The translations under genes were made by a program, and so were the position numbers. Positions 1 to 64,000 of a DNA stretch of 64,000 nt are shown one piece after another. Within the stretch, counting starts at the first letter, position 1. Every line of letters begins with the position of its first letter. The notes beneath the pieces were generated by a model. The model was not told the origin of the DNA and did not search any database. It saw only the letters and a program-made list of their open reading frames with translations. Origin of the DNA: Desulfovibrio sp. DV (GTDB lineage Bacteria > Desulfobacterota > Desulfovibrionia > Desulfovibrionales > Desulfovibrionaceae). The stretch lies in assembly GCF_001936595.1 (NCBI RefSeq), contig NZ_MLBG01000011.1, positions 1 to 64,000 of the forward strand. The letters run 5' to 3'.

Positions 1-36
1 CCAGTTTTAGCGGCCCGGACAGGAAACGGCGCACCC

Positions 37-903
37 ATGTTCGTAATACTTGGCACCCTCATCGTCCTCGGCTGCATCCTGGCCGGCTTCGTCCTGGAAA
101 AAGGCAACTTCGACCTGATCCTGTCGGCCGCCCCGCCGGAACTGCTCATGATCGGCGGCGGCGCGCTCGGGGCCCTGGTCATCAGTTCGCCCAAGGAAGT
201 GCTTATCGCCACCTTCAAGGGGGCCATGACCATTTTCGGCGGCATGACCACCAGCAAGGCCTATTATACGGAACTGTTGACCACCCTGTCCGGGCTGTAC
301 ATGAAGATCCGCCGCGAGGGTCTGGTGGCCATTGAAAAAGACGTGGAACGGCCGGCGGAAAGTCCGATCTTCGCCAATTTCGCCAAGAACAAGAAAAACC
401 ACGAAGTGCTGGTTTTTATCTGCGACACCATGCGTATTTTTTCCACGGTCAACATCGAGGCCCACGAGTTCGACACCATCATGGAGGCGGATATCGAGGC
501 CACGGTGCACGAGGCGCTTTTGCCGGCCCACAGCATCAGCAAGGTGGCCGACGGTATGCCGGCCCTGGGTATCGTGGCCTGCGTTCTGGGCGTCGTCATC
601 ACCATGGGCAAGCTCAACGAGCCGGCCGAAGTGCTCGGCCACAGCATCGGCGCGGCCCTGGTCGGCACCTTCATGGGCGTTTTGCTGGCGTACGGCTTCA
701 TCGGCCCCATCTCCACCAACATCGAGTACCGGGCCAAGGAAACCGAGTCCATTTTGCTGGTGGCCAAGGCCTCGCTGACCGCCTTTGTCGGCGGCAACCC
801 GCCGCCGGTGGCCCTGGAAGCCGGCCGCCGGGCCATCCCCATCCACCAGCGCCCGACCTTTGAAGAACTCGAAGAAGCCATCAAGGCCAGCAAGGGCAAA
901 TAG
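37..903 (+). CDS. motA: Flagellar motor stator protein MotA
   Basis: 288 residues, the usual MotA length. MotA forms the proton (or sodium) channel of the flagellar stator with MotB and pushes on the rotor protein FliG. Four hydrophobic segments are visible: two near the N-terminus (about 1-20 and 30-50) and two near 175-225, separated by a charged cytoplasmic loop. The MPALGIVA stretch (about residue 180) and the FIGPIS stretch (about 228) carry the two conserved prolines of the family. The start is supported by AGGAAAC about 10 bases upstream. MotB normally follows MotA; here the next gene is convergent and unrelated, so motB must lie elsewhere. Confidence 0.95.
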   Translation: MFVILGTLIVLGCILAGFVLEKGNFDLILSAAPPELLMIGGGALGALVISSPKEVLIATFKGAMTIFGGMTTSKAYYTELLTTLSGLYMKIRREGLVAIEKDVERPAESPIFANFAKNKKNHEVLVFICDTMRIFSTVNIEAHEFDTIMEADIEATVHEALLPAHSISKVADGMPALGIVACVLGVVITMGKLNEPAEVLGHSIGAALVGTFMGVLLAYGFIGPISTNIEYRAKETESILLVAKASLTAFVGGNPPPVALEAGRRAIPIHQRPTFEELEEAIKASKGK

Positions 904-907
904 GCCG

Positions 908-1384
908 CTACAGATAATCCGGCACGGCCAGGGCCGGGCAGGGCAGCGGACTGGCCCTGGCCACCAGATCGGCGATGACGCCGATGTCCAGGGGGAAGGA
1001 GGCAAAGGCCCCGCCGGCCGTGTAGGCCTGTCCCTCGGCCGAGACGAAATCAACGGTTCCGTTTTTGCCCACGGCCAGCGACAGGATCAGAAAAGCCCGG
1101 GCCCCAAGCCGACTCCCGGCGGCCGGGGCCGGACAGCCCAGAGCCGCCTTGCCCGGAGCGTATTCGACGGCCAGACGCACGAGCGGTTCCCCGGCCGGGC
1201 CGTCGTAGGACTCCCAGGTCGCACCCACAAGGCCCGGAGACACGGCAATAAGTTGCCCCAGGCTCTGGCCGCCGGCCCCCTGCGGCCGCCAGTTGCGGGC
1301 CACCGCCTCGGGTCCGGGAGCCAGGCAGCCCGCCACCGCCAAGACCAGGACCATCGCCGCCGCCATGGCTGCCAATCGACCCAT
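908..1384 (-). CDS. Small outer-membrane-type lipoprotein, function unknown
   Basis: 158 residues. The first 25 form a type II signal peptide ending in the lipobox LAVAGC, so the mature protein is predicted to be lipid-anchored. The start at 1384 is preceded by AGGAGGG at good spacing; an upstream in-frame extension lacks such a site. The rest shows mixed beta-like sequence, with no motif I recognise. It converges on motA with only four bases between the stop codons, so the two do not share transcription. No function can be assigned. Confidence 0.75.
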   Translation of the reverse strand: MGRLAAMAAAMVLVLAVAGCLAPGPEAVARNWRPQGAGGQSLGQLIAVSPGLVGATWESYDGPAGEPLVRLAVEYAPGKAALGCPAPAAGSRLGARAFLILSLAVGKNGTVDFVSAEGQAYTAGGAFASFPLDIGVIADLVARASPLPCPALAVPDYL

Positions 1385-1523
1385 ATGCCCTCCTGCTGCC
1401 GCCAATCGCCCCTGTCCCGGACAATCATCCGGAACAGGGTTTCTTTTCGGCATTTTTTTGCTAGTCATCAAACCTCGGCAGCCGCGTTTCGCCGCCGCCA
1501 AACCCCATACCCGGAGAATACCC

Positions 1524-2336
1524 ATGATCCGCTTCATCCGCATCGTCAGTCTGGCCTTCGTGGCCCTGACCATGTGCTGCGGCACCGCCCTGGCCATAGC
1601 ACCGTATGATGTCTACGACGGCAGCGTCCTGCATCAGGTCGTCAAACGCGGCAAACTCGTCGTCGGCATGGAACTCAAGTTCTGGCCCTTCGAATACGTG
1701 GACGAGCAAGGCAAACCCGTCGGCTTTGACGTGGACATCGCCCGCACCCTGGCCGAACGCCTGGGCGTGGAACTGGAAATCAAGGACATGGAGTGGACCG
1801 GGCTTATCCCGGCACTCACCGCCGGCAAAGTCGACATCATCATTTCCGGCATCACCGGCACCCTGGAACGGGCCAAATCCATCACCTTCTCCTCACCCTA
1901 TTTCACCACCGGCCTGTGCGCCCTGGTCAGCGTCAAAAAGGCCCCGGACCTGACCGACGTGGCCGCACTCGACGCCCCGGGCCGGGTCATTGCCGTCAAG
2001 ACCGGCACCACCGCCGACCTGACCGCCGCCAAGCGCTTCCCCAAGGCCACCATCAACCGCTACCAGGAAGAGACGGCCTGCGCCAGGGATGTGGCCACCG
2101 GCCGGGCCGACGCCTTTCTCTACGACCAGATCTCCATTGCCAAGCACCAGAAGCAAAATCCCGACACCACCCGGGCGCTCCTCACGCCGTTTACCTACGA
2201 GCCTTTCTGCATCGCCCTGCAAAAGGGTGATTTCGACTTGTGGCAGTATCTTGAAATGTATATCGCCACCATCAAGGCCGACGGCACCCTGGAGACCCTG
2301 CGCGCCAAGCACTTCAAGGAACTCCTCGGCCAATAG
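1524..2336 (+). CDS. Amino-acid ABC transporter periplasmic binding protein
   Basis: 270 residues. An N-terminal signal peptide of about 24 residues ends in TALA. The mature part opens with KRGKLVVGMELKFWPFEY and contains GFDVDIARTLAERLG, the pattern of solute-binding protein family 3 (polar amino acids), and the later TGTTADL and GRADAFLYD elements fit the second lobe. It would capture an amino acid in the periplasm for the permease encoded about 560 bases downstream. The start follows CGGAGAA. Specificity cannot be read from the sequence. Confidence 0.92.
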   Translation: MIRFIRIVSLAFVALTMCCGTALAIAPYDVYDGSVLHQVVKRGKLVVGMELKFWPFEYVDEQGKPVGFDVDIARTLAERLGVELEIKDMEWTGLIPALTAGKVDIIISGITGTLERAKSITFSSPYFTTGLCALVSVKKAPDLTDVAALDAPGRVIAVKTGTTADLTAAKRFPKATINRYQEETACARDVATGRADAFLYDQISIAKHQKQNPDTTRALLTPFTYEPFCIALQKGDFDLWQYLEMYIATIKADGTLETLRAKHFKELLGQ

Positions 2337-2386
2337 GCCCAACCCTGGTCCGCCGCCCGAAGCCGGGTCGCGCGCCCCACGCAACT

Positions 2387-2422
2387 GTCCCGGCAAGGCC
2401 CGACGCCGCGCCTTGCCGGGAC
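2387..2422. terminator. Strong hairpin after the binding-protein gene
   Basis: A perfect 12-bp stem, GTCCCGGCAAGG / CCTTGCCGGGAC, with a 12-base loop lies 50 bases after the binding-protein stop. There is no T-run, so it is more likely an mRNA-stabilising or partial-termination hairpin that makes the binding protein more abundant than the permease. That role is inferred. Confidence 0.5.
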
Positions 2423-2500
2423 CCGCCGGCCGGATTTGCCCTGCCGCCCGGACCCTGCCGGTCCCGGCCCAGGCAGACCCCGCCGGCAAAAGGAATCGGC

Positions 2501-2893
2501 ATGACCAAGCCTTTGCGCCTTGTGCTTCTGGCCCTTTTTACCCTCTGCCTGGCCGGGCCTGTGCCGGCCCGGGCCGACACCGTGCAGGTTTTTGCCCATG
2601 TGTTTATCGTGCCGGCCACCCTGGCCGACGGCTCGGACGCCGCCGTACGCGTGCCGGACTTCGAGGCCTGGCTGGCCGAGACCTTCGGCGGCTACACCCG
2701 GCTTGGGACCGGGGGCGGCGGCTGGAAAAACGAAACCGGCCAGGTTGAGACCGAGGTCAACACCACCTACCTGACCACGGCCGGGCGCGACTGCTCCAAG
2801 GACATCGCCGCCCGGCTGGTCCAGGAGTTCGGGATGCGGGTGCCCTACGTCCTGGTGGTGCCGGCCGGGGCCTTTGTCGCCCGGAGCCGCTAA
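2501..2893 (+). CDS. Small exported protein, function unknown, between transporter genes
   Basis: 130 residues. It starts with a clear signal peptide (hydrophobic stretch to about residue 25, ARA cleavage) and leaves about 105 residues outside the cytoplasm. I do not recognise a family. Its stop codon touches the permease ATG at 2894, so the two are translationally coupled, and it sits between the binding protein and permease of one transporter. It may be an accessory periplasmic factor, but this rests on position only. Confidence 0.7.
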   Translation: MTKPLRLVLLALFTLCLAGPVPARADTVQVFAHVFIVPATLADGSDAAVRVPDFEAWLAETFGGYTRLGTGGGGWKNETGQVETEVNTTYLTTAGRDCSKDIAARLVQEFGMRVPYVLVVPAGAFVARSR

Positions 2894-3643
2894 ATGGTCC
2901 GGATTGCGGTTCGGTTGGCCATCCTGGCCGTGTTTGGCGGGCTGTTGTGGCTGGTGCTGTCCCGGCTGCAGTACCACTGGGACTGGTCGGCGGTCTGGGC
3001 CTACCGGGAGCTGTTCGTCCGGGGCCTGGGCATGACCGTGGCCGTGTCGGTGGGGGCCATTGCCCTGGGGCTGGGCTTGGGGCTGGCCTCGGGCTTGGCC
3101 GCGGTCTCGGGCAATGTGGTCCTTAGCGAACTGGCCGCCCTCTATGTCGGGGCCTTTCGGGGCACGCCGCTTTTGGTGCAGATCCTCATCTTCTATTTCT
3201 GCGTCGGCGTGGTGGTCCGGGTGGACAGCCCCTTTCTCATCGGCACGGCCACCCTGGGCTTTTTTTCCGGAGCCTATATTTCGGAGATGGTCCGGGCCGG
3301 GGTGGAATCCGTGGAGCGCGGCCAGTGGGAGACGGCCCTGTCCTCGGGCATGAACCATCGCCAAACGCTCCTCTACGTCATCCTGCCCCAGGCCGCCCGG
3401 CGCATCGTGCCGCCGGTGACCGGCCAGTTCGTGTCGTGCATCAAGGATTCCTCCCTGCTTTCGGTCATTAGCCTTCGCGAGCTGACCAAGGCGGCCGAGG
3501 TGGTCAACGCCACCACCTACCGGACCTTTGAGACCTACCTGCCCCTGGCCGTGCTCTACCTGCTTTTGACCTGGCCCCTTTCGCACTTGACCCGGCGTCT
3601 GGAAAAAGGAATACGAAACGGAACGTACTATACGCCACGTTAG
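2894..3643 (+). CDS. Amino-acid ABC transporter permease (HisM/GlnP family)
   Basis: 249 residues with an N-terminal membrane anchor and a transport domain of about five helices. GTPLLVQILIFYF and the later GQWETALSSGMNHRQTLLYV loop are the signatures of polar amino-acid permeases; that loop (about residues 150-175) contacts the ATPase subunit. It starts directly after the preceding stop codon. No GlnQ/HisP-type ATPase gene is in the neighbourhood, so the ATPase must be encoded elsewhere or shared. Confidence 0.93.
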   Translation: MVRIAVRLAILAVFGGLLWLVLSRLQYHWDWSAVWAYRELFVRGLGMTVAVSVGAIALGLGLGLASGLAAVSGNVVLSELAALYVGAFRGTPLLVQILIFYFCVGVVVRVDSPFLIGTATLGFFSGAYISEMVRAGVESVERGQWETALSSGMNHRQTLLYVILPQAARRIVPPVTGQFVSCIKDSSLLSVISLRELTKAAEVVNATTYRTFETYLPLAVLYLLLTWPLSHLTRRLEKGIRNGTYYTPR

Positions 3644-3667
3644 TGCCTCGCTTTCAAGGAGAATGCC

Positions 3668-3928
3668 ATGACTGCGGAAATCAAGGTCTACGCCCTGACC
3701 ACCTGCGTGCATTGCAAGCACGCCAAGGAATTTCTCGACGATAAGCACATCCCCTACGATTGCGTCCATGTGGACAATCTGACGGGCGAAGAGCGCGCCG
3801 CAGTCATGGACGTCGTGCGCAAACTCAACCCGGCCCTGTCCTTTCCCACCATCGTCATTGGCAACAAGGTCATCGTGGGCTTTCGCCGCGATGAACTCGA
3901 AACCGCCCTCGGGGCCTGTGGCAAATGA
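3668..3928 (+). CDS. Glutaredoxin-like protein
   Basis: 86 residues, one thioredoxin fold. The redox motif CVHC occupies residues 13-16, and the cis-proline region SFPTIVIGNKVIVGF is intact. It likely reduces protein or low-molecular-weight disulfides in the cytoplasm. A strong AAGGAGA precedes the ATG. The stop codon overlaps the start of the next gene (ATGATG), so the two are co-translated. The partner resembles a ferredoxin-dependent disulfide reductase, which suggests this protein may be its electron acceptor (inference). Confidence 0.9.
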   Translation: MTAEIKVYALTTCVHCKHAKEFLDDKHIPYDCVHVDNLTGEERAAVMDVVRKLNPALSFPTIVIGNKVIVGFRRDELETALGACGK

Positions 3929-4269
3929 TGGACGCGCAGGAACTCTACGAAAAGCTCGCCCCCATCCAGGCAGCCAAAGGCTTTTTCTTCAATCCCGACA
4001 CCGCCATGGTCCTCGACCTCATGGCCGGACTGCTGACCAACAAGGCGCGCTACGGCTACATGGCCTGCCCCTGCCGGCTGGGGTCCGGGACCTTCGAACT
4101 GGATAAGGATGTCGTTTGCCCCTGCGCCTACCGCGCGGCCGACGTGGCCGAATACGGAGCCTGCTTTTGCGGCCTGTACGTCTCGGCCGCCGTGCGCGAC
4201 GGCGAAATGCCCCTGCCCACGGTGCCGGAACGACGGCCCGTGGAAAAGACCCTGGCCGCCCTGGGCTGA
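3925..4269 (+). CDS. Ferredoxin-thioredoxin reductase catalytic-chain-like protein
   Basis: 114 residues. Cysteines at 48, 50, 65, 67, 80 and 82 are arranged CPC - CPC - CFC. This is the pattern of the FTR catalytic subunit, in which four cysteines bind a [4Fe-4S] cluster and two form the redox-active disulfide. The spacings (14 and 12 residues) differ slightly from plant FTR, and CHC is replaced by CFC. It overlaps the glutaredoxin gene by four bases. FTR-like proteins without a variable chain are known in anaerobic prokaryotes; the partner here is probably the adjacent glutaredoxin. Confidence 0.85.
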   Translation: MMDAQELYEKLAPIQAAKGFFFNPDTAMVLDLMAGLLTNKARYGYMACPCRLGSGTFELDKDVVCPCAYRAADVAEYGACFCGLYVSAAVRDGEMPLPTVPERRPVEKTLAALG

Positions 4270-4350
4270 AAACGGCCGGCACCTCCGTTTGCACCTTCGC
4301 GCCCGGGCCGTCGTACTGCCGGCCGGCTCCATCCGGCCTTAATCGTACAA

Positions 4351-4402
4351 AACCCCGGCACGCCGCAGCTCCCCCCGGTGGAGGGCGGCAGGTGCCGGGG
4401 TT
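4351..4402. other. Long hairpin upstream of the hybrid kinase gene
   Basis: AACCCCGGCAC (4351-4361) pairs perfectly with GTGCCGGGGTT (4392-4402), and an inner GCCGC/GCGGC extends the stem. It sits between the FTR-like gene and the kinase start, directly before the kinase Shine-Dalgarno region. It could end the upstream transcript or act in the kinase leader. No T-run follows. Confidence 0.4.
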
Positions 4403-4423
4403 GATCTCCTGGAGAGCCCGGGC

Positions 4424-6487
4424 GTGGACATGATTTCATGGACTGCTGCAGCCGCCTTCGCAGTGCTGCTTGCCCCGGCCGGCCTCTTCGCCGGCCGGGC
4501 CTTGTTCGGCCGGCGGACCGGCCGCCTCCGCCATGACGATCCCTTTCTGGCCCGGGTGGTCGACACCATGTCCGACCCGTTTTTCGTCAAGGACCCCGAG
4601 CATCGCTTCTTCCTGGTCAACGATGCATTTTGCGCCCTGGCCGGCCGGTCCCGGCAGGCTATTCTCGGCCGCACGGCCGAGGCCGTGTTTCCCGAGGCCA
4701 AGGCCGCCTCCTCCATCATAAACGACGCCATGGTCCTGGCTTGCGGCCAGGAGGACATTGCCGAGGAAAGGGCCTACGACGCCGATGGCGGGCGGGGCAC
4801 GTTTATGACCCGCAAAAGCCTGCATATCGACGACGCCGGCAACCGCTACGTTGTCGGCGTCATCCGCGACATCACCACCCGCAAACAGGCCGAACGCCGT
4901 CTGGCCGACAGCGAAGCCCGCTACCGCCGCATCGTCGAAACAGCCAACGAGGGCATCTGGGCCGTGGACGCCCATTGGCACACCACCTACGCCAATGCCG
5001 TCATGGGAACCCTGCTCGGCCTGTCCCCCGAGGATATGCTCGGCCGGCCGGTGTCGGATTTTCTGTTTGCCGAGGACGAAGCCCTCAACCGGGCCATGGT
5101 CCGCCGCGAGGCCACGCCCCCGGGCGGCGGACTCTACGAGCGGCGGTTGCGACGGGCCGACGGCCGGGAATTGTGGACGCTTATTGCCGTCAGCAGCGAA
5201 TACAACGCGGCCGGCGGATTTGTCGGCGGGTTTGGCATGTTCACCAACATCACCGAGCGCAAACTGGCCGAGGAGTCCCTGCGCCTGTCCGAAACCCGGC
5301 TGGCTGCGGCCAAGGAAGCCGCCGACGCCGCCAACAAGGCCAAGAGCGAATTTCTGGCCAACATGAGCCATGAAATCCGTACCCCCTTAAACGGCCTGCT
5401 CGGGATGCTCCAGCTCCTGGAAGACACCGGCCTTGATACCGAGCAACGCGACTGCGTGGCCACGGCCCTGGACTGCGGACGCCGCCTCACCCGCCTTTTG
5501 ACCGACATCCTCGACCTCTCCAGGGTCGAATCCGGCAAGCTCGAGCTGGCCATCAAGCCCTTTGCCCTGGACGAGGTCATAAGCGCCACCCGGGCCGTGT
5601 TCCAAACCGCCCTGGCCAACCAGGATATCCGCCTCAAAAGCGCCATCGACCCGTCCGTGCCGGACCGGCTGCTTGGCGACGAGGGGCGCATCCGGCAGAT
5701 CCTGCTCAATCTCGTCGGCAACGCCATCAAGTTCACCCGCAGCGGCGTCATCACCCTGGAAGCCGGGGCCTCCCCCGACACCGCCCCCGGCCGGATCCGC
5801 CTGGTGCTGTCGGTCAGCGACACCGGCATCGGCATCCCCGGCAACATGCTCGGCACGGTCCTGGACCCGTTCACCCAGGTCGATGCCTCGAACACCCGCA
5901 TCCACCAGGGGGCGGGGCTTGGGCTGTCCATTGTCGACCGTCTGGCCCGGCTCATGGGCGGCGAGGTGCAGATCGAAAGCGAACCCGGAGTCGGCACCCA
6001 CGTCCTTTGCACCCTGCTTGTGGGCCGGGCCGAGCCCGGCGAGCCTGCGGCCACGGTCGAAGCTCCCGCAGCGGCCCTGCCGCCGCTTCGCATCCTTGTG
6101 GTCGAAGACGAACGCATCAGCCGCCTGACCCTGGGCGCGTTGCTGCGCCGCCACGGCCACACGGTGCTGGAAGCCTCGTCGGGCCAGTCGGCCCTGGATG
6201 TTTTCGAAACCGAACCCGTGGACGTCGTGCTGCTCGACATCCAGATGCCCGGCATAAGCGGCCTGGACACCATGGCCATACTGCGCGACCAGAGCATCCA
6301 CGGCCCCAAGGCCACGGTGCCGGTCATCGTGGTCACCGCCCACGCCATGGCCGGCGACCGGGAACGGTTCCTGGCCGCCGGCGCCGACGGCTACCTGGCC
6401 AAACCCGTGGAGGATGCGGCCCTGCAGGCCGCCCTGGCCGGGGTCATGCGGGAAAAAAGCGGAGAAGAGGCGGGGACGGAGGTCTAG
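4424..6487 (+). CDS. Membrane-anchored PAS-PAS hybrid sensor histidine kinase
   Basis: 687 residues: one N-terminal membrane segment (about 5-27), PAS domain (about 40-155), second PAS (about 165-280), a short coiled linker, dimerisation domain with phospho-acceptor His316 in NMSHEIRTPLNG, an ATPase domain with N-box NAIKF and glycine-rich GAGLGLSIV, and a C-terminal receiver with Asp605 in LLDIQMPG. The kinase would pass phosphate from His316 to its own receiver, then probably through an HPt protein encoded elsewhere. GTG at 4424 is preferred over ATG at 4430 because GGAGA lies eight bases before it. The signal is unknown; no heme or flavin residues stand out in the PAS domains. Confidence 0.93.
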   Translation: MDMISWTAAAAFAVLLAPAGLFAGRALFGRRTGRLRHDDPFLARVVDTMSDPFFVKDPEHRFFLVNDAFCALAGRSRQAILGRTAEAVFPEAKAASSIINDAMVLACGQEDIAEERAYDADGGRGTFMTRKSLHIDDAGNRYVVGVIRDITTRKQAERRLADSEARYRRIVETANEGIWAVDAHWHTTYANAVMGTLLGLSPEDMLGRPVSDFLFAEDEALNRAMVRREATPPGGGLYERRLRRADGRELWTLIAVSSEYNAAGGFVGGFGMFTNITERKLAEESLRLSETRLAAAKEAADAANKAKSEFLANMSHEIRTPLNGLLGMLQLLEDTGLDTEQRDCVATALDCGRRLTRLLTDILDLSRVESGKLELAIKPFALDEVISATRAVFQTALANQDIRLKSAIDPSVPDRLLGDEGRIRQILLNLVGNAIKFTRSGVITLEAGASPDTAPGRIRLVLSVSDTGIGIPGNMLGTVLDPFTQVDASNTRIHQGAGLGLSIVDRLARLMGGEVQIESEPGVGTHVLCTLLVGRAEPGEPAATVEAPAAALPPLRILVVEDERISRLTLGALLRRHGHTVLEASSGQSALDVFETEPVDVVLLDIQMPGISGLDTMAILRDQSIHGPKATVPVIVVTAHAMAGDRERFLAAGADGYLAKPVEDAALQAALAGVMREKSGEEAGTEV

Positions 6488-6813
6488 GCCGGGGTCACAA
6501 GCGGGACACGCAAAAAATATTTGTCATTCCGGAATTGTTAAAGTAGTTTGTATAAAATTTCTATACTTACGATTGTTCCATAACTTATTGATCTTCAATG
6601 CCTTTGTGCAATGAGCCGGCGCAATTGCCGCGGGCAGGAAGATTTCTCTACAAAAAATCATTCCGGACATCCCCTCAACGCCCATTGGCCGAACAGTATA
6701 CCCTTTGCCCGAGGAACCGGATTCGATTGAACAATCTACGCCAACAACGCGGATTGGCTAAGAAATGTGCATATAAACAACAGTCAAGAACATAATACTG
6801 ATGGAGAGAAGCC
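6488..6813. other. AT-rich intergenic leader
   Basis: About 325 bases, markedly richer in A/T than the flanking genes, especially 6510-6600 and 6760-6810. No credible gene: short open frames here lack ribosome sites and coding character. It probably holds the promoter of the following exported protease-like gene, but no single promoter pair is convincing. Confidence 0.5.
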
Positions 6814-8664
6814 ATGCGCCTCGGTAATAGTATTTTCCAAAAGCTGGCCCTTGTCTTTTCATTGGTCCTGTTTCTCACATCAAACAGCGTGTCGTTGGCA
6901 AGCATTACGCCAAAGCAGGCTGAAGAATCCGCAGCTACAGCCTCTCAAGACTCGCCACCATCTGATGTTGGCCTTTCCGCCGCTGCCATGGAAAATTTCA
7001 AGCAGCAAATCACAATTTTGAATGAAGAAAAGAAAAATCTGACACCGGCTCAGAAAAAAATAAATTCCGCTATTGTCCGCACGCTGCACAGCGTCGTCCT
7101 TAAAGATAAGCAATCCGGTCTTCCGATGCTTGAGAACAGCATCAAACTGACGGAATCAAATACAATTACAGTGGACATCAAAGCCGATGTCACGGACGTC
7201 CTGCTGGACTTCATCAGAGCCCAGGGCGGAACCATCATCAACTCCTTTCCGCAATATAATGCCATCCGGGCACAGATTCCGATAACCGCGGTGGAGACCA
7301 TTGCCGCCCAGTCCGGCGTGCGTTTCATCGACAGGGCTCAGGAGTATATCCTGCACAAGTCCACCACCACGGAAGGCGACGTCGCCCACAGCGCGCCAAT
7401 CGTCAGAACGGCCGGCTACACGGGAACAAGCGTCAAGATCGGCGTCATTTCCGATTCCGTGGACTATCTGGCCCAGCTCCAGGCCACAGGCGACCTGCCG
7501 GCCACCGTGACCGTGTTGCAAGATGCTCCGGGCAACACAGGGGAGGGGACGGCGATGCTCGAAATCGTCTACGATCTCGCCCCCGCCGCTTCGCTGTACT
7601 TCGCCACCGCCTGGGGCGGCATGGCCAATTTCGCCAACAATATCATTGCCCTCAAAGATGCCGGATGCAAGGTCATCGTGGATGATGTCGGCTATTTTGC
7701 CGAATCCTCCTTTCAGGATGACGTCATCTCCCAGGCTGTGACGACGGTGACGGATGCCGGGGTCTTCTATTTTTCATCCGCAGCCAACGATGGAAATCTT
7801 CATTCCAATACTTCGGGAACATATGAGGGGAACTATAACGACGATGGGTCCGCTAACCATTGGCATATGTTCAGCGGCACGAACACATATAATACCATCA
7901 CAGTCGACCCCGGAGTCATTACTCTACAGTGGTCTGATCCCCTTGGTGCCTCGGCGAACGATTACGATCTGTATCTTCTTGATAGCGCAGGAAATGTCTA
8001 CAACACGTCGACGAACACTCAAGACGGTACACAGGATCCGTACGAACAGATCAACACCAGCGCAAACCTCACCGGATACAAGCTCGCCATCCAGCTGTGG
8101 TCCGGGGAAGCGAGATTTCTGCATCTAAGCGCCAGCCGCGGGGTTCTCACCTACAGCACCAACGGCGCGACCAAGGGCCACTCCACCGTTGACAAGGCCT
8201 TCGGCGTGGCCGCCGTCTCCGCCTCCGGACGCACCACCGCGTTTACGGGCACCGAGGCCGTGGAGACGTTTTCAAGCGACGGCCCGCGCCGCATCTTTTT
8301 CAACCCGGACGGTTCAGCCATCACCCCCGGGGACTTCCTGGCCAGCGGCGGCCGGGTGCGGCAAAAGCCCGACATCACCGCGGCCGACTGCGTGGCCACC
8401 TCCTGGCCCGGACACACCAGATTCTGCGGCACCTCCGCCGCCGCCCCCCACGCTGCGGCCATCGCCGGACTGCTCGTCTCCTTCAAACCGACCATCACCT
8501 CTACGGAGATGTTTCGCGCCCTCACCTCCACGGCCCTTCCCTTGCCGTCCACATGGACAGACTATTCCGGCCTGGGCATCATCATGGCCAACAAGGCCTA
8601 CGACTCGCTCATCCCCGGCAACGGGCTCGGATGCCAGCCGTCCATGCTGCTTTTATTGCAATAA
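6814..8664 (+). CDS. Exported S8 (subtilisin-like) serine peptidase with Glu at the His position
   Basis: 616 residues. A signal peptide spans about 1-30. Residues 30-180 look like a propeptide/inhibitor region. The catalytic domain begins near VKIGVISDSVD (Asp214) and ends with GTSAAAPHAAAIAGLL (Ser541). An insertion at about 330-430 resembles a jelly-roll P-domain-like segment (YDLYLLDSAGNVY). Where subtilases have HGT, this protein has EGT (Glu244) followed by LAPAASLYFATA. Glu as general base is the solution used by the related sedolisins (S53). The 5' part uses more A/T-ending codons than its neighbours, hinting at acquisition. It is monocistronic. Confidence 0.85.
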   Translation: MRLGNSIFQKLALVFSLVLFLTSNSVSLASITPKQAEESAATASQDSPPSDVGLSAAAMENFKQQITILNEEKKNLTPAQKKINSAIVRTLHSVVLKDKQSGLPMLENSIKLTESNTITVDIKADVTDVLLDFIRAQGGTIINSFPQYNAIRAQIPITAVETIAAQSGVRFIDRAQEYILHKSTTTEGDVAHSAPIVRTAGYTGTSVKIGVISDSVDYLAQLQATGDLPATVTVLQDAPGNTGEGTAMLEIVYDLAPAASLYFATAWGGMANFANNIIALKDAGCKVIVDDVGYFAESSFQDDVISQAVTTVTDAGVFYFSSAANDGNLHSNTSGTYEGNYNDDGSANHWHMFSGTNTYNTITVDPGVITLQWSDPLGASANDYDLYLLDSAGNVYNTSTNTQDGTQDPYEQINTSANLTGYKLAIQLWSGEARFLHLSASRGVLTYSTNGATKGHSTVDKAFGVAAVSASGRTTAFTGTEAVETFSSDGPRRIFFNPDGSAITPGDFLASGGRVRQKPDITAADCVATSWPGHTRFCGTSAAAPHAAAIAGLLVSFKPTITSTEMFRALTSTALPLPSTWTDYSGLGIIMANKAYDSLIPGNGLGCQPSMLLLLQ

Positions 8665-9009
8665 TGGGGCATGCCGCCGGTGAGGACCAACCCCTTGAAT
8701 GAACGGATATTCAAGCGGCCAGTGGTTTGCCGGTGTTTGCCCACGTTCGGGCACGTCCAGCACAATTCCCATCAACACTCTAATTTATTTAACTTTTCCG
8801 AGTAAGTACACCCTGTGCTTGCACCGAAGTGCCTGCCAGCTCTGGAAGTGGTCGAACGCTCGCCCGTGAGCGTGGTGCGGCCCCCCAGGACGCCCTGGCC
8901 CGGGGCATGCGGGGAAAACGCGGGAAGAGGCGCAGACGACGGCCTCGGCCGTATGTACAGGGAGCAATCCTGTCCGGCAGGAAAAACGATGCTTTGTTTC
9001 GGAGGGAAA
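8665..9009. other. Intergenic stretch with a decayed fragment
   Basis: This stretch holds a 7-bp inverted repeat, CTTGAAT / ATTCAAG (8692-8714), just after the peptidase stop. A segment at about 8885-8950 resembles the 3' end of the hybrid kinase gene at 6425-6487 at the DNA and protein level (QDALARGMRGK versus QAALAGVMREK). It looks like the tail of a lost receiver-domain gene. No intact gene is seen. Confidence 0.4.
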
Positions 9010-9032
9010 GCCGGCAGAGGCTGCCGGCAAAT
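9010..9032 (-). terminator. Probable terminator of the tmk-fusion gene
   Basis: On the minus strand GCCGGCAG pairs with CTGCCGGC around a short loop, followed by TTTCCC, 15-35 bases after the stop codon at 9046. The stem is good but the T-run is short. Confidence 0.45.
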
Positions 9033-9045
9033 GGGGCAATAAATC

Positions 9046-10716
9046 CTACTGCGCCGCCAACCGGGCGGACACGGCCTGCCACACGGCCAGGGCCACCGCG
9101 TCCGGAGCGGGTGTCGCGTCGATCCGGACAAACCGCTTGGGCTGGGCTGCGGCCAGGGCCAGATACCCCTGGCGCACGCGGGCGTGGAAATCGAGATGTT
9201 CGGCCTCGAAGCGGCCTTCGCTGACAGCCGTGCCGGCGGCGTCATTGCGGGCCAGGGCCCGGGTCAGGCCCGTGGCCGGATCGAGGTCGAGCAGGATCGT
9301 CAGGTCGGGCATGAGGCCATCGACGGCCACGGCGTTAAGCCGCAGCAGCAGGTCCACATCAAGCCCCCGGCCATAGCCCTGATACGCCACCGTGGAATCC
9401 ACATACCGGTCGCACACCACCACCTGCCCGGCCGCCACGGCCGGCCCGATAACCTCGGCCACATGCTGGGCCCGGTCGGCCAGATACAGAAACAACTCGG
9501 CCCGGTCGCTCAAATTGCTGCTCTGCTGCGAGAGCAGGATGGCCCGCAGGGTGCGCCCAAGCTCACAGCCGCCGGGCTGGCGCGTGACCAGAACCGGGCG
9601 GCCAAGCGTTTCCAGGGCGGTGCAAAGCCGTCCGATCTGGGTGGATTTGCCCGAGCCCTCTACGCCTTCAAAGGTAACAAACACTGGTGGGCGTCCTTTT
9701 CCTTGGGTTTCGGGGCTTTTTTCGGGCACGGCCCGGGGGGTGCGCGGCGGATTGTAGAGATAGCGTTCAAGGGTGCGCACATAGGGCGACCACGTTCCGG
9801 CCTCGTCGGTTTCGTCGTCAAAGGTCCCGAAAATCTGGTTCATCTTGGCGTCGATGTTGTCGGCGAAATGGAGCACAAAGGCTTCGGCGGTCTTGGGCCG
9901 GCGCGGCGAACCAAAGGCGTATTCACCGTGGTGGGCCAGAAGGATGTGCTTGAAATGGAGCGCCAGTTCCGGTTCGACCCCGCTTTTTTTGAGCACCGGC
10001 TCCAACAGTTCCATGGCGATGACGATATGGCCCAAAAGCCGCCCGGCATCGGTGTAATCCCGTCCCGGACCGCTTGTCAGTTCCCAGGCCTTGCCCAGGT
10101 CGTGGCACACGGCTGCGGCGAGCAGCGTGTCGCGATCCAGGGTCGGATAGCGGTCGCAGATGGAAAGCACCAGCCTGGACACGGCCAGGGTGTGCTCCAA
10201 AAGGCCGCCCCGGTAGGAATGATGCACGCTCTTGGCTCCGGGAGCCTCGATCAGCCGGTCCCGGAAATCGGCATGGGTCAGGACCCGGGCCGTGAATTTG
10301 CGCCACGGCGCATGGGAAATCTCGGCCCGGCACAGCTCGGCCAGCTTCTCCAAAAGCCCCTCGGGCGGCTCGGCGCTCGACGGCACGAAAAGCGCCAGGT
10401 CCGGGGTGAACTGCTCGGGTGAAAGCACCTGCAGCCGGTCGATATTGACTTGCGGCCGGTCGCGGTAGGCCCCGACCTGGCCCTCGACCCAGACGAACTG
10501 GCCCGGGGCCAGATCAGCGTAGGCCTGGGCCGCCGGACTCCAGATCTTGGCCTCGATCTGGCCGGTGACGTCCTCAAGGACCAGGGTCCAGAACGGGCCG
10601 TTTTTGGCCTGCCCCAGCCGGGCCGCGCCGAGGCAAAACACATCGGCGGCGGTCTGGCCGGCAGCAAGATCTTTGACGAATCGGCTTTTTTCTATCACGG
10701 CGGCAGCGTCCGGCAT
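9046..10716 (-). CDS. OB-fold/HD phosphohydrolase (YhaM-like) fused to thymidylate kinase
   Basis: 556 residues in one uninterrupted frame. Residues 1-110 form an OB-fold nucleic-acid-binding domain (FWTLVLEDVTGQIEAKIW). Residues 120-335 form an HD domain with HHSYRGGLLEHTL, CHDLGKAWE (His205, Asp206) and the HHGEYAFGSPRRPKTAEA block typical of YhaM-type 3'-5' exoribonucleases. After a proline-rich linker, residues 347-556 are a complete thymidylate kinase: P-loop EGVEGSGKS (Lys357), TRQPGG, and DRYVDSTVAYQG with the DRY motif. Tmk makes dTDP from dTMP and is normally a separate protein of about 210 residues. This is the only tmk visible in the window. Confidence 0.9.
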   Translation of the reverse strand: MPDAAAVIEKSRFVKDLAAGQTAADVFCLGAARLGQAKNGPFWTLVLEDVTGQIEAKIWSPAAQAYADLAPGQFVWVEGQVGAYRDRPQVNIDRLQVLSPEQFTPDLALFVPSSAEPPEGLLEKLAELCRAEISHAPWRKFTARVLTHADFRDRLIEAPGAKSVHHSYRGGLLEHTLAVSRLVLSICDRYPTLDRDTLLAAAVCHDLGKAWELTSGPGRDYTDAGRLLGHIVIAMELLEPVLKKSGVEPELALHFKHILLAHHGEYAFGSPRRPKTAEAFVLHFADNIDAKMNQIFGTFDDETDEAGTWSPYVRTLERYLYNPPRTPRAVPEKSPETQGKGRPPVFVTFEGVEGSGKSTQIGRLCTALETLGRPVLVTRQPGGCELGRTLRAILLSQQSSNLSDRAELFLYLADRAQHVAEVIGPAVAAGQVVVCDRYVDSTVAYQGYGRGLDVDLLLRLNAVAVDGLMPDLTILLDLDPATGLTRALARNDAAGTAVSEGRFEAEHLDFHARVRQGYLALAAAQPKRFVRIDATPAPDAVALAVWQAVSARLAAQ

Positions 10717-10828
10717 GGCTTGGGTTACGTGGGTACGCGAGGTTGCCCGTGGCGGCAGCGGTTGTCAATGCCAGCCGCCTTGGGCATACTTCCCCGGCCG
10801 GACCACATACGGCCGGCCGGGAGACACC

Positions 10829-11596
10829 ATGCGCATTCTTTTGACCAACGACGACGGCATCCAGGCCGTCGGCATCCGCCATCTTTACAAGGGCCTCGTG
10901 GCCGCCGGGCACGACGTGGTGGTGGCTGCCCCCATCTCCGAGCAGTCGGCCGTGGGACACGCCATCACCATTGCCTCGCCGCTTCGGGTCAAGGAATTTG
11001 CCGAAAACGGCTTCCGGGGCCTTGGCGTTTCCGGCACCCCGGCCGATTGCGTCAAGCTGGCCCTGACCACGCTCATGACCGAAAAACCCGACCTCGTCGT
11101 TTCCGGCATCAACGCCGGAGCCAACGTCGGCGTGGACATCCTCTATTCCGGCACGGTCTCGGCCGCAACCGAAGGCGCGCTCATGGGCTACCCGGCCGTG
11201 GCCGTCTCCGCCGACAACTACGCCCCGACCGATCTGACCGGCCAGGGCGAATACGTGGCCGGCTTCATTGCCAACCGGCCCTGGGAAGCCGCCCCGCCCC
11301 GCTGCGTCCTCAACCTCAATTTTCCCAACCGCCCGGTGCCCGAAACCCTGGGCCTTCGCATCTGCCCGCCAACCTCGGCCGTCTACAATGACTGGTACGT
11401 CACCCGGCAGGACCCGCGCGGCCGCGATTACCATTGGCTCACCGGAATCATCCCCCCCGAAGCGCTCACCCCGGACACGGACCGGGCCCTTCTGACCCAG
11501 GGCTATATCACCCTGACGCCGCTGCGCTTTGATTTCACCGACCGCGATACCATGCACAGTCTCGCCACCCATCTGGGACTGCCGCATTGCGGTTGA
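10829..11596 (+). CDS. surE: 5'/3'-nucleotidase SurE
   Basis: 255 residues, normal for SurE. The N-terminal LLTNDDG supplies the metal-binding aspartates. SGINAGANVG and YSGTVSAATEG complete the active site. SurE removes phosphate from nucleoside monophosphates in the cytoplasm and helps stationary-phase survival. The start at 10829 follows GGGAGA, and the protein begins exactly at the conserved MRILLTNDDG. It is divergent from the tmk fusion, with about 110 bases between the two starts, so both promoters must lie there. Confidence 0.96.
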   Translation: MRILLTNDDGIQAVGIRHLYKGLVAAGHDVVVAAPISEQSAVGHAITIASPLRVKEFAENGFRGLGVSGTPADCVKLALTTLMTEKPDLVVSGINAGANVGVDILYSGTVSAATEGALMGYPAVAVSADNYAPTDLTGQGEYVAGFIANRPWEAAPPRCVLNLNFPNRPVPETLGLRICPPTSAVYNDWYVTRQDPRGRDYHWLTGIIPPEALTPDTDRALLTQGYITLTPLRFDFTDRDTMHSLATHLGLPHCG

Positions 11597-11750
11597 CGGT
11601 TGCTTTTTTCCCGCGATCCGTCATTATCTCCATCGTGAAATACAGCATCTCCGGCATGGTCAGCCAGGACGCGCCACGGAACATTGCGTCCTTTGCGACG
11701 ACCAAACGTCCCTTGAACATATCGTGGCAAACAGTCTCCTTGGGACCGGC

Positions 11751-12716
11751 ATGAATATCCTCATCGTGGACGACTCGGATTCCTCACGACTGCTCCTTTC
11801 CACCATTCTTAAGGGAGCCGGATACGTCGATCCCCTGTGTGCCGGATCTGCCGGTGAAGCCCTGGCCCTGCTTGACGATCGCTGCCGCAAATACGACATC
11901 CCGGACATCGACCTCATCCTCATGGACGTGGTCATGCCCGACATGGACGGTATAGACGCCACCCGGCTCATCAAGGCCGACCACCGGCTGCGCGACATTC
12001 CCATCATCATCGTCACGGTCAAGGACGAAGCTGTGAGCCTGGAACGCGCCTTCGAGGCCGGGGCCATGGATTTCCTGGCCAAACCGGTCAACAGCATGGA
12101 ACTGCGCGCCCGGGTCCGCTCCGCCCTTCGCCTCAAGGAAGAGATGGACCAGCGCAAGGCCCGCGAACGCGAACTCGAAGCGCTGACCCGCAAATTCGAA
12201 CAGCTCTCCAACCAGGACGGCCTCACCGGCGTGCCCAACCGGCGCTGCTTCGAAGACGCCTTTCGCAAGGAATGGCTGCGCTCGCGCCGCGACGGCACCC
12301 CGCTCTCGGCGCTCATGATCGATATCGACTGCTTCAAGGCCTACAACGACACCTACGGCCACCTGCAGGGCGACCTGTGCCTGCGGCGCGTGGCCGAAGC
12401 CCTGGTCGCCGCCCTCAAACGCCCCGGCGACTTTGCCGCCCGCTATGGCGGCGAGGAATTCGTGGCCCTGTTGCCCGGCACCGACCCGGCCGGCGCGCTC
12501 TCCATCGCCGGCCTGATCCGCAGCAATGTCCGGGCCGCCGGCATTGAACACGCCACCTCGCCCGTGGCCGATCTGGTCACCGTCAGCATCGGCATCTCCG
12601 GCGTGGTCCCCAACATGGACCTTGAACCGGAAACCCTGCTCGCCGCCTCGGACGCCGCCCTCTACCAGGCCAAAAGCGCCGGGCGCAACCGCGTCGAAGT
12701 CCGCCCGCCTGTGTAA
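11751..12716 (+). CDS. Response regulator with diguanylate cyclase (GGDEF) output
   Basis: 321 residues. A receiver domain (1-125; phospho-acceptor Asp59 in LMDVVMPDMDG) is joined by a charged helical linker (about 130-155) to a GGDEF domain. The active-site motif is intact (GGEEF, residues 233-237). The inhibitory site RPGD lies exactly five residues before it, so the enzyme should make cyclic-di-GMP and be feedback-inhibited. It resembles PleD/WspR-type proteins with a single receiver. No cognate kinase is adjacent; surE lies upstream with a 154-base gap. Confidence 0.94.
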   Translation: MNILIVDDSDSSRLLLSTILKGAGYVDPLCAGSAGEALALLDDRCRKYDIPDIDLILMDVVMPDMDGIDATRLIKADHRLRDIPIIIVTVKDEAVSLERAFEAGAMDFLAKPVNSMELRARVRSALRLKEEMDQRKARERELEALTRKFEQLSNQDGLTGVPNRRCFEDAFRKEWLRSRRDGTPLSALMIDIDCFKAYNDTYGHLQGDLCLRRVAEALVAALKRPGDFAARYGGEEFVALLPGTDPAGALSIAGLIRSNVRAAGIEHATSPVADLVTVSIGISGVVPNMDLEPETLLAASDAALYQAKSAGRNRVEVRPPV

Positions 12717-12734
12717 GGCGGGACATTGCCGCCC

Positions 12735-12853
12735 CGCCGCCGCTTCCCCATGCCCCCAAAAGCCTCCCGGCCAATACCAGCGACCTGGCCGGCCGTTACC
12801 GCCGGGACCAGTTCGATGCGATAAACGAACGCTTCCAGCACGAATTTGCCTAG
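12735..12853 (+). pseudogene. Possible C-terminal gene remnant
   Basis: A short open frame without a start reads into LAGRYRRDQFDAINERFQ and stops at 12853. It has normal coding character for this genome, unlike the other frames. It may be the tail of a gene whose front part has been lost. Weak evidence; no family recognised. Confidence 0.25.
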
Positions 12854-12894
12854 TTTCGCCACCCCAGGCTGTAACGGGGGGAGAGCTTCAAGCC

Positions 12895-12928
12895 AAAGCG
12901 GGCCGCCTCAGGTGAGGCGGCCCGCTTT
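12895..12928. terminator. Bidirectional terminator
   Basis: A perfect 16-bp stem, AAAGCGGGCCGCCTCA with its complement, and a 2-base loop. T-rich sequence lies on the plus side and the A-run gives T on the minus side. It separates the diguanylate cyclase gene from the convergent membrane-protein gene. Confidence 0.8.
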
Positions 12929-12966
12929 ATTTCGGGCTCCGACCAGGGGGGGAAGGCGGCGCGGTC

Positions 12967-14463
12967 CTAGGGCGAAACGACAAGCCGCATGATGTCGGCC
13001 GGAGTGCGGTTGTTTTCCAGGGCCAGCTCTTCAAAGCTCATGTCACCAAAGGCGGTGATGCGGTGCCGGCCCAGGCGTTGCACGGCCGTGGACAGCGGGA
13101 TGTCGTATTCGCGGCAAAAGCTTTGCAGCATCATTTTTTCCAGGCCCGGCGGCGGCGTGGCCGGCGCGGCCACGGCCGGCGGGGCAAGGGGGACGGTCCC
13201 AGAGCCCGGGGCATGGCCCGGGAGGGCCGAACCATAGCCGGGGGCGGCCGGGGCATAACCGGGAGCCGACGGCGCAACGCCCGGGGCGGCAGCCGGGCCC
13301 GGCGGAGCCGGCACCGCAGCCGAGCCATAGCCCGGAGCCGAGGCCGGCGAGGCAGCGCCATAGCCCGGCGCGGCCGGGGCCGGGGCCGGGGCGGCAGGCT
13401 GGGGCGCATGGCCGGAAGTGGCGGCACTGGTCCCCGGCGCGGCCGGCGCAGAGCCGGGAGCCGGGGGGATGGCGGCGGGTTGCGCGGCCGGCAGGGCCGG
13501 TGTCGGGGCCGGTGTCGAAACCGGGGCCGGGGCCGGGCTGGCGTGCTGGGCCGGCGTCGGCGTGGCTTCGACCGGGCTGGCCGAGGGCTGCTTGACCGGC
13601 TCACTGCCCGAAGTCACCTCCACCGGCGTGGGCGTGGGAATTTTTTCCGAGCGCAGCGCCTCATACACCGTAATGGGCAGGATATTGTTGGCCTTGGCCG
13701 TCTCGGTCAGGGTCCAGGCCGGCTGGGCCTTGTAGCCGGCGGCCGTGAGCCGGGACAGGGCCTGGGCCATATCCAGGCCGTATTCTTCACAGATGTCGGA
13801 GAGCTTGCGCCGTCCAAGGCCCGGAGGCGGGTCCTTGGGCAGTCCCGGCGGCGTGCCGCCGGAGGGTTCCATGACCATTTTGAGGGCCTCGAACACGCCG
13901 CCCGGGGCCACCCGGTTTTGCCGGGCGATCTGGGCCAGGGTCAGGTCGGCCGACTCGGCCTTGATATTGCGCAGGCGAAGAAGGGCCAGGGCCTTGTCGG
14001 TCTCCAGGCCCATGCGCCGGGCAAAATCGGCCAGGGTCGAGCGTTCGGCCAGGGAGTACGGCGGCTCGCCGTAGGTTTCGACCGTGCGTTCCTTGATGTG
14101 CCCGGACAGGGCCACGAGCTGGCCCACGGGCGGCAGCCCGGCCAGGGCTGCGGCAAAGACGCCGATGGTGAGCAGCAGGCCAAGGACAAAGGGCTTGGTA
14201 AAAATGACGACCATCCCCTCGTCGTCGCGCAAATGGTCGAGGAGTTCGTCGATGTGGAGCAGCAGATGGGCCACGCCGGCAGCCAGAAACAGCAGGCCCA
14301 TGGCCAGATGGGCGCCCTCCCAGGCCGGGCGCGAGAGGCCGAGAAAACTCCAGTCGGCCCAGGAAGCCACCCGGGTCGGCGGAACGATGTACATGACAAG
14401 GGCTGTCAGGAACATGAAAAAGATCGAAAAGAACAGAACCATCGTGACTATTTTTTTGGGCAT
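12967..14463 (-). CDS. Membrane protein with three repeated cytoplasmic modules and a Pro/Ala-rich linker
   Basis: 498 residues from the ATG at 14463, which follows GGAG; an upstream TTG is less likely. Three membrane helices (about 5-27, 48-72, 88-112) include a histidine-containing helix (AHLLLHIDELLDHL) like DUF4405 or cytochrome-b561-type domains. Three similar modules of about 50 residues follow: 143-195 (LADFARRMGLETDKALALL), 220-270 (LSDICEEYGLDMAQALSRL) and 450-498 (LQSFCREYDIPLSTAVQRL). Modules two and three are separated by about 170 residues of Pro, Ala, Gly and Ser. The modules look helical and may be DNA- or protein-binding. I do not know a function. Confidence 0.8.
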   Translation of the reverse strand: MPKKIVTMVLFFSIFFMFLTALVMYIVPPTRVASWADWSFLGLSRPAWEGAHLAMGLLFLAAGVAHLLLHIDELLDHLRDDEGMVVIFTKPFVLGLLLTIGVFAAALAGLPPVGQLVALSGHIKERTVETYGEPPYSLAERSTLADFARRMGLETDKALALLRLRNIKAESADLTLAQIARQNRVAPGGVFEALKMVMEPSGGTPPGLPKDPPPGLGRRKLSDICEEYGLDMAQALSRLTAAGYKAQPAWTLTETAKANNILPITVYEALRSEKIPTPTPVEVTSGSEPVKQPSASPVEATPTPAQHASPAPAPVSTPAPTPALPAAQPAAIPPAPGSAPAAPGTSAATSGHAPQPAAPAPAPAAPGYGAASPASAPGYGSAAVPAPPGPAAAPGVAPSAPGYAPAAPGYGSALPGHAPGSGTVPLAPPAVAAPATPPPGLEKMMLQSFCREYDIPLSTAVQRLGRHRITAFGDMSFEELALENNRTPADIMRLVVSP

Positions 14464-14734
14464 CAAAAGACTCCGTGGCCCGGCGGCAGGCCGGTCGCGT
14501 CGTGTTGCCGGCCATCTAGCACGCCTCGCCGGCTTTGCCCATCCCCGGCGGCGGCCCGGTCCCGGCGCGCCCTGGCCGGCGTCCCCCGCATCAGTTGACG
14601 AGGCGTTGCAAAGGCGCTACCTCCCGGCCACGCAAGCGGCAGGCTTGCGCGGCCAAGGCCGCGCCACAGCCCGCTCCCGGACCGCGATCCACATTCCGAG
14701 GCCAGTCCCCGTCACCTAAGTATCCGGAGCCTTT

Positions 14735-16129
14735 ATGAGCACCATCGTCACCCGTTTCGCCCCGAGTCCCACGGGCTATCTGCATATCGGCGGCGCGCGC
14801 ACGGCCATCTTCAACTGGCTGCTGGCCCGCCATTTCGGCGGCAAGTTTCTGCTGCGCATCGAGGACACCGACCTGGCCCGGTCCCAGTCGGACATGACCC
14901 AGTCGATTCTCGACGCCATGGCCTGGCTTGGCCTCGACCATGACGGCGAGATCACCTACCAGAGCCAGCGTTTCGACATCTATAATGAATACATCGACAA
15001 GCTGCTGGATACCGGCCACGCCTACTGGTGTTCCTGCACCCCGGAAGAGGTGGAGGCCATGCGTGAGGAGGCCCGGCAAAAGGGGCTTAAGCCCAAGTAT
15101 TCCGGCCGTTGCCGGGAAGCCGGCCTCGGACCCGGTCCGGGCCGGGTGGTGCGCCTCAAGGCCCCGGTGACCGGGGCCACCGTGGTCCACGACATGGTCA
15201 AGGGTTCGGTCTCCATCGACAACGCCGAGATGGACGACATGGTGCTGCGCCGGGGCGACGGCTCGCCCACCTACAACATGGCCGTGGTGGTGGACGACGC
15301 CACCATGGGCGTCACCCACATCATCCGGGGCGACGACCATTTAAACAACACCCCGCGCCAGATCCTCATCTACAAGGCTCTGGGCTTCGAACTGCCGCGC
15401 TTTGGCCATGTGCCCATGATCCTTGGCCCGGACAAAAAGAAGCTGTCCAAGCGCCACGGGGCCACGGCCGTGATGGAATACGAGACCGAGGGCTTTTTGC
15501 CCGAGGCCATGTTAAACGGCCTGGTGCGCCTGGGCTGGGCCCACGGCGACCAGGAGATTTTATCGCGCGAGGAGCTGGTGGACCTTTTCACCGCCGACAA
15601 CCTCGGTTCCTCGGCCGCCGTCTTTGACAAGGCCAAGCTCCTGTGGCTCAACGCCCACTACATCAAGGAAAGCCCGGCGGCGCGTCTGGCCGTCATCGTC
15701 AACGCTTTCCTGGAGCGCCGGGGCCATGCCGACCTCGACCTCGACTATCTGGCCCACATCGTGCCGCTGTTGCAGCCGCGCGCCCAGACCATGGAAGAGA
15801 TGGCCCAAAAGGCCGAATGCTTTGTGGTGGCCGATGCAGCCCTGGAATACGACATGGCTGCGGTCAAAAAGTTTTTCACCGACGACGTGCGCGGCCATCT
15901 GGCCCGGCTGCGCGAGATCCTGGCCGGCCTTTGCTGCTTCAACCAGGCCTCCATGGAGGCGGCGGTCCAGGGCTATCTGGACGAACGCGAACTCAAGTTC
16001 AAGCTCATCGCCCAGCCGCTTCGGGTGGCGATCACCGGAGCCACGGCCAGCCCCGGCCTGTTCGAGACCATGGAAGTGATGGGCCGCGACCGGGTGCTCA
16101 CCCGCCTGGACCGGGCCCTGTCGGTCTAG
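14735..16129 (+). CDS. gltX: Glutamyl-tRNA synthetase
   Basis: 464 residues, standard length. The class I signatures are present: the HIGH-type motif in PSPTGYLHIGGART near the N-terminus and the KMSKS-type motif KKLSKRHG at about 235. It charges tRNA-Glu (and in many bacteria tRNA-Gln) with glutamate. ATG at 14735 follows CCGGAG. The gene stands alone and ends in a strong terminator. The 270 bases between it and the divergent membrane-protein gene hold no recognisable gene. Confidence 0.97.
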   Translation: MSTIVTRFAPSPTGYLHIGGARTAIFNWLLARHFGGKFLLRIEDTDLARSQSDMTQSILDAMAWLGLDHDGEITYQSQRFDIYNEYIDKLLDTGHAYWCSCTPEEVEAMREEARQKGLKPKYSGRCREAGLGPGPGRVVRLKAPVTGATVVHDMVKGSVSIDNAEMDDMVLRRGDGSPTYNMAVVVDDATMGVTHIIRGDDHLNNTPRQILIYKALGFELPRFGHVPMILGPDKKKLSKRHGATAVMEYETEGFLPEAMLNGLVRLGWAHGDQEILSREELVDLFTADNLGSSAAVFDKAKLLWLNAHYIKESPAARLAVIVNAFLERRGHADLDLDYLAHIVPLLQPRAQTMEEMAQKAECFVVADAALEYDMAAVKKFFTDDVRGHLARLREILAGLCCFNQASMEAAVQGYLDERELKFKLIAQPLRVAITGATASPGLFETMEVMGRDRVLTRLDRALSV

Positions 16130-16151
16130 CGGCCGGACCGTGAAACGACCA

Positions 16152-16187
16152 AGCCCCCGGATGCGTGCCGCATCCGGGGGCTTTTTG
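16152..16187 (+). terminator. Rho-independent terminator of gltX
   Basis: AGCCCCCGGATGCG pairs perfectly with CGCATCCGGGGGCT around TGC and is followed by TTTTT. It begins 22 bases after the gltX stop. Confidence 0.92.
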
Positions 16188-16215
16188 CGTCTTTTCCCGA
16201 CACTGGCCGCCAGCC

Positions 16216-18801
16216 TCAGGCCCGGGGCCTGCGCCGGCCCGCCCAGGCCCGGGCGATGGTTTGGCGCAGGGCCTCGAAGTCCACGGGTTTGGCCAGGTAG
16301 GCGTCCATGCCGCAGGCCAGGAAACGCTCCTCGTCGCCCTTCATGGCGTGGGCGGTCAGGGCGATGATGGGGATGCCGGCCGGCCCGTGTTCCATGGCCC
16401 GGATAGAGCGGGTGGCCGCCTCGCCGTCCATGACCGGCATCCGGATATCCATGAGCACTACATCAAATCGCTGGCGGGCGAGCAGTTGCAAGGCCACCTG
16501 CCCATTTTCCGCCATGACGGCCACATGCCCCATCTTGTCCAGGAACTTGCCCATGGTGATCTGGTTGATGCGTTCGTCCTCGACCACAAGCACGGTCAGG
16601 CCGCCGGCCAGCCCGACAGCGGCATCGGCCTCCGGGGCCTGTTCCCCACGGCCTTGCCGGATGGTGTCCGGCCCGGCCGGGCGGCCCACCCGCACCGTGA
16701 GATAAAAGGTCGTGCCCTGGCCCACCGTGCTGTCCACGCACACGCAGCCGCCAAGCAGCCCGACAAAGCGCTGCACAATGGCCAGCCCCAGTCCCAGTCC
16801 GCCGTATTGCCGGGCCAGCCCATCGTCCACCTGGCTAAACCGGTTAAAGACATAGCCGATCTTGTCGTCGGCAATGCCCGGACCGGTGTCGGACACCATG
16901 AAAAGCAGCGTCCAGCCGCCATTGGCCGGGCGCACCGGCAGCGGCCCGGCCCATAGTTCGATGCGCCCGGAGCGCGTGAACTTCGCGGCGTTGCCCACAA
17001 GATTGAACAGAATCTGGCGCAGCCGGCCCTCATCGGTCACCACCGCCTCGGGCATCCCCTCGTCCACCACCACGTCCATGGCCAGTCCGCGTTCGCGCAC
17101 GGCCGCAGTGAAAATGCCGGCCACCGACGGCAGCAGGCGGCCCGGGTCCACCTCCTCCTGGCACAGCACCACCTTGCCGGCCTCGATGCGGGCGATGTCC
17201 AGGATGTCGTTTAGGATGGTGAGCAGCTTGCGCGAGGACTCCAGGGCAATGGAGACGATTTCCGCCTGCTCCGGGGGCAGGCTCAGGCTGCTTTGCATCT
17301 GCAACATGCCCATGATGCCATTGAGCGGCGTTCGCACTTCATGGCTCATGGTGGCCAAGAACTGGGTCTTGGCCCGATTAGCCGCCTCGGCCGCTTCCCG
17401 GGCCGCCTCAATGGCTTCCTCGGACCGCTTGCGCCCGGTCACGTCGCGGTTGCTGCCGCGCCGGCCAAGAAAGGTGCCGTCCGGGGCGAAGATGGCCCGG
17501 CAGCAGTGTTCGATCCACACGAGGCTGCCGTCACGGCGGATGATGCGAAAATTGAGGGTGCACATGTCCGGGGTGGCCTCGGTGGCCACACGCATGTGCG
17601 CGGCGATGATCGGGCGGTCCTCGGGAGGGGCGATGGACACGAGAAAGTGCGGATCGTCCAGAAACCGCTCGGGCGGATAGCCGGTGATGCGCCGGCAAGC
17701 CGGGGCCACCCACTCAAACCGCCCGTCCGGGGCGATCCAGTATTCCCAGTCGTAGGTGAAGTCGGCAATGGAGCGAAAGCGTTCCTCGGAACGGTACAAG
17801 GCCGAAACATCCTTGCCGATGGCGAAATAGGCCGGTTTTCCGGCCCAGACGCCGCGCACAACCCGGGTTTCCATGGCCACGCGTTCCCCCTGGCTGGTCA
17901 GCATGGGGACGCCAAGCGTTGCCACCTCGCCTTCGGCCAGACTCTCCATGCGCTGGCGGATGCTCGTGCCGCCGGAGGCCTCATACAGCAAGAGCAGGCC
18001 CTGCCCGGCCAGCTCGGCCTCTGTATACCCCAGCCGGGCACACAGGACCGGGTTGGCCTTTATAATGTTGCCGCTCGTGGAAACGACCAGGAAGCAGGCA
18101 TCCACGGTGTCGTAAAAGGCCTGGAAATTGGCCACCTTTTCCGACAGCTCGCCGTAAGAGCGGGCCAGCTCCCCGGACATGCGGTTAAACGCCGCCGCCA
18201 CCCGGCCCAGTTCGTCATTGCCGACCAGCGGCACCGTGCCCCCGAAACGGCCCCGGCCCATGGCTTCGGAGGCAGCGACCAGCCCGCCAAGCTGGCGGGT
18301 GAGCCAGGAGCCGAGCAGCCAGGAAAAGACCGCTGACAGGGCCATGCCGGCCAGACCGGTGGTCAGGGCCTTTTGCCGGGCCGCGGCGAGTATGGCATCG
18401 AGGGAGGTGTCGCAAAGGACCACCGAGGTCCAGCCGAAAAGGACGCCGCTTTCGCTGATGTCGGCCCTGGCCTGGGTTGTCTCGCAGGCATCGACGGCCG
18501 CGACCGGGGCGGCATCGTCGCTGCGGGCCAGGACGCCCAGCCGGCTGCTGCCCACTTCGACAAACAGGATGCCCGGATCCCGGGCCAGGGTGTCCACCTG
18601 GCCCTGCAGGCCGGCCAGATTCATGGTGAGCAGATCGGCTTTGGCAGCGGTGGCAAACAGTCCGGCCATGGCGGTTGCCCGTTTGCCAAGCTGCTCACGG
18701 GTCGAACCGCGCAGGGATTCAAGTTCGCCGGCAATAAGAAAGCACAGCAAGGCCGCCTCAATGGCTGCGATGCCAAGAATGGTCTTCAGACGAAAGGTCA
18801 T
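16216..18801 (-). CDS. Transmembrane HAMP-PAS-PAS hybrid histidine kinase
   Basis: 861 residues. Two membrane helices (about 7-25 and 148-168) bracket a periplasmic sensor region. A HAMP segment (about 170-222), two PAS domains (about 228-340 and 345-465), a dimerisation domain with His487 in TMSHEVRTPLNG, an ATPase domain (GLGLGLAIV) and a receiver with Asp785 in LMDIRMPVMDG follow. The start overlaps the stop of the upstream gene (ATGA), so it is co-translated with a PhnD-like binding protein. That arrangement suggests the binding protein delivers the signal to the periplasmic domain, as in other binding-protein-dependent kinases. The output partner is not adjacent. Confidence 0.93.
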   Translation of the reverse strand: MTFRLKTILGIAAIEAALLCFLIAGELESLRGSTREQLGKRATAMAGLFATAAKADLLTMNLAGLQGQVDTLARDPGILFVEVGSSRLGVLARSDDAAPVAAVDACETTQARADISESGVLFGWTSVVLCDTSLDAILAAARQKALTTGLAGMALSAVFSWLLGSWLTRQLGGLVAASEAMGRGRFGGTVPLVGNDELGRVAAAFNRMSGELARSYGELSEKVANFQAFYDTVDACFLVVSTSGNIIKANPVLCARLGYTEAELAGQGLLLLYEASGGTSIRQRMESLAEGEVATLGVPMLTSQGERVAMETRVVRGVWAGKPAYFAIGKDVSALYRSEERFRSIADFTYDWEYWIAPDGRFEWVAPACRRITGYPPERFLDDPHFLVSIAPPEDRPIIAAHMRVATEATPDMCTLNFRIIRRDGSLVWIEHCCRAIFAPDGTFLGRRGSNRDVTGRKRSEEAIEAAREAAEAANRAKTQFLATMSHEVRTPLNGIMGMLQMQSSLSLPPEQAEIVSIALESSRKLLTILNDILDIARIEAGKVVLCQEEVDPGRLLPSVAGIFTAAVRERGLAMDVVVDEGMPEAVVTDEGRLRQILFNLVGNAAKFTRSGRIELWAGPLPVRPANGGWTLLFMVSDTGPGIADDKIGYVFNRFSQVDDGLARQYGGLGLGLAIVQRFVGLLGGCVCVDSTVGQGTTFYLTVRVGRPAGPDTIRQGRGEQAPEADAAVGLAGGLTVLVVEDERINQITMGKFLDKMGHVAVMAENGQVALQLLARQRFDVVLMDIRMPVMDGEAATRSIRAMEHGPAGIPIIALTAHAMKGDEERFLACGMDAYLAKPVDFEALRQTIARAWAGRRRPRA

Positions 18802-19661
18802 GGCAGCCCTGTCCGGTCCCCGGCGGCCGGCGGCAGGCCGAGAAGCCGGCGCACATCGTTCCAGTCGGCGTCCTCGCCGGCCTCGAAGCCGCGAAACTGC
18901 ATCCGGGTGAGCACGTCACGCCCCTGGGGCGAGTCGGCCATGGCCACCAGCGCCGCCCTGAGCCGGGCCACGGCCGCCGCCGGCACCCGGGAATGGGCCG
19001 CCAGCGGATGCGGCGTGTACGGCGGCGACTCCCAGAGGATGCGCAACGCCTGGCGAATCTCCTCCGGGCTCTTGTCGTAGGCGCGCCGGATGCCGCCGCC
19101 GGCAGGATAAAAGCCCCGGGCCACGGCCAGGTAGACCGAGTCATGGGTGGAGACGTAGGCCGGCGTCACCGCAATGCCCCGGGCCTTGAACTCGGCCAGG
19201 GGCAACATGGCGGCGGCAAAGGCCCGGGGGGCTGGAAAGGCCAGGGTCGCCCCGGCCAGATCGTCGAGGGTCCTGACCGGACTGCTGCTTGGAACCACGA
19301 CCAGCCCCTGCAACCGCTCGCCTGATTCCCGGGCAAAGGCACGATACCCGGACGCGATGCTTCGCTGCACATAGTCAGCCGGATTGCAGTAGACGATGTC
19401 GTAGCGGCCCGCATCCAGACGCACTTCAAAGGTGGGAATGTCCGTTGCCGTTTCAAAAGCCAAGGTCAAATCCGTCTCTTTTTCGAGATAGGCCAGCAAC
19501 GGAAGCCATTGCCGGGCCAAATCCACGGCGGAACGATGGGGACCTATGCCGAAAACCAGTGCCGTCTGCTGACTTGCAGCCAGGCCGGCCGGCCCCGGAA
19601 AAAGAGCCAGGGACACAATCCACAGGAACCGCCACGACCGCTTGGATATACAGCGAATCAT
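18798..19661 (-). CDS. PhnD-like periplasmic substrate-binding protein paired with a kinase
   Basis: About 287 residues. A signal peptide is followed by the PhnD-type pattern FGIGPHRSAVDLARQWLPLL, then YDIVYCNPADYVQ and the lobe-two THDSVYLAVARGFYPAGG. ABC-type phosphate/phosphonate binding proteins share this fold. No transporter genes are nearby; instead the gene overlaps a hybrid kinase by four bases, so it is more likely a signal-capturing component than an uptake protein. ATG at 19661 is better spaced from AGGA than the ATG six bases upstream. The ligand is unknown. Confidence 0.88.
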   Translation of the reverse strand: MIRCISKRSWRFLWIVSLALFPGPAGLAASQQTALVFGIGPHRSAVDLARQWLPLLAYLEKETDLTLAFETATDIPTFEVRLDAGRYDIVYCNPADYVQRSIASGYRAFARESGERLQGLVVVPSSSPVRTLDDLAGATLAFPAPRAFAAAMLPLAEFKARGIAVTPAYVSTHDSVYLAVARGFYPAGGGIRRAYDKSPEEIRQALRILWESPPYTPHPLAAHSRVPAAAVARLRAALVAMADSPQGRDVLTRMQFRGFEAGEDADWNDVRRLLGLPPAAGDRTGLP

Positions 19662-19883
19662 CCCCATATTCCTGGAATATTCAGAGGGGCAAGAAAGAAT
19701 GGGCGGTTCATCCTCACTCCTGTAAAGATTGTGAACGCCATTTATAAATATGTTTACTCACTACAATACCCCACCGGTTTGCATCCGGCAAGGCTCCCCC
19801 GGCCGGCCATTGCCCACAAGGCCCGGCCGGTCTAGACTGGCCTGTCTGGTCGCCGACCAGGCAATCCGTACCCGGGAGTATGC

Positions 19884-21200
19884 ATGACTGCCGTGCCCTT
19901 TGAACTGCTGGCCGTTGCGGCCCTTATTGGCGCCAACGGTTTTTTTGCCATGGCCGAAATGGCCCTTGTCGCCTCGCGAAAAGCCCGGCTGGCCGCCCTG
20001 GCCGAGGCCGGCAGCCGCCGGGCCGCGGCCTGCCTGCGCCTGCTGGAGCGGCCGGAGGCCTTCCTGTCCACCGTGCAGATCGGCATCACCCTGGCCGGGG
20101 TGCTCGGCAGCGCCTACGGCGGCGCCACCCTGGCCCCGGCCCTGGCCGCCGTCCTGGCCGACGTGCCGGCCCTGGCCCCCTATGCCGAGGGCCTGTCCCT
20201 GGCCTGCGTGGTGGCCCCCATCACCCTGCTCACGCTCCTTTTCGGCGAACTGGTGCCCAAACGCCTGGCCCTGGCCCGGCCCGAACAGGTGGCCCTCATT
20301 GCCGCCCCGGTCATGGGCGGGCTCATGCTGGTCAGCCGGCCGGCGGTCTGGCTTCTGGGCGTGGCCACCCGGACATCGTTGCGCCTGCTCGGCCTTGGCG
20401 GCGGCGACGCCCCTTCGGTAACCGAGGAGGACATCCGGGGCATGCTGCTCGAAGGCCGCCACCATGGGGTTTTGGAGGATGTCGAACATGACATCATGGA
20501 ACGCCTCCTGCGGCTGGCCGACCGGCCCCTTGGCGTCATCATGACTCATCGCTCCCGGGTGGACTGGCTGGACATCGAAGCCGACGAAGCCACGCTCATG
20601 GCGCAGATGCTTGGGAGCAGCCACACCCGGTTTGCGGTGTGCCGGGGCGATTTCGACAACGTCCTTGGCGTGGTGCGGGCCCGGGACGTGCTGGCCGGGC
20701 GCATCCGCACCGGCCGCTTCGACCTGACCGCCCACCTCACCCAGCCGCAGTATCTGCCCGAGACCATGCGCGGGCTGGACCTGCTGGCCGCCTTCCGGGA
20801 AACCCCGGGCCTCAAGCTGGCCCTGGTGGTGGACGAATACGGCGAGGTGGTGGGGGTGGTGACGGTGGCCGACGTCTTTGCCGACATGGTGGGCGAATTG
20901 GCCGGCCAGGCCGGAGCGGCCGAGGCCGATCTGGTGCGCCGGCCCGACGGGTCGCTTTTGGCGGATGCGGCCACGCCCATGGACGAGGTGGCGGCGGCGC
21001 TGGGGCTGCCGCGCCCCTGGCCCGACGACTTCGCCTCCGGCACCCTGGCCGGGTTCATCTTAAGCCGCCTGGACCATATCCCGCACATCGGCGAGACCTT
21101 TACCGCCCACGAGGCCGTCTTTGAGGTGGTGGACATGGACGGCCGGCGCATCGACCGGGTGCTGGTCACGCCGCCGTCGGAAGAGGAGGAAGGCTCGTAG
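19884..21200 (+). CDS. CNNM/CBS-domain membrane protein (TlyC/CorC family)
   Basis: 438 residues. The N-terminal DUF21/CNNM membrane domain (about 1-190) has four hydrophobic segments with ANGFFAMAEMALV. It is followed by the conserved linker EEDIRGMLLEG, two CBS domains (about 215-340; RVDWLDIEADEATL and VVDEYGEVVGVVTVADVF) and a C-terminal CorC/HlyC domain ending near VLVTPP. Family members move or regulate divalent cations such as magnesium; the older name hemolysin is historical. ATG at 19884 lies downstream of CGGGAG. It converges on rpmB and shares its terminator hairpin. Confidence 0.93.
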   Translation: MTAVPFELLAVAALIGANGFFAMAEMALVASRKARLAALAEAGSRRAAACLRLLERPEAFLSTVQIGITLAGVLGSAYGGATLAPALAAVLADVPALAPYAEGLSLACVVAPITLLTLLFGELVPKRLALARPEQVALIAAPVMGGLMLVSRPAVWLLGVATRTSLRLLGLGGGDAPSVTEEDIRGMLLEGRHHGVLEDVEHDIMERLLRLADRPLGVIMTHRSRVDWLDIEADEATLMAQMLGSSHTRFAVCRGDFDNVLGVVRARDVLAGRIRTGRFDLTAHLTQPQYLPETMRGLDLLAAFRETPGLKLALVVDEYGEVVGVVTVADVFADMVGELAGQAGAAEADLVRRPDGSLLADAATPMDEVAAALGLPRPWPDDFASGTLAGFILSRLDHIPHIGETFTAHEAVFEVVDMDGRRIDRVLVTPPSEEEEGS

Positions 21201-21223
21201 CGAGGGGCGCGGACACAAAAAAA

Positions 21224-21247
21224 GACGGTCCGCCAAAGCGGACCGTC
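21224..21247. terminator. Bidirectional terminator between the CNNM gene and rpmB
   Basis: GACGGTCCGC / GCGGACCGTC with a 4-base loop. The A-run at 21217-21223 becomes a T-run on the minus strand, so this is the rpmB terminator. It can also stop readthrough from the plus strand. Confidence 0.85.
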
Positions 21248-21270
21248 AGAAAGCTTTACAACCGGACGCG

Positions 21271-21483
21271 CTAGGCGGCAGCGGTCTTGGCCACCGGCTT
21301 GATCACTGCGCCGGAACGCAGGCAGCGGGTGCACACGGTCACGGTCTTGACCTCGCCCGAGGGCAGCTGGGCGCGGACGTTCACGAGATTGGGCTCGAAA
21401 CGGCGCTTGGTCTTGTTGTTGGCGTGGCTGACATTGTTGCCGCTCTGGGGCTTTTTGCCGCAATGATCGCAAATCTTGGCCAT
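21271..21483 (-). CDS. rpmB: 50S ribosomal protein L28
   Basis: 70 residues with the L28 core [19 protein letters not shown]. It carries two CxxC pairs (CDHC near residue 5, CTRC near 51), so it is the zinc-binding form. A strong GGAGGAATC precedes the ATG. It is divergent from the DUF177-rpmF operon. Confidence 0.97.
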
Positions 21484-21625
21484 TATTTGATTCCTCCGGA
21501 AACATGATTCGCGGTGTTGCCCGTCAAAAAACTCCGTGTCGGAGCCTGGGCAAACGCGCGTTTTTCACAGTGACGCAAAGAATTTTGTGAGGTACATGGG
21601 TTGGAAGACCTTGGCAAGCTTTTTC

Positions 21626-21654
21626 TTGACAAGACGACACCGAGGGTCTAGCAC
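21626..21654 (+). promoter_or_regulatory. Candidate sigma-70 promoter of the DUF177-rpmF-plsX-fab operon
   Basis: A perfect -35 TTGACA (21626-21631), a 17-base spacer and TAGCAC as a poor -10. It ends 23 bases before the DUF177 start codon, in the divergent gap with rpmB. The -10 matches at only three positions, so the call is moderate. Confidence 0.45.
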
Positions 21655-21677
21655 ACTCTTCTTCGCGAGGGGTACCC

Positions 21678-22220
21678 ATGTCCGAACTGTGGCTCGATAT
21701 CACCGACATCCCGGCAACCGGCCGGGAATTTTCTTTTTCCGACCAGTCCCTGTGGTCCGGTTCCATCGCGGAATTTGCCCTGCCCTACCGGCTGGATCTC
21801 CCGGAAACCGGCCTTGCCGCCGAGTTCACCGTGACCCCCCAGGGCCGCGGCGTGCTCCTGGCCGGCTGGCTGCGCGGGGCGCTTGTCACCCCGTGCGACC
21901 GCTGCGCCGAGGATGTCCTTTTGGCCGTGGACACGAGCTTTGACCTGTATGAAGAATTGCCCCTGGACGACGAACAGACCCTGGAACCAGGGCTTGTGCG
22001 CCGCCGCGGCAAAATATTGGAGCTTGACGCGGGCAGCCTTCTCTGGGAGCAGTTCCTGCTCGCGCTGCCGGTCAAACCGCTTTGCGATGATGACTGCCCG
22101 GGGCTGTGTCCCCGCTGCGGCGTCCGGCTGGCCGAAGGGTCCTGCGACTGCGAGACCGAGACCAGTGACCCGAGAATGGCCGTCCTGCGTAACCTGAAGG
22201 TGCCGCGCGGTTCCAATTAG
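21678..22220 (+). CDS. DUF177 (YceD-like) protein, rRNA/ribosome-linked
   Basis: 180 residues. The conserved DUF177 core is visible: CDRCAEDVLLAVDTSFDLYEE, then LDAGSLLWEQFLLALPVKPLC, and a C-terminal cysteine cluster (CPGLCPRCG, CDC) likely to bind zinc. The family sits before rpmF in most bacteria and is implicated in 23S rRNA processing or ribosome assembly. Here too rpmF follows after 67 bases. It is the first gene of the fatty-acid operon. Confidence 0.92.
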   Translation: MSELWLDITDIPATGREFSFSDQSLWSGSIAEFALPYRLDLPETGLAAEFTVTPQGRGVLLAGWLRGALVTPCDRCAEDVLLAVDTSFDLYEELPLDDEQTLEPGLVRRRGKILELDAGSLLWEQFLLALPVKPLCDDDCPGLCPRCGVRLAEGSCDCETETSDPRMAVLRNLKVPRGSN

Positions 22221-22287
22221 GCTTTGTCGCCTGTTTGTCGCGCTTTGTTTGCTAGAATTCCCAAACCCTTGATGCGAGGTAATCGCC

Positions 22288-22470
22288 ATGGCCGTTCCCA
22301 ATAGAAAAATCTCCAAGTCCCGCAAAGGCATGCGCCGCTCCCACGACCACGTTCCGGTTCCTGCGGTGGTCCTTTGCTCCTGTGGCGAGCCCAGCCTGCC
22401 CCACCGTATCTGCCCGAGCTGCGGCACCTACCGCGGTCGCCAGATGCTGCGGAAGGACGATGCCGAATAA
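22288..22470 (+). CDS. rpmF: 50S ribosomal protein L32
   Basis: 60 residues beginning MAVPNRKISKSRKGMRRSHD, the standard L32 N-terminus. CSCG and CPSC form the zinc site. GCGAGGT lies upstream of the ATG. Its last 11 bases overlap the start of plsX, coupling ribosomal and lipid gene translation as in many bacteria. Confidence 0.97.
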   Translation: MAVPNRKISKSRKGMRRSHDHVPVPAVVLCSCGEPSLPHRICPSCGTYRGRQMLRKDDAE

Positions 22471-23509
22471 CAAGCCGCGCATTGCCGTGGACGCCATGGG
22501 CGGGGATTTCGGTCCCCACGTCGTGGTGCCCGGCGCGTTGCACGCCGCCAAGGCCGGCAAGGCGGAAATCATCCTTGTCGGCGACGAGGAGAAGGTCAAG
22601 GCCCAGTTGGCGCGCTACGACGTCAAGGGTCTGCCTGTTTCCATTGTCCACGCCTCCCAGGTGGTGGAAATGGAGGAGAAGCCTTCCGAGGCCATGCGCC
22701 GCAAGAAGGATTCGTCCATTCAGGTGGCCTGCAACCTCGTGCGCGACGGCGAGGCCGACGGACTCATTTCCGCCGGCCACTCCGGAGCCACCCTGGCCTG
22801 CGCCATGTTCACCATCGGGCGCGTGCCCGGGGTGGACCGGCCGGCCATTGCCACGTTCATGCCCACCGAACGCTCCCACTGCGTCATCATCGACGTGGGA
22901 GCCAACGTGGACTGCAAGGGCTTCCACCTGCTCCAGTTCGGCGTCATGGCCTCGGTTCTGGCCAAGACCATGCTCGGCCGGGAAAACCCGACCGTTGCCC
23001 TTTTGTCCAACGGCGAAGAGTCGGGCAAGGGCAATTTGCTGGTCAAGGAAGCCTTTGACCTCTTGCGGGCCAGCTCGCTCAATTTCGTCGGCAACATCGA
23101 GGGCCGCGACCTGTTTACAGGCAACGTGGACGTGGTGGTGTGCGACGGCTTTGTGGGTAACGTGGTGGTCAAGCAGGCCGAAGGCCTGGCCTCGTCGCTT
23201 GGGCGTCTGCTCAAGGGCGAACTGCGCCGGGGCTTTTTCGGCCAGATCGGCACCATGCTGGCGCTTAACGCCCTCAAACGCTTTTCCCGGTTGGTCGACT
23301 ACGCCGAATACGGCGGAGCTCCGCTTCTGGGCCTCAAAGGCAGCTGTCTGATCTGTCACGGCGCATCCAATGCCAAGGCCATGTCCAGTGCCGTGCGCAT
23401 GGCTGCCCGCTTTGTGGAGATGGAAGCCAACTCCCATCTGTCCGAAGCCGTGGCCGCAAATATCGACTTGGCCGGCACACGCCGGCCGGCCGTCAACGAC
23501 CAACGCTGA
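22460..23509 (+). CDS. plsX: Phosphate acyltransferase PlsX
   Basis: 349 residues. IAVDAMGGDFGP at the N-terminus and LSNGEESGKGN further on are the PlsX signatures. The enzyme makes acyl-phosphate from acyl-ACP for phospholipid synthesis, acting at the membrane surface. The start at 22460 is chosen because MPNNKPRIAVDAMGG matches the family N-terminus and GGAAGGA precedes it; longer in-frame extensions would run far into rpmF. fabH follows 14 bases later. Confidence 0.96.
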   Translation: MPNNKPRIAVDAMGGDFGPHVVVPGALHAAKAGKAEIILVGDEEKVKAQLARYDVKGLPVSIVHASQVVEMEEKPSEAMRRKKDSSIQVACNLVRDGEADGLISAGHSGATLACAMFTIGRVPGVDRPAIATFMPTERSHCVIIDVGANVDCKGFHLLQFGVMASVLAKTMLGRENPTVALLSNGEESGKGNLLVKEAFDLLRASSLNFVGNIEGRDLFTGNVDVVVCDGFVGNVVVKQAEGLASSLGRLLKGELRRGFFGQIGTMLALNALKRFSRLVDYAEYGGAPLLGLKGSCLICHGASNAKAMSSAVRMAARFVEMEANSHLSEAVAANIDLAGTRRPAVNDQR

Positions 23510-23523
23510 GACGGTTCCCCTTC

Positions 23524-24513
23524 ATGACACAAGATTTTTTCATTCGCGGCCTGGGTTTTTATGTGCCGGAAACGGTGGTCACCAATGCCGATCTGGAAAA
23601 GATCGTCGATACCACCGATGAGTGGATCACCACCCGCACCGGCATCCGGGAGCGCCGCGTGGCTGCTCCGGGCGAAGCCTCTTCGGATCTGGCCCTGGGC
23701 GCGGCCAAGGCCGCCCTGGCCGATGCCGGGATGGTTGCCGACGAGCTGACCCACATCCTGGTCTATACCCTCACCCCGGATTTCTACTGCCCGCCGACCG
23801 CCTGCCTGCTCGAAGAAAAGCTCGGCATCCGGGGTCGGTTCGCCCAGGACCTGAATGCCGCCTGCTCCGGCTTTGTCTACGGCCTGGAAACGGCCCGGTC
23901 GATCGTGGCCCTGCACCCCGAAGCCAAGGTGCTCCTGTGCGCCGCCGAAGTGCTCACCTCGCGCACCAACTGGGCTGACCGGCGCACCTGCGTCCTTTTC
24001 GGCGACGGCGCCAGCGCCGCCATCATCGCCGGCACGCAGGGGAAAGGCTCGGCCCGCATCGTCGACGCCCGCCTGTACAGCGACGGGTCCCTTGGCCACC
24101 TGCTGACGGTCAAGGGCGGCGGTTCGGCCGCACCCTTGAAGCTCGGCGACGTGGTCGATGAAAATTTCTTCGTGCAGATGGCCGGCCAGGAAGTCTTCAA
24201 GCACGCGGTGCGCAACATGACCTCGGTGTGCGAGGAAGTGCTGGCTGCCGCCGGCATCGCCACCGACGGGGTGGATTTCCTCATCCCGCACCAGGCCAAC
24301 CTGCGCATCATTGACGCCGTGGCCAAAAAGCTTTCCATTCCGGCTGAGCGGTGCGTCATCACCATCGACCGCTACGGCAATTCCTCGGCCTCGTCCGTCG
24401 GCATCGCCCTGGCCGAAGCCCGGCAGACCGGACGCATCCAGCCCGGAGCCGTGGTCCTTTTGGCCGTCTTTGGCGGCGGATTCACCTGGGGCGCGTCCCT
24501 GTTGCAGTTCTAG
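23524..24513 (+). CDS. fabH: 3-oxoacyl-ACP synthase III
   Basis: 329 residues. The catalytic triad is complete: Cys114 in NAACSGFVYG, His256 in HQANLRI and Asn286 in GNSSASS. FabH condenses acetyl-CoA (or a branched starter) with malonyl-ACP to begin fatty-acid chains. It lies 14 bases after plsX in the same operon. Confidence 0.97.
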   Translation: MTQDFFIRGLGFYVPETVVTNADLEKIVDTTDEWITTRTGIRERRVAAPGEASSDLALGAAKAALADAGMVADELTHILVYTLTPDFYCPPTACLLEEKLGIRGRFAQDLNAACSGFVYGLETARSIVALHPEAKVLLCAAEVLTSRTNWADRRTCVLFGDGASAAIIAGTQGKGSARIVDARLYSDGSLGHLLTVKGGGSAAPLKLGDVVDENFFVQMAGQEVFKHAVRNMTSVCEEVLAAAGIATDGVDFLIPHQANLRIIDAVAKKLSIPAERCVITIDRYGNSSASSVGIALAEARQTGRIQPGAVVLLAVFGGGFTWGASLLQF

Positions 24514-24775
24514 TCCCGGCCGGGCGCGGCCCGTCCGGCGGACAATTGCGGTAACGCCTTGATTGTTTTACGATTTTAGGTTCGACAGACCGTCCCGCCT
24601 GGAGCAAAGGCCGCACGCGGGACAACCGGAAAACGGGTTTGCCGTCCGGGGACGTTTCGGCTAGGGTGTCGCCCTGCCCGCCCTGGATGGGGCAATTGCC
24701 GTCCGCCTTTCCCGTAAACGATTGCGCAGCGTGCCCCGGGGCGTCCCCCCGAGGCCGGCCACAAGGAGTCAAGCC

Positions 24776-25504
24776 ATGCCTACGGCGCTTATCACCGGCG
24801 GCTCGCGCGGCATCGGCGCGGCCGTAGCCAAACGCCTCGCCGCCGACGGCTACGCTGTGGTCGTCACCTACGTCAGCAAGCCCGAAGCCGCGGCTGCCGT
24901 GGTCGACGAGATCGTCACGGCCGGCGGCATTGCCCGCGCCCTGCCGCTCGATACCGGCGACACTGCGGCCGTGGCCGCCTTTTTCGCCGAGCACATGAAA
25001 GACGCCGACCTCCACGTTCTGGTCAACAACGCCGGCATCACCCGCGACGGGCTGATCGTGCGCATGAAGGACGAGGATTTTGACGCCGTTATCCGTATCA
25101 ACCTGATCGGGGCGTTCGTCTGCCTGCGCGAGGCCGCCAAGATCATGATGAAGCGCCGCACCGGCCGTATCATCAATATCACTTCCGTGGTCGGCCAGTC
25201 CGGCAATGCCGGCCAGGCCAACTATGCCGCGGCCAAGGCGGGCCTTATCGGCCTGACCAAGTCCGCCGCCCTGGAGCTAGCCGCCCGCAACATCACGGTC
25301 AACGCCGTGGCCCCGGGCTTTGTGGAAACCGACATGACCGCTGTTTTACCCGACGCTGTCAAAGCGTCCTTTGCCGACCGTATCCCGGCCAAGCGCGCCT
25401 GCGCCCCCGGGGAGATTGCCGCTGCCGTCAGTTATCTGGCCAGCGACGACGCCGCCTACGTGACCGGCCAGGTTCTCGGTATTAACGGCGGCATGTACAT
25501 GTAA
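24776..25504 (+). CDS. fabG: 3-oxoacyl-ACP reductase
   Basis: 242 residues, a short-chain dehydrogenase with the nucleotide motif [12 protein letters not shown], and catalytic Ser, Tyr150 and Lys154 (NYAAAKAG). It reduces 3-oxoacyl-ACP with NADPH. AAGGAG precedes ATG 24776; the upstream in-frame extension has no ribosome site. A 262-base gap from fabH contains an AT-rich patch (24555-24580) that could hold a second promoter. Confidence 0.95.
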
Positions 25505-25539
25505 CCGAAACGTCATACGGCCATTACTTGGAGGAAACC

Positions 25540-25776
25540 ATGTCTGTCGCGGAAAAAGTCAAAGAGATCATCGTGGATCAGCTTGGCGTGGACGCCGCTG
25601 AAGTGCTCCCCGAAGCCAAGTTCGTGGATGACCTGGGCGCCGACTCCCTGGATCTGACCGAACTGATCATGGCCATGGAAGAGGAGTTCGGCGTCGAAAT
25701 CTCGGATGAAGATGCCCAGCAGATCCAGAAAGTCCAGGACGCCATCTCCTTTATCGAAAAGAAAAAGGGCGAATAA
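25540..25776 (+). CDS. acpP: Acyl carrier protein
   Basis: 78 acidic residues. The phosphopantetheine site is Ser36 in [19 protein letters not shown]. It carries growing acyl chains for FabH, FabG and FabF, which surround it. An excellent GGAGGAAACC ribosome site precedes the start at 25540, in line with the high expression expected. Confidence 0.97.
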
Positions 25777-25795
25777 GCCCCAAACGCCCAGTCGG

Positions 25796-25831
25796 GCCGG
25801 GGCGGCGTGCGCGTTCTCTGCCCGCCCCGGC
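25796..25831 (+). other. Hairpin between acpP and fabF
   Basis: A 10-bp perfect stem, GCCGGGGCGG / CCGCCCCGGC, with a 16-base loop and no T-run. It may protect the abundant acpP message or partly stop transcription before fabF. The role is inferred from position. Confidence 0.45.
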
Positions 25832-25848
25832 TCGCGGACGGAAGCGCC

Positions 25849-27093
25849 ATGACCTTACACCGGGTAGTTGTTACCGGCCTTGCGGCCATCACCCCCCTCG
25901 GCAACGATCTGGCCAGCAGCTGGCAGAACCTCGTGGCCGGCGTCTCTGGCGCCGCCCCCATCACCAGGTTCGACGCCTCGGCCTATGACACGCGCTTTGC
26001 CTGTGAAGTCAAAAACTTCGATTCCAAGCCGTATGTCGCCGCCAAGCTGGCCAAACGTCTCGACCGTTTCACCCTTTACGCCCTGTCCGCCGCCATGATG
26101 CTCATGGAGGACGCAGGGTACACGATCACCCCTGAGGAAGCCGGCATGGTTTCCGTCATCATCGGCTGCGGCCTGGGCGGCCTCGAAACCCTCGAAGCCA
26201 CCCACACCAAGCTTATGGAGCAGGGCCCGTCCCGCGTTTCGCCTTTTTTCATCCCGACCATGATCGCCAACATGGCCGCCGGGCAGGTTTCCATTGCCAC
26301 CGGCGCGCGCGGCTCCAACGTCTGCACCACCTCGGCCTGCGCCTCGGGACTGCACGGCATCGGCTACGCCGCTTCGGACATCATGCTCGGCCGGGCCTCG
26401 GCTGCCATCTGCGGCGGCGTTGAATCCACCGTCACGCCCCTGGCGGTCGGCGGCTTTAATGCCTTAAAGGCCCTCTCCACCCGCAACGACGAACCGGCCA
26501 AGGCCTCGCGTCCCTTTGACGCGGACCGCGACGGGTTTGTCATCGGCGAGGGCTGCGGCCTGCTGCTGCTCGAATCCCTGGAGCACGCCACCGCCCGCGG
26601 CGCGCGCATCTTGGCCGAAGTGGCCGGGTTTGGCGCGTCGGGCGACGCCTACCACATGACCGCCCCGCCCGAAGACGGAGAAGGCATGGCCCTGGCCATG
26701 CGGGCCGCCCTGCGTGAAGCGGGCCTGGACGCCTCGCAGATCGACCACATCAACGCTCACGCCACCTCCACCGGCCTGGGCGACGCCTGCGAGACCACGG
26801 CCATCAAGAAGGTGCTGGGCGACCATGCCTACAAGGTGCCCATCACCTCCAACAAGTCCATGATCGGCCACTGCTTAGGCGCTGCCGGCGGCATCGAGTC
26901 GGTCATGAGCGTCAAAACCATCCTGGAGGGCGTCATCCCGCCCACCATCAACCTCGACACCCCGGACCCGGTGTGCGACCTGGACTATACGCCAAACGTC
27001 GCCCGCAAGACGGCCGTGGGAAATGTGCTTTGCAACTCGTTCGGGTTTGGCGGCACCAACGCCAGCCTGATCTTCAAGGCTTTTGCCGAATAG
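25849..27093 (+). CDS. fabF: 3-oxoacyl-ACP synthase II
   Basis: 414 residues. The active site is Cys164 in TTSACASG, with histidines in NAHATST and NKSMIGHCLGAAGG. It extends acyl-ACP by condensation with malonyl-ACP. ATG 25849 gives the family N-terminus MTLHRVVVTGLAAITPLG. It follows acpP by 72 bases and precedes glyA in the same direction. Confidence 0.97.
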   Translation: MTLHRVVVTGLAAITPLGNDLASSWQNLVAGVSGAAPITRFDASAYDTRFACEVKNFDSKPYVAAKLAKRLDRFTLYALSAAMMLMEDAGYTITPEEAGMVSVIIGCGLGGLETLEATHTKLMEQGPSRVSPFFIPTMIANMAAGQVSIATGARGSNVCTTSACASGLHGIGYAASDIMLGRASAAICGGVESTVTPLAVGGFNALKALSTRNDEPAKASRPFDADRDGFVIGEGCGLLLLESLEHATARGARILAEVAGFGASGDAYHMTAPPEDGEGMALAMRAALREAGLDASQIDHINAHATSTGLGDACETTAIKKVLGDHAYKVPITSNKSMIGHCLGAAGGIESVMSVKTILEGVIPPTINLDTPDPVCDLDYTPNVARKTAVGNVLCNSFGFGGTNASLIFKAFAE

Positions 27094-27189
27094 TCGAGCC
27101 GCCGGACCATGCGCCCGGCGACATTGCCGCACACGGGGGGATGTCCGATGACCGGGCCTCCCCCCGAACGCATTGAGAAGGAGACGCCC

Positions 27190-28428
<1,239 letters not shown>

Positions 28429-28440
28429 AGTGAGTCATGC

Positions 28441-28548
28441 AATCGGGAGCGGCGGCCTGCCACTCCCGATTCCGCCGCCGGGGAGGGGAGACCTTCCCCG
28501 GCGGCATACAACGGGGCGGGACCGGCAGAATGTCGGTTCCGCCCCGTT
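28441..28548 (+). terminator. Three consecutive hairpins after glyA
   Basis: Hairpin one: AATCGGGAG / CTCCCGATT (28441-28471). Hairpin two: GCCGCCGGGGA / TCCCCGGCGGC (about 28474-28506). Hairpin three: AACGGGGCGGGACCG / CGGTTCCGCCCCGTT (28510-28548, one G-T pair). Together they should end or strongly pause transcription from the fab-glyA operon. None has a long T-run. Confidence 0.6.
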
Positions 28549-28557
28549 GCCGTTTGG

Positions 28558-28673
28558 GGACTGGATGGAGGTTTTCCTGCGCGATGCCTTCTGGGGGAAA
28601 AATGCCTCGCCTGCCCGGCCCTCAAAGCCCTGTTCGACGATCTGCTTGCCTTTGCCCAGGCCGCCAACGCCTG
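28558..28673 (+). pseudogene. Small frameshifted gene remnant
   Basis: One frame reads MEVFLRDAFWGK from 28566. After the G5A5 run at about 28592-28601 the coding sense moves to another frame that reads CLACPALKALFDDLLAFAQA and stops at 28673. Joined, they give a protein-like end of about 37 residues. It could be a decayed gene or a sequencing slip in the homopolymer. Confidence 0.3.
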
Positions 28674-28727
28674 AAACGCCCGCCGCTTCCCTACGCCACC
28701 ACACCTCGCGCCCCGCGCCCCCAAATA

Positions 28728-28764
28728 AAAAAACGCGCTGCGGGAGGACACACCGCAACGCGCT
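28728..28764 (-). terminator. Terminator of the small Gly-rich protein gene
   Basis: On the minus strand a stem CGCG-TGCGG / CCGCA-CGCG with one mismatch is followed by a run of seven T. It lies about 30 bases after the stop at 28794. Confidence 0.75.
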
Positions 28765-28793
28765 TTTGGCAAATCAGCCGGGCGTAAAATCGT

Positions 28794-29069
28794 CTAGCGC
28801 ATCCAGGGGCTGCCGAAACCCGTGCCGTCCTGGGGAGCCGGCAGGCTGCCGTCGCCAAAACCCAGGCCAAGCCCGAGGCCGGTTCCCGCGCCCTGGTTGC
28901 CCATGGCCCCGCCACCCAGGCAGGTGCCGCACACGCCGCTTCCCGCCGCCAGGGGCGCTTCATCGCCGTCCATCCACCAGGCGCCCAGGCCGTCGCCCCA
29001 GGCAGCCATGGCCTGGGTCGAGGCCAACAGCATCACCGCCAACATCAGGCTCATTGCAATCGCTTTCAT
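28794..29069 (-). CDS. Small exported glycine-rich protein
   Basis: 91 residues. A signal peptide (1-25, ending QAMA) is followed by a short Gly-, Leu- and Trp-containing mature region with one CGTC motif (about residue 45) and GLGLGLGFGDG. GGAGG precedes ATG 29069. It could be a small periplasmic or surface peptide; the single CxxC might bind metal or form a disulfide. No family recognised. Confidence 0.65.
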   Translation of the reverse strand: MKAIAMSLMLAVMLLASTQAMAAWGDGLGAWWMDGDEAPLAAGSGVCGTCLGGGAMGNQGAGTGLGLGLGFGDGSLPAPQDGTGFGSPWMR

Positions 29070-29081
29070 CGTGTCCTCCAT

Positions 29082-29578
29082 GGAAACAGAATGAACTTTT
29101 CAAGCAAAAGCGATGCCATAAAAAACGTCCTGCAATGCAAGCGTGTTGCATATTCATTGCAAACCTGAATGGATACTATTTATACAGACTACCTGCTTGT
29201 GCATGCGAAATCCGTTTACACTGTATACCAATGGTGCAAAATTCATAGTACATAACTCCAGAATTGCGGCTCCTGGACGGACCTTCCCACCCTGACAACA
29301 GCCTGAAACAACTCCAGGCCCGGCAAGGAAACTGCAGCACGCCGCCGCCGCACAGCGCCGGCCGACAGGGCCAAGCCACATCCTGCGTCGCCCAGACCAT
29401 GAAATATCCATCGACGGGCCACTTCACCGGCGAGACTCCTTCCCATCGGCTCCGTTGCAATGCTAACAGACAGTTTGGAATCTGCGTACGCCCGTCGACA
29501 CCGGAACGTGCCCAGTCCCCGGGTCGCCTCCCAATGTGTCACCCCGGCAAAGCCCGGAACCCTTCAAGGAGCTTTCCC
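29082..29578. other. Long intergenic region with possible promoter
   Basis: About 500 bases. The left half (29090-29260) is AT-rich. A sigma-70-like pair, TTGCAA (29157-29162) and TATACA (29181-29186) at 18 bases, points toward the aminotransferase-fold gene. The right half is GC-rich without recognisable gene or repeat. Confidence 0.35.
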
Positions 29579-31207
29579 ATGAACGCAGTCTCCCGTCGCA
29601 AATTCATCGGCGTGGCCCTCGGCGCTGGCTCCATGGCCCTGCTGCCCGGCATGGCCTTCGCGGCCGCCACCGAGAAAAAGACCGCACCCAAAAAAACCAG
29701 TCTGGCCACCGGACAGGCCATGGCCCGCATCAAGGCGCTTATCGACGAACTGCGCGCCGAGGGCCGGGCCTTTGCCGCCGACGCCCTGGCCAGCGACAAC
29801 AACGCCCAGTGGGATCGCCTGCTGGACCACTATTTCGACCGCAAAGGGTTCACGTCCATTTCCGTCAACGCCGCCAACCTGTGCCCGTCCATGAAGCCGG
29901 TCAACCGCATGGCCGCCCTGGTGCGCGACCTGCTCGAAGCCGACATCTCCTTTCCCATGCGCGGCGAACTGGCCCAGGCCAGCCTGGGGTACGGGCTTTC
30001 CGCGGTCAAGGACTGGTTCGGCCTGGGCGGCTCGGATGCCAAAGCCGATTTCCTGCTGGCCCTGACGGCCAATTCCACCATGGGCAACAACTTCGTGAAC
30101 AACGGTCTGGTGTCCTCCGGCTTTCTGGACCCGCAAAAGGACAATGTCGTGGTCTGGGACGTCAACCATCCTACCAACTACGACGCCTGGATGTACCGCA
30201 AGGCCACCCAGGGCTGGGGAGCCGACTCCATCAGGATCCTCAAAACCAAGATGTTTGCAAGCAGCGTGACCGAGGAGGAACGCAAGGCCGGCACCATCCC
30301 CTCGGACCCGCAAAGCGAGGACGAGATCATCGCCGCCCTGCTCGCCCTGGTCGACGAGCGGACCAAACTGGTGGCCCTGTCCTGGCAGTCCAACGAATGC
30401 GGCATGGTCTTGCCCATGCAGCGCATTGTTTCGGAACTGCGCGCCGTCAACAAGAACATCCACATCCACGCCGACAGCGCCCAGACCTTCGGCGTCCTCG
30501 ACCTCAAACTCGGGCAGGTGGACGTGGACAGCATTGCCGGCAGCTTCCACAAATGGCCCTGCGGCCCCAAGATGGTCGGCATCCTGTACATGAACAATAA
30601 AAACGGTGCGGCCGAACGGTTCACCCCAAGCATCTGGGGCTACGACGAATACATCAACACCCCGGCTGATTACGGCTTTGCTGCCAGTACCGGCACCATC
30701 GACCCCAATGCCAAGCGGTTTTCCTATCTCGGCCAGCAAAACGACGCCACCCTGGTCGCCACCTGGATGGCCGCCCTGTTCCACACCGGCCAGTTGCACC
30801 CGGGCGTGACCCCGGCCAAAATCGAAGCCCGCATCCATTACCTGGGCGGGCAGGTCAAAAACGCCCTGTTTACGCATCTGCCCAAGATCTTCCCGGACTT
30901 CACCCCGAAGACCGCGGCCAAATGGATCGCAACGCCCACCAGCAACGACCGGCTGCGCAGTTCGGTCTACCTGTTTAAGACCCCGGACGGCATCGTTGCC
31001 GGCGACGTCATGAAGCACGTCTACGAGCAGCACCGGTTCGCCATCGCCAACCTCAAGGTCATGGGCCACGATCTGCTGCGGGTGTCGCCGACCATCTGCA
31101 ACAACGCCAAAGACGTCGATGACGTGGTGGCGGCGGTGGTCGATGTCGTTATGGCCATGAAAAAGAAGACCCTGGCCAACAACACCCACACGCGCTCCTA
31201 CGCCTAG
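29579..31207 (+). CDS. Tat-exported class V aminotransferase-fold PLP enzyme
   Basis: 542 residues. The N-terminus SRRKFIGVALGAGSMALLPG is a twin-arginine signal, so the folded enzyme with cofactor is predicted to reach the periplasm. The fold is that of isopenicillin-N epimerase / cysteine-desulfurase-like proteins: SWQSNECGMVLPM, HADSAQTFG (PLP-binding Asp) and SFHKWPCGPK, where Lys325 should hold PLP. At 542 residues it is longer than the usual 400, with an extra N-terminal helical stretch of about 100 residues. AAGGAG precedes ATG 29579. Substrate unknown. Confidence 0.88.
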   Translation: MNAVSRRKFIGVALGAGSMALLPGMAFAAATEKKTAPKKTSLATGQAMARIKALIDELRAEGRAFAADALASDNNAQWDRLLDHYFDRKGFTSISVNAANLCPSMKPVNRMAALVRDLLEADISFPMRGELAQASLGYGLSAVKDWFGLGGSDAKADFLLALTANSTMGNNFVNNGLVSSGFLDPQKDNVVVWDVNHPTNYDAWMYRKATQGWGADSIRILKTKMFASSVTEEERKAGTIPSDPQSEDEIIAALLALVDERTKLVALSWQSNECGMVLPMQRIVSELRAVNKNIHIHADSAQTFGVLDLKLGQVDVDSIAGSFHKWPCGPKMVGILYMNNKNGAAERFTPSIWGYDEYINTPADYGFAASTGTIDPNAKRFSYLGQQNDATLVATWMAALFHTGQLHPGVTPAKIEARIHYLGGQVKNALFTHLPKIFPDFTPKTAAKWIATPTSNDRLRSSVYLFKTPDGIVAGDVMKHVYEQHRFAIANLKVMGHDLLRVSPTICNNAKDVDDVVAAVVDVVMAMKKKTLANNTHTRSYA

Positions 31208-31232
31208 CGCGGCCAGGGCGCATTCCTCCCCC

Positions 31233-31289
31233 CTGCCGCCCCGGTGCAGCGGCTCCGATCCCGGCAGCCGCTGCACCGCAAGGCGGCAG
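31233..31289. terminator. Long hairpin after the aminotransferase-fold gene
   Basis: CGGTGCAGCGGCT (31242-31254) pairs perfectly with AGCCGCTGCACCG (31266-31278). An outer CTGCCGCC / GGCGGCAG arm extends it. It starts 25 bases after the stop codon and lacks a T-run. Confidence 0.6.
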
Positions 31290-31439
31290 CCGGCGGGAAG
31301 GGCCGGTTGCCCGCCGTAGCCATGAAAAGCCAAGTCTGGTAAGAAGCCCGGCCGTATAGGCCGGATGCACCGGCGAACAAGCCGGGCCCCGGCTCCCCCG
31401 ACGCCAAAACGCCCAACCCTGCCCGAAGCGACTGACGGC

Positions 31440-33119
31440 ATGAAGCCTATTTGGAAAACACTCCTGAGTGCCTGCATCGTGCTCGGCGTGACCCTGGCCA
31501 TCGGGCTTGCGGCCGAGGCGACGCTGCGCCTGTTCGTCAAATCCGCCCCGACCTATCTGACCTACGAATTCTACAGCAATCTGCCCGGCGACCTGCAGCC
31601 GAACGCCGATGTCGTGGACAACCTCATTGCCGGACTGCCCTACCATGTCTCGACGGATGCGGCGGGCTTTCGCGGCAAATGCGGTCCCCGCCCGACAGCC
31701 GCCGGCAAACGCGTCGTCCGGATTCTCTGCCTGGGCGACTCCTTCACCTACGGCATCGGTGTCCCCAATGAGGAAACCTACCCCAACCTGCTGCGCACCA
31801 TGCTGGAGGAACGGTTCCCGGACATTGCCTTCGACGTCATCAATGCCGGCATCCCCTTTTTCGACATCGTCGACGCCCTGGACTACTGGGAGGAAAAGGG
31901 CCGCAACCTGAAGCCGGATCTGGTCATCTGCCAGTTTTACAACAACGACATCCAGACCATGAACGGCAGCTCGTTTCGACGAACCCGGCGCCTTCCCGCC
32001 CGCCAGTACCATCCCCTGGCCACCTTCCTGGCCAATACGCGCATTTCCCAGCTGACGGCGGCCGTGGCCTACAAACTCGATGCCGGCCGATTCCGGGCCG
32101 GGGACACGGGCCGGCCGGTCGATCCCTGGTATGCGGGGCGCTACTGCCCGGACCAGGACGAGCGGCAGGCCGCCATACTGGGCGACACCGGCAAGCTGCT
32201 CGACGCCGCCAACAACGAGGCCCTTGCCTGCCGCTGGGCGGCCTACTACCGCAATCTGCTGGAACTGAAAAACAGCGTGGCCAAGACGCAGGCCCAGTTC
32301 GTCTTCATCAACATCCCGGACAGGGCACAACTCTCCCGCAACCTGACCGGGCCATCGACCTATTTAAACAGCCGACTCGCCGCCGACGGCATTCGCGCCA
32401 TTGATTACCTGCCGCTTTTCCGGGAGCTTTTTAACAGGCACGACACCGAACTCTACAACCATCCCTACGACTTTCACACCAACAAGACCGGCAATGCCGT
32501 CATTGCCCACGAACTGGCGGCCATCCTGACTCCTGGCCAGACGGCCGGCGGGCTTTCCCTGGCCGACCACCCCAATCCCGGCTACCCCGCCCTCCGGGAA
32601 ATCCGGCTGGCCTATGACGGGACCACCCTCGTTCCCCAAAACGCCGACAACGTCCTGGCCGTGGAAACGTCCCGGCAGGGAATCCGCTTCCAGGGCCAGG
32701 ACACCGACCGGGACCATGTCGAAGCCACAAGCGACAATGCGGTTGCCGGCGAACTGGAGATCCGTATCCTCTTTGCCAAACCCTGCACCGACTTTGGCCT
32801 GGGCCTCAACCCGGTCATCTGGACCGATGGCCCAAACGGGGGAGTCAGCGGTTATGCCGCCTTTGACGGCCAACAAGAGACCGCCATCATCAGCCGGACC
32901 CGGCCTGTCGCCAGGAGCGACAGGTTCCTGTTTGAACACCACTCCCCCGACGCCCCCTTCAGCCAGGTCACCCTCCGCTTTCGCATCGCCAAGGAGACCG
33001 GGCTGGTTTTTGACAAGGCCAGCGCCCAAAACGGGCATTTCACGATCCTGAGCAATGCCGCTGCCAGCCCGGATCATGCCCCTCCCCCACTGGCGCACCA
33101 GCCCCAACCGGCGTATTGA
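31440..33119 (+). CDS. Membrane-anchored SGNH/GDSL hydrolase
   Basis: 559 residues. One N-terminal hydrophobic segment (about 8-27) anchors or exports the protein. The SGNH motifs are present in order: CLGDSFTYG (Ser101), NAGIP, YNND (Asn) and DFHTNKTGN with Asp344 and His346. The C-terminal 160 residues form a beta-rich domain that may bind carbohydrate. Such proteins often add or remove acyl groups on exported polysaccharides. ATG 31440 is preferred because it begins the hydrophobic anchor. No polysaccharide genes are adjacent. Confidence 0.87.
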   Translation: MKPIWKTLLSACIVLGVTLAIGLAAEATLRLFVKSAPTYLTYEFYSNLPGDLQPNADVVDNLIAGLPYHVSTDAAGFRGKCGPRPTAAGKRVVRILCLGDSFTYGIGVPNEETYPNLLRTMLEERFPDIAFDVINAGIPFFDIVDALDYWEEKGRNLKPDLVICQFYNNDIQTMNGSSFRRTRRLPARQYHPLATFLANTRISQLTAAVAYKLDAGRFRAGDTGRPVDPWYAGRYCPDQDERQAAILGDTGKLLDAANNEALACRWAAYYRNLLELKNSVAKTQAQFVFINIPDRAQLSRNLTGPSTYLNSRLAADGIRAIDYLPLFRELFNRHDTELYNHPYDFHTNKTGNAVIAHELAAILTPGQTAGGLSLADHPNPGYPALREIRLAYDGTTLVPQNADNVLAVETSRQGIRFQGQDTDRDHVEATSDNAVAGELEIRILFAKPCTDFGLGLNPVIWTDGPNGGVSGYAAFDGQQETAIISRTRPVARSDRFLFEHHSPDAPFSQVTLRFRIAKETGLVFDKASAQNGHFTILSNAAASPDHAPPPLAHQPQPAY

Positions 33120-33320
33120 AAACCGGTTGCGCGCCTTGCCTGACCGCCAGCCCGTTTGGATGTCCGGACCCGGCAGGGCTGTCAGGGAAGTCGCCGGCTC
33201 AAACCGCCACGGCCCCCCGGCCGGACCGGTCGGCCGGACCGTTAAACCGGACTGTTTGTGCCGGGCCGTTTCATCGGACAGCAAGCCGCAAGGCCACGCG
33301 TCCATTGCCAAGGAGTCGCC

Positions 33321-34256
33321 ATGACCGTTGTATCGCTTGCCAGCGGGCTCTACTGCCAGGGGGAGGCCGTTGTTGCGGCCGTTGCCGGGGCCACGGGACT
33401 GGCGATCGTCACCGATACCGACCTTATCCAGGCCGCCGACAGCCTGTCGGGGATGGGGACGGAGGCGCTTGGCCGGACCTTTGCGGCCAGGACGTCGCTT
33501 CTGGCCCGGTGCACCCACGAAAAAGAGCAGGGCCTTGCCTGGCTGCGTCTGGCCCTGGCCACCCGGCTGGCCGCCAACGAGCCGTTGCTCCTGGCCGGCT
33601 GGTGCGGCCTGCTCGTGCCGCGGGCCATCAGCCACAGGCTCGGGGTCTGCCTCGTGGCCGACGCCGCCAGCCGCTTGCAGGCCGCCCACGACGCCGGGCT
33701 GCCGGCCGGCGAGGCCCGGCAGGCCATCGAGCGCAGCGACAAGGACCACGCCGCCTGGACCCGCCGGGCCACCGGCCTGGCCGATCCCTTTGACCCGGCC
33801 CTCTATGACATGGTCGTGCCCATGGACAAGACCGACCCGGCAAGCGCCGCCGCCTGCATCGTCCGCCACCAGACCGATCCGGCCGTGCGCCCGACCGAGG
33901 CCTCCCGGGCCGCGGTCCGGGACTTCCTCCTGGCCGCCCGGGTGGGGACGGTCCTGGCCGGCCAGGGCCAGGCCGTGACCGTCTCGGCCAGAAACGGCCG
34001 GGTCACCCTGACCATTGACAAGCGGGTTCTGTTCCTGGCCCGGTTGGAACGGCATTTGCGCTCCACGGCCATGGGCATTGACGGCGTGACAGACGTGATG
34101 ACCAAGGTGGGCCGGGGCTTTTACCAGAGCGACATCTACCGCCAGGCCGATTTCGAACGAGCGGCCCTGTGCCTGCCGGACAGCGAGTCCCGGGAATTTA
34201 CTCCGACCTTGTCGGAGCGGCTGGAGCGTGAGGAAAGTGGTGTGCGCCCGGCCTGA
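33321..34256 (+). CDS. Cytidylate-kinase-like protein with degenerate P-loop
   Basis: 311 residues. Residues 60-185 follow the cytidylate-kinase-2 pattern: LLAGWCGLLVPR, RLQAAHDAGLPAGEARQAIE, KDHAAWTRRATGLADPFDPA, YDMVVPMDKTDPASAA. The N-terminal nucleotide loop is SLASGLYCQGEAVVAAVAG, not the normal GSGG form, so catalysis is doubtful. The C-terminal 100 residues (VSARNGRVTLTID... VTDVMTKVGRGFYQ) look BON-like. AAGGAG precedes ATG 33321. It converges on the signalling cluster with a 28-base gap, and may be a nucleotide sensor rather than an enzyme (inference). Confidence 0.78.
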   Translation: MTVVSLASGLYCQGEAVVAAVAGATGLAIVTDTDLIQAADSLSGMGTEALGRTFAARTSLLARCTHEKEQGLAWLRLALATRLAANEPLLLAGWCGLLVPRAISHRLGVCLVADAASRLQAAHDAGLPAGEARQAIERSDKDHAAWTRRATGLADPFDPALYDMVVPMDKTDPASAAACIVRHQTDPAVRPTEASRAAVRDFLLAARVGTVLAGQGQAVTVSARNGRVTLTIDKRVLFLARLERHLRSTAMGIDGVTDVMTKVGRGFYQSDIYRQADFERAALCLPDSESREFTPTLSERLEREESGVRPA

Positions 34257-34284
34257 GATGCGGGGAAAGGCGGGCCAGGAATAC

Positions 34285-35370
34285 TCAGAAACCGGGGAAG
34301 CGGGCGGTAAACAGGCAGCCGCCGCCGGGGCGGTGCTCGTAGGTGATGTCGCCGCCAAGGCCCCGGGCCACGCCGCGCGCCGCCGCCAAGCCCAGGCCGC
34401 TTCGGGTGTTGGAATCGCGGGTGGAAAAAAACGGCTCGAAGATGCGTCCGGCCACGGCCTCGGCAATGCCCGGCCCGTCGTCGGCCACAGACAGGGTAAA
34501 GGCCCCGTCGCCGGCTGTTGCCTCGATGCGCACCCGGCCGCCGCGTCCTTCCACCGCATCCAGGGCGTTGTCCACCAGCACCGAACCGACCAGCTCCAAG
34601 GCCCCGGGCGGAAAGCAGACGACAAGGGCCTCGGGCACGGCATTGTCGCACACGATGCCAAGCTCCCGGATGCGCCCGGCCCGGTCGGCCAGGACAGCGG
34701 CCACGGCCTCGTGGGGACGGATGTTCGAGGGGCGCGGATCAAAGCGGCCGCCGCACTTGAGCAAGTTCAGCATCACCGACTTGATGCGCGTGCCCTGCCC
34801 GGCAATCTGCCGGGCCGACTGGCGGATTTCGGTTGCGGTCTCGGCACAGGACCCGGGCAGATCGTCGCACAGGTCCTCGATCCAGCCGGCCAGGGTGGTC
34901 ATGACCGTAACCGGGTTGTTGATCTCGTGGGCTGCGCCCTCGGCCACCCGGCCAAGGGCGGCCAGACGGTCGACCTCAATGACACGGACCGATTCGGCCC
35001 GGTCGAGCTTGCGGCCGTAGGCCCGGGTGAGCGCCGCCACAAGCTCGCCGAAGTCCTGGCTTTTGGACAGATAATCGGCTGCTCCGAGTTTCATGCCGGC
35101 CACAGCCGATTCCACGCCGGCCTGCCCGGTCAGCATCAGGGCCTCGCCGGCAAATCCGGCCCCCTTGAGATCGGCCAGCACCTCCAGGCCGTTTTTCCCC
35201 GGCAAATTGACGTCGAGCAGCACCAGGTCGGGCGGGGACGCGGCAGCCGCGCGCAATGCCTCGTCCCCGTCGGCCGCGACCGTCACCGTGAAGTCGCGGC
35301 TGGTCAGCCGCTGCGCCAGAAGCGCCGCGTACAGTGGCTCGTCGTCAACGAGCAGGACGGATATCGGCAT
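34285..35370 (-). CDS. Receiver domain-histidine kinase fusion
   Basis: 361 residues with the receiver first (Asp53 in LLDVNLPG), then a dimerisation domain with His148 in EGAAHEINNPVTV and an ATPase domain (DNALDAVEG, FEPFFSTRD, SGLGLAAARG). There is no membrane segment. This layout lets an upstream kinase control the activity of this one. Start 35370 gives the normal receiver beginning MPISVLLVDDE; an upstream extension is unsupported. Last gene of a minus-strand signalling operon, 86 bases after the preceding response regulator. Confidence 0.92.
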   Translation of the reverse strand: MPISVLLVDDEPLYAALLAQRLTSRDFTVTVAADGDEALRAAAASPPDLVLLDVNLPGKNGLEVLADLKGAGFAGEALMLTGQAGVESAVAGMKLGAADYLSKSQDFGELVAALTRAYGRKLDRAESVRVIEVDRLAALGRVAEGAAHEINNPVTVMTTLAGWIEDLCDDLPGSCAETATEIRQSARQIAGQGTRIKSVMLNLLKCGGRFDPRPSNIRPHEAVAAVLADRAGRIRELGIVCDNAVPEALVVCFPPGALELVGSVLVDNALDAVEGRGGRVRIEATAGDGAFTLSVADDGPGIAEAVAGRIFEPFFSTRDSNTRSGLGLAAARGVARGLGGDITYEHRPGGGCLFTARFPGF

Positions 35371-35456
35371 CGGCCGTCTCCCCCATGGTCCCTGCCTACG
35401 CCCCGCGCCGTGCGGCGCGGCCACGCGCTTGGCCACCCGTCGTTGGACGCAGCGCC

Positions 35457-35909
35457 CTAGTCTTTGTCCTCGTTCAGGATGTCATGAGCCTCATCGAACG
35501 CGCCGGCCTGGGCAAAGGTGGCGGCCACCATGGCGTCGTCGAGCTTGTCGCGGTAGGCCTTTTTCACCGTGCCGAGCAGTTCGTCGATTTCCACCGGCTT
35601 TTTGTGGTAGTGGAAGGCGCCGAGCTTTTTCACTTCCTCTTCGATGGCCTCGTTGCCATGGCCGGTCAAGATGACGACGCGCACCTCGGGGTTGCTCTTG
35701 CGGACCTTGCGCAGCACTTCCATGCCGTCGATGCCGGGCATCCGCAGGTCGAGCACCACGACGTCCGGGGCGTCGGACTGCACCGCCTCAAGGGCTTCCT
35801 CGCCGGAATAGACCACCCGGGAAGGCACATCGCGCATCTTGAGTCGCTCGGACAGGGTGTTGACGAAGTTTTCCTCATCATCGACCAGCAGCAGCTTGAT
35901 CTTTTTCAT
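35457..35909 (-). CDS. Response regulator with short C-terminal tail
   Basis: 150 residues. A receiver (1-120; Asp54 in VLDLRMPG, Thr and Lys conserved in ILTGHGN and HKKP) is followed by a 30-residue tail (FAQAGAFDEAHDILNEDKD) with no DNA-binding domain. AGGAGACTGCC precedes ATG 35909. It likely acts by protein contact inside the operon's phosphorelay. Confidence 0.92.
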   Translation of the reverse strand: MKKIKLLLVDDEENFVNTLSERLKMRDVPSRVVYSGEEALEAVQSDAPDVVVLDLRMPGIDGMEVLRKVRKSNPEVRVVILTGHGNEAIEEEVKKLGAFHYHKKPVEIDELLGTVKKAYRDKLDDAMVAATFAQAGAFDEAHDILNEDKD

Positions 35910-35919
35910 GGCAGTCTCC

Positions 35920-36633
35920 TTATGAGGCCCCGTCCGCCTGGGGCGGACACGAAGCCGGTGGTGTCGTTGGCTGTTCCCGAAAAACAAGGGTCAGGGGTTG
36001 GCCGGGGACGGTCTCGACCCCGGCGGCCCGGGCCGCGTCCAGGCAGGCCTGCCGGGCTTCGTTACACAATTCGCCTTCCCCGGAGGTGAAGGTCACGGCC
36101 AGGGTATCGGCGGTGGCCCGGCAGGCCAGCCGCACCTCCCCGCCCAGGGGCAGATGGGGCAGGCCGGCCAGAAGCGCCAGCAAAACCGGCCCCAGGTAGT
36201 CGGCCCGGCGTATGGCCGGCCAGGCCACGCTTTCTTCGGCCGGCGCAGCCTCCAGGACCGCCGTGATCTTGCGGCGCTTGAGCAGCCGTTCGGCCAGGAG
36301 CAGCACGGCGGCCAGGGCTTCCGGTGGGCTGGCCGGCCGGCCGTCGCGGTCGAGGCTGTGGGCGGCCAGGGCCAGGGCTTCGGTCAGGCCCACGGCCCGG
36401 GCCAGCTGGCCCCGCATCATGGCCAGGAGTTCCACAAACCGCTCACGATACTCAAAGCCGCCCTTGATGCCGAGGGTGCGGCGACGGGTGCGGGCATCGG
36501 CGGCCAGACAATCCTCCATGAGGCCAAAGGCCTGGGTGAAGGTGGCGTAGATGTTCATGAGGTCGTGGCAGGCCGTGCCTGTCACGGTGCCCAGGAACCG
36601 TCCGTCGCCATCTTCAACCTGGGGCATGTTCAT
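35920..36633 (-). CDS. Histidine-phosphotransferase / kinase-like protein lacking ATPase motifs
   Basis: 237 residues. The N-terminal helix TGTACHDLMNIYATFTQAFG carries His23 followed by Asp, like a dimerisation/phosphotransfer helix. The second half resembles a kinase ATPase fold in length and strand pattern but lacks the N-box and both glycine boxes. This is the architecture of ChpT-like phosphotransferases that evolved from kinases. It overlaps the preceding regulator gene by four bases (ATGA) and lies between two response regulators, fitting a phosphate shuttle. No named family match is claimed. Confidence 0.72.
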   Translation of the reverse strand: MNMPQVEDGDGRFLGTVTGTACHDLMNIYATFTQAFGLMEDCLAADARTRRRTLGIKGGFEYRERFVELLAMMRGQLARAVGLTEALALAAHSLDRDGRPASPPEALAAVLLLAERLLKRRKITAVLEAAPAEESVAWPAIRRADYLGPVLLALLAGLPHLPLGGEVRLACRATADTLAVTFTSGEGELCNEARQACLDAARAAGVETVPGQPLTLVFREQPTTPPASCPPQADGAS

Positions 36634-37016
36634 TGGGCCTTCCCTCCGACAGCGGCCGCTTCGGCGATCTTGGCCAGGAGGGCGTCGAGCTCCAGGGGCT
36701 TTAATAAATAGTCAAACGCGCCAAGCTTCATGCCTTCCATGCCGTCACGGGTGCCGGCCTGTCCGGTGAGCAGGATGACCTGGATTTCCGGGTTGGTGGC
36801 CTTTAAGTGGCGCAGGATGTCCAGGCCCTTAAGCCCCGGCATCATGACGTCCATGACCACCACATCGGGTTTTTCGGCCGCGATTTCCCGCAGGGCTTCC
36901 TCGCCGGAATAGACGCAGCGCACCCGCAACCCCCGAAGGGCCATGCGTTCGGCCAGGGTGGCGGTAAATTCCTTCTCATCGTCCACAAGCAGGATATTGA
37001 CGTCGTGTATGCGCAT
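36630..37016 (-). CDS. Single-domain response regulator
   Basis: 128 residues, receiver only: acidic pair near residues 12-13, Asp56 in VMDVMMPG, LLTGQAG and LLKPLEL. It resembles a CheY/Spo0F-type phosphate relay protein. It lies six bases after the kinase gene and overlaps the phosphotransferase-like gene, so it probably receives phosphate from that kinase. Confidence 0.93.
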   Translation of the reverse strand: MRIHDVNILLVDDEKEFTATLAERMALRGLRVRCVYSGEEALREIAAEKPDVVVMDVMMPGLKGLDILRHLKATNPEIQVILLTGQAGTRDGMEGMKLGAFDYLLKPLELDALLAKIAEAAAVGGKAQ

Positions 37017-37022
37017 CGTGTG

Positions 37023-38735
37023 CTACGCCTCGTGTTTGGGATGTTTGGGAAAGCGCAGGGTAAAGGCCGTGCCCTTGTCGACTTCGCTCTCAACGCCGAT
37101 CTCGCCGCCAAGCCGCTTGACGATGCCGTAGGTGATGGACAACCCCAGGCCCGTGCCCTTGGTCTTTTTGGTGGTGAAAAACGGCTCGAAAATGCAGGAG
37201 AGGGTGTCCTTGCTCATGCCGCAGCCGTTGTCGCGCACTTCCACCACCACGCCGTCGGCCTCGCCCCGGGTGCGCACTTCGATGTGTCCGCCGTCGGGCA
37301 CGGCGGCCAGGGCGTTGTTTAAGATATTGAGGAACACCTGCTGCAGCTGGCCCCGGTCGGACACGATGCGCGGAGCGGCGTGGTCGAGATCAAGGACCAG
37401 TTCGATCTTGCGGTGCAGGGCCTCCTGGGTGAGGAAGCCGCTGGTCTCGAAAATCACGTCGTTCAAATCGAGTTCTTCCAGGCTGACATCCAGGCGGCGG
37501 GCAAAGCCGAGCATCCGCCGGGTGATGTCGCGGCAGCGCATGACGGTCTTTAACACCGAGTCGATGAGGAGCAGGTAGCGCTCCTTGTCCGGGAAATCCT
37601 CGCGCAGTCCGATCAGGTCGCGCATGAGCCCGGTCTTTTCGTTGATGACGGCCAGGGGATTGTTGATCTCGTGGGCCACGCCGGCGGCCAGCCGGCCGAT
37701 GGAGGACAGCTTCTGGGCGTGTTCCACCTGGCGCAGGGCCAGCTCCCGGTCCTCCTCGGCCTCGCGCATCCGGCGCAACAGCAAGTCGGTGATCTTGTAG
37801 GAGGCCACAAACACGATCAACACCCCGGCGCAGAAGATGAAGACCAGATCGCCGCGCACCGTGTACCAGGTCCGCAACATCTGGGCCTTGGGCTTGATCG
37901 CCGCCAGCACGAAGTCGCTTTCCGGGAAATAGGTGTAGGCCAGAAAGATGTCTTCGCCGTCGGCGTCCTGCTGCTGCAGCACCGTGGCCTCGAAGGTCGG
38001 CGGCGGCATGGGCAGGGAAAAGGTGTCGAGCACCTTGCCAAAGCGCTGGGAACTGGTCTGGAGAATGCCGGCCCGGTTGAGCAAAAAGGCGTCGGAGCCC
38101 GGTTCCAGGCCCATGGAAGCAATGATCTTGTCGAACTGGTGGGTGTCGAGAGTGGCGCGCACGATAAACGGATCGCCGGATTCCAGGGTGTGGCGCACGG
38201 CCACGACCACGTGGGGAAACTTGCGGAACCCCATGAACACGTCGGAAATATAGCGGCCCTTGACCCGCACCTCGTTAAACCAGGTCTGCTCGGCGTAGTT
38301 GTGGCCCTTCAAGGCATAGGGCCCGACGTAATTGACCAGTTCGCCCTTGTCGTTAATGAGGCCCAGATCGACGAAGCCGACGTATTCGGTCTGCAGGATC
38401 TTGAGCACCCGGGCCAGATCCTTTTCATTGGCCAGCTCGTTAAACGTATAGGCCTGGGCAATGAAGCCCACGGCCGAGGTGCGCTCGGCCAGGAACAGCT
38501 CAAAGGAATTTTTCGACTTGTTGACGATGACCCGCAGCGGATTCTGGATCTCGCGCGACAGGGCCTTCTGGTATTCGTGGTAGTTAAGCCAAGCCATGAT
38601 GGCCAGGGGCAAGGTGGCGGTGATGAGCATCAGGGCCGTGATCTTGCGGCGAAGCGACCGATAGACCCGGGGGGTGACGACCACGTCGGAGGAACTGAGC
38701 CCTTCCAGGTGACGTTTGAATACGGCACGAAACAT
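37023..38735 (-). CDS. Sensor histidine kinase with periplasmic Cache-type domain
   Basis: 570 residues. Two membrane helices (about 32-50 and 297-318) enclose a 240-residue periplasmic region with double-Cache features (VDLGLINDKGELVNYVGPY, PHVVVAVRHTL). Then come a coiled segment, His355 in GVAHEINNPLAVI, and ATPase motifs NILNNALAAV, DNGCGM, FEPFFTTK and GTGLGLSI. It should sense a small periplasmic molecule. It follows the NifX-like gene by two bases and precedes a response regulator by six. Confidence 0.94.
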   Translation of the reverse strand: MFRAVFKRHLEGLSSSDVVVTPRVYRSLRRKITALMLITATLPLAIMAWLNYHEYQKALSREIQNPLRVIVNKSKNSFELFLAERTSAVGFIAQAYTFNELANEKDLARVLKILQTEYVGFVDLGLINDKGELVNYVGPYALKGHNYAEQTWFNEVRVKGRYISDVFMGFRKFPHVVVAVRHTLESGDPFIVRATLDTHQFDKIIASMGLEPGSDAFLLNRAGILQTSSQRFGKVLDTFSLPMPPPTFEATVLQQQDADGEDIFLAYTYFPESDFVLAAIKPKAQMLRTWYTVRGDLVFIFCAGVLIVFVASYKITDLLLRRMREAEEDRELALRQVEHAQKLSSIGRLAAGVAHEINNPLAVINEKTGLMRDLIGLREDFPDKERYLLLIDSVLKTVMRCRDITRRMLGFARRLDVSLEELDLNDVIFETSGFLTQEALHRKIELVLDLDHAAPRIVSDRGQLQQVFLNILNNALAAVPDGGHIEVRTRGEADGVVVEVRDNGCGMSKDTLSCIFEPFFTTKKTKGTGLGLSITYGIVKRLGGEIGVESEVDKGTAFTLRFPKHPKHEA

Positions 38736-38737
38736 GA

Positions 38738-39088
38738 TTATGCCCCGCCTTGGGGAAACAGGATGTCCCCTGAACTCAGCCGTCCCCGGGCCAGACGCTC
38801 CAGCACCGGGTCAAGTTCGCCGGCCACGTTGTCGATGACGTCCACGCGCTTCCAACGCAGGTAGTGGTAGTATTCCTCTTCCACCGCCCCGGCCACCACC
38901 GTATCGATGCCGTGGGCCAGGACATACTCGCACAGGTCTTCGCCGGAATTGCGGGCAAAGATGATCTCCGAACGGGAAACCACCGTGCCAGCATCGTCAA
39001 TATCGCACACCAGGGCCTCGGCCGTCTTGTCAAAACGCCAGGCCACCTCGTTGCCGCGCAGGGCAATCAGCACCCGATGTCCGCTCAT
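38738..39088 (-). CDS. NifX/NifB-type dinitrogenase cofactor-binding-like protein
   Basis: 116 residues with the fold pattern of the dinitrogenase Fe-Mo cofactor family (VLIALRGNEVAWRFDKTAEALV, then YVLAHGIDTVVAGAVEEEYYHYL). In sulfate reducers these small proteins often sit with Mrp/NifB-like ATPases and regulators. Here it is wedged between a degenerate AAA+ regulator (four-base overlap) and a sensor kinase (two-base gap). It may bind a metal cluster or other cofactor and tune the kinase; this is inference from the family and position. Confidence 0.8.
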   Translation of the reverse strand: MSGHRVLIALRGNEVAWRFDKTAEALVCDIDDAGTVVSRSEIIFARNSGEDLCEYVLAHGIDTVVAGAVEEEYYHYLRWKRVDVIDNVAGELDPVLERLARGRLSSGDILFPQGGA

Positions 39089-40362
39089 GACCCGCTCCTT
39101 TTACCGGCCGGGTCTTTCCTGGCCTTGGCCGTTTTGGCTTTGGGCGCGTCCCCGGCCGGTCCCTGCCCGGCGGCCTCGGCCTCGGCCGCAACCGGGCGCA
39201 CAGGCACGTAGACCGGCAGGTTGGCCGGCACGATCAGGGAGGTCTTGGAGGTCATGACGGCGTATTCGACGATGTTTCGCAGTTCGCGCACATTGCCGGG
39301 GTAGGGATATTCGGCCAGGACGCTCATGGCTTCCGGGGAAAATCCCTTGACGTTTTTCTTAAAGCGCTCGGCAAAGCGCTCGGCAAAATAGGCCAACAAA
39401 AAGGGCAGGTCCTCGCCGCGCTCCCGAAGGGGCGGCAAATTGAGGCGCAGAATGCTCAAATGTTTGTAAAAATCCGGGTCGAGCAGGCCTTTTTCCGCCA
39501 GTTCCTCGGGATTTCGCTGGGTGGCGAAAAGCAGCCGCAGATCAAGAGGTTGCGGCGTTTTGCGGCCCTGGGGGCAGACACTGCCGGTGTCGAGAAAGGC
39601 CGCCAGACGCTGCTGCAGGGCCAGGGGCACATCGGAGAGTTCCGGGAAAAACATGCTTCCCCCGGCCGCCTCCTGGAAACGGCCGCGAATCTCTTCCAGG
39701 CCCGCCCCTTCCTCGGCCACCCGGCCAAACAGTTCGGCCTCCAGCAGATTGGCCGGCAAAAACCCAAGGTTCATCCGTAAAAACGGCCGTTTGGCCCGCA
39801 GGGAGCTCTCATGGATCAGTTCGGCAATGAGATCCTTGCCCGTGCCGGTCTCGCCGACCAGGAGCACGGGCCGGTCGGACCGGGCAAACTCCGGCAGCAC
39901 CGAGAGGATGTCCTCCATCACCGCGCTCTTGCCGATCAGCGCCCCCAGGCCGGACTTTTTCGTCAACATGCCGTCGGTCCCCCGCTGGGCCAGTTCTTCC
40001 ACAAAGTCCACGCGGTAGAGGGGTTCGCCGTTGCTGCCGCGCAAAAGCCGGGAGCTTAAGCGCACGGGTATCTTGCGTCGGGCCCGGTTGACGATGTCCG
40101 TGTCCAGGGACTGTTCACAGCCGCCCTGGCGCAGGAGGGGGCAGTCCCGGCCGCACGATGCTGTCCGCAGCACGTGCCGGCAGGGCAGCCCCCGAGCCTC
40201 GTCGAGGGAGAAACCGGTCAACCGTTGCAAATACGCGTTGAGGTGAAGGACTCGCCCGAGGCTGTCGTAGACCGCCGCCCCAAGGGGCATGGCGTCCAGG
40301 AAATCGGGCAAGTCCAGCACATTTTCGGCAAACCAAACCGCCTTGTCCGTTGCTGCCACCAT
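39085..40362 (-). CDS. PAS-AAA+ sigma-54-activator-like protein without GAFTGA and DNA-binding domain
   Basis: 425 residues. The PAS domain (about 15-125) holds four cysteines at 61, 70, 74 and 82, which may bind a metal or Fe-S cluster. The AAA+ domain (about 138-375) keeps Walker A GETGTGKD (170-177) and PYPGNVRELRNIV. The GAFTGA loop is replaced by GAGLEE (219-224), Walker B reads MFFPEL instead of LFLDE, and no Fis-type helix-turn-helix follows; the tail is Lys/Ala/Pro-rich. It therefore cannot be a normal sigma-54 activator and may be a sensory or antagonist subunit. GGAGGAGTA precedes ATG 40362. Confidence 0.88.
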   Translation of the reverse strand: MVAATDKAVWFAENVLDLPDFLDAMPLGAAVYDSLGRVLHLNAYLQRLTGFSLDEARGLPCRHVLRTASCGRDCPLLRQGGCEQSLDTDIVNRARRKIPVRLSSRLLRGSNGEPLYRVDFVEELAQRGTDGMLTKKSGLGALIGKSAVMEDILSVLPEFARSDRPVLLVGETGTGKDLIAELIHESSLRAKRPFLRMNLGFLPANLLEAELFGRVAEEGAGLEEIRGRFQEAAGGSMFFPELSDVPLALQQRLAAFLDTGSVCPQGRKTPQPLDLRLLFATQRNPEELAEKGLLDPDFYKHLSILRLNLPPLRERGEDLPFLLAYFAERFAERFKKNVKGFSPEAMSVLAEYPYPGNVRELRNIVEYAVMTSKTSLIVPANLPVYVPVRPVAAEAEAAGQGPAGDAPKAKTAKARKDPAGKRSGS

Positions 40363-40443
40363 TACTCCTCCATGCCTGCGGCGCTTCGCATGATGCGATG
40401 TCTCACGATAGTCGAACCGCCGGCCACATGGAAGCGGAGAGGC

Positions 40444-40863
40444 CTAGTGTCCTCCGCTGCCGACGATGCCGGAAGCGGCAAAGGCGAGCACCAGGATTTC
40501 CAGCACGGCGATGGTGGCGAAAATCGGCTCCTTCTTCTTCATGTACGCGCCAATGAGCGGCGCATAGCACAGAATGGTCATGCCCGCCAAAAGCACAATG
40601 CCGGTAAAATTGAGGAAATCGCCCTGGCCGATGAGCTTGAACCAGCCCCAGCCCGTGGGCACGTTGCCCTGCTCCAGGTAGACCTTGACCGGCTGGGACC
40701 ACAGCTGGGTCACGGTATCGAGCGGCACATGGGGGGTGACCAGGCCGCTTATGTAGAGCACATAGGTCACGGCCATAAGGGCCAGGGAGCCCCAGCAGCC
40801 GTAAAAAAGCATGTTGGAGTACAGGACCTGTTCAGGAGGGGTCTTCGAGGTATCGAGGCTCAT
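40444..40863 (-). CDS. Small membrane protein paired with TauE-type exporter
   Basis: 139 residues with three clear membrane helices (about 22-42, 82-104, 112-132) separated by a polar loop with several Trp residues. It lies 57 bases after the exporter gene on the same strand. Small membrane proteins of this type are common next to TauE/SafE genes in sulfate reducers, but I cannot name a family. It is probably an exporter subunit. GGAGATTGCC precedes the ATG, with a pentanucleotide repeat immediately before. Confidence 0.75.
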   Translation of the reverse strand: MSLDTSKTPPEQVLYSNMLFYGCWGSLALMAVTYVLYISGLVTPHVPLDTVTQLWSQPVKVYLEQGNVPTGWGWFKLIGQGDFLNFTGIVLLAGMTILCYAPLIGAYMKKKEPIFATIAVLEILVLAFAASGIVGSGGH

Positions 40864-40877
40864 GGCAATCTCCGTTT

Positions 40878-40901
40878 CGTGTCGTGTCGTGTCGTGTCGT
40901 G
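40878..40901. repeat. Pentanucleotide tandem repeat (GTCGT)4
   Basis: Four exact copies of GTCGT (40881-40900) plus a partial unit. It lies just upstream of the ribosome site of the small membrane protein gene (minus strand), between it and the exporter gene. Confidence 0.85.
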
Positions 40902-40920
40902 GATGGGTTCAAACCGTGGT

Positions 40921-41892
40921 TCAACCGATGCCCAGGCCCTTGAGCAGCGCCTTGGCTCCGGCAAAAAGGAGCACGCCGATGACCATGTAGCGGATGAACT
41001 TCGGCTTGGCCTTGGCCAGCAGGCGCACGCCCACGAAGGAACCGAACATGAGGCCCACGATGGACGGAATGGCCATGAGCGGGATGACGCAGCCCTGGTT
41101 CAGGTAGACCCAGGCGGCCGAGGTGTCGGTGATGGACAGCAGGAACTTGGAGGTGCCGACAGCGACCTTGAGCGGCACGCCCATCATGAGGTTCAAGACC
41201 GGGACGTTGGCCCAGCCGGCGCCAAGGCCGAACATGCCGGCCATGACGCCGATGATGATGAACATCAAAAGGCCCGGCAGGGTGCGGTGGGTCTTCCAGG
41301 CATAGTCCTGGCCCGACGAGGCGTCATGGTAGACGCCGTTCATGCCAAGGGCGATACCCAGGGCATCGGGGTTTTTGACCTCAGGCACGGCCACGTTTTT
41401 CGACTTGAGGATCAGGATGGCGATGAAAAGGATGGTGGCGCCCAGGGCGATCTGGACGACGTTGGTCGGCAGGGCCAGACCGATCATGGCTCCGACGATG
41501 GCGCAGGACGAGGCGATAAGGGCCACGGGCAGGGCCAGACGCAGCGAGGCCAGATTGCGTTTGAGCAGACCGGGACCGGCAGCCAGGGCGCCGGCCAGGG
41601 CCACCATCAGGCCCGCGCCGCGCACGAAGTCCAGGTGGAACGGGAAAAAGCCGCTGACCAGCGGCACGTAGAGCACGCCGCCGCCAACACCGGCCAGCAC
41701 CGCGATGATGCCGAGGATGAAGCAGAAAAACAACAAGATGAGGGGCCACATCCACCAGGGGCCGGAGGCCCCGGCCTGGGTCAGGGCCTGGGTGACGGCC
41801 GCGTCGTTCTGGGCCGCCATGGCGTAGACCGCGATCAGCAGGGCAGCCGCGAGGACCGGCAGGCCCGCTTTCAGAAAAATTTGCCGTTTCAT
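40921..41892 (-). CDS. TauE/SafE-family anion exporter
   Basis: 323 residues, about eight to nine membrane helices. The family hallmarks are two similar halves with GVGGGVLYVPL and GLGAGWANVPVLNLMMGVPLK. TauE/SafE proteins export sulfite, sulfoacetate or related organosulfur anions. An N-terminal helix and an extra central loop (residues about 165-200, NPDALGIALGMNGVYHDA) lengthen it. ATG 41892 gives the hydrophobic start MKRQIFLKAGLPVLAA; upstream extension is rejected. It is the first gene after a sigma-54-like promoter. Confidence 0.9.
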   Translation of the reverse strand: MKRQIFLKAGLPVLAAALLIAVYAMAAQNDAAVTQALTQAGASGPWWMWPLILLFFCFILGIIAVLAGVGGGVLYVPLVSGFFPFHLDFVRGAGLMVALAGALAAGPGLLKRNLASLRLALPVALIASSCAIVGAMIGLALPTNVVQIALGATILFIAILILKSKNVAVPEVKNPDALGIALGMNGVYHDASSGQDYAWKTHRTLPGLLMFIIIGVMAGMFGLGAGWANVPVLNLMMGVPLKVAVGTSKFLLSITDTSAAWVYLNQGCVIPLMAIPSIVGLMFGSFVGVRLLAKAKPKFIRYMVIGVLLFAGAKALLKGLGIG

Positions 41893-42012
41893 GATCCTCT
41901 CGTTCTCCTTTTCCAAGTGGTGTGGTGGGGTATGGCCCGACTCCGGCCGACGGCGCGGGGCCAGGCAGTGGTTCGCGGCAACCGGGTGCGAACCGTCCCT
42001 TGCCACCCCTCT

Positions 42013-42030
42013 TATCAAGGATTGTGCCTT
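42013..42030 (-). promoter_or_regulatory. Sigma-54-like promoter of the exporter operon
   Basis: On the minus strand AGGCAC-N5-TTGAT matches TGGCAC-N5-TTGCA, with GG at -24 and GA instead of GC at -12. It lies about 120 bases before the exporter start and points toward it. A divergent intact sigma-54 activator supports the call. Confidence 0.55.
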
Positions 42031-42031
42031 T

Positions 42032-42060
42032 TTGAATTAGCTTTAATTTTAGTATGTTAT
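42032..42060 (+). promoter_or_regulatory. Candidate sigma-70 promoter of the activator gene
   Basis: TTGAAT (42032-42037), 17-base spacer, TGTTAT (42055-42060); four of six matches in each box. It points toward the sigma-54 activator gene. Confidence 0.4.
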
Positions 42061-42081
42061 CCTTTTCAGCCCACCCCAATA

Positions 42082-42118
42082 CGGCAAACATCTGCCGGCC
42101 GGCGGCAATTTTTTGCCG
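42082..42118. promoter_or_regulatory. Two palindromic operator candidates (CGGCAA-N4-TTGCCG type)
   Basis: CGGCAAACATCTGCCG (42082-42097) and CGGCAATTTTTTGCCG (42103-42118) are 21 bases apart, or two helical turns. They lie 55-90 bases upstream of the sigma-54-like promoter, the typical place for activator binding. A third copy lies at 42228-42243. Confidence 0.7.
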
Positions 42119-42201
42119 TTGTCATTTTGGGGCCAATAGCGCATGGTGAGCCGTACCAAGAAATGCCCTGATGCCCGACGCCACGGACGGTGACGCGAAA
42201 C

Positions 42202-43239
42202 ATGATTGATTCCAGCATGTTGCTCGGCGGCAAATATTTGCCGCTGGACGCCGACGACCCCGTCACCGCCGGACAGGCACCGCCGGAGGCCGAATTCCTC
42301 TTTTGTTCCGCCGAGATGCAGGCCGTCTACGACCTCGCCACCCAGATCGCACCCTCCGATGCCTGCGTGCTCATCTCAGGCGAAACCGGCACCGGCAAGG
42401 AACTGCTCGCCCAGTGCATCCACAACTTGAGCCGCCGACGCAAAAAACCCTTTGTCCCGGTCAACTGCGGCGTGCTCAAAGGCGAACTGTTTGCCGACAA
42501 ATTCTTCGGCCACGAGGCCGGCGCCTTCACCGGCGCAGCCAAGCTCTCGCGCGGCATCTTCGAGATGGCCGGCGACGGCACCCTCTTTCTCGATGAAGTG
42601 GGCGAAATTCCCGGCATAAACCAGGTGGATTTCCTGCGGGTGCTGGAAGAACGCTCCTTTCGCCGGCTCGGCGGAGAACGGCCCATCCGCTTTGCCGCCC
42701 GCATCGTGGCCGCCACCAACCGCACCCTCACCGAAATGGTGCGTCAGGGAGCCTTCCGGGCCGATCTCTACTACCGCCTAAACGTCGTGCCCCTTGTCCT
42801 GCCGCCGCTTCGGGAACGCAGCGGCGACATCGTGTTTCTGGCCGAGTATTTCCTGTCCATCTACCGCCAGCGCTACCACAAGCCCGGACTGCGCTTCACC
42901 GAATCGGCCCTGAACGAACTGACCGCCCACGACTGGCCGGGCAACGTGCGGGAGCTTAAAAACCTCATCGAACGCCTCGCCCTGCTCAGCCGCGAAGGCC
43001 CTATCGACGCCGGCGATCTGCCCGAAGACATGCGCCTTGGCGGCGAAATCGCGCCCCGCGGCACAGACCCCGACACAGCCGTCACCCTGGACGAGGCCGT
43101 GCGCCAAGCCAAGACCCAGGCCATCCTGCGGGCCTTTGCCGCCTGCGGCGGCGACCGGACCAAGACCGCCGAACGCCTGGACATAAGCCCCCGCACCCTG
43201 CGCCATCTGGTGCGCGAATTGGGCATTCGAAAGATATAG
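42202..43239 (+). CDS. Sigma-54-dependent transcriptional activator
   Basis: 345 residues. A very short N-terminal region (about 30 residues, no receiver or PAS) is followed by a complete AAA+ domain: Walker A GETGTGKE, the sigma-54-contacting GAFTGA, Walker B TLFLDEVGE and WPGNVRELKNLIERL. A Fis-type helix-turn-helix (about 300-345; GGDRTKTAERLDISPRTLRHL) ends it. With no input domain it resembles PspF and should be controlled by a partner protein, perhaps the degenerate AAA+ protein of the neighbouring operon. ATG 42202 is used; a GTG 12 bases upstream is possible. Confidence 0.93.
   Translation: MIDSSMLLGGKYLPLDADDPVTAGQAPPEAEFLFCSAEMQAVYDLATQIAPSDACVLISGETGTGKELLAQCIHNLSRRRKKPFVPVNCGVLKGELFADKFFGHEAGAFTGAAKLSRGIFEMAGDGTLFLDEVGEIPGINQVDFLRVLEERSFRRLGGERPIRFAARIVAATNRTLTEMVRQGAFRADLYYRLNVVPLVLPPLRERSGDIVFLAEYFLSIYRQRYHKPGLRFTESALNELTAHDWPGNVRELKNLIERLALLSREGPIDAGDLPEDMRLGGEIAPRGTDPDTAVTLDEAVRQAKTQAILRAFAACGGDRTKTAERLDISPRTLRHLVRELGIRKI
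42228..42243. promoter_or_regulatory. Third palindromic operator candidate inside the activator gene
   Basis: CGGCAAATATTTGCCG is a perfect 16-base palindrome sharing both arms with the two sites upstream. It lies at codons 9-14 of the activator gene, where binding could repress its own transcription. Confidence 0.6.
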
Positions 43240-43250
43240 GAGGCAAGAGA

Positions 43251-43300
43251 AGAGGAAGAGGGCCTCCGGCGGCCAAAGGGCTGAGCCCTTTGGAATCCCA
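43251..43300. repeat. Extragenic palindromic element, copy 1
   Basis: GA-rich leader, then CCTCCGGCGGCCAAAGGG and a palindromic core CCAAAGGGCT-G-AGCCCTTTGG (43273-43293), ending GGAATCCC. It lies just after the activator gene. The same unit recurs at 45237, 45382 (inverted) and 48404-48500. Confidence 0.85.
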
Positions 43301-43594
43301 CCCGGGGGGAGTGATTTGACTGCACTTTTTCTGCTTGCCCGCAACATCCGGCCGATGCGTCCCGAAGCGCTCCCAAGCCAGGCCCAGGGCGCAATGGCGT
43401 TGACCTGCGCGCCCGGGCAGCCTATGGCCTTTCGCGCATTCAATACTATTTTTCCAGGGCAGCGCCCGACCACGCTGCGGCGCACAGCCGAAGCATTCCC
43501 GGCTGCGGCCGCCGGCGATGCACCTTTTCCCCAAACGACGCCGGCCGCCAGCGCCAGCCCAACACGGTACCCCAAACGCCATTGAGGCCACGAC
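43301..43594. other. Intergenic region before prfC
   Basis: About 290 bases without a supported gene. A TTG-started frame (43316-43585) has a GGGGGAG site but alanine/proline-rich, non-conserved sequence, and I do not accept it. A short AT patch (43438-43455) could be part of a prfC promoter. Confidence 0.4.
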
Positions 43595-45217
<1,623 letters not shown>

Positions 45218-45236
45218 GGCCACACCACAGAAGATA

Positions 45237-45293
45237 GAGAAGAGGAAGGCATGCCTCCGGCGGCCAAAGGGACTGAGTCCCTTTGGAATCCCC
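45237..45293. repeat. Extragenic palindromic element, copy 2
   Basis: Same unit as copy 1: GA-rich leader, ATGCCTCCGGCGGCC and core CCAAAGGGACTGAGTCCCTTTGG (45264-45286). It begins 20 bases after the prfC stop. Confidence 0.85.
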
Positions 45294-45381
45294 TCCTGGA
45301 GAACGTTTGTATCGACCGTGGGCGGGGCCGCGTCGGTGAAGCCTGATTGTATGCGGCAGCCCCCTCGTTTCACCCTTTCCC

Positions 45382-45494
45382 TGTGCAGGGGTCCGGGGGG
45401 ATCATCCCCCCGGGCCGCCGGAGGCATCTTCCTTCCTCTCTCTTCCATCTCTCTTCCCTCTCTCTTTCATCGCTTCTCCTCTCTTCTCCACTAC
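45382..45494. repeat. Inverted palindromic element with polypyrimidine tract, copy 3
   Basis: Opposite orientation to copy 2, 90 bases away: GGGCCGCCGGAGGCAT preceded by a GGGGGGATCATCCCCCC palindrome. Its GA-rich leader, read here as pyrimidines, is extended to about 65 bases of nearly pure C/T (45427-45492). Together with copy 2 it forms a head-to-head pair. Confidence 0.75.
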
Positions 45495-45545
45495 CGCAGC
45501 AACTGTCGCGGCTGACAAAGCGCGCCTGTCCGCGTACCCTGGCGG

Positions 45546-47048
45546 GTGAAGCCAGCGGCCGTTTCGGCCGGAAACCTCCGGGGGGACGCATTGCGCACAC
45601 TGACGCTGCCCTGGGCATCCCTGCCCCACCTCACCATTCGCCAGAAGGTCTTGGCCGGGGTCATCATTCCCGTGCTGATTTTCACTGCGGTCGGGGTGGT
45701 GTCGTATAATTATCTGATTCGCCTTGAAGGGACGCTTGGCCTCATGGAAATGGCCGACGACCTTTCCAACGCCATCCTGGAAGTGCGGCGCTACGAGAAA
45801 AACTTCCTGCTCTACGGCCACAGCGAGGATTTCGACGAATCCCTGCGCTACGTTGACCAGGCCCGCGCCATGCTTTCCGCCACCGCAGCCGACGTCCGCG
45901 ACGACCGGGCCAGACGGGGCATTGCCGCCCTGACCCAGGCCCTGGACAACTACCAGACCAAGGGTCTGGCCCTTCGCGCCGAACAGGGAGCCGCCGCCTC
46001 GGCCCAGCTCCTCGACGACCTGCGCCAGTCCGGCAAGGACATGGTGGACCTGTCCCTGGAGATCAAGAACACCGAACGAAGCCGCACCCTCCAGTTGGTG
46101 GCCACCCTCAAGCGCCAGCTCCTGGTTTCCGGGCTTTTCATCACCGTATCCGGCATCGTCCTGGCCCTGCTCCTGGCCCGAAAGATCCTGCGGGCCCTTT
46201 CGGTCATCACCCAGGCCACGGCCGAGATCGGCCAGGGCAATTTCAAGGCCCTGACCGTGCCTGCCTCCAACGACGAGACCCGGCACGTGCTGGAGGCCTT
46301 CAACCGCATGAGCCGGGAGCTCAAGCGCCGCCAGGAACAGTTGATCCAGGAAAAAAAGCTGTCCTCCCTGGGTGTCCTGACATCCGGCATTGCCCATCAG
46401 CTCAACAATCCCCTCAACAACATCTCCACCTCCTGCCAGATTCTTATCGAGGAGCAAGGCGAGTGCGATCCCGCCTTTGCCGCCAAGATGCTCGGCAACA
46501 TCCAGCAGGAGATGCTGCGGGCCAGGGACATCGTCAAAGGGCTGCTGGAATTTTCCCGGGCCAAGGATTTCAGCGTCAAGCCGACGCCTCTGGCCGGGGT
46601 GGTGGCCAATGCCTTCCGGCTGGTGTCAAGCCAGGTGCCGTCCGGCATCAGCCTGTCCCAGGCCGTCCCACCCGATCTTGTGCTGGAGCTGGATGCCGCC
46701 CGGATGCAGGAGGTGCTGATCAACCTGCTTTTAAACGCGGCCCAGGCCATCGAGACGCCCCCCGGCTCCATCACGGTCACGGCCGGGCCGGACGCGACGC
46801 CGGGCCTGGCCGCTATTGTCGTCGAAGACACCGGTGTGGGCATCCCGGATGAGGACCTCGGCAAGGTGTTTGATCCCTTCTACACCACCAAGGAGGTGGG
46901 CAAGGGCACGGGCCTTGGCCTGTCCATCGTTTTTGGCATCATCGAAAAGCACCACGGCTCCATTGTGGCGGAAAAGTCCGCCGGCAAGGGCGCGCGTTTC
47001 GTCATCCGCCTGCCGCTCCCCGGCAGCCTCCCCCCGGAGACGGCATGA
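45546..47048 (+). CDS. Transmembrane HAMP sensor histidine kinase
   Basis: About 500 residues. Two helices (about 38-57 and 195-215) enclose a mostly helical periplasmic domain with the motif RRYEKNFLLYG, typical of 4-helix-bundle sensors. A HAMP segment (216-270), His284 in GIAHQLNNPLNNI and ATPase motifs NLLLNAAQAI, FDPFYTTK and GTGLGLSIV follow. GTG 45546 opens the frame, but TTG 45591 after GGGGGGAC is also plausible and would remove 15 residues. Its stop overlaps the following regulator (ATGA), forming a kinase/NtrC pair. Confidence 0.93.
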   Translation: MKPAAVSAGNLRGDALRTLTLPWASLPHLTIRQKVLAGVIIPVLIFTAVGVVSYNYLIRLEGTLGLMEMADDLSNAILEVRRYEKNFLLYGHSEDFDESLRYVDQARAMLSATAADVRDDRARRGIAALTQALDNYQTKGLALRAEQGAAASAQLLDDLRQSGKDMVDLSLEIKNTERSRTLQLVATLKRQLLVSGLFITVSGIVLALLLARKILRALSVITQATAEIGQGNFKALTVPASNDETRHVLEAFNRMSRELKRRQEQLIQEKKLSSLGVLTSGIAHQLNNPLNNISTSCQILIEEQGECDPAFAAKMLGNIQQEMLRARDIVKGLLEFSRAKDFSVKPTPLAGVVANAFRLVSSQVPSGISLSQAVPPDLVLELDAARMQEVLINLLLNAAQAIETPPGSITVTAGPDATPGLAAIVVEDTGVGIPDEDLGKVFDPFYTTKEVGKGTGLGLSIVFGIIEKHHGSIVAEKSAGKGARFVIRLPLPGSLPPETA

Positions 47049-48403
47049 CCGGCGGCGCTGTCCTTATCGTCGACGACGAGGCCATTGCCGTGGAGAACCT
47101 CAGCCATATCCTGGCTCGGGAAGGCTACGCCGTTTCGGCCGCAGCCAGCGGCGAAGAGGCCCTGGCCATCCTTGGCGAGCGCGAGTTCGATCTGGTGCTG
47201 ACGGATTTGCGCATGAAGGGCATCGACGGGCTGGCTGTGCTTGGCGAATCCAAGCGCCTGTGGCCGGACACCGAGGTGGTGGTCATGACCGGGCACGCCA
47301 CGGTGGCCACGGCGGTCGAGGCCATGCGCCTGGGGGCCTGCCACTACCTGACCAAGCCCTACGGGCTGGCCGAGGTGCGGGCCACCGTGGCCGAGGCCAT
47401 GGACAAGCGGCGGCTTCGCCTGGAAGTGGCCCGGCTGTCCCGGCAGGTGGCCGAACTGGGCCGCACGCCGCTTATTATCGGCGAAAGCCCGGCCGTCCAG
47501 GCGCTCAAGGACAATATCCACCACATCGCCCCGACCGATTCCACGGTACTCATTCTCGGCGAGACCGGCACCGGCAAGGAGCTCGTGGCCCGGGCCATCC
47601 ATGAGTCCAGCCTGCGCAACGACCGGCGCTTTTTGGCCATCAACTGCGGCGCGTTTAACGAGGACCTCCTGGCCAACGAACTGTTCGGCCATGAGAAGGG
47701 GGCGTTTTCCGGGGCCTCGACCCTGAAAAAGGGCCTCCTGGAAGTGGCCGGCGAAGGCACGCTTTTTCTCGACGAGATCGGGGAGATGTCGCTGACCATG
47801 CAGGTGCGGCTGTTGCGCGTGCTTCAGGAACGCCATTTCTTCCGGGTCGGCGGCACCCAGGAAATCCCGGTGGCCGCCCGCCTCCTGGCCGCCACCAACA
47901 AGGACCTCAAGGGCGACGTGGAGCGCGGCCTTTTTCGGGCCGATCTCTATTACCGGCTAAACGTCATCACCCTGCGCGTGCCGCCCCTGTCCGGCCGCCG
48001 CCAGGACATCCCGCTTCTGGCCGGCTATTTCATCGCCAAATACGCCGCCGCCATGGGCAAGAAGCTCTCGGGCTTTTCTGCCGAGGCGGTGCGGCGGCTT
48101 ATGGCCTACGAATATCCCGGCAACATCCGGGAGCTGGAAAACATTGTCCAGCGCACGGTTATCATGGCCAAGGGCGACGTCATCGAGGCCGGCGACCTGC
48201 CCCAGGATTTAAGCGGCGACGCGCCGCTCCTGGTCAAGCACGAGGCTCCGCCGCTCGTCACCCTGGAAGAGCTGGAGCGCCGCCATATCCGCGACGTCCT
48301 GGCCGCCTGCGACGGCAACAAGACCCGGGCGGCCGAGATTCTCGGCATCGACCGGGTGTCGCTGTGGCGAAAGGCCAAGCGCCTGGGCCTGGATGAGGCG
48401 TAG
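47045..48403 (+). CDS. NtrC-family sigma-54 response regulator
   Basis: 452 residues: receiver (Asp54 in VLTDLRMKG), AAA+ domain with GETGTGKE, the loop GAFSGA (a common functional variant of GAFTGA), Walker B TLFLDEIGE, YPGNIRELENIVQR, and a Fis-type helix-turn-helix (about 410-450). Partner of the overlapping kinase. Targets cannot be read here. Confidence 0.95.
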   Translation: MTGGAVLIVDDEAIAVENLSHILAREGYAVSAAASGEEALAILGEREFDLVLTDLRMKGIDGLAVLGESKRLWPDTEVVVMTGHATVATAVEAMRLGACHYLTKPYGLAEVRATVAEAMDKRRLRLEVARLSRQVAELGRTPLIIGESPAVQALKDNIHHIAPTDSTVLILGETGTGKELVARAIHESSLRNDRRFLAINCGAFNEDLLANELFGHEKGAFSGASTLKKGLLEVAGEGTLFLDEIGEMSLTMQVRLLRVLQERHFFRVGGTQEIPVAARLLAATNKDLKGDVERGLFRADLYYRLNVITLRVPPLSGRRQDIPLLAGYFIAKYAAAMGKKLSGFSAEAVRRLMAYEYPGNIRELENIVQRTVIMAKGDVIEAGDLPQDLSGDAPLLVKHEAPPLVTLEELERRHIRDVLAACDGNKTRAAEILGIDRVSLWRKAKRLGLDEA

Positions 48404-48500
48404 GAGAGGCAGGAAGAAAAAGAGATGCCTCCGGCGGCCGGGGGAGTGAGAGAAGAGAAAGCGTGCCTCCGGCGGCCAAAGGGCTGAGCCCTTTGGAATC
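48404..48500. repeat. Two palindromic elements in tandem, copies 4 and 5
   Basis: A truncated unit (48404-48445, ending GGCGGCCGGGGG) is followed by a full unit (48446-48500) with core CCAAAGGGCTGAGCCCTTTGG. The full unit stops at GGAATC, where other copies continue with CC, so unrelated sequence begins at about 48501. Confidence 0.8.
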
Positions 48501-48852
48501 TGTGAGGAAGCGAGCGATTTGAGACGGTTTTAGCGTGCTTTTGATACATTACCGCTGCTCAATCGAGCTAGAAAAGCAGAAAAATTGTGGGTGGTGAACG
48601 GCGAGGCCCCCTTCTCGTTTGCGCCGTGACCTCGTATGGCGCTCCAAGTGGATGCCCGCGCAGCAGCCGGAGGATATGTACCACATCGCGCTCGCCGAAA
48701 GTTTTATAGGCAATTTGCCCGGGTCATATCGCGCCCATGACGATTGAGTACCTGCCCGTCATAGACTTTCCGTCATTCCCAGCATATTCTATAAAAAATC
48801 GAAAATACTCGTCCTTTACTGTCACCTTTGGTTCTATGCAGAGGGTGCCCGC
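48501..48852. other. Junction region upstream of the CHAT gene
   Basis: About 350 bases of lower GC. On the minus strand, about 48590-48730, an open fragment reads YKTFGERDVVHILRLLRGHP with normal coding character but no start; it looks like a decayed gene end. The AT-rich patch 48785-48820 probably carries the promoter of the CHAT gene. Confidence 0.45.
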
Positions 48853-51800
48853 ATGCCTACCTTGGTTGTCCGCCATGTCCCGGCCAGTGACCCGCCGCTG
48901 TTTCAAGTCGAACGCGCTTCCGACAACAAAGCCTCCAAGACGTACCCAGTGCCGACCCCGTTCGGCTACCCTGTGCAGGATCGGCCCGATGGGCTCATGG
49001 CCGAGCTGCAATGGTATCTGGAGCAATTCCTGGACTACCCGTTCCACCCGGAGACCAAGCATGCCGAGCGGGTGCTTGCGTCCCTGAAGTCCTGGGGCGA
49101 GGCGGCCTTCAACGCCCTGTTCGATGCTCGGGATTCGGGCGGTATTTTCGATGAGGCCACCAAAGACGGCTATCATCACCTCCAGCTGCGCGTCATCAGC
49201 GACGACCCCAAGGTGCAGTCCTGGCCCTGGGAGGCCCTGCGCGACCCCAAGGCAGACTTTCTCGCCCATGACTGCCAGGTGGAACGGCGCATGGACAGCG
49301 TTAAGGATCCGGTAAAGCTTCACCCCGACCTGCCCACGGACCAGGTGAACGTCCTGCTGGTGACGGCCAGGCCCTATAAACAGGATGTGGCCTACCAGTC
49401 TGTGTCCGGCCCTCTGGTGGAGCTGATTGAGTCCAAGTCCCTCCCGGCCCGGGTCCATGTGCTGCGCCCGCCCACCTTCGCCCGCCTCACGGAGCATCTG
49501 GAGGAGCGGCCTGGGTTCTATCACATCGTGCACTTCGACGGGCACGGGACGCTCGACGGCAAAGGGCCACCCAATCAACTCACCTTCAAGGCCGAGGGCA
49601 AGCTGGTCTTCGAGGATGAGCACGGTGAGCCCGACGTGATGCCCGTGGACCAGCTCGGTCCGTTGCTGCGGGAGCACAACATACCCTGCGTGGTGCTCAA
49701 CGCCTGCCAGTCCGGCATGCACGACGCCGCCGGGGGCGACCCTTTCGCCTCGGTGGCTTCGGCGCTTCTGAAGGCGGGCATCCGCAGCGTGGTGGCCATG
49801 GCCTACACCCTGTACGTGAGCGGGGCGCGCACATTCCTGCCGGACTTCTACCGGCGGCTTTTCACTCGCGGCAGCGTGGCCGAAGGCGTCCGGGCCGGGC
49901 GGAAAGCCATGCTCAAGTCAAAGGGCCGCGTGTGCGCCGCACCCAAACCACACCCCCTGGAAGACTGGCTGGTCCCCGTGCTGTACCAGCAGGAGCCCCT
50001 GGACTTCACCTTTGCCGCTGCCGCCAGGAAAGACGGCCAGAGCGAAACCCCTTCCTTGCCTGAAGAGGCATGCGATCTTGGCTCTTCCGGCTTCGTGGGC
50101 CGCGAAGGGGCCATCCTGGCGCTGGAGAGGGCCATGCGCGGCAGGGCCGCCGGAATCCTAGTGCACGGCATGGGCGGAGTGGGTAAGACCACGCTGGCCA
50201 AGGGCTTCCTGCAATGGCTCTCCCGCACCGAGGGCTTGGGCATGGGAGCGCTCTGGCTTTCCTTCAAGGATATCCGCAGCGCCGAATACGTGCTGAACGC
50301 CATGGGAGGCCCGCTGTTTGGCGAGCCGTTCTTGCGCTGCGACATCGCAAGCAAAGTGGAGAACCTGACGAAGGTGCTCCGAGAACATCCCTTCCTCTTC
50401 GTCTGGGACAACTTCGAAACCGTGGCCGGGATACCAGGCACCACCATAGCCCCCCTGCTTTCGGAAGCCGACCGACAGGTACTGAAGGATTTGTTGCGCC
50501 GGCTTGGAGGCGGGAAGACCAAGGTGCTGATCACCAGCCGCAGCCCCGAGGCGTGGCTGGGCCGGGAGCAGCACCGGGTGATTGAGCTTGGTGGACTTCG
50601 GGGGGACGAGCGCTGGGAATACTGCCAGCGCATCATAGACAACCTGGGGCTTAGGATTGATCGCAAGGATATGACTTTCAAGGAGTTGATGGACCACCTG
50701 AGGGGGCACCCCTTAAGCATGCGGGCCATCCTGCCGTCTCTGGAGAAGCATTCGGCAGCGGCTGTGCTGGCGGCCCTGCGGGAGAATATTGAGGCACTTG
50801 GCCCCCAGGTCGAAGAAGCGCAACAAGCGGTGCACGCCACCCTGCGCTACGCCATGGAGGCCGTTCCCATGGAGCTACGGCCGCTTCTCTATCCGTTGTC
50901 CCTGCACGAAGCTTACGCGGATGCCAATCATCTTGCGGCCATGGCCAAATTGGCCGAATTGGATCTGAAGCAAGACGATATCAACCAGTTCTTCGGTATT
51001 CTCGGCATCCTGGGGGTCGCCCGGGAGGTCAGGCAAAACATCCACGAGCTGCACCCGGCCCTGACCGGATATCTCCGGTCCAACTCCAAAGCCGAGCCGC
51101 CGAAAGAGGAGGCGCGCTTGTCCTGGCGAAGCGCCTTTGCCAGGGTGATGGCGGGGTTGGCGAATGCTATTAGGCACTCGCCGCTGCAAGCCCAGCGGCG
51201 AGTGTTCCATGTGCATCAGACCAACATCCACCAAGGCCTGGAGTTTGCCAAGGAGTATGGGCTTGTAGAAGAAGAACGGGCCATCCTGCAATGCCTAGCC
51301 GGTTATGCCTTGGACACCCTGGCCTTCGAGGAGGCTAGGCGACGCTATCAGGAATTGGCCGAGCGAAGCCGCGCCCAGGGGTTCAAGAAATACGAGGCCA
51401 TAGCGTTCCACCAACTTGGCAGGGTGGCGCAGGGGAAGGACGACCTAATCGGCGCAAGGGAGTGGTATCGGAAGGCCCTGGAAATCACGGAATGTCTCGG
51501 CGACGAGATCAACGCGGCTACGACCTATCACGAACTGGGCTTTGTGGCGCTGCAGGAGGGTGACCTGACCGGCGCGCTAGTGTGGTATCAGAAGTCCCTG
51601 GAAGTCTGGGAGCGGCACAACCACGAGGCCTTAGTGGCCAAGACCTACCACCAACTGGGCAGGGTGGCGCAGGAGGGAGGTGACCTGCCCAGCGCACGGA
51701 AGTGGTGTATGAAGGCCAAGGAAATCTTCGAGCGGTGCGGCGACGAAGCCGCAGTACCCGTGACTTACCACCAACTGGGCAGGGTGGCGCAGCAGGAGGG

Positions 51801-52272
51801 TGACCTGACCGGCGCGAGGGAGTGGTGTCTGAAGGCCCTGGGAATCATGGAACGGCACGAGGACGAGGCTGGAGCGGCTGGAACCTACCACCAACTGGGC
51901 ATTGTGGCGCAGCAGGAGGGTGACCTGACCGGCGCGAGGGAGTGGTATCTGAAGTCCTTGGAAATCAAGGAACGGCGTGGTGACGAGGCCGGAGCGGCCA
52001 GAGTCTACCACGAACTGGGCAGGGTGGCGCAGGGTGAGGGTGACCTGACCGGTGCGCGGGAGTGGTATCTGAAGGCCCTGGAAATCAAGGAGCGGCGAGG
52101 CATTGAGGCCGGATTGGCACTTACTTGCGCCCAGTTTGGCACCCTGGAACAGGCTGCGGGCGATTCCCCGGCAGCCAGGAGCTGGTTCGAGAAGGCCCTG
52201 ACCATTTTCGAAAAACGCAGAGACGAGGCGAACATCGCAAAAGCAAAAAAAGTTCTGGTTTCCTTGGCCTGA
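48853..52272 (+). CDS. CHAT protease-NTPase-TPR conflict protein
   Basis: 1139 residues. The N-terminal 390 contain a CHAT (caspase-like) peptidase with His231 in HFDGHGTL and Cys285 in LNACQSG. A linker leads to an NTPase of the STAND/NB-ARC type: SSGFVGREGAI, P-loop GMGGVGKTT (Lys445), Walker B LFVWDNFE (Asp519), VLITSRS and a GHPLSMR sensor motif. A helical region (about 600-810) and seven 40-residue TPR units (about 850-1130) finish the protein. STAND proteins of this plan sense an invader or stress through the repeats, oligomerise on ATP and switch on the protease. It is transcribed with the next gene and abuts a dead Mu-like prophage. Confidence 0.9.
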   Translation: MPTLVVRHVPASDPPLFQVERASDNKASKTYPVPTPFGYPVQDRPDGLMAELQWYLEQFLDYPFHPETKHAERVLASLKSWGEAAFNALFDARDSGGIFDEATKDGYHHLQLRVISDDPKVQSWPWEALRDPKADFLAHDCQVERRMDSVKDPVKLHPDLPTDQVNVLLVTARPYKQDVAYQSVSGPLVELIESKSLPARVHVLRPPTFARLTEHLEERPGFYHIVHFDGHGTLDGKGPPNQLTFKAEGKLVFEDEHGEPDVMPVDQLGPLLREHNIPCVVLNACQSGMHDAAGGDPFASVASALLKAGIRSVVAMAYTLYVSGARTFLPDFYRRLFTRGSVAEGVRAGRKAMLKSKGRVCAAPKPHPLEDWLVPVLYQQEPLDFTFAAAARKDGQSETPSLPEEACDLGSSGFVGREGAILALERAMRGRAAGILVHGMGGVGKTTLAKGFLQWLSRTEGLGMGALWLSFKDIRSAEYVLNAMGGPLFGEPFLRCDIASKVENLTKVLREHPFLFVWDNFETVAGIPGTTIAPLLSEADRQVLKDLLRRLGGGKTKVLITSRSPEAWLGREQHRVIELGGLRGDERWEYCQRIIDNLGLRIDRKDMTFKELMDHLRGHPLSMRAILPSLEKHSAAAVLAALRENIEALGPQVEEAQQAVHATLRYAMEAVPMELRPLLYPLSLHEAYADANHLAAMAKLAELDLKQDDINQFFGILGILGVAREVRQNIHELHPALTGYLRSNSKAEPPKEEARLSWRSAFARVMAGLANAIRHSPLQAQRRVFHVHQTNIHQGLEFAKEYGLVEEERAILQCLAGYALDTLAFEEARRRYQELAERSRAQGFKKYEAIAFHQLGRVAQGKDDLIGAREWYRKALEITECLGDEINAATTYHELGFVALQEGDLTGALVWYQKSLEVWERHNHEALVAKTYHQLGRVAQEGGDLPSARKWCMKAKEIFERCGDEAAVPVTYHQLGRVAQQEGDLTGAREWCLKALGIMERHEDEAGAAGTYHQLGIVAQQEGDLTGAREWYLKSLEIKERRGDEAGAARVYHELGRVAQGEGDLTGAREWYLKALEIKERRGIEAGLALTCAQFGTLEQAAGDSPAARSWFEKALTIFEKRRDEANIAKAKKVLVSLA
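51409..52170 (+). repeat. Tandem 120-bp DNA repeats encoding TPR units
   Basis: Units begin with TACCACCAACTGGGC or close variants at 51409, 51529, 51649, 51769, 51889, 52009 and 52129, exactly 120 bases apart. Units two to six are nearly identical at DNA level (GGTGACCTGACCGGCGCG recurs). This implies recent duplication or gene conversion. Confidence 0.92.
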
Positions 52273-52293
52273 GAAACGAGGGGAGATGCATCC

Positions 52294-52743
52294 ATGGAAT
52301 ATGTTCTAGACACTATCACCGACCGGCGGGCCGTGGAAATCCTGGCCAGGGTGGTCAAGGGGCGCGGGCTGCTGCAGGAGGCCCCCGGCATCGAAGTGCG
52401 GGAAGCCCAGGCCGCACTGGCTGCGGCCTTCGAGAAGCCCGGGCCGGGCGACATCCCCACCGAGGGAGACTTGGCCCGGCAGTGTCTGCGCCTGCTCTCC
52501 CAGGACCCGGATACGGCCCAGGCCATCGCCGTGATGGCCGAACAGCCGGGTCAGGGGCCGCAACGCTTTTTTCTTGCTGAAGTGAGTGTGGTCACCCTGG
52601 CCCTGGTCGTGCTGGGCACGAGGGTGCGCTACGAAAAGGACAAGTCGGGGAAGGTCTCGCTGGTGGTGGAGAAGGAAGCCCTGAGCGACGCGGTGCTGAA
52701 GAAGTTCGTGGACATGATCCAACGGTTCCTTCCCGGCCAATGA
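52294..52743 (+). CDS. Small partner protein of the CHAT-NTPase gene, function unknown
   Basis: 149 residues, 21 bases after the CHAT gene with GAGGGGAGA before the ATG. The N-terminal 85 residues are helical. The C-terminal part has a hydrophobic strand or helix (VSVVTLALVVLGTRV, about 98-112), then charged turns (RYEKDKSGKVSLVVEKEALS) and a final helix. From memory this C-terminal pattern occurs in small proteins beside CHAT or trypsin-like conflict genes, but I cannot verify it. It could be the protease substrate, a signal adaptor or a membrane effector. Confidence 0.75.
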   Translation: MEYVLDTITDRRAVEILARVVKGRGLLQEAPGIEVREAQAALAAAFEKPGPGDIPTEGDLARQCLRLLSQDPDTAQAIAVMAEQPGQGPQRFFLAEVSVVTLALVVLGTRVRYEKDKSGKVSLVVEKEALSDAVLKKFVDMIQRFLPGQ

Positions 52744-52921
52744 GCTTGTTGTTCCATAATCCGGCTTCTTCCCCCGAGAGGTCAGGGTCATCCTCGATAG
52801 CTGCAAGTTCCTTTCTCGACAGAACGCGAGCCTCAATGTTCACCTTATCCGGGCCAAAGTACCTGCCGGCCCGGTAGTGCCCTCCCCGTAAAGACCGGAC
52901 GCGGACGATGCGGGTATCCAT
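52592..52921 (-). pseudogene. Truncated Mu gp35-like gene reading through a deletion junction
   Basis: Residues 1-53 (RVRSLRGGHYRAGRYFGP, LSRKELAAIEDDP) fit the small Mu gp35/HI1506 family, which follows the head gene T in Mu. After about 52765 the phage likeness ends and the frame runs antisense through the partner gene to 52592. The junction of phage and non-phage DNA is therefore about 52745-52770. Ribosome site AGGAGG lies before the start at 52921. Confidence 0.6.
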
Positions 52922-52929
52922 GAAACCTC

Positions 52930-53835
52930 CTAGCCCAGCCAGGGCGTGACGAGTAACTCGCACAGGCCCTTGTTGGGGTTGTCACCGCCGTTGGCCAGAC
53001 GGTCGGCCAGGACCACTTCATGCGCCTTGACCCGGAGCATGGGCGGAACCACCAGGAGCGTGGGGCGGATGCCGAGGGGGCGGCCGCCGTCCGCCTTGTA
53101 AGACGCCATGGCCGCGTAGGCCGCATTGAAGTTCTCGGAATTGAGCGGCAAGCGGGAGCAAAAGGCCATTTGCCAGAAGGCGAAGCCGGCGTTGCAGCGG
53201 TAGCGGATGCCGAAGCGGTATTCATCCTTCATGAAGACGGCTTCGTCGCGGGTATCAGTCAAGGACGTCAGCTCGGGCTTGGTCCTTTCCTGGAAGATCA
53301 CGGGCTTGATCGTCCGCGAGTCGTCGAGGAGATACCACGCGGGATCGGTGCCGGAGGCGCAATTGGAGACCAAGGCCGGCGCGCCCGTGCCGTCCACGTT
53401 CGGGTAAACGGGGTGTTCCGTGTCGAAATAGTTCTGCCCATCGTAGCAGGAAATCGCGCCGCCCTTGGAGAGCAGGCCGAAAACCAGCTCGTCGGGGAAG
53501 ACCTTGGCCGCACGGCCCATCTCCCCAAAAATGGGCTTGTAAACGCCGACCTGGTCGTCTTCGATGTCCACCCGACTCACGGAAACGGTGGACTCGTATT
53601 TCTTGTTGGTGATGCTGTAGGCGTGCGCCTTCATGTCCCGCAAGACACGTTCGCCCACCCACTCCCGGAACTGCGGAAACTGCCCGAGCCAGCCGTAAAT
53701 ATTGGCCCTGGAAGTTGAAGAAAGCCGCGTGGCCACCTTGTCCCATGCCGTGGGCGTCTTCTCGAACTCGCGGTTAAATTCGCCACGAAAGCCGACGGAC
53801 AGCGCATCCAACAGGCCCGGGGTGACAAGAGCCAT
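52930..53835 (-). CDS. Mu-like major head subunit (gpT)
   Basis: 301 residues, the usual length. It opens MALVTPGLLDALSVGFRGEF and holds ANIYGWLGQFPQFREWVGER, KKYESTVSVSRVDIEDD and TEHPVYPN, all typical of Mu gpT, the capsid protein. It follows the protease gene without a gap. Reading frame intact, but assembly is impossible without the missing portal and terminase. Confidence 0.93.
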   Translation of the reverse strand: MALVTPGLLDALSVGFRGEFNREFEKTPTAWDKVATRLSSTSRANIYGWLGQFPQFREWVGERVLRDMKAHAYSITNKKYESTVSVSRVDIEDDQVGVYKPIFGEMGRAAKVFPDELVFGLLSKGGAISCYDGQNYFDTEHPVYPNVDGTGAPALVSNCASGTDPAWYLLDDSRTIKPVIFQERTKPELTSLTDTRDEAVFMKDEYRFGIRYRCNAGFAFWQMAFCSRLPLNSENFNAAYAAMASYKADGGRPLGIRPTLLVVPPMLRVKAHEVVLADRLANGGDNPNKGLCELLVTPWLG

Positions 53836-54723
53836 CTATAGCCCCTTCTTTCCGGCGAGATATTCCACTTCGCTCAGGCCCAAAAGTCTGGCCGCTTCCT
53901 TTTCCGCGTCCGACAGGGCGGCCACGCAAACGGGGTTTTCAGACAAGGCAACAAGGCGCTTGCCTTCCAGGAACTCCGCTTCCGTCCGGCCCAGGAGCCG
54001 CGCGGCCTCACGGTCCGCGACCGACAGGGCTACCCGGAAAGCTCCGTTGGGAGAATACGACGTACCGGGACGAAGTTTTCCCAGGAAGGCCCGCAACTCT
54101 TGGGGGTGTTGCGTGCCCAAATCCACGGCCCACCCTTCCAGGGCCTTGGGCAAAATACCCTCGGTGATGGCGGCTTTGACCAGCCTCGGGGCCGGGGTGT
54201 TCCCGTCCAGGTCCAGGGAAGCGTCCACGGCCATGAGTCCATCAAGGGCGGGGGTGTTGGTGAGCCCGGCATTGATGAAGCGCCGGACCGCTCCGGTTTT
54301 GTTGTCGAACTCGAAGAAGGGGCTGATGTAGCGGTATTCGCCCGAGGCGATACAGGCCCGAGCGCGGTCGGTCCAGGTGGCTTTGGCGAAAAGGCCCTTA
54401 CCGGGAAAGTAGGCGAGAGCCTGAATCCAGCCCGCCGCCGGGGCGGGTTGGCCGTTTTCGCGTGCTCGGATGCTTTGGTGCTCGTAGTCCACCACGGGGC
54501 GGGCCTCGCGCGCGTCCACGTCCGCGATGATATCCGGGGCGATGGCGGCGTCCATGAGCCAGACTTTCGTCTCACAGCCCGGGATATTGCCGGGCCTGCC
54601 GTCGCTCGCCGCGAACTGGCCTTCTGGGAAAAGCTGGACGTTGTAGCCCGTGGGCATTTCCTTGGGGTCCTGAGGAAGCTGGATGGCCAGCGAGGCCGTA
54701 AAGTGGCCGGGGTGATGTTCCAT
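53836..54723 (-). CDS. Mu-like prohead protease / scaffold (gpI)
   Basis: 295 residues. VQLFPEGQFAASDGRPG near the start and VDYEHQSIRARENGQPAPAAGW at about 80-101 (His/Ser region) match the Mu gpI family. It cleaves scaffold during head assembly. The C-terminal third contains two similar segments (AARLLGRTEAEFLEGK and AARLLGLSEVEYLAGK). AGGAGCC precedes the ATG. The gene immediately upstream is Mor, so terminase, portal and gp30-31 equivalents are absent. Confidence 0.92.
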   Translation of the reverse strand: MEHHPGHFTASLAIQLPQDPKEMPTGYNVQLFPEGQFAASDGRPGNIPGCETKVWLMDAAIAPDIIADVDAREARPVVDYEHQSIRARENGQPAPAAGWIQALAYFPGKGLFAKATWTDRARACIASGEYRYISPFFEFDNKTGAVRRFINAGLTNTPALDGLMAVDASLDLDGNTPAPRLVKAAITEGILPKALEGWAVDLGTQHPQELRAFLGKLRPGTSYSPNGAFRVALSVADREAARLLGRTEAEFLEGKRLVALSENPVCVAALSDAEKEAARLLGLSEVEYLAGKKGL

Positions 54724-54732
54724 TTTTGGCTC

Positions 54733-55251
54733 CTAGTTGGTTTTCAAGGGCACGGACCCGTCCGGCGCTCCGGAGGCGCTCTCTTTGTCTTGGCCAACAA
54801 CCCGGCGTCTACGCCGCTCAACCGTGACGGCCTCCGGGTCCGTGCCCTTGAGAATCGACCAGATGTGGCGATCGGAGAAATTGTATCGTCTTGCGAGGAT
54901 ATTGACGGCTTCCTGTGCGCTCGCGCCTGTCCGAAGTGTCTCCTCATACTCAAGACAAATCGAAATATTGCGGTGCAACAGGATTTCTTTGTGGCGACGC
55001 GGAACATACAGCTCGCTACCGCAGAAGACCGCGAGAAGTTTCTTCGTACTCTCTCTTCCGAGAACAGCTTCAATGTCCCGAGGCCATGCACGCTTCCCCA
55101 GGGGGATGCGAATTGTCGTACCGCCAAAATGCTTTATGAGCTTTGTGGCCGCGTCATATCCGATGTGGTGCACCAATTCGGACAGAACATCGCAGAACTT
55201 GCCGGAAGGATGGTGAAGAGCTTCGCGTTGACACATGCGAAACAGATACAT
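54733..55251 (-). CDS. Mor-like middle-operon transcription activator
   Basis: 172 residues. The core TTIRIPLGKRAWPRDIEAVLG and the C-terminal helix-turn-helix (GASAQEAVNILARRYNFSDRHIWSIL) fit the Mor/C activator family of transposable phages. Mor binds DNA as a dimer and recruits RNA polymerase to the middle promoter. The first six residues may be absent if the internal ATG is used. It is nine bases upstream of gpI, an unnatural neighbour for Mor, consistent with an internal deletion. Confidence 0.87.
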   Translation of the reverse strand: MYLFRMCQREALHHPSGKFCDVLSELVHHIGYDAATKLIKHFGGTTIRIPLGKRAWPRDIEAVLGRESTKKLLAVFCGSELYVPRRHKEILLHRNISICLEYEETLRTGASAQEAVNILARRYNFSDRHIWSILKGTDPEAVTVERRRRRVVGQDKESASGAPDGSVPLKTN

Positions 55252-55320
55252 TCATCGCTCGCCTCGCGCGCGGTGAAGCTCTTCACTTAGTATGGAATGA
55301 GGAGAAAGGAAGGATTTATG

Positions 55321-55899
55321 CTATGTTAACGGCACCAGCTTCTTTGTCAATGCGGTCACGCGCTTGCCGAGCACGCCGATAACCGCCTGAAGCTGCTTGC
55401 ACGTGGCGTATTCCAGCCGATCCAGGCCCGTCTGGCGGTTTAGAATGCCCGACGCATAGGCCCAGGGCATGAAGCGCCCCTCAAGGCGGCCAAGATCGGC
55501 AAGAAGCGCTTCGATCTTGACCATATAACGCTCCCGGCCCTGTCCCGTGTCGTCATGCTCGATCGTGTGGGGAGCCTTTTGCCGGGCGCGAGTGCCGGGG
55601 CCGCGACCGGGTTGCCAGCCGAGGGACTTGAAATAAGCCACCAGCTTGTGCAGGGCGGGAACGTCCAGCTCGGCAGACGAAGCCACGTTGAAACGGTACT
55701 CAAGGATGGCGTGATAGGCATCCGGGGCAAGCCCAAGCTGCTTGCGGGCTATATGGACCTTGGCCAGCAGCGCCCGCCGGGCCTCTTCCGCCTGTTTGGC
55801 CTTGTGCTCTTCGGGGGATTGATTGTTGCCGGCGTGCCGGCGCATGCGGCGTGCCTTCAGTTCACCCAACGCCGTGGGCATTTCCAGAATGGTCGCCAT
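55321..55899 (-). CDS. GemA / Mu gp16 family regulatory protein
   Basis: 192 residues with LLAKVHIARKQLGLAPDAYHAIL, KLVAYFKSLGWQPG and a C-terminal YATCKQLQAVIGVLGKR segment, typical of the gp16/GemA (DUF1018) family. GemA affects host supercoiling and gene expression during Mu growth. The start at 55899 follows GGGAGTGCACC; an in-frame extension to 55983 is not supported. Confidence 0.88.
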   Translation of the reverse strand: MATILEMPTALGELKARRMRRHAGNNQSPEEHKAKQAEEARRALLAKVHIARKQLGLAPDAYHAILEYRFNVASSAELDVPALHKLVAYFKSLGWQPGRGPGTRARQKAPHTIEHDDTGQGRERYMVKIEALLADLGRLEGRFMPWAYASGILNRQTGLDRLEYATCKQLQAVIGVLGKRVTALTKKLVPLT

Positions 55900-56001
55900 G
55901 GTGCACTCCCTTTGGTTGCTCGGCTGCTCATCAGGCTGGACGCGCCACCGTCCGACGACCGCCCACGCAGGGCGGTTTCGCATCGCTTTGAAAACAGGAG
56001 G

Positions 56002-56634
56002 TTAGCTCCTGAAGAAATATGCGTCCTCAATGGGAACGTCCTTCCAATCCATCCGAAGCATGGGGATTCTGGCCAGGGAGCCGTCCCCCCAATAGCCGCC
56101 GTGCGGCCTGGGGGAACCGTTGAAGGCGTAGCTGCCGTTTTTGAAGCAGACGCCGCGCAGTTCCTGCACGATGTCCGCCATATCCCGGGCGGCTTTGTTG
56201 TAAGCATTGGCCAGCACGCCGGATTTGATGCGCACGACCTCCGCTTCGTATTCTTCCAGGTCCGTGGCCAGGGCCGCCAGATGGGCTTCGCAACCCTGTA
56301 TGGCGGTCAGGTAGGCCGCTTCTTGGTCTTCCAGAAGGCTGCTGCCCCTGGCCAAGTCCTGCAGCTCCTGTTCGCCCGCTTCGATCCTGGCCGTGATGTC
56401 CGCGTAACCCCGCCCCTTGGCGATGGCGTTTTGGCGTTCCAGGCGCAGGGCCTTCACAGCCTGTTCCTTGACGTCCAGGGCTGTGAGCTTTCCCCGCGCC
56501 TCCTCCAGGGAGTGCTGGAGCCCGGCTTTTTCCAGTTGCGCCGCCGCGATCTTCTTTTCGTGCTGCTCCTTTTCGAGCATGGCCTTCTGGAGCGCCTCCA
56601 GGGTGCAGGCTTCAAGCATCTTGTCAGACTTCAT
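56002..56634 (-). CDS. Phage coiled-coil protein, function unknown
   Basis: 210 residues. About 10-150 is a long heptad-rich coiled coil (MLEKEQHEKKIAAAQLEKAG and following). The C-terminal 50 residues are aromatic and Gly-rich (YAFNGSPRPHGGYWGDG). It belongs to the early/middle phage block between GemA and a 96-residue protein. No family recognised. The 175 bases upstream (56635-56809) hold no gene. Confidence 0.7.
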   Translation of the reverse strand: MKSDKMLEACTLEALQKAMLEKEQHEKKIAAAQLEKAGLQHSLEEARGKLTALDVKEQAVKALRLERQNAIAKGRGYADITARIEAGEQELQDLARGSSLLEDQEAAYLTAIQGCEAHLAALATDLEEYEAEVVRIKSGVLANAYNKAARDMADIVQELRGVCFKNGSYAFNGSPRPHGGYWGDGSLARIPMLRMDWKDVPIEDAYFFRS

Positions 56635-56809
56635 TATGCTCCTCCGTTCCGTTCGTTGTTTTGCCGCTGCCCGCCGTGCTGCCGCATAGCGTTAGAGGGC
56701 TGTTAGATTAGCGCAAATTCGACGGGAACCCGCCTTCTCGGGAGAGACATCGGAGAACTGTCTTTTGGCGCATATTTGTCCATTTTGAGCGTCCGACCGA
56801 TTCGCTAGA

Positions 56810-57100
56810 CTAACAGTCTGTCCCTGTCCGGCCTTCCAAGCAGGAAGTGAAGCCACTCACATTGTCATTGGAATGGGTCGACGCTTTTTCCTGCTGAGTG
56901 AAATAGTCCAGAAGATAATTCCTCGCGCGTTCCAGGCGTTGGTAGGACTCTCTGACGACTACACTCATTCCGATGTATCCAGTTCTTGAAAGAATGGATT
57001 CAGCATCAAGAACTTCTTCCAAAAATTGTAAGCCGAAAATGATGTCTGAAATAGCCACGACATGATCCAACGGCAGGGTGTTGTTTTGTTCCACTTCCAT
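56810..57100 (-). CDS. Small phage protein, function unknown
   Basis: 96 residues starting MEVEQNNTLPLDHVVAISDI. GGGGGAGGCA directly before 57100 decides this start against a longer frame to 57202. Predicted mostly helical (LQFLEEVLDAESIL, SYQRLERARNYLLDYF). It may be an early regulatory protein. No family recognised. Confidence 0.65.
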   Translation of the reverse strand: MEVEQNNTLPLDHVVAISDIIFGLQFLEEVLDAESILSRTGYIGMSVVVRESYQRLERARNYLLDYFTQQEKASTHSNDNVSGFTSCLEGRTGTDC

Positions 57101-57131
57101 TGCCTCCCCCTGTTTCTCAAGTTGCAAGATG

Positions 57132-57707
57132 CTATCGCCTTGCTGCGAAATGCCTCCGTCCAATTGCGAACGTTCTCCCTGTATTCTGATCGATGACCAC
57201 ACCTCGCGCCTTGTTCCAGGCCGGGGCTTCCGGTCCGGTGTTGCCGGCCAGGGTCAACCGCCACCGTTCGCCGTGGCGCCCGACATGTTGCCGCCGCATG
57301 GGGGCGAAGTACCCGGCGGCGGCCAGGGCACGGATGTAGCCCCCCAGGTTCCCGGCCGCGTCCTTTTCTCCCCCGTCGCAAAGGAGCAACATCAAGTCAT
57401 CGAGGCTGAACGCATCCCGTATGCGCATGGCCCGCCATGCCCTCGCCCGGAGCGTGCCCCGATGATGGGTGACGGCCTTGCCCATGCCTGGGCCTGAGGT
57501 CACTTCCCGGCCGGCGGCCAGGACTTCCAGCCCTTCCCTGGTGAGCTGGTGGCAGCCTTCCCGGGACCTCACGAGCCCCCGCGCCGCCAACGGGGCAAGA
57601 TTGGCGCGAGTATTAGCACTGGACATTCCCAGGTCGGCCGCGATCTGCCGCGTGAGCTTCGGCCCGTCCCTGAGGGCGGCCAGCACGGAAAGGCCGCGCC
57701 AAGTCAT
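57132..57707 (-). CDS. Phage winged-helix DNA-binding protein
   Basis: 191 residues. The N-terminal 70 residues form a MarR-like winged helix (LSVLAALRDGPKLTRQIAAD, ANLAPLAARGLVRSREG). The rest has a second helical domain (FSLDDLMLLLCDGGEKDAAG, LAAAGYFAP). It starts one base after the MuB stop codon region and is co-transcribed with MuA and MuB. Probably a transposition or early-gene regulator. Confidence 0.75.
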   Translation of the reverse strand: MTWRGLSVLAALRDGPKLTRQIAADLGMSSANTRANLAPLAARGLVRSREGCHQLTREGLEVLAAGREVTSGPGMGKAVTHHRGTLRARAWRAMRIRDAFSLDDLMLLLCDGGEKDAAGNLGGYIRALAAAGYFAPMRRQHVGRHGERWRLTLAGNTGPEAPAWNKARGVVIDQNTGRTFAIGRRHFAARR

Positions 57708-57708
57708 C

Positions 57709-58467
57709 TCAGTGCGCCCTCGCCGTGCTTTTGGCCGAACGGCGCACCGTCCTGGGGGTGCAGGTCTCCCAGTTGTAGGAAAGGACCGTCCCTTCAAGCT
57801 GCCCCACATCCACCTGTTTGAGGCCGTTGGTTTCCGCGATGCGTTCGATGTTGGCGATGATGTTGAGCACCTCCCGCATGCGCCCGCTGGAAAGCCGGTG
57901 CACTTCGAGCTTGAGGGCTTGCGTCATCTCGATTTCAGCCAGTTCGTCGCAGACGTGCCCCACATCAACCGGCGAAGCGGGCTTGAACTCCACCACCTGG
58001 GCGATCCGGCTGAAAATCTGCTGGTATCGAGCCACCTTGCTCCTGATTCGCTCCATGCCGACAAGCACAACAGTCATTTCGGATCGGTCGGAGAAATCGC
58101 GGATTTTCTCCAGCACGGCGGCATTGTTGGGCAAGGTGAACTCGGCTTCGTCGATGACCAGGGGCGTGAGGCTTCCCGCCAAGCGGTCACGCAGCACCGA
58201 GAAGAGTTGGCTTGAAGGTCCGTAAGGATCAATGCCCGCAACCTTGGCCAGCTCGACGAGAAAATAGCGTGGTGTCCAATCCACATTGGCCCGGAGGTAG
58301 AGCGCGCCCACCTTCGTGGCCCAATTGCTCACCACGTGGCTTTTGCCGCTCCCGGGCAGGCCATACACCAGCATCATGCCGGCTTCGGCCGCGCCACGCT
58401 GCTCAACAGCATGAGCAGCCTGAGAGAAGCGGACGTAATTTTCCGTCTTGACAAACCTCATGCGCAT
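57709..58467 (-). CDS. Mu B-like transposition ATPase
   Basis: 252 residues. AAA+ motifs: P-loop YGLPGSGKSHV (about residue 35), Walker B LVIDEAEFT, sensor VVLVGMERI, and a C-terminal helical domain (VHRLSSGRMREVLNIIANIE). MuB binds target DNA, stimulates MuA and gives target immunity. GGGGGGAGACGT before ATG 58467 decides the start; a longer frame to 58497 would overlap MuA. Confidence 0.9.
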   Translation of the reverse strand: MRMRFVKTENYVRFSQAAHAVEQRGAAEAGMMLVYGLPGSGKSHVVSNWATKVGALYLRANVDWTPRYFLVELAKVAGIDPYGPSSQLFSVLRDRLAGSLTPLVIDEAEFTLPNNAAVLEKIRDFSDRSEMTVVLVGMERIRSKVARYQQIFSRIAQVVEFKPASPVDVGHVCDELAEIEMTQALKLEVHRLSSGRMREVLNIIANIERIAETNGLKQVDVGQLEGTVLSYNWETCTPRTVRRSAKSTARAH

Positions 58468-58486
58468 ACGTCTCCCCCCGTTGTTG

Positions 58487-60634
58487 TTACTTTCCAACAG
58501 CCTGGACGACTGATTCTTCCCAGGCGAGGCCTTCGTACAGATAATAATCGTACAGGTCCGCGTAGCATTCGGACTGAACGTATTCCTCCACCCATGAATA
58601 ATCTGCCGAGGTCCAGCGGTCCCGGTTGCGCATCAGCCACATATAACGTTCGTTGGGGCTACCGAAGACCGGACGCCGGGTTGGGACCTGCGGCGTAGCT
58701 TCGGCGGGCTGTTCCAGGGACATGTTCAGGACCGATGGTTCGGATTGAGGCCGGGTGATGGAGTCGGCCATCATGACGTATGTCGAAGGAGTTTCAGGAA
58801 ACTGGATCGTGGCCCCGGGAGCGATGGACTGGACTTTGTTTCCAAGGCGAGCGAGTTGAGCTTTCTCCCGTTTAGCACGGGCAACTTCAACGCGGCTGGG
58901 GGGGAAGTAGGGAATGACATTCCCGTCAAGAGTGGCATTGCATATACGCTGTCCGGTCGTTGTCCAAATATAGACTTTTGACGAATCCCATACGTCATAT
59001 CGCACCTCTACGATATCGCCATGGAAGTCTGCCAATGCATTAGAGAAATATCTCCCACCAAGTGCTTGCACCTCTCCATTGCGAACTTTTCTATGCTCGG
59101 CGGGCATAAAGAGTTCGTCTCGAAGTGCTTCAGGCACATTGAAAGGCTCCCAGCCACTATTGCGAAATGATTCCCAGGCTTCATTGGGCGAGGGGTGACG
59201 TAACCTTCCTGTTGTTAGGTCCACGATCTTCTTCAAGCCCCTGTGGAGGGTATTGTTGTATTCTTCGACTCTGGCCAGAATGAGGGGCTTAAACTGCTGC
59301 CATGTCGGCATCAAAGGCGATGCGCCATGCTCCTTGATATGTTTCCTTGTCAGCTTGAAAACCATCTTGCCCGCGTCAGGGTCCATATCCGCGTGCGTAC
59401 AGGTCGGCGGCATTTTGGATAACGGGCCACAAAGCGTCTGAACGCCCCTCTCCATCAAACCCTTGCCCTGCGGACGGCCGGGTATCGAATGCGTCAGCTC
59501 GATGCCCAGGCGATCCATCATGCCGGCTCCCCTGGTGGTCATCAGCTGATTCGCATACCCCGACCCATTGTCCGTGTAGAACATGGCGGGAATGCCGGCG
59601 AACTGACAGGCCATACGCAAGGCATCCAAAACGACAAGCGCGCTTTCGCTCAACCCCACGGACAGCCCCACGCAACGGCGTGTGACCACATCCAGGACGA
59701 ACGTTATTTCGGGTTTGAAGGGCTTGCCGGTTAAGGGGTTCAGGACCTCGGCGTCAAACGTCGTCCCGTCGGCTGTGTAAATGTCACCGGGCAAGTATAT
59801 GGAGGCATCGCGGCGCTTGTGGGGCCGGAGCTTGAGGTGGGCGTTGCCGGTTTTGCGACCCCACTCCCGATCCGGCACAGGCATCTTTTCCAACATGCGC
59901 CGGACCTGTGATTCCGAGGGCATCACCCCGGACCAACCCTTCTTGAATTCTCTGTATGCCTCAGAAATTTTCGGGTTTTGCGGCTTCTGGTAGAAGGGCA
60001 GGAAGGCGGGAAACCATTCTGGCACGCGCATATCCGGGCCGGGATGCTTGGGAGCGAGCGCGAGTTCCCCTCCTTTTTCAAACGCCTTTAACCACCTGTA
60101 GATCGTGGGGTAGGACAACCCACGATCCGCCGTGCCACCTACTTTATCGTTGGCTGCAATGGCCTTTTGCCGGATGCCTTCATCAAGAGTGCCCTCGCGC
60201 CAGCCCTTTTCAAGAGCCAGGATGGCGTTTCGCTTGCTCATCACCGTGGCCAGCCGGCAGACTTCGTTTAAAATACCCTTGCGGGCGGCCATGATGGCAC
60301 GTTGCTTCTCTGTGAGGTGGCCGGTATCCGCGAGGGCTTGCGTTATGGAATCGGCACGAAGGGAGGCGGGGCAAGCAGGAGAAGGAAGAGACGGGGCATC
60401 ACTGGTGACAGCTGGGGCGGATGCGGCTCCCTGCGGGAAGGGCTTGCTTATGAGCGCCTCCCCGATCGCATGCCGTGTAGTCTTGGGCATGGATACAATG
60501 ATCCAGGCCTTCCCTCCGCCTTGGCCGGCGCGAGGGCGATATTGCCAGCTCTCACTTTCCGCACGGCGGAGAATTGAGGACCTGACGGCCTCCAGAAGAT
60601 ACATTAGGTCTGTTGTTGAGAGCGTCTCAAGCAT
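58487..60634 (-). CDS. Mu A-like DDE transposase
   Basis: 715 residues, close to MuA (663). An N-terminal helix-turn-helix region is followed by the RNase H-like catalytic core with the triad Asp289 (YTADGTTFD), Asp355 (YTDNGSG) and Glu395 (LMERGV). The beta-barrel and MuB-contacting C-terminal region follow. It cuts and joins phage ends to target DNA. The triad and length are intact, so the enzyme may still be active. Confidence 0.95.
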   Translation of the reverse strand: MLETLSTTDLMYLLEAVRSSILRRAESESWQYRPRAGQGGGKAWIIVSMPKTTRHAIGEALISKPFPQGAASAPAVTSDAPSLPSPACPASLRADSITQALADTGHLTEKQRAIMAARKGILNEVCRLATVMSKRNAILALEKGWREGTLDEGIRQKAIAANDKVGGTADRGLSYPTIYRWLKAFEKGGELALAPKHPGPDMRVPEWFPAFLPFYQKPQNPKISEAYREFKKGWSGVMPSESQVRRMLEKMPVPDREWGRKTGNAHLKLRPHKRRDASIYLPGDIYTADGTTFDAEVLNPLTGKPFKPEITFVLDVVTRRCVGLSVGLSESALVVLDALRMACQFAGIPAMFYTDNGSGYANQLMTTRGAGMMDRLGIELTHSIPGRPQGKGLMERGVQTLCGPLSKMPPTCTHADMDPDAGKMVFKLTRKHIKEHGASPLMPTWQQFKPLILARVEEYNNTLHRGLKKIVDLTTGRLRHPSPNEAWESFRNSGWEPFNVPEALRDELFMPAEHRKVRNGEVQALGGRYFSNALADFHGDIVEVRYDVWDSSKVYIWTTTGQRICNATLDGNVIPYFPPSRVEVARAKREKAQLARLGNKVQSIAPGATIQFPETPSTYVMMADSITRPQSEPSVLNMSLEQPAEATPQVPTRRPVFGSPNERYMWLMRNRDRWTSADYSWVEEYVQSECYADLYDYYLYEGLAWEESVVQAVGK

Positions 60635-60651
60635 AGGGGTTGCTCGATTGA

Positions 60652-60894
60652 TTAGGCTGCTGCTTGTTTTTCAAGATCAATTGGAAGGCTCAGATATTCT
60701 TGCGGGCAACCCAAATCGACAAGCTTCTTCAGTACACGTCTATTGTTCTTTCTGCCACGAATTGTATGTGAAACCATCGATGGAGTAATAGCCAAGGACT
60801 TTGCAATGGAAGTAACGCTAATTTTATTACTATCAAGCCATTCATAAATACGAAATGACTGCCTAAATTTACCTGACGCCATGCGAAGTCCCAT
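60652..60894 (-). CDS. Ner-like small helix-turn-helix regulator
   Basis: 80 residues with a helix-turn-helix (VTSIAKSLAITPSMVSHTIR) and a basic segment (GRKNNRRVLKKL). It sits at the Ner position, directly upstream of MuA. Ner represses early transcription in Mu. GAGGAGA before 60894 supports the start. It overlaps the preceding gene by 26 bases. Confidence 0.7.
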   Translation of the reverse strand: MGLRMASGKFRQSFRIYEWLDSNKISVTSIAKSLAITPSMVSHTIRGRKNNRRVLKKLVDLGCPQEYLSLPIDLEKQAAA

Positions 60895-61345
60895 ATTCTA
60901 TCTCCTCTTCAAGTCTTCTAAGGACTTTCCTTTTTTGCTTCGACTCAATACAGGCAAGCCCATAATTACGTAAACGCTTGTCCTCTGGCGTCATCAACTC
61001 ACAACCATGCAAGCCAAGAATTAGGCAAAATGGAGCCAGATTCCCTATGGCCAAGCAAAAGATGTGAAGGGCCAGGATAGACGGCAAATGCTCGCGATCC
61101 GCAGGATTCAACCACTTGTCCAGCGTCGGCAGGGAGAGACTCCGGGAGTTGCCCATGGTAAGCTTGACCCCAGCCGAAGCGGCGATCCCATTCATGCGAT
61201 CAAGAATCTGCTCACGCGAAAGGACGGGCCGGGCTTCCGATAGGGCGCGCTGCATGGCGACCTTGATGGCGGCGTTGAACCCTGCCAGCTTGGCCTGGGT
61301 ATCGCCATGGGCGAGAAGGGAAAGCTGAATTTCTCTGCTCATCAT
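60869..61345 (-). CDS. Early phage protein, function unknown
   Basis: 158 residues. It has two helical segments: an N-terminal one (LSLLAHGDTQAKLAGFNAAI) and ADREHLPSILALHIFCLAIG. It is the first gene of the early operon, divergent from the repressor. Possibly a regulator of early transcription. Ribosome site weak (GGACGGCGA). No family recognised. Confidence 0.65.
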   Translation of the reverse strand: MMSREIQLSLLAHGDTQAKLAGFNAAIKVAMQRALSEARPVLSREQILDRMNGIAASAGVKLTMGNSRSLSLPTLDKWLNPADREHLPSILALHIFCLAIGNLAPFCLILGLHGCELMTPEDKRLRNYGLACIESKQKRKVLRRLEEEIEYGTSHGVR

Positions 61346-61422
61346 TCGCCGTCCATCGAAAATTCCGTTTGCCGTCCAATTCTTGCCGCGATGAGTACGT
61401 TGACCCGATCTCAGGAGGCAGA

Positions 61423-61600
61423 TATGGTCAATTTATGCCGGGTCACAAAATGTCTGGGCATAAATTTGCCTAATATTGAGCAGATGTCAACGCCAAATTA
61501 GGCGCAACACTTCTATTTTTAGCAACAATCGCTTTGCCAAGGAATGCCGGAATGTTAACGGGCATGGCAACGCGCAACACTTCTTGTACGGCAGGATCGC
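61423..61600. promoter_or_regulatory. Prophage repressor/early-operon control region
   Basis: Inverted repeat TTTATGCC (61432-61439) / GGCATAAA (61457-61464); inverted repeat GCCTAAT (61468-61474) / ATTAGGC (61497-61503); and a 13-base direct repeat GCGCAACACTTCT (61502-61514 and 61572-61584). The region is AT-rich and lies between the divergent repressor and early genes, as expected of operators. Confidence 0.6.
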
Positions 61601-62407
61601 ATGAGTATCGCCAAGAAAATCACCGCGCTTCGCGGAAAAGAATCGCGGACGGCGTTTGCTTCCAAGCTTGGGATTAGCCCCAATACTCTTCGAAACTACG
61701 AAACAGGGCTCTCGCTGCCTAATTCTGACATGCTTGCCAAGATATGCTCAACGCTCCATGTCGACCCAGGCTGGTTGTTGCTTGAGGGCGAAGACATTAC
61801 GAGGTTGGCAAGCGTGACTGACTATCCGGCGCACAGGACGGCCGACTCAAGCGATGAGGGGGGACACACGATAGACCAGGAAGATGATGAGGACGTTATG
61901 GAACTCCCACCGACGTCCACCATTGAAGACAATAGGGAGTTGTCGACAGAAATTGACAACCTCCTAAATGAAATAAGAAATAAGTACAGAGCTGACTTCA
62001 TGAAATACAAGTCTGGATTCGATTATATTCGAATAACCGAGGCTTTTTCGATACCATCTGATGCGAAATACACTATATTCCCATTGTGGCCTGAAGCAAT
62101 GGGGAAGGTTGTATTAGAATACTTGAGGCTTAGAATAAAACTGCTAGAAACTGACGGACTAGAATCTTGGCGTAAATCTATAATCATGATCCCGCCAGAT
62201 GAAGAATTGAATAGGCGAGAGCTAGAAGTATTTAGAAGGTTTAAGCTGCAGCCAACGAGCAAGGATATTGTCGCATGGTTTTCTAATTTTTTCGGGAAAG
62301 ATACAAAATTAAAGAGGAGTAGGTTTTGCCGATTTGCTTTTGTTGTGTATGCCGAAGACTATTTGAGTCAACTGCACAGGAAATTTACCGACAATACTGG
62401 GCAGTAG
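61601..62407 (+). CDS. Prophage repressor-type XRE-family protein
   Basis: 268 residues. N-terminal helix-turn-helix of XRE type (TAFASKLGISPNTLRNYETG, LPNSDMLAKICSTLHVDPGW). An acidic linker (about 85-110) and a C-terminal domain without the S24 Ser/Lys peptidase follow, so inactivation is not by self-cleavage. Divergent from the early operon at the phage left end, like Mu repressor c. The 3' half is strikingly AT-rich compared with the host. Confidence 0.88.
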   Translation: MSIAKKITALRGKESRTAFASKLGISPNTLRNYETGLSLPNSDMLAKICSTLHVDPGWLLLEGEDITRLASVTDYPAHRTADSSDEGGHTIDQEDDEDVMELPPTSTIEDNRELSTEIDNLLNEIRNKYRADFMKYKSGFDYIRITEAFSIPSDAKYTIFPLWPEAMGKVVLEYLRLRIKLLETDGLESWRKSIIMIPPDEELNRRELEVFRRFKLQPTSKDIVAWFSNFFGKDTKLKRSRFCRFAFVVYAEDYLSQLHRKFTDNTGQ

Positions 62408-62470
62408 TGGCAAGGGATGTCGTGGGACCGCTCTCCAGGGAAGAGAGGAGTGTTCAACTTTTTTGTGCGC

Positions 62471-62547
62471 ATTTTCGTGTCAAAAACCGCGCAAAATCCT
62501 GCCATTTTCGGATCATTCCGTATCAAAATCTTTCGTTTTGATTTTCA
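62471..62547 (-). other. Left end of the Mu-like prophage with MuA-type binding sites
   Basis: Read on the minus strand from 62547 inward: TGAAAATCAAAACGAAAG, then TTTTGATACGG...CCGAAAAT, then TTTTTGACACGAAAAT. All three end in CGAAA, as do MuA end sites, and the first starts with TG. This fits a transposable-phage left end 140 bases beyond the repressor gene. Confidence 0.6.
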
Positions 62548-62741
62548 GTCTCCAAAACCCTGCGACCCAGTCGTGGTGCGGCTTCCCGGCCTTTGTTTAG
62601 CTTCTGTTGCGTGTATCGAAATGATCGTCACCCCGGTGAATCCCACCTCGGGGAAGTTTGATTTGACCGGGTGCGTTGGCAAGTCGGGACGCGTAATTGC
62701 TTTTTGAGCTTGACCGGAACCACCGTTGCTCCGGCGGCCGA
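62548..62741. other. Host flank between prophage end and lon
   Basis: About 190 bases of host-like composition with no gene. It is downstream of lon but shows no convincing terminator. Confidence 0.4.
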
Positions 62742-64000
62742 TCAGGCCAGGGCCAGGGGCAGGGCCTCCAGCACCGTGCGCACAAAGACCGTTTCCAGGT
62801 CCGGGCAGTCCCCGCCATCCAGGCCCAGGACATCCGGGCGGTTGCCCTCGGGCAGGATGACCCGTTTGGCCCCGGCCCGGGCAGCGGCCAGCAGCTTTTC
62901 CCGGATGCCGCCCACGGGCAGCACATTGCCGGTCAGGGTGATCTCCCCGGTCATGGCCACATCCGGGCGAAGGGCGCGGCCCATATAGAGCGAGGCCAGG
63001 GCCAGGGCCACGGTCAGCCCGGCGGAACTGCCTTCCTTGGGGATGGAGCCGGCCGGGATGTGCAGGTGCAGATCGTCGGTGAGAAAGGCTTGCGGGTCGA
63101 TGCCGAGCGTCCCGGCCTTGGAGCGCACGAAACTGAGCGCCGTCTTGGCCGACTCGCACAAAACCTCGCCCAATGACCCGGTCATGGTCAACGCGCCGGC
63201 CCCCTTCATGCGGATGGCTTCCACGAAAATGATCTCCCCGCCGTAGCCGGCATAGACCAGCCCGGTGGCCACGCCCACGCGCGCCGTGGAGCCGGCCGCC
63301 TCCCGGACAAAGCGGGCCGGACCGAGCAGGGCCGGCACCAGGGCGGCATCGACCGTGACCGGGCCGGCCGGGGCGGCGGTTCCGCCCTCCAGGCGCAGCT
63401 TGGCCAGCTTGCGGCAGATGCGGCCGAGTTCGCGGTCGAGATTGCGCACTCCGGCCTCGCGGGTATAGCCGTCCACCATCAGGCGCACCGCCTCGGGGGT
63501 GACCACTGGATAGGGATGGGTCAGGCCGTGCTCGCGCAACTGGCGCGGCAGCAGATGGTCCTCGGCGATGCGCACCTTTTCCCCGGCGCTGTAGCCCTGA
63601 AACGGCACCACCTCCAGCCGGTCGAGCAGCGGGCCGGACAGTTCCCCGACGTCGTTGGCCGTGGCAATAAAAAGCACCTGGGACAGGTCAAAGGGCACTT
63701 CCAGGTAGTTGTCCACGAACTGCCCGTTTTGCTCCGGATCGAGCATCTCCAGAAAGACCGCCGCCGGATCGCCCCGGAAATCCTTCCCGATCTTGTCGAT
63801 CTCATCGAGCATGAAGACCGGATTGCGAACGCCAAGCCGGCTTAAGGACTGCAGCACCCGGCCGGGCAGCGCCCCGACATAGGTGCGGCGGTGGCCGCGC
63901 AGCTCGGCCTCGTCACGAAGCCCGGCCAGGGAAATGCGGTGGAACTTGCGGCCCAGGGCCTCGGCAATGGCCTGCCCGACCGAGGTCTTGCCCGTGCCCG
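62742..64000 (-). CDS. lon: ATP-dependent protease Lon, C-terminal part (runs off the window)
   Basis: The frame is open to the window edge, where minus-strand sequence GTGKTSVGQ is the Walker A motif. Further on are DEIDKIGKDFRGDP (Walker B region), FIATAND, and the serine-lysine protease domain with catalytic Ser in KEGSSAGLTVALAL and Lys in GGIREKLLAAARAG. Lon degrades damaged and regulatory proteins. About 420 residues are visible; the N-terminal domain lies outside. Confidence 0.96.
   Translation of the reverse strand, partial: GTGKTSVGQAIAEALGRKFHRISLAGLRDEAELRGHRRTYVGALPGRVLQSLSRLGVRNPVFMLDEIDKIGKDFRGDPAAVFLEMLDPEQNGQFVDNYLEVPFDLSQVLFIATANDVGELSGPLLDRLEVVPFQGYSAGEKVRIAEDHLLPRQLREHGLTHPYPVVTPEAVRLMVDGYTREAGVRNLDRELGRICRKLAKLRLEGGTAAPAGPVTVDAALVPALLGPARFVREAAGSTARVGVATGLVYAGYGGEIIFVEAIRMKGAGALTMTGSLGEVLCESAKTALSFVRSKAGTLGIDPQAFLTDDLHLHIPAGSIPKEGSSAGLTVALALASLYMGRALRPDVAMTGEITLTGNVLPVGGIREKLLAAARAGAKRVILPEGNRPDVLGLDGGDCPDLETVFVRTVLEALPLALA

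What the first reader, a model, noticed from the sequence alone, without database searches (positions are those of the whole stretch)
39085..40362. Sigma-54-activator relative with broken AAA+ motifs and a four-cysteine PAS domain
GAFTGA and Walker B are lost and the DNA-binding domain is missing, yet the reading frame is intact in an operon. Cys61, 70, 74 and 82 could bind a cluster. The intact activator at 42202 has no input domain, so this protein could be its redox-responsive partner or antagonist, like PspA for PspF.
Basis: partly seen in the sequence, partly recalled or inferred. Interest (0 to 1): 0.65.

Follow-up and report, generated by a model that had tools for sequence, protein, structure and literature searches.

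The report
Demoted activator partnering its replacement
A gene-switching protein of sulfate-reducing bacteria has lost, in a traceable order, the parts it needs to switch genes on, yet is preserved wherever a second, working switch controls the same sulfur-transport genes, which suggests it now tunes that working switch.

Summary
The ORF at 39085-40362(-) is real: a PAS domain plus a sigma-54-type AAA+ domain, with GAFTGA erased, the Walker B Asp replaced by Pro (Glu kept) and no HTH. It lies in a nine-gene operon opposite an intact, input-less activator (42190-43239). The locus matches DVU2956/DVU2957-2964 of D. vulgaris; there the PAS-AAA protein DVU2960 was already flagged (GAFPGA) and shown not to bind the activator's site (PMC4641369).

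New here: in 247 genomes of the order, all 49 PAS-AAA proteins beside this activator lack GAFTGA (44 also lack the HTH). All 45 others keep the HTH and 40 keep GAFTGA. On the tree, linkage and HTH loss each occurred once. The decayed AAA+ domain is under strong purifying selection (dN/dS 0.08-0.14). The activator's palindromic site occurs in 37/37 activator loci and 0/43 comparable loci without it.

Best reading: a former PAS activator, demoted to a non-activating partner of the divergent activator. Physical contact is inferred. The "four-cysteine" motif is really three conserved cysteines, shared with intact relatives and lost in some degenerate lineages. Fe-S binding is untested.

The parts
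39085..40362 (-). PAS-AAA protein (P0001, 425 aa), degenerate bEBP: PAS about 22-125, C61/C70/C74 (+C82), AAA+ 142-387, L1/GAFTGA erased (209-230), Walker B Asp to Pro240, R-fingers lost, no HTH, disordered tail 392-425
42190..43239 (+). Divergent intact sigma-54 activator without input domain (P0002; DVU2956-type), GAFTGA, Walker A/B, R-fingers and Fis-type HTH present
42082..42097 (.). UAS palindrome CGGCAAACATCTGCCG (one mismatch to CGGCAAN4TTGCCG)
42103..42118 (.). UAS palindrome CGGCAATTTTTTGCCG, 21 bp from the previous one
42228..42243 (.). Further palindrome CGGCAAATATTTGCCG inside the 5' coding part of the activator
42014..42029 (-). Candidate -24/-12 element AGGCACAATCCTTGAT in front of the operon, 67-88 bp from the palindromes
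40921..41892 (-). TSUP/TauE permease, first gene of the operon (DVU2958-type; clade B putative sulfate transporter by literature)
40444..40863 (-). 139-aa membrane protein, no Pfam match, always next to the TSUP gene
38738..39088 (-). NifX/NifB-like (Nitro_FeMo-Co) 116-aa protein, start overlaps the stop of P0001; also adjacent to intact PAS-EBPs
37023..38735 (-). dCache histidine kinase (570 aa)
36630..37016 (-). Single-domain response regulator
35920..36633 (-). 237-aa protein, no Pfam match
35457..35912 (-). Response regulator
34285..35436 (-). REC-HisKA-HATPase hybrid protein, end of the conserved locus

Best explanation
P0001 is a demoted bacterial enhancer-binding protein. Its ancestor was a PAS-AAA-HTH sigma-54 activator paired with a NifX-like protein. 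After a second, input-less activator (DVU2956 type) came to sit opposite the operon and drive its sigma-54 promoter through CGGCAAN4TTGCCG sites, the PAS protein lost the sigma-54 contact loop and the DNA-binding domain, but kept the AAA+ fold, nucleotide-binding residues and PAS domain. Most likely it now works as a non-activating regulatory subunit: it assembles with the divergent activator through the AAA+ surfaces and, depending on the state of the PAS domain, lowers or gates its activity. Because it is made from the very operon the activator drives, this would be feedback. Shown: domain content, order of losses, co-occurrence, promoter architecture, purifying selection. Inferred: physical contact, mixed rings, sign of the effect, and the PAS signal.
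For: 49/49 PAS-AAA genes within 8 kb of the activator lack GAFTGA, 44 also lack the HTH; 45/45 without it keep the HTH. Linkage and HTH loss each need one change on the tree, and the no-HTH rows are one side of a branch at 98; intact forms are basal. dN/dS of the decayed AAA+ domain is 0.08-0.14, like the active EBP. Walker A Lys and sensor II Arg are invariant; R-fingers are kept in 41/43 and 43/43 of the other linked proteins. UAS palindromes with a nearby -24/-12-like element in 37/37 activator loci, no such palindrome in 43 others. Both genes are absent together in six genomes of the genus. The AF2 model keeps the NtrC1-like AAA+ fold. DVU2960 does not bind the DVU2956 site (PMC4641369).
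Against: No direct evidence of contact. Mirror-tree partial correlation of PAS-AAA with the EBP (0.24-0.28) is no higher than with the kinase or receiver. The link arose once, so the 49 genomes are not independent. The older neighbour is the NifX-like protein, which could be the true partner. In Solidesulfovibrio the R-fingers are lost, so the ring argument is weaker there. No sigma-54 promoter was recognised in front of the intact single-activator modules examined, so the ancestral role is inferred. One other lineage (NALPGA) lost GAFTGA without this EBP.
Confidence: 0.55

Rival explanations
1. P0001 works chiefly with the NifX-like protein P0003 (and perhaps the kinase/receivers) as an ATP- and redox-dependent sensor or assembly factor in the transport/signalling operon, not by touching the activator.
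For: The NifX-like gene follows the PAS-AAA gene in all complete linked loci and in 7 of 8 unlinked contexts examined, so this partnership is older. Start/stop overlap suggests coupled translation. PAS-AAA tracks the kinase and RR1 as well as the EBP.
Against: Does not explain why the HTH was lost only where the second activator exists, nor why this input-less EBP is always found with it.
Confidence: 0.25
2. P0001 is a positive co-activator: as FleT does for FleQ, it joins the DNA-binding activator in a mixed ring and changes promoter choice or raises output.
For: FleT of C. sphaeroides lacks a DNA-binding domain, is expressed under FleQ control and forms hetero-oligomers with it (PMC11999139); HrpR/HrpS and VnfA paralogues also mix (PMC9542535).
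Against: P0001 lacks the sigma-54 contact loop, and in Solidesulfovibrio the R-fingers, so it should reduce rather than add remodelling power; only four exact sites exist in the genome, two of them here.
Confidence: 0.2
3. It is a decaying remnant on the way to loss (pseudogene-like), carried along by its operon.
For: Stepwise loss of motifs; long branch in Solidesulfovibrio.
Against: dN/dS 0.08-0.14 over the AAA+ domain and 0.06-0.10 even across the altered L1/Walker B stretch; retained in every genome that has the EBP; lost only together with the EBP in the genus.
Confidence: 0.04
4. The PAS domain holds an Fe-S or metal site through its cysteines that senses redox state for the activator.
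For: C-x8-C-x3-C with a common His63 is near universal in unlinked relatives (C61 44/44, C70 43/44, C74 44/44) and kept in most linked proteins.
Against: C82 is constant only in Solidesulfovibrio; all or part of the triad is gone in g41, part of g10 and g17 although the protein is kept. Metal binding cannot be tested by sequence.
Confidence: 0.3

Closest known systems
DVU2956 / DVU2957-2964 locus of Desulfovibrio (Nitratidesulfovibrio) vulgaris Hildenborough, PAS-EBP DVU2960
   Same: Divergent input-less EBP, sigma-54 operon with TSUP permease DVU2958 and an internal PAS-AAA protein; DVU2956 binds upstream of the operon (PMC4641369, PMC5840216)
   Different: DVU2960 is the intermediate stage (GAFPGA, HTH retained by the paper; same in L042/L052); the window protein has lost GAFTGA, HTH and R-fingers. 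Orthology is by architecture and motif; the DvH sequence itself was not compared here
FleT of Cereibacter sphaeroides
   Same: EBP relative without DNA-binding domain, expressed under control of its EBP partner FleQ
   Different: FleT acts positively with FleQ; P0001 lacks the sigma-54 contact motif
HrpR/HrpS, VnfA1/VnfA3
   Same: Two EBPs acting together, likely as mixed oligomers
   Different: From general knowledge both partners carry DNA-binding and activating parts
NtrC of Caulobacter and R. capsulatus, VpsR
   Same: bEBPs without GAFTGA that stay functional
   Different: They keep DNA binding and act at sigma-70 promoters; P0001 has no DNA-binding domain
PspA-PspF
   Same: Input-less activator restrained by a separate protein encoded in the operon it activates
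   Different: PspA is an unrelated coiled-coil protein; P0001 is itself a bEBP relative

Membership tests
Sigma-54-dependent enhancer-binding proteins (activators) | Sigma54_activat AAA+ domain with Walker A | tested here: met
   PF00158 1e-37; GETGTGKD
Sigma-54-dependent enhancer-binding proteins (activators) | GAFTGA sigma-54 contact loop | tested here: not met
   erased in all six Solidesulfovibrio and 38 further linked orthologues
Sigma-54-dependent enhancer-binding proteins (activators) | Walker B Asp-Glu and R-fingers for ATP hydrolysis | tested here: not met
   P240-E241; D295, H301
Sigma-54-dependent enhancer-binding proteins (activators) | C-terminal HTH | tested here: not met
   no HTH match in window and four linked relatives; HTH_8 found in L042, L052, L074, L077
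DVU2960-type PAS-AAA of the DVU2956 locus | Operon position after TSUP and 139-aa gene, before NifX-like gene, opposite an input-less EBP | tested here: met
DVU2960-type PAS-AAA of the DVU2956 locus | Common ancestry with GAFPGA forms | tested here: met
   PAS family one clade at 100, degenerate clade sister to L042/L052
FleT-like bEBP partners | Hetero-oligomer with the DNA-binding EBP | not testable with these tools
   needs binding assay
PspA-like inhibitors of bEBPs | PspA/IM30 coiled-coil fold | tested here: not met
   no PspA match in Pfam; AAA+ fold in the model
Fe-S PAS sensors | Conserved four-cysteine ligand set | tested here: not met
   three conserved, C82 not
Fe-S PAS sensors | Bound cluster | not testable with these tools
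   needs purified protein

The most novel reading that the evidence does not exclude
A bEBP pair produced by division of labour: the original sensor-activator became a non-activating, non-DNA-binding PAS regulatory subunit inserted into the ring of a separate input-less activator, giving sigma-54 control by a pseudo-ATPase in feedback, with the evolutionary intermediates still alive in sister genera.
Probability: 0.35. Interest if true: 0.75.

Novelty: new variant of a known kind. Interest (0 to 1): 0.55.

Why it matters
Four of 37 EBPs of D. vulgaris lack an input domain and how they are controlled is largely unknown (PMC4641369). Here a specific, always co-inherited partner is named, with a graded series of natural intermediates that lets one test how an AAA+ activator turns into a regulator. 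The operon carries a candidate sulfate transporter of sulfate reducers, and the activator is reported to influence biofilm formation in D. vulgaris (via PMC8586430), so its control has practical interest.

Tried and rejected
Mirror-tree distances: inconclusive, all locus genes correlate. Basic C-terminal tail as a replacement for the HTH: mean charge of the last 15 residues is +3.3 in degenerate and +3.3 in intact proteins, dropped. Pseudogene: rejected by dN/dS. EBP dN/dS for L107/L108 came from a paralogous stretch on short loci and was ignored. Plasmid search: only distant bEBPs below 60% identity. The window consensus scan for -24/-12 is near chance; only its conservation and spacing carry weight. 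Sigma-54 signals in front of intact single-activator modules: none convincing. Zhu et al. 2019 is not held; cited only through PMC8586430. A structure of the two proteins together could not be predicted with the tools at hand.

Full report
What is there. The ORF at 39085-40362(-) encodes 425 residues. Pfam finds Sigma54_activat (142-307) and an AAA lid (313-387); PAS models match below their cut-offs, but the AlphaFold2 model (31-row alignment, mean pLDDT 79.8) shows a PAS-like sheet at 28-123 and a complete AAA+ domain, with disorder at 1-10, 126-139 and 392-425. Its best matches in the PDB are NtrC1 AAA+ structures. Walker A (GETGTGKD), Walker B Glu241 and sensor II Arg359 are present. The L1/GAFTGA loop, the Walker B Asp, the sensor I Asn, both arginine fingers and the HTH are not.

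Locus. TSUP/TauE permease (41892-40921), a 139-aa membrane protein, P0001, a NifX-like protein, a dCache kinase, receivers and a hybrid kinase form a minus-strand operon; an intact input-less EBP is divergent. The same order occurs in seven further genomes of the family and, with truncations at contig ends, in about 40 of 80 loci found through the TSUP gene. Close relatives are named Solidesulfovibrio (L027-L029), so the window is inferred to come from that genus.

Known counterpart. Kazakov et al. 2015 (PMC4641369) describe DVU2956, an EBP without N-terminal domain divergent from DVU2957-2964, and DVU2960, an EBP inside that operon with GAFPGA. By EMSA only DVU2956 bound the upstream region. 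They proposed that EBPs without input domains may need a partner, citing PspA-PspF. DVU2958 is a clade B TSUP protein and a candidate sulfate transporter (PMC5840216). A review reports that DVU2956 lowers biofilm formation (PMC8586430). L052 and L042 carry GAFPGA plus HTH in the same place, matching DVU2960. So the locus and the suspicion of a partner are not new.

Order of decay. Across 247 genomes of the order searched at a 90% completeness limit, the EBP occurs in 49 and a PAS-AAA match in 119. Ninety-four PAS-AAA genes were read. All 49 within 8 kb of the EBP lack GAFTGA: 44 have it erased and have no HTH (one of these, L124, is a fragment), 5 have GAFPGA with HTH. All 45 elsewhere keep the HTH; 40 have GAFTGA or GAYTGA, 4 have NALPGA and one GAFPGA copy lies near a contig end in a fragmented assembly. 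On a tree of AAA+ domains the linked state and HTH loss each need one change and GAFTGA loss two; the 43 rows without HTH are one side of a branch with support 98. Intact forms are basal, GAFPGA forms next. Since these are single events, the counts are not independent trials; the weight lies in long retention and in the direction of the losses.

Residues. Walker B Asp is already Thr (41/44), Ala or Ser in the unlinked proteins, so its loss is ancestral. R-fingers are kept in 41/43 and 43/43 of linked proteins outside Solidesulfovibrio and lost in all six Solidesulfovibrio proteins. Walker A Lys and sensor II Arg are invariant in all. An arginine finger works on the neighbouring subunit, so its retention after loss of the sigma-54 loop suggests continued ring assembly (inference).

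Selection. Between the window and three congeners the AAA+ part has dN/dS 0.10, 0.08 and 0.14, the altered L1/Walker B stretch 0.06-0.10, the EBP 0.06-0.14 and the TSUP gene 0.04-0.08; the tail is looser (0.33-0.54). This is a maintained protein.

Regulatory DNA. CGGCAAN4TTGCCG occurs at four places in the 4.85-Mb genome, two of them here. A palindrome of this kind and a -24/-12-like element are found upstream of the TSUP gene in 37/37 EBP loci, nearly always 67-69 and/or 86-90 bp apart, and no such palindrome in 43 EBP-less TSUP loci. The operon that makes P0001 is therefore very probably driven by the EBP, as shown by EMSA for DVU2956.

Cysteines. C61, C70 and C74 are near universal in intact relatives and frequent in linked ones, but altered in g41, some g10 and g17 genomes; C82 is constant only in Solidesulfovibrio. 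A metal site is possible but, if present, is an old property of this PAS family, not a device of the degenerate protein.

Mechanism. The best-supported reading is a demoted activator that now modulates the EBP from within the same feedback loop. FleT shows that an EBP without a DNA-binding domain can be a working partner (PMC11999139), and HrpRS and VnfA paralogues show mixed assemblies (PMC9542535). With the sigma-54 loop gone, a damping or gating role is more likely than co-activation. The NifX-like protein, which is also next to 7 of 8 unlinked homologues examined, is the main rival partner. A covariation-of-distances test did not decide.

Verdict. The new element is the ordered, one-way decay tied to the second activator.

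Noticed in passing
42228-42243: A palindrome like the activator's binding site lies inside the 5' coding part of the activator gene, and an equivalent one recurs at about the same place in most linked loci; possibly autoregulation.
   Followed up: partly
L182, L183, L186, L188 (G228, G225, G241, G234): A second, independent lineage of PAS-EBPs has NALPGA in place of GAFTGA but keeps the HTH and, where looked at, the NifX-like neighbour, without a P0002-type EBP.
   Followed up: partly
38738-39088 and L192-L199: A NifX-like (Nitro_FeMo-Co) gene is a standing partner of this PAS-EBP family, also in intact forms; its role in sigma-54 control is not known to me.
   Followed up: partly
40444-40863: A 139-aa membrane protein without Pfam match always follows the TSUP/TauE gene, even in loci without the regulators and in an archaeal-labelled contig (L097).
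   Followed up: no
L197 9147-10859, L199 9765-11402: Intact PAS-EBP plus NifX-like plus a 50% identical kinase and receiver occur together without the second activator, in L199 after a different TauE gene: a likely ancestral module.
   Followed up: partly
L062, L076, L078, L080, L090 and similar: Several Desulfovibrio (D. piger and gut or rumen isolates) have the TSUP-kinase-receiver operon but no EBP, PAS-AAA or NifX-like gene: the three are absent together.
   Followed up: partly
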